In this document: positions 1-33,178 of the stretch, piece after piece
Position numbering within the stretch: position 1 is the first letter of the stretch
Layout of the letters: every line of letters starts with the position of its first letter
Virus record (IMG/VR): IMGVR_UViG_3300030060_003948
Location: 1 to 33,178 of that record
Direction: 5' to 3' (one strand)
DNA from: a virus
Length of the DNA: 33,178 nucleotides
Translations under genes and position numbers: made by a program
Notes under the pieces: model-generated
Seen by the model: only the letters and a program-made list of their open reading frames with translations
What the model was told of the DNA's origin: nothing
Database searches by the model: none

Positions 1-3000
1 TAGTCTTTTCCACCTTTAAAATCAAAATCAACTGTACCATCTTCTTTTACATTTAAATCACCTGCAATCCTAGAACCGTATTCTTTAGCTGCAGATTCAG
101 GAACAAGCATATGTAGTTTATTTTCTCTCATCCATTTACTAGCTTCTGGACTAGCTTTATGGAACATCATTTTACCTAAGAATGCGCCATCAACTTTATC
201 AGAATCTACAATAAACGCTTTATTTTGACCAGAGTAAGGATGACCATATGATTTATTAAATGCATCTATAACAGATTCTTCTACTAATATTTGTCCATCT
301 GTTATTTCTTGATATAATTCAGCTGCAGAATTACTAGTTAATTCAGAATTTTTCTTAGGATCGTTAAAAAAGCGCCATTTTAGCTTGTTTTTCTTAATAG
401 GTATATCTCCACCCATCTCAGCATAAATGTCTTTAAAATACTTAGAGTCTAGTTCAAATCCATCAGTCATCCATATTTGGTTTCTTTTATTAAAACCTTT
501 AGAATCTCTAATAGAAGAGTTTTTAGCGGCCCATTCTACAAATGGCATATCACCTTTATTAACTGCTTCTATATTGTAGAGCAGCTCATCGTATTTCATA
601 TTAGATAAGAACGATTTATCAAAATATTCCCTAGTCTGTTTAGCATTACCAAAACCTTTTTGCTTACCTTTTGTTTGATACTTTTTAACAAACTCACTAG
701 CTAAAACGTTATAATATTTTCCTGCATTTCCATCTACCTTTTTAAATTGAGCAATAACATCTGCTGTCCTAGCTGTAACATCTACTCCCTTTAGATTTTC
801 AATATCAGGATGATGTTTAAAAAAATACATTTTTCCAGAATCACCTTTACCACCATTGTAATAGTATCCGTTTTTAGATGCCTGGAACATTGCATCACCA
901 ATAACTTTATTAGCAAAAAACTCACCATCAGAATCTTTAAATTTTCCATAGAGTCTAGGGTTCTTAAGTTTTTTAAGCTCTATTTCTTCCCATCTACCAT
1001 CTTCGTTTAGTTTAACAACATGGTCTAATATTTTATAAGCACGCTCCTCAGCATCTTTACCTGTAATTTTTTTAATTAAATCTTCATAAACAACTTCAAT
1101 AGCCTTAACAGAATCTCCAGTAATCTTCATGTTATTAGCATTATTTTTACCAGACATACCTATATCACTTAAATCATTAACAAATCCTTTTTTAGACTTA
1201 GAATAGTATTGCAATAGACTCATATGAGGAGTATCTCTTTGTTGTACTTGTCTAATAAATAACTGTCTTAATTCTCCTTCAGTGTCATCGGAAAGAGCTT
1301 TGTCGCCAAAAGCCTTGCCAAATTTCTTTTCAATCTTTTCTTTAAATTTAGGATATTGTTTTAAAGATGTATTTTTTTGAAGTATATCTAATACGTCAGA
1401 CTTAGCTTTCTTTCTAGCAGCTCCTAACTTATTAGGGTCATCAATTCCGTCGAACTCATCTTTTAAAAATCTATTAACAAAACTTTGAGCTTTCTTTTCT
1501 ATTGTTATTTCTGACTTTTCAAAGTTAATATCATCAATCTTCTCATCTTCATTCTTGTTTTGTATAGCATCTTTGTCTACTAATCTTTGCTCTGCTCTAA
1601 ATCTGCTTTTTTCTATATCTAAAAGTTTTTTCCTTAAATGCTCTGCAGTCTGAGGAGCTTCATTGTCTAAAGCTTTAAGTAAGTCATCACCTATAGAAAC
1701 AGTACTTTTCTTATCAACTTGATCTAAAGCGTCATTAATAAGTTTTTTATTAATAGTAAGAGTTTCGTCTGTCATATTTTCAACAGGCAACTTAATAACG
1801 TTATCTTCTATAGGGTCAACTTCTAATGGAGCAAACTCTTTTTGTCTGTTGCTAACAATCTTAGACTCACCTGGAACAATAAATATTTCATCAACACCTT
1901 TTTTAATTTCTTTAGGCCCAATAGTATCGTATATATTTATATTGGCGTCTTGAGCTTCTTGTATGATTTGAGCTGTTCTAACAGCATCTTGAGACTCGTT
2001 GATTGCAGAATCAACATCTAATGCTCTTGCTATTTGGTCTTTACCTGACCCAGCGACACTCTCAAGAACGCCTTGTGACATAGCTACTTGCTTAGCAATA
2101 GTACCATGTCTTTGTGCAATAGTATGCATAACTGATTCTTGAACGTCTGGAGGTAAATCTTTATAGCCATCAACTAACCTTGGGTCATAAACAAGTGCAT
2201 CCTTACTAAACGGATTACCTTGATTGTCTAATCGTTTTAATTCTTTTGCATTAACTCTAGCTTGTTGCTCAACCTTATTGACAAACTTCATTGCTCTGGC
2301 TTGACCAGCAGAAGTTTCATTAGCACCAAAATAAGCACCTAAGAGGTAGGAATATATTTGTTCAGGTGTCGTTTCACCACGCATCGTTGATTGCATGCCA
2401 TCATATAGCGATGACGCTGCTGCTCGTATAATCCTATCTTCCTGCTGTGTAGCTGTGTAAATATACCTTCCTGTCTCTTGATCAAGTTTTGGAATACCTC
2501 CTCTGTTTACCAATGCGGTTAATCCTCTAAAAACACCACCAGTAGTAGCACCATAAGCTGCAGATTTAAGCATTTCATTTACACCTAATTGCCAAGTACC
2601 TACAGCATTAGCAACACCAAGGTTAAACGCACCCTCAGCAACGTGTTGTACTTGGTCTTTAGTTAAAAATTCAGAAACTTCAGAAAACACTTTGCCTCTA
2701 GAAGACTTTGCAGTCCCTAATACCTTAGATGCTATATTTCCTGCTTGTTCAGTTGCTTTTCTAGCTACAAATAAAGGTACAGAATTACCTTTTAATGCTC
2801 TAGCCATATTAGCTAATTGGAAGGCTTTTAATGCTTTTAAAGGTGCTGCTGGTATATAACCTAAGAAACCACCTAATGAACCAATAGAACGCATAATACG
2901 TTCATATTCATTTCCAGTGGGTTCACCTACATTAAATGTTGTAAAGCCAGAAATAAATCCCTGACCCATTTGTTTAATACCTCTTAAAAGATCAAAACTA

Positions 3001-3197
3001 GTATCCTGCGGTGCAGTCTTTTTTTCATCTTCTATGGGTATTTTAAAATGTACAGCATGTTCAAAGAGTTGATTCTTTAAACTTTCATCAAATGTATGAG
3101 GAACCTGATAATATGTATTTAATAATCTTTGAGTTGTAGCCTGGTCGTAGAATGGCTTAAACTCTGCAAGCTTATCATACTTATCAAGTGTTGACAT
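1..3197 (-). CDS. Giant virion-associated protein, partial (C-terminus beyond window)
   Basis: I translated this frame from the ATG at 3197 to the left edge and found no stop, giving at least 1065 codons. A GGAG ribosome site lies 5 bases before the ATG, and the previous gene stops 12 bases upstream. The first ~100 residues are polar. Residues ~85-205 hold Gly/Ala-rich hydrophobic helices (for example GSLGGFLGYIPAAPLKALKA near residue 100) of the kind seen in membrane-active, DNA-ejection-type phage proteins. The middle (~500-700) is highly charged and helical. Near residues 998-1045 there is a distinctive block beginning VDSDKVDGAFLGKMMFHKAS. It is the last and largest gene of the internal-protein-like cluster, comparable in position to T7 gp16 or to the giant polyvalent proteins of environmental phages. 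That it is a structural or injected protein is inference; any enzyme domain is unproven. Confidence 0.85.
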   Translation of the reverse strand, partial: MSTLDKYDKLAEFKPFYDQATTQRLLNTYYQVPHTFDESLKNQLFEHAVHFKIPIEDEKKTAPQDTSFDLLRGIKQMGQGFISGFTTFNVGEPTGNEYERIMRSIGSLGGFLGYIPAAPLKALKAFQLANMARALKGNSVPLFVARKATEQAGNIASKVLGTAKSSRGKVFSEVSEFLTKDQVQHVAEGAFNLGVANAVGTWQLGVNEMLKSAAYGATTGGVFRGLTALVNRGGIPKLDQETGRYIYTATQQEDRIIRAAASSLYDGMQSTMRGETTPEQIYSYLLGAYFGANETSAGQARAMKFVNKVEQQARVNAKELKRLDNQGNPFSKDALVYDPRLVDGYKDLPPDVQESVMHTIAQRHGTIAKQVAMSQGVLESVAGSGKDQIARALDVDSAINESQDAVRTAQIIQEAQDANINIYDTIGPKEIKKGVDEIFIVPGESKIVSNRQKEFAPLEVDPIEDNVIKLPVENMTDETLTINKKLINDALDQVDKKSTVSIGDDLLKALDNEAPQTAEHLRKKLLDIEKSRFRAEQRLVDKDAIQNKNEDEKIDDINFEKSEITIEKKAQSFVNRFLKDEFDGIDDPNKLGAARKKAKSDVLDILQKNTSLKQYPKFKEKIEKKFGKAFGDKALSDDTEGELRQLFIRQVQQRDTPHMSLLQYYSKSKKGFVNDLSDIGMSGKNNANNMKITGDSVKAIEVVYEDLIKKITGKDAEERAYKILDHVVKLNEDGRWEEIELKKLKNPRLYGKFKDSDGEFFANKVIGDAMFQASKNGYYYNGGKGDSGKMYFFKHHPDIENLKGVDVTARTADVIAQFKKVDGNAGKYYNVLASEFVKKYQTKGKQKGFGNAKQTREYFDKSFLSNMKYDELLYNIEAVNKGDMPFVEWAAKNSSIRDSKGFNKRNQIWMTDGFELDSKYFKDIYAEMGGDIPIKKNKLKWRFFNDPKKNSELTSNSAAELYQEITDGQILVEESVIDAFNKSYGHPYSGQNKAFIVDSDKVDGAFLGKMMFHKASPEASKWMRENKLHMLVPESAAKEYGSRIAGDLNVKEDGTVDFDFKGGKD

Positions 3198-3209
3198 TTA
3201 TACTCCATT

Positions 3210-4613
3210 TTATTCAGGAACATTAGTGACGTTCAAAGGGTCATACATTTCTTCCATTTGCTCACGTCTAGACTTCTCTATTCCTGTAGTACCTAATATA
3301 CCTGTTAAAGGATTAGATGCTACGCCTAATGCTCCAGCTCCTTTTGCTAAATCTACTCCGCTAGTAGCTAAGAACTCTTGTAAACCTTTACTAGATGTCT
3401 TAGTACTAGATAATAAGAATTGTACTGCTTCATCAAACTCTTTCATACCACCCTTAGTAAGTGCCTCTGTAAGAGCTTTAAGTTTTGCACTATCTTTAAT
3501 ACCTGCACTCTTAGCAATTTTCTTAATTTTATCAGCTGTAATTGCTTTATTATTACCAACCTTATTAATAAAAGATACTATTTCTTGTGAAGAAAGACCA
3601 ACATCTGTTCCAGTACCTCTAGCTTGAGCAAGAAGTTCTCTACCAGTTTTAGTAGTTCCACCACCTTTAGCTTTATGCAAGCTTTTAATTTTACTTGTTA
3701 TTGCTTTTAATTGATTTGAATCTAGTTTGTTAGAGCCAATTATATCGTCTATTTTTAAGACACCATCATCTAAAGCTTTTATAACATCATCTTTTAAGCC
3801 ATCTTTAGCCCATTGCCAACCTTTAGCATTACCAATGTCTTGTAATCCTTTTTTAATGCTATTCTTACCAACAGTAGCCATAAATGCAGGGCCACCTATA
3901 TTTAATTTTGCAGCAGCTTTTTCTACTCCTTCTCCTAAATCTTCAGCAGCTCCTCTAATTTTATCCGCATCCATTTGATCGAACTTTTGCCCAGCTTTTG
4001 AAGGTTTATCAGATATATTTGAATACTGTCTATCTGGAGTAGCTTGATTCTCAGGCTGGCTATCAAATTCTCTTTTAGCTTTTCTTCTTTGAGCTGCATT
4101 ACCAGGAACACTTTCTGTAAATTCTTTAGCTGGTTGACCTTTTAAAGTTTTAGTTCTACCTGCTATTCTAGATGCTTGCTTTTGAGCTGCCATTTTAGCG
4201 GCTGCTGCTCCACCTTTTGCTAAGCCTCTAGCAGCTAATGCTGCACCACCAGTACCTATAACAGTACCAATAGTACCAACACCTTTACCCCAATTTTTGG
4301 CAGAACGAGTAGCCTCGGAACTATACCAATCATCAGGTATAAAATCTAATGCAACGGCATCGACAACACCACCTAAAAATGCTCCTGCTTTTTTAACAAT
4401 TCCTGCAGAATTATCAGGGTCAAATTTATTAAACATTACTCCATATTGAGTAGCCATTCTTTCTAAAGATGCAGTCATTTGAGGGTTAAAGTTTTTAGGA
4501 TTACGCTCATAAGAACGAACCATGGCCTCAATACGCTTACGCTCATTTCTAAGCTGTCTTTCTTCAGGAGTTATTGATGAACCCGCTGCCATTGTTTTGT
4601 ATTGTATTGCCAT
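3210..4613 (-). CDS. Putative internal virion protein with Gly/Ala-rich membrane-active segment
   Basis: This 467-aa protein is not assigned to a named family. Residues ~70-145 form a hydrophobic, Gly/Ala-rich stretch (AGAFLGGVVDAVALDF, then GVGTIGTVIGTGGAALAARG) followed by a basic region, compatible with membrane insertion or pore formation. The middle (~155-260) is charged and low in hydrophobics. The C-terminal half is Lys/Ile-rich and helical. The start overlaps the previous stop as TAATG, with GGGAG about 9-10 bases upstream. It lies directly before the giant left-edge gene and after two polar proteins, an order resembling the ejection-protein clusters of podoviruses (T7 gp14-15-16, P22 gp7-20-16). 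The function is inferred from context and composition only. Confidence 0.8.
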   Translation of the reverse strand: MAIQYKTMAAGSSITPEERQLRNERKRIEAMVRSYERNPKNFNPQMTASLERMATQYGVMFNKFDPDNSAGIVKKAGAFLGGVVDAVALDFIPDDWYSSEATRSAKNWGKGVGTIGTVIGTGGAALAARGLAKGGAAAAKMAAQKQASRIAGRTKTLKGQPAKEFTESVPGNAAQRRKAKREFDSQPENQATPDRQYSNISDKPSKAGQKFDQMDADKIRGAAEDLGEGVEKAAAKLNIGGPAFMATVGKNSIKKGLQDIGNAKGWQWAKDGLKDDVIKALDDGVLKIDDIIGSNKLDSNQLKAITSKIKSLHKAKGGGTTKTGRELLAQARGTGTDVGLSSQEIVSFINKVGNNKAITADKIKKIAKSAGIKDSAKLKALTEALTKGGMKEFDEAVQFLLSSTKTSSKGLQEFLATSGVDLAKGAGALGVASNPLTGILGTTGIEKSRREQMEEMYDPLNVTNVPE

Positions 4614-5989
4614 TATTTATATTCTCCCACGATTGATTCTATATTTCCATCTACTTGTATCCAACTACCACCTATTTTAACCATAGGTTTATTGCCTTCC
4701 ATTTTTATTTGAACATAATCATCAAATACTGGGTCATCTTCATACAACCAGTAATTACCATTTTTTTGCTTAACTAAATGAAGGTCATCTACACCTTTAT
4801 ATCCAGCTATGCTCTCTAAATGAGGTTTCATTGCGGCTAGTAACATATTGTCATCTTTTGTAACTGTTTTAGTTTGAGTTTCAAAAGAAAAATCAGTATC
4901 ACCATCTAAAGCAGTATAATCAGACGTATAAAATTTTCCCCCTGCACCACCTTTAGAGCCACCAATAGAACCTGTACCATAACCAGAACCACTAACAAAA
5001 AATCTGCTATTAGATTGCCCTCTATTTGCCATAGCTCCTGAAGTTTGACCTTCTGCCCAAGATATATCTGCTTTAGTAGCACCATATTCATTCTTGCCAT
5101 ACTGGTCAATCTTTCCAACCTTTTCATCTAAACGATTTTGAAGGTCTTCATCGTTTAACACTTGATTTTCTAAAGCAAAAACAGCGTCTCCATATGCTTT
5201 TAGATTTATTTTTCCAGTTTTTCTATAGTCGTTTTCCATTTTAGCAATTTTTCTTGTCTTGCTATTTTCTACTTCTTTTCTAAATAAATCTAAGCCTTTC
5301 TTGTCTAAAGCCTCTAAATTGTTTTCTTTAAGGTAATCATTTATTTCTTGGTTGCTCATTAAAGAAGTGTTTAGCATATCAGCTCCACCTTTACTTGCGT
5401 AACCTGTTGCAGCCATAACACTTGCTTCTCTTTTCTCTGTTTTTAATTTATCTCTATATTCGAAAGTAGAGTCATCAACATTTGGGTCAAATACGCCGTC
5501 GCCATCAGTATCATACCAACCCTTGTTAAGAAGACTATCTTGCCTTAAGACATCTCCTCTAGCCATAGTAAGCATTGGATTGCCATCCTGGTCTATTGAT
5601 TGAACAAGTTTTCCGTCAGCATCATATTCATGCTTGTATCCAGTCGTCTCTTCAGCTCTTTGTAACTTAATATCATCAAACTCTTGCTGACGAAGGTTAA
5701 ACTCTTTTTCTTGCAGACCAGCAGAAAATGTTTGTTCGCCTTGCTCGTAAGTATATTTGCCATCAGGGCCTAGTACAGCAGTGTGCACAACACCAGTTTG
5801 ATTAGTTAGTTGAGCTGCTTGATTTTGGGCTGATTGTTCTTCTCTAAACGCTACATCTTCTTCTCTTATAGCCTTTCTTTCGTCTTCAGCTTTTTTAGTC
5901 TTATAAGCATCAACAAGCATATTAACAGATTTAGACCCTGCATCAGATATAATTCTATGACCTTCGTATTGTCCAAAATTAACTGCCAT
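4613..5989 (-). CDS. Putative internal virion protein with TSP3-like Asp loop
   Basis: This 458-aa polar protein has no recognised enzyme family. Residues ~28-60 and ~92-115 are charged, Gln/Glu-rich and probably coiled coil. Residues 160-172 read DTDGDGVFDPNVD, a textbook Asp-rich calcium loop of the thrombospondin type 3 kind, and shorter DADGK and DQDGN turns precede it at ~123 and ~133. A Gly/Ser-rich linker lies around 330-350. The ATG at 5989 has GGAGG upstream and overlaps the end of the previous gene by 11 bases; its own stop forms TAATG with the next gene. Its place between the S74-domain gene and the Gly/Ala-rich gene suggests a virion or ejection protein. Calcium binding is inferred from the motif. 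Confidence 0.8.
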   Translation of the reverse strand: MAVNFGQYEGHRIISDAGSKSVNMLVDAYKTKKAEDERKAIREEDVAFREEQSAQNQAAQLTNQTGVVHTAVLGPDGKYTYEQGEQTFSAGLQEKEFNLRQQEFDDIKLQRAEETTGYKHEYDADGKLVQSIDQDGNPMLTMARGDVLRQDSLLNKGWYDTDGDGVFDPNVDDSTFEYRDKLKTEKREASVMAATGYASKGGADMLNTSLMSNQEINDYLKENNLEALDKKGLDLFRKEVENSKTRKIAKMENDYRKTGKINLKAYGDAVFALENQVLNDEDLQNRLDEKVGKIDQYGKNEYGATKADISWAEGQTSGAMANRGQSNSRFFVSGSGYGTGSIGGSKGGAGGKFYTSDYTALDGDTDFSFETQTKTVTKDDNMLLAAMKPHLESIAGYKGVDDLHLVKQKNGNYWLYEDDPVFDDYVQIKMEGNKPMVKIGGSWIQVDGNIESIVGEYK

Positions 5990-6593
5990 ATACTTTATAT
6001 CCTCCTGCTCCGCCTATGTTTTGTGTAGCATTTCCTATCATACTTCTTTGGTTTAATGGTTTAGTTTTAATTGAAAAGTCGTCTAAAATTTGTGTATCTG
6101 TAGGCTTAAACTTCATAGGTTCCATTTTCTTTTGAACTTCTGCAGACTTAGCAATCTCCTCTCCAGTAACAACTGGCTTTAATTCAGTATCACGTAATTG
6201 TGTAAAGTAACCTTTTGCATGATCTGCAGCTCTTTGAATCCAAGTATCTTTTGACTTAGTTTCTGTAACATTAACTTCAGGCACCTCTATTGGTCTACCT
6301 ATATATCTACTTTCTTCACCACCTGTAATTGCACTAATTTTTGAATCTTTTAACAACTGATTATTAGAAATGTCTCCAAAGTCATAATCTTTAAAGTCAT
6401 CATATTTGTCAAAATTTAAAAGCTCTGTTGCTTTTCTTACAAAAAAACCTTCTTGAGGTGTTCCTTTTACACTTTCATAATTATCTTTTAACCACTCATA
6501 CGCTTCTGGACCACCATATCTTGGCACATTGTTACGAGCCCATTCTTGATACTCGCCTTCATTTATATCATAACTAGTAGAAGTGCCTGTCAT
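5979..6593 (-). CDS. Hypothetical virion-cluster protein, 204 aa
   Basis: I do not recognise this protein. It is polar and acidic in the first half, with no signal peptide or membrane helix, and ends in a Gly-rich tail (NIGGAGGYKVYGS). A basic/aromatic stretch near 115-135 (DTWIQRAADHAKGYFTQL) could form an amphipathic helix. The start is the TAATG overlap with the preceding S74 gene and has a strong GGAGGT site about 8 bases upstream. It overlaps the next gene by 11 bases. Context makes it part of the internal-virion-type cluster, perhaps a small partner of the larger proteins downstream. Confidence 0.75.
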   Translation of the reverse strand: MTGTSTSYDINEGEYQEWARNNVPRYGGPEAYEWLKDNYESVKGTPQEGFFVRKATELLNFDKYDDFKDYDFGDISNNQLLKDSKISAITGGEESRYIGRPIEVPEVNVTETKSKDTWIQRAADHAKGYFTQLRDTELKPVVTGEEIAKSAEVQKKMEPMKFKPTDTQILDDFSIKTKPLNQRSMIGNATQNIGGAGGYKVYGS

Positions 6594-7360
6594 TAAAATA
6601 GACCTCCATAATTAACCATTAGAGTTCCATTTTTTTGTTTTTTTACATGCTTAGGATGCGACTTTTGAATTTCCTGAGCTATAACTCCTACATTTTTCTT
6701 TTTAGAGCCTTTAAAGTTAAAGCTATATAAGTTTACTGATTTTCCATCTTTAGTTTTAGCTCTTCCAACTTTTTTAATATTTTCTTTTTTACGTTTGTCA
6801 GACATAGCCATAACTGCAGCACTAGCAATACCACTTCCCATTTGCATAGCGTTACCTGCTTGTGCAGCATTCATATTATTTTGATTAGTAATATTTTGAC
6901 CATAAGCAGAAGCCATTGCTTCACCTTTAGCTAAATCAAACTGTGCAGCTTGCCCAAGTAAAGTATTACTTCTGTCTAAATTTTGGCTTATTCCTTGCTG
7001 AAATTGTTGTTGCATATTGTTATATGCATTTCTTGTATTTGATTGTTGAAGAGCATTTAATACACCAGACTGTCCCAACATTCCTGATGCTGCAGCATTT
7101 CTTCTTGCTAAAAGATTTTGTGCGAATACCTGGTCGCTAGTTGATTGTTTTAATCTATCTAATACTTGAGTATTATAAGCAGAGTTAGGGTCCATAAGGT
7201 CTTCAGACCTTCTAGCCATACCTTGAACATATCCACCTTTATCAAAATATCCCCCAACTTCTTCTGGGTCTATTTCGTTAAATTCAGATTTACCACCAAA
7301 TATACCGCCAAGTGCACCAGCACCGCCTATTATTCCTAGCGTTATTGGATCTACTGCCAT
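6593..7360 (-). CDS. Internal-virion-like protein with C-terminal peptidase S74 chaperone domain
   Basis: This is a 255-aa protein. Residues 6-22 are a Gly-rich hydrophobic segment (TLGIIGGAGALGGIFGG). Residues ~65-180 are Gln/Asn/Ala-rich and helical, as in T7 gp14-like internal core proteins. The C-terminus from about Ser187 matches the S74 intramolecular chaperone: SDKRKKENIKKVG, then LYSFNF (211-216), GVIAQEI (225-231), a His-Pro turn and a final VNYGG. In this family a conserved Ser at the start of the domain directs self-cleavage after trimer folding; Ser187 is the likely counterpart. The domain is short (~68 residues). The gene follows an 81-base gap, and the site GGGGGT (7370-7375) sits 9 bases before the ATG. 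The S74 call is strong; the internal-core role is inferred from composition and position. Confidence 0.85.
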   Translation of the reverse strand: MAVDPITLGIIGGAGALGGIFGGKSEFNEIDPEEVGGYFDKGGYVQGMARRSEDLMDPNSAYNTQVLDRLKQSTSDQVFAQNLLARRNAAASGMLGQSGVLNALQQSNTRNAYNNMQQQFQQGISQNLDRSNTLLGQAAQFDLAKGEAMASAYGQNITNQNNMNAAQAGNAMQMGSGIASAAVMAMSDKRKKENIKKVGRAKTKDGKSVNLYSFNFKGSKKKNVGVIAQEIQKSHPKHVKKQKNGTLMVNYGGLF

Positions 7361-7369
7361 TTATGTATT

Positions 7370-7375
7370 ACCCCC
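7370..7375 (-). promoter_or_regulatory. Ribosome binding site GGGGGT of the S74-domain gene
   Basis: On the coding strand GGGGGT ends 9 bases before the ATG at 7360. It can pair with the usual ACCUCC end of 16S rRNA using one G-U pair. The same hexamer occurs at 29332-29337 upstream of the portal's second ATG. Confidence 0.5.
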
Positions 7376-7408
7376 GTATACGTTAAAAGTGCTACTATAA
7401 GCCAGTAT

Positions 7409-7438
7409 AATATAATATCTATACAATTATATATACAA
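7409..7438 (-). promoter_or_regulatory. Candidate promoter in the 81-base gap before the S74 gene
   Basis: The gap 7361-7441 is one of only two clear intergenic gaps in the window. On the minus strand TTGTAT (7438-7433) is followed after 18 bases by TATATT (7414-7409), a loose sigma-70-type pair. The region is very AT-rich, so chance matches are easy. The main support is that space has been left here in an otherwise gapless operon, ahead of a distinct functional cluster. Confidence 0.3.
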
Positions 7439-7441
7439 GAC

Positions 7442-7591
7442 TTATTTTTTGCTTTTACTGGACTTTTTCTCTTCTTTTTCTTGCTTTATTCTACCTTCTA
7501 TATATTCTATTACGCCTTGAAGTTTAGTCCATAGTGTTTTTGCTTGCTCTTGTTGAGCCTGTGCTTGTTCAAGTTCTTGTTTAAGTGACAT
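7442..7591 (-). CDS. Small coiled-coil protein, 49 aa
   Basis: This short frame reads MSLKQELEQAQAQQEQ and continues as a single amphipathic helix with Trp/Leu/Ile at heptad-like spacing, ending in a Lys/Ser tail (KKSSKSKK). The ATG at 7591 is chosen because GGAG lies 6 bases upstream; the in-frame ATG at 7597 would touch the GGAG directly. It follows the 159-aa gene by 12 bases and precedes the 81-base gap. Function is unknown. A helical bundle partner of the neighbouring virion proteins is possible. Confidence 0.7.
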   Translation of the reverse strand: MSLKQELEQAQAQQEQAKTLWTKLQGVIEYIEGRIKQEKEEKKSSKSKK

Positions 7592-7603
7592 CGACATCTC
7601 CTT

Positions 7604-8083
7604 TTATTGTGCATAGTTATAATTAGCTACAGCAGCATTACCTGTATTTGTAGCGGTTGTTTGGTTTGCGCCTTGACTTACACTGCTAAAGTAAGCTGCG
7701 GCACCGTAATACTCTATATTTGCAAGAGTACTATTAAAGTAATTTACATTATTTGTAGGAAATTTGTAAACCTTATTATTAGTATATACGATATATCTCT
7801 CCTTGCCTGAAAGCGTAGATCGGTATGGAAACGTTGCTCTGCCTGCTTTTATAATATTTTGTATACCTGTTTTAAAATGGTCTATAGCATAATCATCTTC
7901 GTCTTGAGCAGACCAAGTGCCACTAGTGTTTCTACTAGTAATTAAATTACTTTCACCAGAAACTGAATCACAGGTATCTTCCCAAGCAGAGTCTACCATT
8001 GTGTTAGATATATCTGATTCAGAAATGCTAGCGCCTGTATCTATTACTTGTATGCGGGTTACTATATCTGATTTAACTGACAT
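7604..8083 (-). CDS. Hypothetical tail-associated protein, 159 aa
   Basis: I do not recognise this protein. The first ~45 residues (starting MSVKSDIVTRIQ) are helical and acidic. The middle (~70-110) contains an aromatic/basic stretch with FPYR and ERYIVYTNNKVYKFP, and the C-terminal ~40 residues are low-complexity Ser/Asn/Ala/Tyr-rich. The start is placed at the ATG at 8083, which forms TAATG with the stop of the long fibre gene, like nine other junctions here. A longer reading from TTG at 8101 has no ribosome site and would overlap the fibre gene by 19 bases. Position just after the fibre gene suggests a tail or fibre accessory. Confidence 0.75.
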   Translation of the reverse strand: MSVKSDIVTRIQVIDTGASISESDISNTMVDSAWEDTCDSVSGESNLITSRNTSGTWSAQDEDDYAIDHFKTGIQNIIKAGRATFPYRSTLSGKERYIVYTNNKVYKFPTNNVNYFNSTLANIEYYGAAAYFSSVSQGANQTTATNTGNAAVANYNYAQ

Positions 8084-11000
8084 TAAGCTTCTGTTTCCCA
8101 AATTTTTAAATCACCAGCGTATATAAAACCATTAGAATATCCTGATTCAGCTCTATGCTCACAAGCAGCCATTAAATACATATTAGTAATTCGACTTCCA
8201 GGCCCAATTTCTCCACGGCTTACCCATAGGCTTCCCAAAGCATTATCTTTTTTTCTAGGGTGATTCGGCATAGTTTCTACTGTCAAGTAGTCTTCAAGGT
8301 GCATAGCCCCATAGTATTTCTTATCATCTAAGGTGTCAGAATATTGATGACTCCCTGGAAAAGGTCCTGTCCAATAACTATTTCCATAAACTTCTCTAGT
8401 CGCTTCACCAGCATTTATACCCCATTGATATTTTTTCCATCCAATGTTGCCAAAGTTATCAGTATCACACATATTATGATCCCAGTGGAGATGATACCTA
8501 CAATCCCATGTTACAGCATCTGCTCCACTTGCAGTTTTACTGCTACCTCCATATATACTTATATAATCTACCCAGTCTTCTTTATATAGATTTCCTGGAA
8601 GTAAATAATGATTACTGACATGACCTATTGTGTTACTATCGCTAAATCCAAATACACTATCATCAAAAGTAGTTTCCCCTGAACCTTGAGTTCCAGTCAT
8701 AACTCCTCTAGCTGTAAATTGCCAAATAAGCTTTCTACCTGCAGGAACTTCATATTGAGGAACTCCTCCTACATCTCCTACATAAGTTCTTTCATTTTTA
8801 TAACTAGATAAACTTCTATTAAAACCAAAATCGTGACTAATGTTATTTCCATATATCGGATCATTCCATGTAGGGTATACTACTTGGCCTGTTTCTGAAA
8901 GAGCATTAGATATGTGTCTTGCCAAGGTATTTGCTGGAGTTGTGCTTGTACCATCATTATAGGCCAACATATTTCCTTCATCTTGATGATTAAATGGTCC
9001 TCCAAAATGAAACCCCTGATGAACTAAAACTGGATAATCTAGTCCAGAACGGTTAAATCCATTTTTATATATTTGACTATAATCGTTTGGGCCATGTTTT
9101 ACTAATATCCCATGACTTGCAGGTGCATTTACATCTGTTTGTTCGTCCCAAGTACCTATCATTATATCATCTGCATTACCATCAGTTGAAGCGTTTGTAG
9201 CAATATCTTTTCCAATAAATACATCAACATCGCCATCAAATAGTAAACTCATGTTAGCATTTTGAATATCAAGATTACCGTTTAAGCTTTCATATTTTAA
9301 AAATGTATTTGCATCCCCAATGTTAAACCCAAATTGATTGACATTTGAAGTTCCTGTACCTAAATAAAATCCTGAAGTAGTGCTTGCAAAGCTATTCTTA
9401 CCAAAACTATATATACCAGTATTTACTGTTGCATTACCTACTTCTATTGATCCATTTCCTAGCGTTATATTATTAGATAAGGTATAAGCTTCGTTACCAG
9501 GTATAGCATTGCCTGCAGTTATATTTGCTTTTAGTTCATTTAAGTTTAAGTATTCTTCAGTGTTATTGTACACTATTATATCTAAAAGCTGTATTCCGTC
9601 TTGACTTAATTTTTTAGTTTGTATTAATCCATAATTACTACCAGAGTTTCCTAAGCTAGCAACAGGGACTGTAAATGTAAGCCATGTCTCAAAGCTATTA
9701 GTGGTATTCTCAACAAAGCCTTGGTCTAAATTACCTAAAAATATTCCTCCATTAACATCTGGGCTTGGCTCGCCATATTCTGATGTATTCCAACTATTAT
9801 ACCAATAAAGAGCTGCACCGTTTTCTGCATCTCTACATCTCATTGCAATATAAACATTTTCATCATTTTCATAAGATATATTATTAGCTACAACAAAAGT
9901 AGTTTGAGAGATATTTATTTCTATATTAGTGTTAAAGTTGCTATATCTAATAGAAGGAAAGTTTCCTTGAACGTTTATTTTGCCCTGTATTTCTAATCCA
10001 TTATCAGTAGTATATCTTATAAATTCAGTAGGAAGCGTTGGGTGATTTTTAATTTCAAAGAACGGATCACCACTTGTTCCAGTTGCTGTTGCACCTATCT
10101 TAACAGGCCAATAGGCAGAACCTGGGTTGGCTGCATCATATTCCCAAAAACCCAACCAACCTGGTGTTAAATATAGTCCTCTTTGACTTACATTTGCCAT
10201 ATCGGTACTAGGTAAGAAATGGTCTATTGCACTCATTATATCTGTTTCACTTATTGTAAAATCAACGTTTTCAGATAAATCTATATTACCATCGATAGTT
10301 AATACATATGTTTCTACACCAGGAGTACTATCATAGGCAAACTTAAGGTCAGCCCCTGCTAAAGTAGATTCGTCTATAGATGCTCCAACAGCAAATACAT
10401 TTCTATCATTTGAGTCTCTATCAATTAAAACATTCAAATTGTCACCATCATACATCTTAATAGGCGTATTAAACAGTTTTAATCCTGTTCTTTGTGCTAC
10501 CATGCCTTTAAAAGGATTAGTAGAATCACTAGGGCCAGAAGTTAAGTTGTCACCAATAACTAGTCCAGCTGTATCGTCATTAGAAGGTACTCCTCCATAA
10601 CCTCCTATCCTACCTATACTAAATACTGGTTTAGCAGCATTCCAAACTGTATCTGTATCACTTGCAGCATAAGCAGTTATTCTTGGTCCAGTACTATTTA
10701 AAACAGTTCCAGAAGATGTTAATTCTATATAACCTTTGTTCCCGCCTGAGCCTGGCTTATATAAGCATACAATAGCATCATTTTCTACCCAAGCATTTGC
10801 TCCAGAACCATCTACATTTCTAGTTGTTATTGTATATGTATAACATGTTTCACCATTAACATCTGTAGATGTAGGGCTTGCATTGGAAGTTCTTATAACT
10901 TCAAACTGAACAACTCCGTCAACATTGTTATCTTCATCAGGAAGTGATACATCTGCTTTTTGTAAAAATAAAAACGCATCTTGAAAGTTAGGGTCATTGT

Positions 11001-12261
11001 ATTTTAGTGTAATAGATGTGTCAGTAGAAGATATATCTACCATAACAACATTTGTTGGAGCTACCATAATTTTACCACCTATAGTAGCCATAACATTCTG
11101 TGCTATAATATTATCAACAACTAATTCACCTGCATATAAACTTCTAAACTTTCTAGTATCTGTACCCAAATCAATTTCCATATTCCCTTTAGGAAGTATA
11201 TTTCCATTAGTAGGATTTAATACTATATCCGTGTCTGGACTTATATAGAATTGACCTGTGTTATTAGTATTTAATCCTGTTTTTACAGTACTAGAATGTT
11301 CTAAAGATAATTGAGGATTACCAATTGTAGCTTGATGTCTAATTTGAACTTTATTATGAGATAATGTAGAGCCATGTATAGTATTGGTATTTACACTATT
11401 AACATTGCCGCTTAAATTAGTTCCATTGTTTAATATAACATCTTCACCAACAGACAGGTCTGAACCTATAGTTGTATCACCTGTATCTGCCTCTACAAAA
11501 TCTACAGTAAGGTTACCAGTTATAGTCACGTCACCTGTAACTTCCATAGCATTACCACTATTTACATTAAATTTTTGTAATGCGGTAAATTCATAAGTAA
11601 CTGATTGGTCTAATTGATGTATATGGTCAGATCGTGCCCATAAATCTTGACTACCTGGATGTGGAGTATTATTTCTAACAAGAGCCATATTGCCTGCAGA
11701 ATCATTAGGCTCTCTGTGTATAGACAAATCTGATATATGAGAATCTATTTGTGCATGAGTATTAGTCCCTGTATTTAATATACTATTACTATTATGGTCG
11801 TGTACGTGATTTCCTTTAGCAACTTGACCAGACAACTCACCTACATCTAGATTCGTATCTAAGGCTTCATATGTTACCCCAGCAGATGTTATATATCCCT
11901 CACCAGGAGTGCCATAACTAGGAACTACTGTTGTGGTGCCATCTGATTTTAATGATTTTGGAGCAATAGTATCTAACTGCAGTCTACCTGACGCCCAAGA
12001 GTCTCCAAATTTTCCTTGAACAAAATAACCGACTGTTCCGTCTGTCGCTCTTTCAGCATAAAGCCTTATATCTCCATCTTTTCCTTCTGTTGGAGTAGAG
12101 GCTGATAATTTAGAAGTGCTACTAGTTGCATTTTTAAGTTCATTAAGTTCACGATATATTGTGTCAATAACAACCTGTAGATTTTGCTCATTTGTAGCAG
12201 GTGCTCTTTTTATGTCTCCACTACCAAGGTTAGACCTTTTTCTTGATATATCTCTAGCCAT
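8083..12261 (-). CDS. Large tail fibre protein, 1392 aa
   Basis: This is a long, repetitive, beta-rich protein. The N-terminus (1-50) is basic then helical, suiting attachment to the tail. Residues 148-215 carry two His motifs, HVHDH (152-156) and SDHIH (211-215), of the HxH type that binds metal in phage fibres. Residues ~240-390 have fibre-style repeats (VTGDVTITGNLTV, TTIGSDLSVGEDVILNNGT, LGTDTRKFRSLYAGEL) typical of marine phage fibres. The C-terminal ~170 residues are rich in Trp, Tyr, His and Cys, including C-x3-H-x-H-x2-H-x2-C near residue 1255, and end AGDLKIWETEA, resembling a receptor-binding jelly-roll tip. It is TAATG-coupled to both neighbours. The fibre role is well supported; the ligand is unknown. 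No S74 domain is present on this protein. Confidence 0.88.
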   Translation of the reverse strand: MARDISRKRSNLGSGDIKRAPATNEQNLQVVIDTIYRELNELKNATSSTSKLSASTPTEGKDGDIRLYAERATDGTVGYFVQGKFGDSWASGRLQLDTIAPKSLKSDGTTTVVPSYGTPGEGYITSAGVTYEALDTNLDVGELSGQVAKGNHVHDHNSNSILNTGTNTHAQIDSHISDLSIHREPNDSAGNMALVRNNTPHPGSQDLWARSDHIHQLDQSVTYEFTALQKFNVNSGNAMEVTGDVTITGNLTVDFVEADTGDTTIGSDLSVGEDVILNNGTNLSGNVNSVNTNTIHGSTLSHNKVQIRHQATIGNPQLSLEHSSTVKTGLNTNNTGQFYISPDTDIVLNPTNGNILPKGNMEIDLGTDTRKFRSLYAGELVVDNIIAQNVMATIGGKIMVAPTNVVMVDISSTDTSITLKYNDPNFQDAFLFLQKADVSLPDEDNNVDGVVQFEVIRTSNASPTSTDVNGETCYTYTITTRNVDGSGANAWVENDAIVCLYKPGSGGNKGYIELTSSGTVLNSTGPRITAYAASDTDTVWNAAKPVFSIGRIGGYGGVPSNDDTAGLVIGDNLTSGPSDSTNPFKGMVAQRTGLKLFNTPIKMYDGDNLNVLIDRDSNDRNVFAVGASIDESTLAGADLKFAYDSTPGVETYVLTIDGNIDLSENVDFTISETDIMSAIDHFLPSTDMANVSQRGLYLTPGWLGFWEYDAANPGSAYWPVKIGATATGTSGDPFFEIKNHPTLPTEFIRYTTDNGLEIQGKINVQGNFPSIRYSNFNTNIEINISQTTFVVANNISYENDENVYIAMRCRDAENGAALYWYNSWNTSEYGEPSPDVNGGIFLGNLDQGFVENTTNSFETWLTFTVPVASLGNSGSNYGLIQTKKLSQDGIQLLDIIVYNNTEEYLNLNELKANITAGNAIPGNEAYTLSNNITLGNGSIEVGNATVNTGIYSFGKNSFASTTSGFYLGTGTSNVNQFGFNIGDANTFLKYESLNGNLDIQNANMSLLFDGDVDVFIGKDIATNASTDGNADDIMIGTWDEQTDVNAPASHGILVKHGPNDYSQIYKNGFNRSGLDYPVLVHQGFHFGGPFNHQDEGNMLAYNDGTSTTPANTLARHISNALSETGQVVYPTWNDPIYGNNISHDFGFNRSLSSYKNERTYVGDVGGVPQYEVPAGRKLIWQFTARGVMTGTQGSGETTFDDSVFGFSDSNTIGHVSNHYLLPGNLYKEDWVDYISIYGGSSKTASGADAVTWDCRYHLHWDHNMCDTDNFGNIGWKKYQWGINAGEATREVYGNSYWTGPFPGSHQYSDTLDDKKYYGAMHLEDYLTVETMPNHPRKKDNALGSLWVSRGEIGPGSRITNMYLMAACEHRAESGYSNGFIYAGDLKIWETEA

Positions 12262-15200
12262 TATACCTTAACGTTTTTATTTCTATATATTAAACTAATA
12301 GAGTCTATTTCATAAATACAATTATGTATTTCGAATCTAAACTTTTTAAATGATTTATTACCTTTAAATTTTAAAGTAACACTATTTTTTTTAGTTTTAA
12401 CAGTGTAATCTGTTGTTATTACTTTTTTAGTTTCATCCATCCAGACAACGACATTTGCTAAATCAGAGCTATCGTTTAAAGCATTCTTAAAAGAAGTAGC
12501 ATCTGCAGCCGTATTCATTTGAAATTTCAATCCATTTATAACTTTGTCTTCAGATAAGCTGCCCATGTTAAAAGATTTGCTAACCCAATCATAAGCCTTA
12601 TTTAAATTAGTACTTGCTCCAATTTGCAATAATTTATTTTTACCACCTAAATATATATCATTCCTAGTACCAGTAATAACAGCAGTAAATTCATCTAGCT
12701 CAAGAAAGTCCCATCTTTTTCTAGTAATACTATATTTCCATGCTGCAGAAATATCAGAAGAACCTTCTTTTTGGTTTATAAAACATACTAATACACTTTG
12801 ATCCTTTGGATTGTACAATAAATGTGGGTCTAGCTTATGAGATATATTTTGCCAAGGAGACCATTCGTAATTATAGTCAGTATTAGTGTCTAATGAGTCT
12901 AATGTGTCCGCAGCGCTATTGTGTGATATATCTCTTGATATATTTTCAGACATAGTTCCATTGTGAAAATAAATACCTTGATAATCTGCAAAAAACATTC
13001 CAAAATCAGTAACTAAAATAGATTCTTGACCTATACATCCAGTACCTTCAAATGCGTCTTCTACAACCATACTATCTAAATTAACTCTCCATGTATTATG
13101 CAAATCAAAAGCATATACCTTTCCTGCAAACCATTGTATTGCAGTAGGCTTATTAGGTAATACACAAAAATCTTTAGCCCAATTAAATGTAGAATATGCT
13201 TGAGGTTGTGATTTAAATATAAAGTTTTTACTTTGCTTTACTTTAGGATGCCAACAATCTGCAACTACTAAGTGTCCAGATGCTTCTGTTGCGATGCCAT
13301 AATGAACTAAGGTATACTCTAAGTCTTCAGGTATACCTGTAATAGCTTCGTAATTAGCTCCTAACGTCCCATTATCATTAACGTAAGCAGTATAAACATT
13401 ATCTGCAGAATTATATGTCCAAGCATCATCTTCAAGCGGCTGTTCTGCTACTAGCCTAAAAAATTCATCTTCACTATTTCTTCTATATATTGTAATGTGA
13501 GATGCTCTAATAGGAGGAGAACTAAGTTTCAAGATTATTTGCATATTTTTATAATTACCAGTTTCGGTAACTGTTCTAGCATATTGATTAAAAGATAAAG
13601 GACCTTCTTGAAAGCTATCGTAAACTACTGCAACTTTATAGTAATACGTTTGGCCTTCATTAAAGTTCCCAGTTTTATATTGGGTTACTGGAGTATCATC
13701 ATCATCAATATCCCCATCTCCATCTGAGTCTGTAGGTACAGTTTCAATATCTGTTAGACTTTGTGGTAAAAAACTAAGCCCTACATCTAGGTCTCCTGAT
13801 GGATTTAAATGTAAGTAAGGAGTGTTAGATGTGTGATAAGGGTCTGACTCACCAGGATCTACAACTGTTCCATCTGAAGAATATTTTGCAAAGCCACTTT
13901 TAATTGAACCTGTAGTTGCAAATACCTTTGCTATTTCATAAGTCCCATCTGAAGAAAGAGACATACTTGATGTTCCTATTTCAGATAATTTTAAAGGACC
14001 AAATATGCTATCAGCACTTAATTCAGAAGTTACGCTTTTATTTGAATCTATTTTATTGCCTTGAAATGTAGTTGTATTAGCAGTCCACTTTGCAATAGCA
14101 GTATCGTTGTGAGTTAGTCCAGGCATAACTCCACTCATATACATTGTTTTATTAGTTTTATCGTTACTAGTATTTGTTAAATACTCACTAGCACCATTTG
14201 TAAACACATCACCTCTACTTACAGATACAAGTCCATATTTGCTTGGAGGAGGTTGAGTTATTAACTCATTGTTAGGCTGTGAAGAACTAACAGTAGACAC
14301 TTGTAATGGCGTTATCGCTCTATGCGAAGCCTTCTCCCAACTATTAGTAGGCAATGTGTTTGTTGCTGTATTTTGATTAAAAATAGAGCCAGGCCTAAAC
14401 GTACATTTCATTCTTATAATTCTACCATCAATTAGGTTGCTATCCGTATTTTCATTATACAATAAATTTACTGCAGACCAGTTTGACGAGTATACTCCAT
14501 CAATAAACTCGTTGTCTATTTTCTGTACATAATAAAAAGGAAAGCCATTAACTGTAGTGTCTGCCATCCTAGCAGTATGACCACCCTCTCCCATACTTCT
14601 TTGCAGCGCTCCATAGTTATGTTTATTTGCTGGCATTATAACCCATTCATCCCATGACTTAAATTCTGGAGTAACAGTATTTTCAAACCAGTTATATTTA
14701 TGCCACTTTTTTACTCCTTGTGTTAACTTTTTATATCCAGACTTCATAACTATGTCGCTAAGCAATTGTTCGCCTTCTAAGTAAGCTACCACTCCAATTT
14801 CATCAGAATCATCCCTATAATTAGTTAAACCTTTTTTATGTGGATATATTCTGTAGGTTCCTTCCTTAAATCCGTATGTTTTTCCTATATTCATATTATT
14901 GCCTACAAAAGCTTCTAGCTCTTTGTAATCAAGATAACTAGGCAACCTTGGATGGTCATCATCATAATCGTTGCTAGACTCAGTACTTACATCCTGCCAT
15001 CCCCAGTAATAGCTATTGTGATCACCATCATCTTCACACCAAACTGTATTCCAATAATTGTCAAGATTTGGTTCAAGTATTTCGCTGTCTACTTCTAAAG
15101 TTTCAGAGCAATGTTTACCATTAGTTAAAAAACCTAAACAATCAGTTGCTCTCCATTTTATTCTATTTGAATAGACACTATAAAAACCATCTTTACCAAC

Positions 15201-17267
15201 TTTATATCTATCACTTACCTTGCGTCCATCAAATACATCACTAGGAGCATACCAATCAGAACCTTCGTTTCTATAATCTTTGTTAAATTTTTTCAATGAT
15301 CTGTAAGCTGGAGTAATTGGTTTTGCAGTAACTAAATCTCCTGATAAATGTTCTGTAGTGCTTATACTTGTTAAATCAATAGCATATAACCATTCTTCAT
15401 TATGTGTAAAACCTTCGTCTCTACAGTAAAGTACAAATAAAGTATTATCTTTTTCATATATATCTGATATTCTAGCACTAATAGGAGGTTTTCTTTTTAT
15501 AGACTTACTTGCGCCAAGCATAGTGTTCATTTCTGCCGTAGTCTCTAATTTAAAATCTAATTTAAAATAAGACATTTGCTCATTTACTAATAGTTTTCTA
15601 CTGTCAGCACCATCATCAATATATCTCAATGCCATTATTTTTATTGTATCATAAGAGTCTTTACCAGCAACCCAAGCATAAGTTTGCTTAACTGATTTAT
15701 TTGTTCCAGGAATATCATTATCTAAATGGCTTGCAATATTAGTTTCATAGTCTGTATAGTCAGTATTATCTGCAGTCCAATCTCCATTTACATATGGAAG
15801 ATAATTAGTTCTACCTTTTTCTGCAAAATGTTTCATTAAATGCTGACTACTACATATAGCGCCAGGAATAAATCCAATTGTAGTACTTCTTGTTTGTTTT
15901 CCTACTATAGTTTCTGTTTCAGAGCCTAAAAGCTTATGTTTTACCCAAAAAAAGTTTCTATCGACCTCAGATATACCTATAACGTTTTCATGGTCTCTTT
16001 TAAGCGGTTGTGGCGTTACACCACTATTCCATGAAGCTGCTGTAACTGGATTTTGAGTAAATGATATATTAAATACTGTATTGTCTTCATCTACAGGTTT
16101 TAATCTAGAATTAACTAAAAATCTTCCTTCTACTTCTTGGTTAAAAGGTTTATGTAATATTTTACCAAACCATTTTGGCTCTGAATGTGAAGAGCCTCCT
16201 GTGCCTATATATACAGACCCTGCCCCAGAATGCAATGCAACTCTATCATAATTAGGTAAAGCCCATTGATTTTCTGAAGAGTCATCTGAATCAACAACAT
16301 CTCCAGTTAATACTGACCTAGAACTTCCATTTTCTGAATAAAAGTTTTCAATAACCTTTATTTGCGTATCACCAGTATCAATGTCCTTATCATATAGTAT
16401 AATATCAGTGTGTGTTTTTTCGGCTTCTTGGTCTTTTCCTGTTTGCACATAAGTACTTATAGGATTTATTTCTAATGAATCAGTGAGCTCTTCTGATTCT
16501 ACATTACTTATTATAGTTCCTTGCGCATTGGTTACAACAAATCGTAAGGATTGTATATTTTCATTAAATATTATATCTGCATAATTATAGTCAACTGGAG
16601 CTTTTATAGCATCATTCATAGCAAATGAATAAGATGTACTTGCTCTTGTCACATAAATTTTACTATTTGGCTGGTCTACACTAGTGACTGTAACTGTTTC
16701 TTGATTTGTTCCATCGTCAAAAGTAACAGATTGTCCTACATAATATTGTAAAGGGTCTGGTATAGAAGTTTGTATTTCAGTTGCAATATCTGTTATACCA
16801 GAAGCGATAGTTCCTAATGTTGCCCCATACCCATCAGGATTGTCTGTAGATCTAATTTCTATAGAAGGTTCTTTTGACTCAACACTCGCTGGCCAGGTAG
16901 TATTGTCAAGTATATACTCAGTTGCCTGATAAGCACTAAATGTTGTTTTAAATGTAGCACCTGCTTGAGAACTTCCTGTAAATTCAGAAAGCTTTTCTCC
17001 ATTTAAATACAATTTATATACATAACTACTAATAACTGGAGTAGCGTTAACTCCTGTATTACTTGTAGGCCAAAACCTTATATTTGCAGTTCTTTGTTCC
17101 TCATCTGTTATTAACAGGTCTTCTGGCACTGCTTTTAACTTACCTTCTTCTGATATAGGGTCTATATTTTTAGAAAATACAGGAGAGTCCTCTGGTATAT
17201 CAGCATCAGAAGGTGCGGCAATAATTCCTTTTAAAAATTGCTTTAACTCTAATATTTTCTTAGCCAT
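12261..17267 (-). CDS. Very large tail nozzle/tubular-B-like protein, 1668 aa
   Basis: The N-terminus (about 1-55; includes FSKNIDPISEEGKLKAVPE) is the characteristic opening of podovirus tail-tube or nozzle proteins. The first ~1150 residues are beta-rich and Tyr/Trp/Asp-rich. Near residue 1180 lies the Asp-rich loop DSDGDGDIDDDD, and the next ~100 residues look like a fibronectin-type fold (YYYKVAVVYDSFQEGPLS). Residues ~1365-1440 contain the propeller-like signature of gp12/gp10-type proteins (IQWFAGKVYAFD, then EGTGCIGQESILVTDFGMFF, ADYQGIYFHNG). T7 gp12 is ~794 aa, so this is about twice the usual size, with the extra material in the N-terminal two thirds. An AAGGA site precedes the ATG. 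It lies between the BhlA-like gene (8-base overlap) and the fibre. The tail-tip or stopper role is inferred. Confidence 0.82.
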   Translation of the reverse strand: MAKKILELKQFLKGIIAAPSDADIPEDSPVFSKNIDPISEEGKLKAVPEDLLITDEEQRTANIRFWPTSNTGVNATPVISSYVYKLYLNGEKLSEFTGSSQAGATFKTTFSAYQATEYILDNTTWPASVESKEPSIEIRSTDNPDGYGATLGTIASGITDIATEIQTSIPDPLQYYVGQSVTFDDGTNQETVTVTSVDQPNSKIYVTRASTSYSFAMNDAIKAPVDYNYADIIFNENIQSLRFVVTNAQGTIISNVESEELTDSLEINPISTYVQTGKDQEAEKTHTDIILYDKDIDTGDTQIKVIENFYSENGSSRSVLTGDVVDSDDSSENQWALPNYDRVALHSGAGSVYIGTGGSSHSEPKWFGKILHKPFNQEVEGRFLVNSRLKPVDEDNTVFNISFTQNPVTAASWNSGVTPQPLKRDHENVIGISEVDRNFFWVKHKLLGSETETIVGKQTRSTTIGFIPGAICSSQHLMKHFAEKGRTNYLPYVNGDWTADNTDYTDYETNIASHLDNDIPGTNKSVKQTYAWVAGKDSYDTIKIMALRYIDDGADSRKLLVNEQMSYFKLDFKLETTAEMNTMLGASKSIKRKPPISARISDIYEKDNTLFVLYCRDEGFTHNEEWLYAIDLTSISTTEHLSGDLVTAKPITPAYRSLKKFNKDYRNEGSDWYAPSDVFDGRKVSDRYKVGKDGFYSVYSNRIKWRATDCLGFLTNGKHCSETLEVDSEILEPNLDNYWNTVWCEDDGDHNSYYWGWQDVSTESSNDYDDDHPRLPSYLDYKELEAFVGNNMNIGKTYGFKEGTYRIYPHKKGLTNYRDDSDEIGVVAYLEGEQLLSDIVMKSGYKKLTQGVKKWHKYNWFENTVTPEFKSWDEWVIMPANKHNYGALQRSMGEGGHTARMADTTVNGFPFYYVQKIDNEFIDGVYSSNWSAVNLLYNENTDSNLIDGRIIRMKCTFRPGSIFNQNTATNTLPTNSWEKASHRAITPLQVSTVSSSQPNNELITQPPPSKYGLVSVSRGDVFTNGASEYLTNTSNDKTNKTMYMSGVMPGLTHNDTAIAKWTANTTTFQGNKIDSNKSVTSELSADSIFGPLKLSEIGTSSMSLSSDGTYEIAKVFATTGSIKSGFAKYSSDGTVVDPGESDPYHTSNTPYLHLNPSGDLDVGLSFLPQSLTDIETVPTDSDGDGDIDDDDTPVTQYKTGNFNEGQTYYYKVAVVYDSFQEGPLSFNQYARTVTETGNYKNMQIILKLSSPPIRASHITIYRRNSEDEFFRLVAEQPLEDDAWTYNSADNVYTAYVNDNGTLGANYEAITGIPEDLEYTLVHYGIATEASGHLVVADCWHPKVKQSKNFIFKSQPQAYSTFNWAKDFCVLPNKPTAIQWFAGKVYAFDLHNTWRVNLDSMVVEDAFEGTGCIGQESILVTDFGMFFADYQGIYFHNGTMSENISRDISHNSAADTLDSLDTNTDYNYEWSPWQNISHKLDPHLLYNPKDQSVLVCFINQKEGSSDISAAWKYSITRKRWDFLELDEFTAVITGTRNDIYLGGKNKLLQIGASTNLNKAYDWVSKSFNMGSLSEDKVINGLKFQMNTAADATSFKNALNDSSDLANVVVWMDETKKVITTDYTVKTKKNSVTLKFKGNKSFKKFRFEIHNCIYEIDSISLIYRNKNVKV

Positions 17268-17526
17268 TTTTGTCCTTTTTAAGTAAGTTTGTTACTATCT
17301 TTACTAAAGCATCATAAGATGCACTCATTTTTTTAACTTCTAACTGTAGTTTTTTTTGTTGATTTATTAGTTGTATAACTATCCCTTCCAGCCTTGTAAA
17401 TTGCTGATTTATGTCTTTTGTAAGGTCGTCCTGTATGTATTTGTTCTGCTTCCAAATAAAATAACCGAAAGCTATTGCTACAGCTACAGGAACTCCAAAA
17501 GTCTCTATTATGGCCATTATATCCAT
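17260..17526 (-). CDS. BhlA/UviB-like holin-family membrane protein
   Basis: This 88-aa protein has one N-terminal membrane helix (residues ~5-24: AIIETFGVPVAVAIAFGYFI) followed by WKQNKYIQ and a long coiled coil (~30-82) with regular Ile/Leu spacing and a Lys-rich end. That layout is characteristic of the BhlA/UviB holin-like family. The ATG at 17526 has AAGGG 6-7 bases upstream; an ATG three codons later is a possible alternative. It sits 2 bases after the metallophosphoesterase gene and overlaps the nozzle gene by 8 bases. Its role is probably membrane permeabilisation in lysis, though family members are often only holin-like and an anchoring role is possible. Endolysin is encoded ~14 kb upstream. 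Confidence 0.7.
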   Translation of the reverse strand: MDIMAIIETFGVPVAVAIAFGYFIWKQNKYIQDDLTKDINQQFTRLEGIVIQLINQQKKLQLEVKKMSASYDALVKIVTNLLKKDKNG

Positions 17527-17528
17527 TA

Positions 17529-18281
17529 CTACCCTTCGATAAGCTTACCATCGACTATTGCCTTACCATTTTTTATCTCTACAATATTAACAAAACTATT
17601 TTGACCATGATATGTAACAATAGCAAATGCATGTTTCCAGTTTATAGGTCTACCGCCTATAAAACCATTGACTTCAGGACTCATATCCTTTAAACAGCCT
17701 ATACTATATGCAGATATTGGTCCTTTTGCACTTTTGTCAGAATATACTTGTATGTCATGATGATGTCCATACATTATATTTTGTTTATATTGTCTACAAT
17801 GATTACTCGCATGATTCATACCACTATAGTTATGTCCATGATAATAGCTCATATCTCCTATTTCTAATAAATCACCCAACTTTTTAACTTTGTATCCTCT
17901 TTCTTCTAACTTTAGTGCTTTGTTTAGCCCATATTGTTCTAAATAAGGATATTCATTTACAAAGTAATTTAACCATTCGTCGTGATTTCCCGTAATAAAA
18001 TGTTTTTCTTTTACATTAGCTTTATCTAATGATTCATCTATTTGATTTAAACCTTTGTTTACATCTTCGACTTCTTGTATAACGTCTGGAAGATAATACT
18101 CTAATGGTGGTTTATTTTTTCTTTTCCATCTCCAATGACTAGCACTATTCCATTCTCCAGTATCTCCTAAATCAATATATGCATCTGGTTTAATTGCCTC
18201 TATAGCTTTACAGACAACATTAATAGCTTTTTTATCAGCTAAGGGAAAGTGTTTATCAGGAGTTACTATATATGTTTTCAT
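17529..18281 (-). CDS. Calcineurin-like metallophosphoesterase
   Basis: This 250-aa protein has the complete metallophosphoesterase motif set in order: D9-x-H11, G39-D40, G98-N99-H100-D101, H148-G-H150 and G172-H173-H174-H175. All predicted metal ligands are present, so it should be an active two-metal hydrolase of phosphoesters. The substrate cannot be read from the sequence. It has no signal peptide, so it should act in the cytoplasm unless packaged. AGAGAGGT lies just before the ATG at 18281. The gene is in the small-gene block between adhesin and nozzle genes, 8 bases after a zinc-ribbon gene and 2 bases before the BhlA-like gene. Phage relatives include lambda-type protein phosphatases and nucleic-acid phosphatases. 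The family call is strong and the role is open. Confidence 0.9.
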   Translation of the reverse strand: MKTYIVTPDKHFPLADKKAINVVCKAIEAIKPDAYIDLGDTGEWNSASHWRWKRKNKPPLEYYLPDVIQEVEDVNKGLNQIDESLDKANVKEKHFITGNHDEWLNYFVNEYPYLEQYGLNKALKLEERGYKVKKLGDLLEIGDMSYYHGHNYSGMNHASNHCRQYKQNIMYGHHHDIQVYSDKSAKGPISAYSIGCLKDMSPEVNGFIGGRPINWKHAFAIVTYHGQNSFVNIVEIKNGKAIVDGKLIEG

Positions 18282-18289
18282 ATACCTCT

Positions 18290-18625
18290 CTAGTTAAATT
18301 GATCTCTTGTAGGTTCTGGCCAATCCATAGGATTAGTCCAAAATCCTTTTCCTTTTTCAATCCATTCTTCAGTTTTTTCTAAGTTATATTTTAAAAAGAT
18401 AGAATCGCAATCGTCACAAATCCACATTAATGTTCCTTCTTTTGCTCCTAGAACTTCTAGTCCTATAACTTTTTTACTTTTGCAGCAAGGGCAAGAAGAT
18501 GGCTTATCTTTGTAAATTTTTAAGTCCTTTATATCTAATTCTTCTACAAAGGTTTTGCCATCTCTAACTATTAAGTCGCTATATAGCATCATTTCGCAAG
18601 ACACTTTTTTGCCCCTATATTCCAT
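18290..18625 (-). CDS. Zinc-ribbon protein, 111 aa
   Basis: The sequence shows CPCC (residues 45-48) and ICDDCDS (~71-77), two Cys pairs about 25 residues apart, which together form a typical four-Cys zinc ribbon. The N-terminal ~40 residues are basic/hydrophobic (MEYRGKKVSCEMMLYSDLIV) and the C-terminal part (~85-111) is Trp/Pro-rich (GFWTNPMDWPEPTRDQF). No family name can be given. It starts 2 bases after the 57-aa gene and stops 8 bases before the phosphoesterase gene. It could bind nucleic acid or a partner protein. No clear Shine-Dalgarno is visible, so translation is probably coupled to the upstream gene. Confidence 0.75.
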   Translation of the reverse strand: MEYRGKKVSCEMMLYSDLIVRDGKTFVEELDIKDLKIYKDKPSSCPCCKSKKVIGLEVLGAKEGTLMWICDDCDSIFLKYNLEKTEEWIEKGKGFWTNPMDWPEPTRDQFN

Positions 18626-18627
18626 CG

Positions 18628-18801
18628 CTATTTTAAAATAACTTTTTTAAGAACTGCTTCAACTGTTTCCCAAATTGCTGTAAGTATTTTTTCTTCAGTT
18701 TTTTCATTAATGATAGGAATGTTAATGTTAGCATTAAGTTCTTTTATAACTTTAGCTTTCATCTCATCATTAAATAAGTAACCTGCAATAAGCTCTTTCA
18801 T
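18628..18801 (-). CDS. Small helical protein, 57 aa
   Basis: Reading from the ATG at 18801 gives MKELIAGYLFNDEMKAKVIK, then NINIPIINEKTEEKI and a Leu/Val/Lys helix, with a stop at 18628. A strong AAGGAGG site lies 4-5 bases before the ATG, which overlaps the holin-like gene stop as ATGA. The protein has two predicted amphipathic helices joined by an Asn/Pro turn and no membrane segment. Function is not recognised. Tight coupling to the holin-like gene suggests a related role, perhaps as a regulator or partner. Confidence 0.78.
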   Translation of the reverse strand: MKELIAGYLFNDEMKAKVIKELNANINIPIINEKTEEKILTAIWETVEAVLKKVILK

Positions 18802-18956
18802 TTTACCTCCTTGTATATTTTAATTAACATAAATATTAGTGTTGATAACGCAGCTAATGCGCTAAAAATTGGTGGAACCCATTCTGTCCAGTGTAGCATC
18901 TGTGCTGTAGTAGATCCCGCAATACCTACGGCTGATGTTTTTAATGTGTCTATCAT
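18798..18956 (-). CDS. Holin-like small membrane protein, 52 aa
   Basis: The frame starts MIDTLKTSAVGIAGSTTAQM, then LHWTEWVPP, then a single hydrophobic helix (residues ~29-46: PIFSALAALSTLIFMLIK), and ends with a short basic/charged tail (IYKEVK). An N-out/C-in single-span protein with an amphipathic first helix fits small T7 gp17.5-type holins. GGAG lies about 7 bases before the ATG at 18956. The gene begins 1 base after the adhesin-like gene stop and overlaps the 57-aa gene by ATGA. The membrane helix is clear; the holin role is inferred from size, topology and the company of a second holin-like gene at 17260-17526. Confidence 0.72.
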   Translation of the reverse strand: MIDTLKTSAVGIAGSTTAQMLHWTEWVPPIFSALAALSTLIFMLIKIYKEVK

Positions 18957-18957
18957 A

Positions 18958-20379
18958 TTAAGACTCCCAATTTAATGTAATATTTGATACACTTGGCGTT
19001 GTTCTGTTATAACCTAGAATATATTTAAAATTCATAAATGCATGTAAATAATAATTATATACTGCATTTGCAGGAGTTACTGTTGCACTAATACTTGTTA
19101 AAGTGTAATCACCCGCTGGATTTGGAAATGAAAAAGATATATTGTTCCCTGTTGCGTAAGCATTTCCGACAATATTTTCTGGAACAGATATTGAAAAAGT
19201 GCTACCTGCAACGCCTAAATTTACACTTGCAAATGTAGTCCATGTTGATACTCTTATACGAAAATTTGCACTACCAGTTAAACTTCCACTACCAGTAAAT
19301 ACATTTGTAAAATTAAAGACTTTAGTATTATTTGCAGTATTTACACCATCGCTGCCAATAACTTTATCGCCTTCATCTAAATCTTGACCATATATATTCT
19401 CAATAGAAGAACCTGCTATGTTAAATATTTTACCTTCATAATCTGTATCAGGAACAACTGAGTCATCTAAAGATAAATCTGTTATACAAAAATCACTTTT
19501 CCAATACTGACTTCCTATGTAAGAATTAGTTTCGTTCCACTTATACGTTACCTGATTCATACATTCATATAAAAAATAAATATAAACTGTTTGCCCACCT
19601 GCTCCTGTTAAATCAACTGAAAAGGGATTCCAATTATCGGCGTTAGCTGTTTGTTGTTCTCCTACAATTCTTTTTTTATTGTATACATTTATAGTTTGGC
19701 TATTAGCAGCACCATAACTAATATTACAGCCCCCACCACCTAAACCGTCTCCTGTATCGTTTGTAAACCCTGTAAATCCAGACCCTGTAAATGCCTCACT
19801 AGCTGATGATGCATTATTAGAACTTGTAGTGCAAGCAACTCCAAAAGCTCCTATTGCAAGGCCATATGCGTGATAATAGCCTGTTAAAGTTAATGTTTCT
19901 GTGCTTGAAACAGATGTTAAATCAATTGCTTTTGTCCTTATTAACCCTAAGCCTCTATCTCTGGTAGTAGTATTTCCAAAGTTACTTCCATTTATTGATG
20001 ACCCTTCCCATCCAAGGTATTTATTGTTATTTGTTGAGGTAAGATGACCATTATTTGCAGGGTTTCTTCCTCCATTAGGACCTGTGTTTGGAGAGCCAGT
20101 GTTATTATTATGTATTACCCATTGATTGTCTCTAAAATCAGCATCTGTAGTTTGATTTCCCCAAGATAAAGATTGGTTTGGTGGTCCTAACTGTGTTCCA
20201 GAAAAAGCAGTGCCTATTGTTGCTCCATTTACATCTGCTGTTAAATCAGAAAATTTAACCCAATCAGTAGGTAGATAACTTAAACCTCCAGTACTGTGAG
20301 ATGCATCTGTAGTCGTAACATTGCTTAGATTTCCTCCAGCTATAGTACTTACAAAATTTTCAGTAAAATAATTAGCCAT
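18958..20379 (-). CDS. Adhesin-like tail/receptor protein, 473 aa
   Basis: This protein is rich in Asn, Thr, Gly and Ser, with very little Lys in the first 230 residues, as in extracellular beta-sandwich domains. Residues ~40-230 (with WVKFSDL, WVIHNNNTGSP, NNNKYLGWEGSS, GYYHAYGLAIGAFG) look like a lectin/concanavalin-like or MAM-like sandwich. A second segment (~240-310) continues it (VYIYFLYECMN, SDFCITDLSLDD). The C-terminal ~150 residues look like one or two small beta domains. Five Cys residues are present. It overlaps the 52-aa zinc-ribbon gene by 8 bases. A role in host binding or virion decoration is inferred from composition and neighbourhood; no catalytic motif was found. Confidence 0.75.
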   Translation of the reverse strand: MANYFTENFVSTIAGGNLSNVTTTDASHSTGGLSYLPTDWVKFSDLTADVNGATIGTAFSGTQLGPPNQSLSWGNQTTDADFRDNQWVIHNNNTGSPNTGPNGGRNPANNGHLTSTNNNKYLGWEGSSINGSNFGNTTTRDRGLGLIRTKAIDLTSVSSTETLTLTGYYHAYGLAIGAFGVACTTSSNNASSASEAFTGSGFTGFTNDTGDGLGGGGCNISYGAANSQTINVYNKKRIVGEQQTANADNWNPFSVDLTGAGGQTVYIYFLYECMNQVTYKWNETNSYIGSQYWKSDFCITDLSLDDSVVPDTDYEGKIFNIAGSSIENIYGQDLDEGDKVIGSDGVNTANNTKVFNFTNVFTGSGSLTGSANFRIRVSTWTTFASVNLGVAGSTFSISVPENIVGNAYATGNNISFSFPNPAGDYTLTSISATVTPANAVYNYYLHAFMNFKYILGYNRTTPSVSNITLNWES

Positions 20380-20530
20380 CTTCGCCCTCTATTGACATGC
20401 AATGAGGACATTGAGATATTTTATCTCCTTCGTTATAATCGTCGTACTCTAATGCATGCTCTGCATCTACAATAACTGTTTCAAACTCTACTTCAATCCC
20501 AGCAGTTCTTTTACAGTATTCGCAAACCAT
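20372..20530 (-). CDS. Small zinc-ribbon protein, 52 aa
   Basis: The frame starts MVCEYCKRTAGIEVEFETVI, passes through an acidic middle (ALEYDDYNEGDKI) and closes with CPHCMSIEGEDG. The CEYC and CPHC pairs, 35 residues apart, make a four-Cys zinc ribbon. The ATG overlaps the previous stop as TAATG and the end overlaps the adhesin-like gene by 8 bases. It is strongly acidic apart from the knuckles. Function is unknown; it may be a small structural or regulatory protein co-translated with its neighbours. Confidence 0.75.
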   Translation of the reverse strand: MVCEYCKRTAGIEVEFETVIVDAEHALEYDDYNEGDKISQCPHCMSIEGEDG

Positions 20531-21009
20531 TATGATAGCTCCACCCATGTTTTGTCAGGATCTAGATATATTACATTATAGGTAGTGTTTACTAAATAGC
20601 CTACAGGTCTTATTATATCTCCTGCTTCAAATTCACTAACATCTGTAGTGACGTTTCCGCTATCTCCTAAATAAACAACACTTCCTAAAGTCTCTGTTCC
20701 TGATATAGTGTCAATTCGAAACAAACCTTTAATACACATACCTTTATCTGGAAAGTCAGTCCCTGTAGTATCAGCAGTAGCACCAGCAATAAGTAAAGGT
20801 CCATGCAAAGCTGTATCTTTATCTGCTAAAGCCCATCCTGTATTTCCATAAACATATAACTTACCTTTTGTAAATGCATCTCCAGTTCCAAAGGATATGG
20901 TATCACCTTTAAAAAAACCAGCAGTACTAAAATCAGAGAAAGTTGCTACAAAGTCTCCTTCTACAGAATTAACTCCTCCATGTGTTTTTATTTTCTCCCA
21001 AGTTGCCAT
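20530..21009 (-). CDS. Decoration/fibre-like structural protein, 159 aa
   Basis: This is a beta-rich protein beginning MATWEKIKT and ending with the block GDIIRPVGYLVN followed by NVIYLDPDKTWVELS. That closing pattern (a VGY-type strand, then a DPDxTWVE end) recurs in phage tail and capsid accessory proteins. The first four residues, MATW, are shared with the larger fibre-like protein at 21200-22573. The middle is Gly/Thr/Asp-rich with small hydrophobic strands (LYVYGNTGWALADKD, GLFRIDTI, GSVVYLGD). It is TAATG-coupled on both sides. It is likely a virion surface or fibre component; the exact role is unknown. Confidence 0.75.
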   Translation of the reverse strand: MATWEKIKTHGGVNSVEGDFVATFSDFSTAGFFKGDTISFGTGDAFTKGKLYVYGNTGWALADKDTALHGPLLIAGATADTTGTDFPDKGMCIKGLFRIDTISGTETLGSVVYLGDSGNVTTDVSEFEAGDIIRPVGYLVNTTYNVIYLDPDKTWVELS

Positions 21010-21200
21010 TATATCATAACTTTTTTAGCTAGAAGTTGTTCATGTATTTTTACCACTTTATCTAACACTTGCGCTAAAGGTTTTGCTTCAGCTCCTGTTA
21101 TTTGAGAGGCTTGAAGCAATCTTATTAACATTTCTGTATCTTGTATAGTAAATGATACTTTTGTTTTATCTTCCTTAAAGTTAAAGGTATTTTTACTCAT
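21009..21200 (-). CDS. Small helical protein, 63 aa
   Basis: A short N-terminal beta part (TFNFKEDKTKVSFTIQD) leads into two helices (TEMLIRLLQASQI and AKPLAQVLDKVVKIHEQLL). There is no membrane segment and no Cys. Both its start and its stop form TAATG overlaps with neighbouring fibre-like genes, so it is almost certainly co-translated. I do not recognise a family. Its size and position between two fibre-like genes suggest a small chaperone or assembly partner, but that is inference. Confidence 0.72.
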   Translation of the reverse strand: MSKNTFNFKEDKTKVSFTIQDTEMLIRLLQASQITGAEAKPLAQVLDKVVKIHEQLLAKKVMI

Positions 21201-22573
21201 TACTCTGTTCTCAAGTATAAAATACCATTATGATATTGCATATGTCCAACTGGAACTTCTGTAGAAGCACTATTATAACCATTATCAATTCTTACTTGCA
21301 TAACATCTGCTCCGTAAGTAGGGGTTGTAGATAAATCAGCGTCAGCATTTGTTCCTATTCTCCATAAATCCATCCCTTCATCCCAGTAAAATAAGGCATT
21401 ATCGTGTGAAGAGCCTCTTTCTACTACAATTCCAGAATCAACGTTTGTGCTAGTACTTAAATCTGCGTTTAATACTATAGTATTGCTATTTACTTCTATA
21501 ATTTCAGTAGATGTTGTTATTGTTGATCCCGATACAGTTAAATCACCATCTAACTGAACATTACCAGACTCATCTATCTCAAAAACTGATGCACCATCAC
21601 CATCTTTTATAATAAACTTACCATTACTATCATTGTCAGTATCTAATCTTACTACACAATCAACATCTGTATGCAAAGTAAGGTTTCCATCGGGATAGCC
21701 CTTAATTGTAGCTCCTGAGCCTCCAGCTTCAAGGTATCCATAAAATTGTGTTTTAGCAACAGTTCCAATAGCTGAATATGTGAACCTTAAGTTTTTTGTG
21801 CCTGTTGCTTGTCCTGGACCGATGTCAAATATATCATCTGTACCAGCTGTACCAGCAGTATTATACAGTATACTTGCTTGACCATCTAATTTTAAGTCAT
21901 TTGATAATGTTATAGTATCAGCTGCAAAGTTTTGAGATGAACTTCCGCCTAATGCCGCAAAAGTTGCTGCTGCGGATGATGCTAAAGCACCAATATCAGA
22001 TAATACTTCTGATGTACTTCTACTCTCTAATCCATTAGCTGTAAATCTAGCATATTCATTATCAGCTACAGTTGTGCTATCTATTTTAACTGCATTAGTA
22101 TTAGCAATACCAAATGTTAATGCATCTTCTTTTGCATCTAATTGACCTTGTACTCCGTCTGTAACACCATCTAAGTATGAAAGTTCGACAGCAGTAACTA
22201 CAGATGCAGCTATTTTACCATTAACATCACTTAATACTGCTCTGCTTACAGCTAAGTCTGAACTAGTAATTGATGATGCAGCACCAGTTATAGTTGCTTG
22301 CTTATTATTAAATGTCGTCCAATCATTATCTTTTAGTACACCCCATTGTGAGCTAGTTGCAGCCCCTATAGTTACATTATTTCCTGAAGATGATGTAATT
22401 TCTACTCCGTCACCATCTTGATTAATACCTAAGTCTGTAGTTCCTGTTGACTGGTCTACCCAACTTAAGACATCTGATCCATTTGTTTGTAAAACCTGTC
22501 CATTAGCCCCAGCGGAGCCAACTAAGTCAGATCCCGATGTTGTGGCAGTTAGGACTTTTTGCCATGTTGCCAT
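21200..22573 (-). CDS. Tail fibre-like protein, 457 aa
   Basis: The protein begins MATWQKVLTATTSGSDLVGS and is Gly/Ser/Thr/Asp-rich throughout. The N-terminal ~130 residues contain the pattern GANGQVLQTNGSDVLSWVDQ common in marine phage fibres. The C-terminal half has the well-known fibre block DGDLTVSGSTITTSTEI followed by NSNTIVLNADLS and a Trp-containing region (ALFYWDEGMDLWRIG). It probably forms an elongated trimer. AAGGAGG lies about 8 bases before the ATG at 22573. No S74 or other self-cleaving domain is present at its end (YHNGILYLRTE). The fibre class is confident; receptor and attachment site are unknown. Confidence 0.82.
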   Translation of the reverse strand: MATWQKVLTATTSGSDLVGSAGANGQVLQTNGSDVLSWVDQSTGTTDLGINQDGDGVEITSSSGNNVTIGAATSSQWGVLKDNDWTTFNNKQATITGAASSITSSDLAVSRAVLSDVNGKIAASVVTAVELSYLDGVTDGVQGQLDAKEDALTFGIANTNAVKIDSTTVADNEYARFTANGLESRSTSEVLSDIGALASSAAATFAALGGSSSQNFAADTITLSNDLKLDGQASILYNTAGTAGTDDIFDIGPGQATGTKNLRFTYSAIGTVAKTQFYGYLEAGGSGATIKGYPDGNLTLHTDVDCVVRLDTDNDSNGKFIIKDGDGASVFEIDESGNVQLDGDLTVSGSTITTSTEIIEVNSNTIVLNADLSTSTNVDSGIVVERGSSHDNALFYWDEGMDLWRIGTNADADLSTTPTYGADVMQVRIDNGYNSASTEVPVGHMQYHNGILYLRTE

Positions 22574-22588
22574 GAGTTTGCCTCCTTC

Positions 22589-22912
22589 TTAGATATAGAT
22601 TTTAAATATATCGTTATGATTTATAAGCGTTCCCTCTTCTGGTGTCGACGGTAAAGTAGACACAGTTGGAAGAACAAAGCTTGATAATTGAAATCCATTA
22701 TCTGTTATTGTTAATTTAGAACTTCCTTTATAATCAAAAGAAAGTGATTTTTTCGTGTTATTTATTGTTATTCCCCAATCATAGCCCAAACTATAATTAG
22801 TAGAATCTGTGTTAATGTTAAAAACTGAAAAAGCAGGCGTTGTAGATGTTGTTACAGAGCCTACTCTACTAAAACTTGAAGATTGTGATATATTATCTCT
22901 TGTAAAAGACAT
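22589..22912 (-). CDS. Small beta-rich structural protein, 107 aa
   Basis: This protein is Ser/Thr/Asn-rich with short strands (YSLGYDWGITIN, KSLSFDYKGSSKLTITDNGF) and a closing segment LPTVSTLPSTPEEGTLINHN. Composition matches a small fibre or collar domain rather than an enzyme. It is TAATG-coupled to the adaptor gene upstream, with GGAG before the start. No named family is assigned. Its position between the adaptor and the first fibre suggests a connector or fibre-base part. Confidence 0.7.
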   Translation of the reverse strand: MSFTRDNISQSSSFSRVGSVTTSTTPAFSVFNINTDSTNYSLGYDWGITINNTKKSLSFDYKGSSKLTITDNGFQLSSFVLPTVSTLPSTPEEGTLINHNDIFKIYI

Positions 22913-23295
22913 TAATAACTCCAGGGTTTAATTACGCCACTTGATATTTTATTTCTTGCTCCTACTTTTTTCCCTTCCCTTACTTGTAGTAAGTATTGTT
23001 GGTCAAAGTATTGAGCCAATTGTAAATTTAAAGTTTCTCCTGGCAATTTATATAAGTCAGATATAACCTTGTAGCATATAGCTTCATGGAATTGATCTGG
23101 TAGTTCGCTAGATTCAGTTAAATCAGTTGTAAAAGGTAATGGTCTTGTTATGTATTCAATCCTAATATTCATTCCTGCTTTTTGAATTGACAAAAATTCA
23201 TCACCACCGTCAAGAGTTTTATTCTTTTCTACAATACCTATTCTGTTTCCATTAATAAACCAAAAGTAATTCTTTCTTATCTCATCTATACTCAT
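22912..23295 (-). CDS. Head-tail adaptor, C-terminal half (split gene)
   Basis: Residues ~10-20 (YFWFINGNRIGI), ~45-58 (IRIEYITRPLPFTT) and ~65-85 (ELPDQFHEAICYKVISDLYK) match, in order, the second half of the phage adaptor family (SU10/gp6-like): a beta sheet, the RPxPxT loop, then a helix beginning LPxxFHxAI. The first half of that family is found in the gene just upstream (23292-23564). The ATG overlaps the upstream stop as ATGA, and an AAGGAG site sits about 10 bases before it, so this half can be translated on its own. Together the two halves total 217 aa, the usual size of a one-piece adaptor. It probably docks below the portal ring. Confidence 0.72.
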   Translation of the reverse strand: MSIDEIRKNYFWFINGNRIGIVEKNKTLDGGDEFLSIQKAGMNIRIEYITRPLPFTTDLTESSELPDQFHEAICYKVISDLYKLPGETLNLQLAQYFDQQYLLQVREGKKVGARNKISSGVIKPWSY

Positions 23296-23564
23296 GAGCT
23301 ATAATCTCCTTTTATTGGTCTATCTAAAAGTCTTTTAATTTCTATTTCGTTTAATTCAACTCTTTTTATTTCTAATACCTCTGGAGGTAAGTTATAATAT
23401 CTCTGGTCTGAAACTGTAGAATCAGAATTGTTAGATGCAACTTTTAGTATCTTAGTTTTAGATGCAAAGTCATCTTGAGCTCTATTTAAAGCCTTTCTTA
23501 TTGCGGTTTCTGTAGCTTCAGGGTGATGTTGTTGAATTATTTCAATCATTTCTTTTTGCTTCAT
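23292..23564 (-). CDS. Head-tail adaptor, N-terminal half (split gene)
   Basis: The first ~40 residues are helical (MKQKEMIEIIQQHHPEATET, then ALNRAQDDFASKTK). They are followed by the adaptor-family strand pair YYNLPPEVLEIKRVELNEIE (residues ~57-76) and a short end. In one-piece family members this pair is followed by the strands that here begin the next gene. The start forms TAATG with the connector gene, with GGGAGAA upstream. The stop is an in-frame TGA overlapping the next ATG. The split could be natural gene fission, or an error in the read or assembly. Confidence 0.7.
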   Translation of the reverse strand: MKQKEMIEIIQQHHPEATETAIRKALNRAQDDFASKTKILKVASNNSDSTVSDQRYYNLPPEVLEIKRVELNEIEIKRLLDRPIKGDYSS

Positions 23565-24343
23565 TAATAATTCTCCCTGAAAAATTGTAATTTTGTTGCT
23601 GTTGTTTTTTCTAATTCTGCTTTTTGAGCACTTAAAAGTTGGAATAATTCAGAATCTTCTTCTTCAATACCCTGCTTATTTAATACTGCAGTAATAAGTT
23701 TTGTTGCGCAATGATAATACACTAGTTCTAATGTTGGCTGAGGAAACCCAGCAAAAGCATTAACTTCTGAAGTTGCATCGGTAATTGTGACTTTGCTATA
23801 TTTATAAACTCTAAACCCTGAAGTATTATTGTCCAAATAATTTTCATTACCTATTTCTTTAAAAACTGCAACAGTAGAAGGTGCTCCATATATTAATTTT
23901 TTTGTAGAATCTGATGGTTTATTTTCAAACCAAAAAACTGGACTCCAATTTGTTGCTAAATGTATACTATCAGTATCTAAAACTCTTGATTTTTGAGTAA
24001 TTGGTATTTCTTTAGCAAATCTTGTTAAATATTTTTCAGTTGGTATATTATCTTTAAACGTGCTTTCACTAAACACTCTTTCTACTGCAAGTATAATATC
24101 ATCTTGATTAAACTCATGGCCATCATCCATTATGTTTCCAATAGGATGTTGCTCATCTGTATCATTAGGTATATTTTCTGGATCATTAGAAGGAGTAGTG
24201 GCTTGAGCCATGTAAGTTGCAGGTAATAAAGCTGCAGCTTCCCAAACACCTTCTGTTATAATATCGTATTTATCCTGCAATTCATCAAATATAGTTGAAT
24301 CTGTAGTTCCTAGTACGTTTGTTATTTTAGATATTACTGACAT
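23564..24343 (-). CDS. Probable connector/neck protein, 259 aa
   Basis: This protein follows the major capsid gene and precedes the adaptor pair. Its first ~45 residues are helical (LGTTDSTIFDELQDKYDIIT). The middle has acidic loops and beta strands ending in FRVYKYSKVTI. The last ~50 residues are two helices (LELVYYHCATKLITAVLNKQ and a Lys/Glu-rich final helix). This layout, with a beta core and a C-terminal helical hairpin beginning LELVYYHCA, is like phage neck and connector proteins, but no named family is certain. AGGAGA lies 3-4 bases before the ATG. It is TAATG-coupled to the adaptor. Confidence 0.68.
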   Translation of the reverse strand: MSVISKITNVLGTTDSTIFDELQDKYDIITEGVWEAAALLPATYMAQATTPSNDPENIPNDTDEQHPIGNIMDDGHEFNQDDIILAVERVFSESTFKDNIPTEKYLTRFAKEIPITQKSRVLDTDSIHLATNWSPVFWFENKPSDSTKKLIYGAPSTVAVFKEIGNENYLDNNTSGFRVYKYSKVTITDATSEVNAFAGFPQPTLELVYYHCATKLITAVLNKQGIEEEDSELFQLLSAQKAELEKTTATKLQFFRENY

Positions 24344-24355
24344 ATTCTCCTAAGT

Positions 24356-24388
24356 GTGATAACCCCCTGCAACCACAGGGGGCATCAC
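24356..24388 (-). terminator. GC-rich hairpin after the major capsid gene
   Basis: In the 60-base gap after the capsid stop, CCCCCTG and CAGGGGG pair around a 6-base loop, extended by a second 5-pair stem GTGAT/ATCAC across a small internal loop. In an AT-rich genome this is striking. In the direction of transcription it is followed by TTATCACACTTAGG, not a U tract, so it is not a classical intrinsic terminator. It more likely slows or partly stops transcription, or protects the 3' end of the capsid message. It ends just before the connector gene's AGGAGA site. Confidence 0.65.
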
Positions 24389-24403
24389 TGTGTTAACTAT
24401 TAT

Positions 24404-25942
24404 TTACTCAACAAAATCAATAACAGCGTGAGTTTCAGGCAACATTACCTCAAGACCCGCTTCTGTTATAATCATGTCTTTTCTGCCGTCAATGTCGTTA
24501 TCTTGAACATTAGTTTCAACAAAAGTATCTCTCGATATTCCGTTTCCACTTAATGGTCGATAAGAAACATTAGCAAGATCGATACATACAGCTTTATCAG
24601 CCATATCATTTCTAAACAACGGATGAGCTACGAAATTCATAGCACCATATGATGTTTTGATTGAAGCTATATCGATTGGCATGAAACTAGAACCTTTAAC
24701 ATCTAAAGTAGCAGCAAACACGTCTTTATTGTTTGTTGCAGTTCCATCACTAGCTTTAGTAAATGAATTAGACAAGAAGTTGCCGTCACCCATTTTAAGT
24801 AAACTATTGATAACTTTTCTAGATGTTAAGCATAGTTTCTGTCCACTATTTCCAGATTCATAACTCATGAAGTCATCCATTACATCAACTATACCATCAT
24901 AGTTAAATCCTGCTTTAACGTCATAAGTACTATCTGAACCAGCAGCAGCAGTACCCTTATTATAATCTAATTCGTACCTTTTGCCACCTTTTGATTCTAG
25001 AAACGGTACTATACCCCAAGATGATCTAACATCAGCAGTATTATACTTTCCATAACCAAATAAGAAAGCATTTTCTAGGTCCATTTTGTGTGCTTTAATG
25101 TGCTCAGCATAAATTCTTTGCCATTCATTAGCATAGCCTCTATACTTTGTAGCCATCATTGAACCACTCATTAATGGAACTGCTGTTTTAAATATCTGAG
25201 TATAAAACTCTGCACTAGAGATTTCATCTCTGAAACCTTCTGGAGCTTCTGTAGCCTCACCCCATTGAGATCCCATTACTTGACCAGCTTTTGCAAATGT
25301 AGAATTTGTAGCTCCCCAAGTAACTTCACTATTAGTAGACATTGCAATAAAGTTTCCAACTGGTATAATTGCTACACCACCTTTATCTTTACCTTTGTCT
25401 CCTGAAGTATCTTGATTCCAGTTAGTACCATCATGCTTTAATATAACAGGCTCAGCAGTAAGTTTATATGCTACTCCACCAACTCTAACTACTTGATTCT
25501 TAGTTAAAAAGATAGGTGAAAACATACCTGCAGTATTAGAACCTAACGAAGTTAAGCCTTTTACTAATTTACCTTGATGCGAGTAATCAACTTCAAATGC
25601 AATGTGAGTAGGTACTACCTGATCACCACCGCCTTCTGAAGTTTCATTGGTTGAAGCAGCAAGAACTGCATCTACCCAATCATTACTAGCATCTGTTACT
25701 GCAACACCTGTTGCTGTAAAGTTACGTCTTTGCCATTGGTTTCTATATTCTAAAGGTCTCCATACTGTTTCATCGATAGGCTTTTTACCTAGCTTTGACA
25801 GATATGAGAAGAAAATTGATGTTTCTGGAGCTAACTCTGCAACTTTATCACCAATGCCAAACGTTCTTCTTATATTATCAATAGCTGGTCCGCCCTGCAC
25901 ATTAAAAGCAGTAGATGGAGTACTTGTTTTCAAGTTTGCCAT
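24404..25942 (-). CDS. Major capsid protein, 512 aa
   Basis: The gene lies directly after the scaffold, the usual place of the HK97-fold shell protein, and has the usual size. The N-terminus includes DKVAELAPETSIFFSYLSKL and VWRPLEYRNQWQRRNF. Near residues 272-296 is the WQRIYAEHIKAHKMDLENAF helix followed by LFGYGKY, a pattern shared by several capsid families in which a long spine helix ends in an LFG turn. The C-terminus contains the P-loop/A-domain-like segment DGRKDMIITEAGLEVMLPET. AAGGAGG lies 10 bases before the ATG. It is followed by the GC hairpin. No serine-protease domain or cleavage signal is obvious, so maturation may be through the scaffold only. Confidence 0.85.
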   Translation of the reverse strand: MANLKTSTPSTAFNVQGGPAIDNIRRTFGIGDKVAELAPETSIFFSYLSKLGKKPIDETVWRPLEYRNQWQRRNFTATGVAVTDASNDWVDAVLAASTNETSEGGGDQVVPTHIAFEVDYSHQGKLVKGLTSLGSNTAGMFSPIFLTKNQVVRVGGVAYKLTAEPVILKHDGTNWNQDTSGDKGKDKGGVAIIPVGNFIAMSTNSEVTWGATNSTFAKAGQVMGSQWGEATEAPEGFRDEISSAEFYTQIFKTAVPLMSGSMMATKYRGYANEWQRIYAEHIKAHKMDLENAFLFGYGKYNTADVRSSWGIVPFLESKGGKRYELDYNKGTAAAGSDSTYDVKAGFNYDGIVDVMDDFMSYESGNSGQKLCLTSRKVINSLLKMGDGNFLSNSFTKASDGTATNNKDVFAATLDVKGSSFMPIDIASIKTSYGAMNFVAHPLFRNDMADKAVCIDLANVSYRPLSGNGISRDTFVETNVQDNDIDGRKDMIITEAGLEVMLPETHAVIDFVE

Positions 25943-25957
25943 TTTTTACGTCCCTCC

Positions 25958-26962
25958 TTAAAGGATATTGTTTTGTTTGTCATTTTTTATAAGAGCACTC
26001 ATAAAATCTTGACTAGAATCAGAAGGTTCGTTTGTTTGAGCTGGTTGAACTCCCATAGGAGCAGGGACTGACTGAGCACGTTTCACTTGATTAAACGTAT
26101 TGCTAGGAGCAGATACATTAGATTGTTGTGTTGGTGCGGGTGGCATACCTTTTTTAAATTTATAGTATGCTACTAGTTCGTCCATGCTTACTGAATTTGG
26201 GTCATTCATGGTCGATATAAAATCATCTAGGTCTTCACCTAAATCATAATTATTTTGAACATATGACCTAACTTCATTCATTTTATTAGCTTCTTCAGCT
26301 CTCTGAACTCTACTTTTTTCTATATTTTCTAGGTTTTCGATTTTCTTATTGTACGTCTCTCTCATTACAGCTACTTGGTATTGAGATGCTAATTGATTGT
26401 AGGTTTGAATATCATCACGCCATTTATCAACTTCATCTAAATACTGAGCAGATGTACTAGCAGGATCTGAATATGCCTCTTCTCTAGAGAACCCAGCAGG
26501 TTGCTCAGGCCTAGCAGGTGGAGGAGGAAACTCCTCTTGCTCCTGACTTGTTGGTGCATTAGCTTCTGCTGGTGGCTTACCACCTGGCGTTATACTTTGC
26601 ACGGCCTCTGGATTACTACGGAGATAGTCAACCATTGGTTGATACTCTTTCATTTCATTTACTTGATTCTGCAATTTAGCAGCTTGCGACTGCCAATATT
26701 GATAACGCACTTGTTCGTTATTATCAGGATTTACCTCTTCATTAGAAAAATCTTGTTGAGGTGCTACATCTTTTTCAACAAGTGTTTGGGTATCCTCGTG
26801 TGTAGGAGGAGCCGTTTCTTCAGCTGAAGGTAATCCTAGCATATCGTTAAATGAGTTATCTGTTTGTTGGGTGTCCTGCATACCTTTTTCAAAATCAGGT
26901 ATATCTGTATTAACCTGTTCTTGAGGTTGGCTTTCAGGAGCCATTTCGTTATTAGCTTCCAT
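25958..26962 (-). CDS. Scaffolding protein, 334 aa
   Basis: This Gln/Glu/Pro/Asn-rich, hydrophilic protein lies between portal and major capsid genes, the standard location of a scaffold. Residues ~85-112 and ~185-235 are predicted coiled coil (QYWQSQAAKLQNQVNEMKE and YNKKIENLENIEKSRVQRAE). Between them is a Pro-rich linker (EEFPPPPARPEQPAGF). Residues ~265-290 (SMDELVAYYKFKKGMPPAP) may be the capsid-contact part, and the C-terminus ends DFMSALIKNDKQNNIL. AGAGAGGA lies 10 bases before the ATG. No protease motif was seen. Confidence 0.85.
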   Translation of the reverse strand: MEANNEMAPESQPQEQVNTDIPDFEKGMQDTQQTDNSFNDMLGLPSAEETAPPTHEDTQTLVEKDVAPQQDFSNEEVNPDNNEQVRYQYWQSQAAKLQNQVNEMKEYQPMVDYLRSNPEAVQSITPGGKPPAEANAPTSQEQEEFPPPPARPEQPAGFSREEAYSDPASTSAQYLDEVDKWRDDIQTYNQLASQYQVAVMRETYNKKIENLENIEKSRVQRAEEANKMNEVRSYVQNNYDLGEDLDDFISTMNDPNSVSMDELVAYYKFKKGMPPAPTQQSNVSAPSNTFNQVKRAQSVPAPMGVQPAQTNEPSDSSQDFMSALIKNDKQNNIL

Positions 26963-26964
26963 TG

Positions 26965-29352
26965 CTATTTTTTCCTCTCTTTAGGCTGCTTCTTACCGCT
27001 AGAAGGTGAGCCAGTGTTGTTGTCTTTGGCGGCGTCTTGAAGTTCTTTTCCAATCATTGAAAGATTATCTTCGAGTCGTTTTTCAAATAGCGTACCAGCT
27101 AATTTAGCCTTATTAGATGTAGAATCTAATTCGCCTTTGAACTTCTCTACTTCTACCTTTTGCTTCAGGTGAACATTCTCTCTAGTCATAGTTTGCATAT
27201 CACCTTGTAGGTCTTTGATTTGCTCTTTTGCTCCTTCGAGTTGTGCTGTAAGCTGTTCGATAGTATCTGTTCTTTGGAGAACTCCTTCCATGTCGAAAAC
27301 TTCTGTTTTCTTTAGGACTTCTGTTCTGTCGACAATACCTTTTGAGTATGCATCCATATAAAATTCGAGTTCCGCATATCTATTAGACGGAAGTGTCGAG
27401 CCTGATACATAGACAACGTCATACTGACCAACTGTAATATCGTTAGCCACTTGTATCTCATCTGTTTTGTCGTCATACAATTTTTTATTAATAGCATATT
27501 CGCTAAGCGAATTGTTTGGTTGAACAATTCTAAATACTTTTTCTTCTTGATATAATTCTTGCATCATTTGTATAGCTATTTTAGCTACTCTAGTTAATGC
27601 TCCCTCTACATCTGCTAATTTAGACTTAATTTTTCTTTGTCCAAACTCGTCTAAAGATATAGTTGCTTTATAAGTTTGTGGGGCAGCTTGAGAATTGCCC
27701 ATCATCATTTCGTAGAGTCCTAACTGGTGGTCGATGTCGTTTTTAGCAGTCTGTTCGTTATTATAGAGCTCATTAGGTAGTGGTGATGGACTAGCTACAA
27801 CTGGCTGCCCCATATCAAAGTCTACCTCTATTCCTACTCCAGGTTGCGCCCACTTTTGTTCAAACTCTTGCATATCTACTGATCCTGAAGGTATTAAAAC
27901 TTTCATATTTGTAGATGTTATTGCATGAGATATAATTAGTGAGCGTGTTTTATTAATGTAATCCTGAAGTCCTTTAACCATACGCACATCTGAAACGGGG
28001 AAAGGTGTTCTTGTGTGTAAGTTAACAATAGGAACTATTGGGTAGCTACTAGTTGGCAGCACCCTTGAATAGATATATTTATTTCCTATAACGACGCATT
28101 GTTTTACTTTTCTGACAGAAATAGGTACAACTTCAATAAGTCCTTCACCTACTAAGTCAGCTTTATTTTTCATTTCAACACCTGGTAACTCAGTTACTAA
28201 ACCAGCTTCTTGCATTGCATTTATTTTTGCATCTTCAATAGCTTTATCCATTTTATCCATATGTTCAGACAATTCAAATTCCATTCTATCTGGAAGCATA
28301 TTGCCTAATTGGACTTGTTCAGCTAACCTTTGTTCCATTTCTTGATATTCAATTTGCAATTCTTCTTCTATTTTGTGTATATCTTCTTCAATAAGTTTTT
28401 GATTTTTATCTAAGACTTGAAGTTTCATTTTATCTATAGAATCTTGAGCTTTTTGAATGTCTTGCCCTTCATAAATCTTGCCTTCATGTACTCCTACAGG
28501 TGTTTGTAAATAATCTTCAAAAGTTTGTTCATCAAACCTAAACTCTTTTCCAGTAAATTGTTCAAAAACCCTAAACATATTTTCATTAACTTTGTAATAC
28601 CTTTCAAAGCCTCTGATATATTCATCATCTCCATCCTCCACTGTATCTATTTCACCAGGAAATGTTATACCTGTATCATCTACACCTCCTGTAATAATCT
28701 GGTCACTATCGTAAAAGCCTGTAGCAGCACTTATAGCCTTTTCGTATTGAGGATATAATGCCTTAGCTTGCTCTTTTGTAAAGTTCCTAGATATAATTAT
28801 ATTTTCTGCATCATCAAAGAAAGGATCTCTAGAATTGGGGTCAACATATACGTCAAGAGGGTCTATGTCTTTAATCATAACCTCACCTTTACCAGCATCT
28901 GCTTGTGGATTTTGATATACCATAACATATCCTAACCCAGTAACATAATAATCATCGATAGCTTGTCTAATGACAGTTCTACCATCAGATATATCGTGCA
29001 TATAAGAAAGTAAGTGATTTAAGACATTAGCGACTTTTGTATCGCTGTCTTCTCTTGGTGATACTTTGAAAGAGGGTCTATTTGCTGTTAATAATGCTTT
29101 TGCTGTTTCTACTGCTGGGTGTATTCTATTTACTACAATAGGGGCTTGACCACGAGATTTAAGAGTTTCCTCTTGTTCTTTAGTCCATTGTCTACCTAAT
29201 CTATATTCCTGGTCTTCTCTAGCCTGAACTTCCCAATGCTCTCTTTTTCTTTTATATAAATCGAATAAGCGCTTGGTTTCTTCGGCTATCTTCTTGCCAG
29301 ACTTTCCGTCGTAAGCCATATATATGTTAAAACCCCCGTTTTGTATACCCAT
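26965..29352 (-). CDS. Portal protein, P22-like
   Basis: This 795-aa protein has the P22-portal opening (REHWEVQAREDQEYRLGRQW, then RGQAPIVVNRIHPAVE at ~67-82, and NRPSFKVSPREDSD at ~91-104), the clip/wing segment IDPLDVYVDPNSRDPFFDDA (163-182) and the stem segment NDIDHQLGLYEMMMGNS. Residues ~297-386 are an unusually long charged helical insertion with coiled-coil character. The last ~110 residues form a long barrel-like helix and a Lys-rich tail. P22 portal is 725 aa, so this one is longer because of the insertion. The start at 29352 has no clear ribosome site. The ATG at 29319 (MAYDGKSG) has GGGGGT 12 bases upstream and may be the true start. It follows the terminase by 21 bases. Confidence 0.9.
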   Translation of the reverse strand: MGIQNGGFNIYMAYDGKSGKKIAEETKRLFDLYKRKREHWEVQAREDQEYRLGRQWTKEQEETLKSRGQAPIVVNRIHPAVETAKALLTANRPSFKVSPREDSDTKVANVLNHLLSYMHDISDGRTVIRQAIDDYYVTGLGYVMVYQNPQADAGKGEVMIKDIDPLDVYVDPNSRDPFFDDAENIIISRNFTKEQAKALYPQYEKAISAATGFYDSDQIITGGVDDTGITFPGEIDTVEDGDDEYIRGFERYYKVNENMFRVFEQFTGKEFRFDEQTFEDYLQTPVGVHEGKIYEGQDIQKAQDSIDKMKLQVLDKNQKLIEEDIHKIEEELQIEYQEMEQRLAEQVQLGNMLPDRMEFELSEHMDKMDKAIEDAKINAMQEAGLVTELPGVEMKNKADLVGEGLIEVVPISVRKVKQCVVIGNKYIYSRVLPTSSYPIVPIVNLHTRTPFPVSDVRMVKGLQDYINKTRSLIISHAITSTNMKVLIPSGSVDMQEFEQKWAQPGVGIEVDFDMGQPVVASPSPLPNELYNNEQTAKNDIDHQLGLYEMMMGNSQAAPQTYKATISLDEFGQRKIKSKLADVEGALTRVAKIAIQMMQELYQEEKVFRIVQPNNSLSEYAINKKLYDDKTDEIQVANDITVGQYDVVYVSGSTLPSNRYAELEFYMDAYSKGIVDRTEVLKKTEVFDMEGVLQRTDTIEQLTAQLEGAKEQIKDLQGDMQTMTRENVHLKQKVEVEKFKGELDSTSNKAKLAGTLFEKRLEDNLSMIGKELQDAAKDNNTGSPSSGKKQPKERKK

Positions 29353-29373
29353 GTAGGCATTGTAATATAAGTA

Positions 29374-30867
29374 CTATAAAGTCATCCAATCAAGTACTTT
29401 CTTTAATTTATTTGGTTCAGCATCCTCATCAAATGATTTTAACCTTGATGGTCTAGCACCTTCTAGTGATGTCCATAATGCATCCATAACATCGTCATGC
29501 TTACCTTTCGGGTAAGATAAAAATTCTGCTTGAGCCTCTGTATCTTGACTTCTAAAGTAAAACTCTCCTTTAGCAAACATAGGGACTAATGATAATAGTC
29601 TTTCAGATTTACGTGTTCTAGGCTTTACACCTTTTTCTAACCCTGGTATATATAGATTCTCTTCTAACATGCGTTTTTTAACTGCCGCTCTTAATGCTTC
29701 TTGATATGCAACAGTCTCTATCTTCATTTTGCGATGTCTATACTTTTTAAATCTTTCTATAATAATGTCAGGCTGCTCTGCTGGAGATACATGCTTTCTA
29801 TATAAGTCTATTAAATATTTATTTCCATCAAAATCAATGCCAATAGTTATAAGAACAAAAAAGTCTGCTCTTGCTGAAAGAGATGATGCTGGATCAACCC
29901 CTCCATATACTTCTACAGGTATAACTTCTTCTTTATCACCCTTTTGTTTAACTAAACATGGCTGACCCTCTCTTCGCTCAAAGTCATATTGATGTAGTTT
30001 AATCCACTCTGGCTTAAAAGGTGCTTCATCGGGAGATTGTGCTATATTCATGTACTCTTGGTAGAATCCATTTATATTACCTACAGATGCATATTCTTCC
30101 TTTATTTGAGATATACGCTCATTAGGAAATCTTTCGGGCCATATTGGAGAACCATCTTCATTTATTATAGAAAACCATAAAGTGTTCCATGCTGAGGAAT
30201 CTTTTGCCCAGTATAAGAAACAATCTTCAGAGATAACAGTACCTATCATAACAATACGGCCCTCATCAGATAGTGACGGTATAACTGCCTCTGTCATCCA
30301 TTTTCTATTTTTAGCTCTAGCCTCTTGTGTAAATGCGTTTAATTCTGACTCAAAGTCATCTACAATAATTAATGTAGGACGTGTATCTCCTTCAATAAAA
30401 CCCCTAACTCTTTGTCCTGTACCTACTGCTACTATACGAACACCATTAGCTGTAACTACATCTGTAGCTGTCCATCTTTTAGCTGTATTAGGCCCCATAT
30501 CTCCAAACAATGTCTTAAATTTATCACTATGAGTTAAGTGGTACTTAATACGAGATAAAAAGTTGATAGACTGCGCCTGTGATTCAGAGATGATTACGAT
30601 GAACTCCTCGTCATCTTCGTGTTTAAAAGCGATTCTGTGTAGTGGAAGGAGTAGGGAGGTTACTGTGGACTTAGCTGTACCACGAGGCGCCGCTATTAAA
30701 ACTCTTTTTTTACTTCTATCTCTTAAGTTAGAATATATTTCATGATGAAAAGGTGGAGTAGCTTTTCTAAGAGCAGTAGGAAAACAAGTACGACCAAAAA
30801 GTGCAATGTTTTTAAATAACTTTTTAAGAGCTTGTTTCTTAGCATATGCTGCTTCAAAATCATTCAT
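29374..30867 (-). CDS. terL: Terminase large subunit
   Basis: This 497-aa protein has both terminase domains. ATPase: Walker A APRGTAKST (60-68, K66), Walker B LIIVDD followed by F-E (166-173, catalytic E173) and the coupling motif MIGT (207-210). Nuclease: D325 in GGVDPASS, KIETVAYQE (~382-390) and the HDDVMDAL acidic cluster (457-464). All key residues are intact. It powers DNA packaging through the portal. The start ATG at 30867 overlaps the end of a 56-aa gene by 8 bases. It is followed by the portal gene, as in most tailed phages. The packaging type (headful or cos) cannot be told from this sequence. Confidence 0.96.
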   Translation of the reverse strand: MNDFEAAYAKKQALKKLFKNIALFGRTCFPTALRKATPPFHHEIYSNLRDRSKKRVLIAAPRGTAKSTVTSLLLPLHRIAFKHEDDEEFIVIISESQAQSINFLSRIKYHLTHSDKFKTLFGDMGPNTAKRWTATDVVTANGVRIVAVGTGQRVRGFIEGDTRPTLIIVDDFESELNAFTQEARAKNRKWMTEAVIPSLSDEGRIVMIGTVISEDCFLYWAKDSSAWNTLWFSIINEDGSPIWPERFPNERISQIKEEYASVGNINGFYQEYMNIAQSPDEAPFKPEWIKLHQYDFERREGQPCLVKQKGDKEEVIPVEVYGGVDPASSLSARADFFVLITIGIDFDGNKYLIDLYRKHVSPAEQPDIIIERFKKYRHRKMKIETVAYQEALRAAVKKRMLEENLYIPGLEKGVKPRTRKSERLLSLVPMFAKGEFYFRSQDTEAQAEFLSYPKGKHDDVMDALWTSLEGARPSRLKSFDEDAEPNKLKKVLDWMTL

Positions 30868-31030
30868 CTTCTTTTATATCACATTCACAATCTTTACACT
30901 TAACAAATTTTCTAGGTGGATGTGAGTCCTTATCTAGCTCCATTACTTTAGCCATTATTTTATTTACAAGAAAATCTAGCCTAATTAATTCAGTTGCAAC
31001 CTGTCTCATTGTTGGTTTTTTAGGTTTCAT
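30860..31030 (-). CDS. Small protein wedged between terminase genes, 56 aa
   Basis: The frame reads MKPKKPTMRQVATELIRLDF, continues as one helix, and ends with a CKDCEC cluster and an acidic tail. It overlaps the end of the small terminase gene by 11 bases and the start of the large one by 8 bases, so it is fully embedded in the packaging operon. No Shine-Dalgarno is visible, suggesting coupled translation. The C-x2-C-x-C group may bind a metal, perhaps across subunits, as there are too few Cys for a complete finger in one chain. No family is recognised. A packaging accessory role is inferred from position. Confidence 0.75.
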   Translation of the reverse strand: MKPKKPTMRQVATELIRLDFLVNKIMAKVMELDKDSHPPRKFVKCKDCECDIKEDE

Positions 31031-31793
31031 CTGTAGATGTCTTTGCTTCTATCTTAGTCTGTGTACCTTTAAGATGCTGTTCTTCTTCATTTATTTCATC
31101 TAATAGCTTTCTTGTAGCAGTAGCTTCTAATTGAGTAGTAGTTTTAGTTACTGTCTTGTCTTTCATACCTAACATATCCTGTATATTCTCTACAACTCTA
31201 AGAAAGTTTGTTATATCTTTCTTTTCTTTAGCCATTTCTAAAGCTTGGTCTAGTAAGTCAATTGTTTTTGATCTATTATGACCTTTTTCTGCTAATACTT
31301 CTTTTAATTCGTCTTTTACCATAGACTTAAACTCCTGTGTTCTCATCCATCTTTTTACTGTCCTCCTCTTTGAAGTGCTAGGATTACTAATAACAGTATC
31401 AATGGCCAAGTCCATATTAAAACATACACTATAGACCATTGCGAGGTTTTTCCACTCCTGGGTACCTTTACGTACTTCGAGCTGAGGCTTGCCAGACATT
31501 GTGTGATTAGATAATCTGCCGTCTGCTTTAAGATTTTGATTAGGATACTTAGGAGAATGAAAGGCGTACCCAAAAGGCATACGAATATAATAACTATCAA
31601 CTCCATTATCCCCAGTATAACACTTCTTCTGGATAACCTTTCCAACATAGTTATCATCAGTGAGCGCATATTCCCCTTCTTCTGCTTCTTTCCAATATAC
31701 ATACCCAATTTCTTTCTTGTCAGCCTCTTCTTTATTATAAATTTTATAGGTAGTTTTACCTATATCTTTATGTTTAATGCTTATTTCGTACAT
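31020..31793 (-). CDS. terS: Terminase small subunit-like protein
   Basis: This 257-aa protein sits just before terL with only the 56-aa gene between. Residues ~112-165 are helical with a helix-turn-helix-like pattern (EWKNLAMVYSVCFNMDLAID, then STSKRRTVKRWMRTQEF), followed by a helix-rich oligomerisation segment (~175-210: LLDQALEMAKEKKDITNFLR) and a polar, charged tail. This DNA-binding-then-oligomer layout is typical of small terminases. The N-terminal ~105 residues are beta-like (YVYWKEAEEGEYALT, YYIRMPFGYAFHS) and unusual for the family. The ATG is 1 base after the AT-hook gene stop. The call rests on position and helix pattern. Confidence 0.78.
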   Translation of the reverse strand: MYEISIKHKDIGKTTYKIYNKEEADKKEIGYVYWKEAEEGEYALTDDNYVGKVIQKKCYTGDNGVDSYYIRMPFGYAFHSPKYPNQNLKADGRLSNHTMSGKPQLEVRKGTQEWKNLAMVYSVCFNMDLAIDTVISNPSTSKRRTVKRWMRTQEFKSMVKDELKEVLAEKGHNRSKTIDLLDQALEMAKEKKDITNFLRVVENIQDMLGMKDKTVTKTTTQLEATATRKLLDEINEEEQHLKGTQTKIEAKTSTDET

Positions 31794-31794
31794 C

Positions 31795-31884
31795 TTAGTA
31801 CTTTTTCTTAGATTTAGCCTTCTTTTTTTTCTTTTTTGGTGGTCTACCTACCTTTTTACCATATGTACCTTTACCTTTAGGCAT
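31795..31884 (-). CDS. AT-hook-like microprotein, 29 aa
   Basis: The complete frame begins MPKGKGTYGKKVGRPPKKKK and finishes with a Lys-rich tail and Tyr. Of 29 residues, 14 are Lys, one is Arg, and none is acidic. The core V-G-R-P-P-K-K (residues 12-18) matches an AT-hook, the Gly-Arg-Pro loop that sits in the minor groove of AT-rich DNA. A very strong AAGGAGG site (31891-31897) lies 6 bases before the ATG, inside the end of the endolysin gene. The gene stops 1 base before the small-terminase start. Such a short peptide could condense or mark the AT-rich phage DNA; this is inference. Confidence 0.8.
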   Translation of the reverse strand: MPKGKGTYGKKVGRPPKKKKKKAKSKKKY

Positions 31885-31885
31885 A

Positions 31886-32281
31886 TTAGTCCTCCTTTAT
31901 TTCAAAATGTGGGAAATCATCAAATCTATTGTCATGAACATACCAGTCTTGGTCCCAATCACCGCCCCATCTAAGGTTTATCGCCATAGACTTAGCGATG
32001 CCAATAACAAAACCAGCGAACAAATGAAAACGTTCTCTGTCATCCCAATCAATAGGATAAGGGACCACATCAACAGCCCTACTTGGATTAGAGTTATGAC
32101 GACCATTGGGGTATTTAACCTTAGTTTTACCTTCTTCAAATAATTTATTTTGTCTTTCAGCACTTCTATGCCCCTCTATTACACTGCAATCTACGTGTTT
32201 TATTACTTCGTTAAGCACCTTTTGTATTCTTTCATCACAGGTAGCTAAATTCTTTTTACTTCTACTTCCAAATTTTGGCAT
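31886..32281 (-). CDS. Endolysin, L-alanyl-D-glutamate peptidase (M15/VanY family)
   Basis: This 131-aa, single-domain protein matches T5-type M15 endolysins. The family blocks are EGHRSAERQNKLFEEGKTKV (36-55), H62-NSNPSRAV-D71 (zinc ligands), VVPYPIDW (72-79) and D122-F-P-H125-FE (catalytic Asp and third zinc ligand). All predicted catalytic and metal residues are present. It cleaves the L-Ala/D-Glu bond in peptidoglycan stem peptides, and its lack of a signal peptide means it needs a holin to reach the wall. The start is TAATG-coupled to the upstream 268-aa gene, with AAGGAA before it. Holin-like genes are ~13-15 kb away, so lysis functions are split across the operon. Confidence 0.92.
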   Translation of the reverse strand: MPKFGSRSKKNLATCDERIQKVLNEVIKHVDCSVIEGHRSAERQNKLFEEGKTKVKYPNGRHNSNPSRAVDVVPYPIDWDDRERFHLFAGFVIGIAKSMAINLRWGGDWDQDWYVHDNRFDDFPHFEIKED

Positions 32282-33087
32282 TAAAATATTCCTTTTACTT
32301 TATCTAAGGCTCTTGCTAAGAATGTTTGAGTTTTATTGCTAGATTTAGGCCTATTTAACTCATGATTAATATCAGATCGTCTTGTTAAATAGTCTTCGCT
32401 ACTACCAACATATATATCTGAGCCTTCATACACTCCTGTATCTTCGTTAAATGTCCATGTTTGATTCTCATTAGCAGCTTTGCCTTCAGGTGTATCTCCC
32501 ATAGCTAGTGGCATATGTGCTTCCCAAGCTTCTTGAGTAGTTTTAGCGTTGTGAACTTGTTGACCTCTTTTTTGCAGGTTATCCCATGCATTACGAACAA
32601 TCTCTTCATCCCAAATTGTCCCGTCCTGGTCTACAAAGTTACCGTCAGGGTCTGTATGAAACTGATACGAACCTAAATTAAACTCTGAATAATTCCTTAA
32701 ATCTCCAGTATCACCATATGCTGTTATAGCGTCAGTACCGCTAGTAAAATGACTATCTACAAGCTCACCATATTTATTATAAAAATTTCTCTCATTAACA
32801 CCGTCTGACATTTTTGAGTAGTCAATAACAGGGTTACCCTCATTATCTAAGACATAATTATCCATATGCCCATCTTTTTTAACTTGCCTAGGGTTTAAAC
32901 CTTCTGAGTTTAGATTCTTGTAAAATGAGTCGTATGATGCACTATTGTCTTTATTACCACTTATAGTTTCTTCTTCTAGAAACTTACTCCCCATCTTAGA
33001 GTCAATATTAGTCGTAAACTCACCTGGCTTTATCTTGTTTTTTATCTGGTCATAAGACGCAGTTACTAGATTATTTTTTTCTGCCAT
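32281..33087 (-). CDS. Hypothetical virion-type protein, 268 aa
   Basis: I do not recognise a family. The protein is polar and acidic, rich in Asn, Asp, Tyr and Gly, with repeated short turns of the D-x-D-G or N-E-G-N type (LDNEGNPVID ~78-87, DPDGNFVDQDGT ~144-155) and an amphipathic C-terminal helix (FLARALDKVKGIF). The style resembles the 458-aa internal-virion protein at 4613-5989. The ATG at 33087 has AAGG about 10 bases upstream and overlaps the end of another gene by 17 bases; its stop forms TAATG with the endolysin gene. It is possibly a virion component. No enzyme motif was seen. Confidence 0.75.
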   Translation of the reverse strand: MAEKNNLVTASYDQIKNKIKPGEFTTNIDSKMGSKFLEEETISGNKDNSASYDSFYKNLNSEGLNPRQVKKDGHMDNYVLDNEGNPVIDYSKMSDGVNERNFYNKYGELVDSHFTSGTDAITAYGDTGDLRNYSEFNLGSYQFHTDPDGNFVDQDGTIWDEEIVRNAWDNLQKRGQQVHNAKTTQEAWEAHMPLAMGDTPEGKAANENQTWTFNEDTGVYEGSDIYVGSSEDYLTRRSDINHELNRPKSSNKTQTFLARALDKVKGIF

Positions 33088-33178
33088 TTTTAGGGTACCT
33101 TCTTACGTTATTTACTGTTACTGTTGTATTCCACTTTGTCGTTACTGTATCAGTCTTTATAGGTTTATATTTACTATT
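33071..33178 (-). CDS. C-terminal end of an unknown gene, partial
   Basis: From the right edge one minus-strand frame is open and codes for 35 residues (NSKYKPIKTDTVTTKWNTTV, then NNVRRYPKNGRKK) before TAA at 33071. The other two minus frames stop quickly. The basic tail and the 17-base overlap with the following start, typical of this gapless operon, support a real gene end. Nothing can be said of its function. Confidence 0.5.
   Translation of the reverse strand, partial: NSKYKPIKTDTVTTKWNTTVTVNNVRRYPKNGRKK

Follow-up and report, generated by a model that had tools for sequence, protein, structure and literature searches.

The locus studied here raises the question whether a reading frame of 29 codons encodes a genuine phage protein and, if so, on what that protein acts. 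The frame lies in a stretch of 33,178 nucleotides (the window), which is part of a 53,865-base IMG/VR virus record. It starts with the ATG at 31884 and runs on the minus strand to 31795, at the coordinates that the original prediction had given (Table 1); the plus-strand reading of the same interval is another peptide. The description of a frame with about half Lys, no acidic residue and a Gly-Arg-Pro (GRP) core was likewise accurate: Lys occupies 14 of the 29 positions, acidic residues are absent, and GRP forms residues 13 to 15. The ribosome site is AAGGAGG with a spacing of 6 nt to the ATG. Further downstream, the same strand encodes the large terminase subunit (TerL), a P22-like portal and an SU10-like capsid protein. 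A second small conserved ORF with a ribosome site, located at 33071-33178 on the minus strand, is truncated where the window stops. In relatives of the window phage this ORF encodes 31-44 aa with the pattern SKY...KT...VDN.R.YP...K and lies directly upstream of the endolysin gene (present in L402, L404-L409, L412, L415, L416 and L421).

Table 1. Features of the window around the microprotein gene.
Feature	Position	Strand	Basis
AT-hook-like microprotein, 29 aa, MPKGKGTYGKKVGRPPKKKKKKAKSKKKY	31795..31884	-	ORF list and translation; family conservation
Shine-Dalgarno AAGGAGG, 6 nt before ATG, within 3' end of endolysin gene	31891..31897	-	read from sequence
Gly-Arg-Pro core, codons 13-15	31840..31848	-	positions counted from sequence
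Endolysin-like gene, upstream neighbour, 1-nt gap	31886..32281	-	phrog_465, E 7.3e-41
257-aa gene, downstream neighbour, 1-nt gap, without assigned function	31020..31793	-	ORF list; PHROGs, Pfam, PDB and fold searches
Terminase large subunit (TerL)	29374..30867	-	phrog_38; Pfam
P22-like portal	26965..29352	-	phrog_156, PF16510
SU10-like major capsid protein	24404..25942	-	phrog_1328, PF17236

The microprotein is a real, conserved phage family. A scan of IMG/VR with a pattern that fixed MPKGKGTYG only matched at least 119 contigs, and among the matches listed GRP followed at residues 13-15 in 119 of 119. An exact-codon pattern, for which the listing is complete, returned 56 stretches, 51 of them new, with GRP in the same place in 51 of 51. 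Since all stretches found by MPKGKGTYG alone continue with GRP (170 of 170 among the matches listed when both scans are pooled), the window peptide is more than a chance occurrence, and the predicted basic microprotein with an AT-hook core is supported. The MPKGKGTYG sub-type was estimated very roughly at 1,300 contigs (1,333 from an overlap of 5 and 1,425 from codon frequencies), the first scan set not being a random sample. The same pattern gave six stretches in GTDB genomes, of which five were genuine (L231 was dropped), all on contigs of metagenome-assembled genomes and at least one from a record titled groundwater; with so few matches, all of this kind, the microprotein is not a common host gene. 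In total 352 members were collected (276 distinct), GRP being part of the search pattern in two of the three big scans. The family went unrecognised in Pfam, PHROG and PDB searches, and a search of the accessible literature for MPKGKGTYG found no paper.

In tblastn the window peptide had no match in the phage collection at E≤1, a search that also misses copies known from blastn, and other members gave nothing useful at E≤10 in an equally uninformative search; low-complexity masking is the likely cause. By blastn, the first 56 nt of the gene were matched in eight phage records. In the cultured Prochlorococcus phages NATL2A-133, 9515-10a and P-SSP10 the ORF MPKGKGTYGTKKGRPPKKK has its start on the final base of the scaffold (head assembly) CDS; P-SSP2 has the ORF MPKGKGTYGTKKGRPPKK, which begins 2 nt past that CDS. 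None of these four phages has an annotated CDS over the microprotein, which bears out the expectation that the gene is too short for usual gene calling; P-SSP6, P-SSP3, P-SCSP-R27W and one uncultured record are known from the blastn match only. The motif was not seen in P-SSP7 (44,970 of 45,176 bases read), Syn5, HTVC010P, HTVC019P or HMO-2011 (49,999 of 55,282 bases read).

Strong purifying selection acts on the frame. G13, R14 and P15 are invariant in 114 of 114 distinct cores, while all their synonymous codons occur. With the searched residues excluded, pN/pS in frame was 0.127 for codons 10-18 and 0.148 for codons 10 to the end, compared with 2.4 and 3.9 in the other frames (266 pairs from 94 sequences, the pairs not being independent). 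Conservation of the frame had been named as a check on which the prediction could fail, and the outcome was the opposite of a refutation, with 0.13-0.15 in frame against more than 2 elsewhere. The same data bear on the reading that the ORF is a leader or stalling peptide regulating the downstream gene, or a chance ORF. Its Pro-Pro-Lys and AAA-rich codons and the tight gene spacing would suit a leader; however, synonymous codons vary freely and residues do not, the second Pro is variable, being present in 173 of 276 distinct peptides, and the downstream genes differ between loci. This reading was rejected on the grounds of pN/pS, the invariant core residues and the varied downstream genes, and we give it almost no credence.

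All 352 members share one architecture: an N-terminal (A/S/P/C)PxGxGTYG block, then [S/T/K][K/Q/T][V/R/K]GRP[P/K/S/A]KK with a K-x-GRP-x-K core, then a Lys-rich tail that conserves charge rather than sequence. In 324 of 352 members the 30 codons ahead of the start contain an in-frame stop; therefore the block is truly N-terminal in most of them. A scan for stretches with a codon other than ATG in the start position yielded at least 120 matches. Among the matches listed, 116 were genuine and L261, L303, L305 and L328 were discarded as chance hits; most of the genuine ones have one extra residue before the Pro, with a start just ahead of it. A role as fusion domain was discarded, given that an in-frame stop or an edge occurs within 30 residues in 107 of these 116. 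The shortest members have 18 aa (14 of them) and 19 aa (26), the longest a few hundred; the median is 28 aa, and 336 of 351 closed ORFs do not exceed 60 aa. Lys and Arg make up 41% of residues, and among 261 distinct peptides of up to 60 aa, 238 are free of acidic residues, the median net charge being +13. One of GGAG, GAGG or AGGA precedes 67.5% of 351 starts compared with 10.1% of 6,997 random ATGs, and a ribosome site or start-stop coupling is present in 283 of 351 members. Residue 2 is P, A, S or C in 345 of 352 members, which suggests that the start Met would be removed. Members reach contigs of up to 62% GC. In database searches the core was unrecognised in PHROGs and a 28-aa member had no PDB match; the extension of the long member L017 weakly matches a scaffold family (PHROG search, E 8e-4). 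Seventeen of the 352 members (L072, L148, L149, L165, L192 and others) have an extra LTxxQKxLP...KKK tail, a separate module. The gene was single-copy in 30 of 30 records searched, two of these matches being chance; contig L290 carries two different copies about 1.35 kb apart on its minus strand.

An AT-hook is defined, in the accessible part of the source, as a GRP core flanked by Lys or Arg, often by Pro, and without a fold in the absence of DNA (PMC11354804). In the microprotein, basic residues flank the GRP core on either side: in the 276 distinct peptides residue 11 is Lys in 221, residue 12 Arg or Lys in 148 (Val 116, Arg 82, Lys 66), and the second and third positions after GRP are Lys in 246 and 226. 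The 13-position Pfam model AT_hook (PF02178) matched none of ten member proteins and none of ten records at E≤10; control genomes matched in 7 of 14, none above the curated cut-off. As the motif definition applies but the Pfam model does not score the peptide, its sequence is best labelled AT-hook-like rather than a member of Pfam AT_hook. One might instead suppose that the peptide binds RNA or the ribosome, its basic Gly/Lys-rich tail resembling those of ribosomal proteins. The high Lys content is compatible with this, as is a 33-aa member predicted to lack secondary structure and fold (pLDDT 66). Against it, GRP with basic flanks is found in 276 of 276 distinct peptides, where two search patterns included GRP, and in 170 of 170 among the unbiased matches listed. 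RNA or ribosome binding is thus improbable.

The genomic setting would place the microprotein among late functions. It shares a strand with the labelled virion genes at 234 of 235 loci, compared with 81% of other ORFs there, in 187 of 188 distinct peptides and in 23 of 23 mixed-strand loci, as would be expected of a protamine-like virion protein. Among long contigs this was so in 15 of 16, while in the remaining one each strand has head labels; head-gene labels came from our own profile searches, which miss genes (G002, one of the 16, has no head label), and for two long contigs the strand test used large ORFs in place of such labels. Because it is on the virion-gene strand, the microprotein is probably a late gene. 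This placement favours DNA condensation over an effect on host chromatin. It also bears on the possibility that the microprotein acts late as a regulator, altering transcription by coating phage promoters or the host nucleoid in the manner of a xenogeneic silencer and staying out of the virion. AT-hook motifs in the bacterial DNA-binding proteins WhiB7 (PMC11354804) and Lsr2 (PMC10011098), as far as the accessible parts of these papers go, and the patchy, portable distribution would agree with such a role, but the microprotein keeps to the virion strand in every mixed-strand locus, has no oligomerisation domain and is only 18 aa long in 14 members and 19 aa in 26. We consider a regulator unlikely.

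Proximity to head genes is frequent without being general. Of 349 loci, 205 have a labelled head gene no more than five genes away; where five genes are available on each side, one is labelled in 34 of 67 loci and none in 33 of 67. On long contigs, 7 of 15 place the microprotein among the closest 14% or so of gene slots to head genes (P about 0.003; 6 of 14 and P about 0.01 after dropping one of two alike contigs). A scaffold gene is directly upstream in 37 loci, and in 30 of these the microprotein starts between -12 and +25 nt from the scaffold stop. The genes next to the microprotein vary across the family, from scaffold, MCP, portal and TerL to tail, lysis and unassigned genes; at some loci it is accompanied by lysis genes or sits by itself where the late strand ends. 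Among the neighbour clusters are T7-like (phrog_449), P22-like (phrog_156), phrog_145 and phrog_1216 portals and phrog_2 and phrog_38 terminases; the carriers therefore have unrelated heads. A protein of about 95 aa without assigned function (phrog_7595) is encoded within five genes of the microprotein in 58 of 349 loci.

Two more specific associations were weighed. The endolysin gene adjoins the microprotein in the window and in relatives, and 39 of 349 loci have a lysis gene no more than five genes away, so that a cationic lysis peptide acting beside the endolysin, comparable to disruptin, might be considered; yet the core is almost devoid of hydrophobic residues and at most loci none of the genes around it has a lysis label, which makes such a function very improbable. 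The original prediction had further put the peptide next to the small terminase, an identification that the 257-aa neighbour does not support. It is merely positioned like a small terminase, a 56-aa ORF separating it from TerL, and gave (i) no TerS match in PHROGs or Pfam; (ii) a best hit of E 0.074, to a zinc-finger protein, among PDB sequences; (iii) no fold match at E≤0.001 with a poor predicted model (pLDDT 63.5). Linkage to the terminase is not conserved either: TerL is labelled within five genes in 91 of 349 loci and directly adjacent in 12.

Relatives of the window phage were defined by the 257-aa neighbour (33 loci), and 32 records, many of them short fragments, were searched. The microprotein is present in 5 of the 32 and absent from 27, among them records of 52,948, 52,441 and 49,086 bases. 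It lies after the endolysin gene in L400, L409 and L412 but before it in L405 and, by coordinates, in L402. The slot between the endolysin and 257-aa genes (31793-31886 in the window; L400-L421) holds the microprotein, small membrane-like ORFs, proteins of 77-240 aa, or nothing. Being found in 5 of 32 relatives and on either side of the endolysin gene, the microprotein is accessory and mobile: it was gained, lost and moved between positions. Hence neither the expected recurrence of the peptide before the terminase in related phages nor a specific tie to the terminase survives, the family-wide neighbours varying as well. An essential packaging factor is ruled out for the window lineage, where packaging in most relatives does not need the microprotein. 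Gain and loss among close relatives, the late strand and the basic chemistry would also fit a virion peptide injected with the DNA to protect the incoming genome against host nucleases or defence systems; we deem such accessory cargo rather improbable.

Our preferred reading, to which we assign a probability of roughly 0.45, is an accessory late gene for a free-standing AT-hook-like peptide that binds phage DNA, likely in a protamine-like manner in the head or during its filling. Several results count against it: Pfam AT_hook does not score the family, most relatives of the window phage do without the gene, about half of the loci with five genes on each side have no labelled head gene, some loci put it next to lysis genes or by itself at the late strand's end, and contigs with members reach 62% GC. 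The peptide would bind newly made phage DNA late in infection, GRP inserting in the minor groove of AT tracts and the Lys-rich tail screening phosphates; it would most likely remain on the capsid DNA as a protamine-like counter-ion, or aid head filling. The conserved N-terminal block may be a docking element for a partner. A bolder version, which we regard as doubtful, is that the peptide moves among unrelated head modules as a portable protamine: translated with scaffold or other late genes, it would dock through its free N-terminal PxGxGTYG block on a shared head or packaging surface and ride the packaged DNA by its AT-hook and Lys tail. With members of as few as 18 residues, the gene would then rank among the smallest known that encode a conserved protein. 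A tryptic digest would give fragments too short for detection, and existing virion proteomics would therefore have missed the microprotein; the accessible part of a cyanophage cryo-EM paper held no mass spectrometry information (PMC10575957). Because cultured Prochlorococcus phages carry the gene, its role is directly testable. As the family also shows, annotation overlooks conserved genes of 18-30 codons even in reference phages.

The general view of tailed phages is that their DNA is packed bare, with small cations neutralising its charge, and we know of none that uses a protamine-like virion peptide. A late DNA-binding peptide common to phages with different heads would call this view into question. 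Among viral proteins, adenovirus mu and VII are small and very basic and are thought to neutralise packaged DNA; they share small size and strong basicity with the microprotein but have no AT-hook block. The accessible literature on AT-hooks in phages, small phage proteins and protamine-like packaging contained nothing on this family. Phage-borne AT-hook motifs as such have precedents, since filamentous and PM2-like prophages of Cupriavidus and Ralstonia carry AT-hook proteins (PMC10011098, PMC1950889); in the accessible parts of these sources they are considered for their part in the regulation or replication of other kinds of phage, and the likeness is one of description only. With the AT-hooks of HMGA and WhiB7 (PF02178), as characterised in the accessible sources, the microprotein shares the GRP core, the Lys/Arg flanks, often a Pro, and the unfolded state without DNA. 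It differs from them in being hardly more than one hook joined to a fixed N-terminal PxGxGTYG block.
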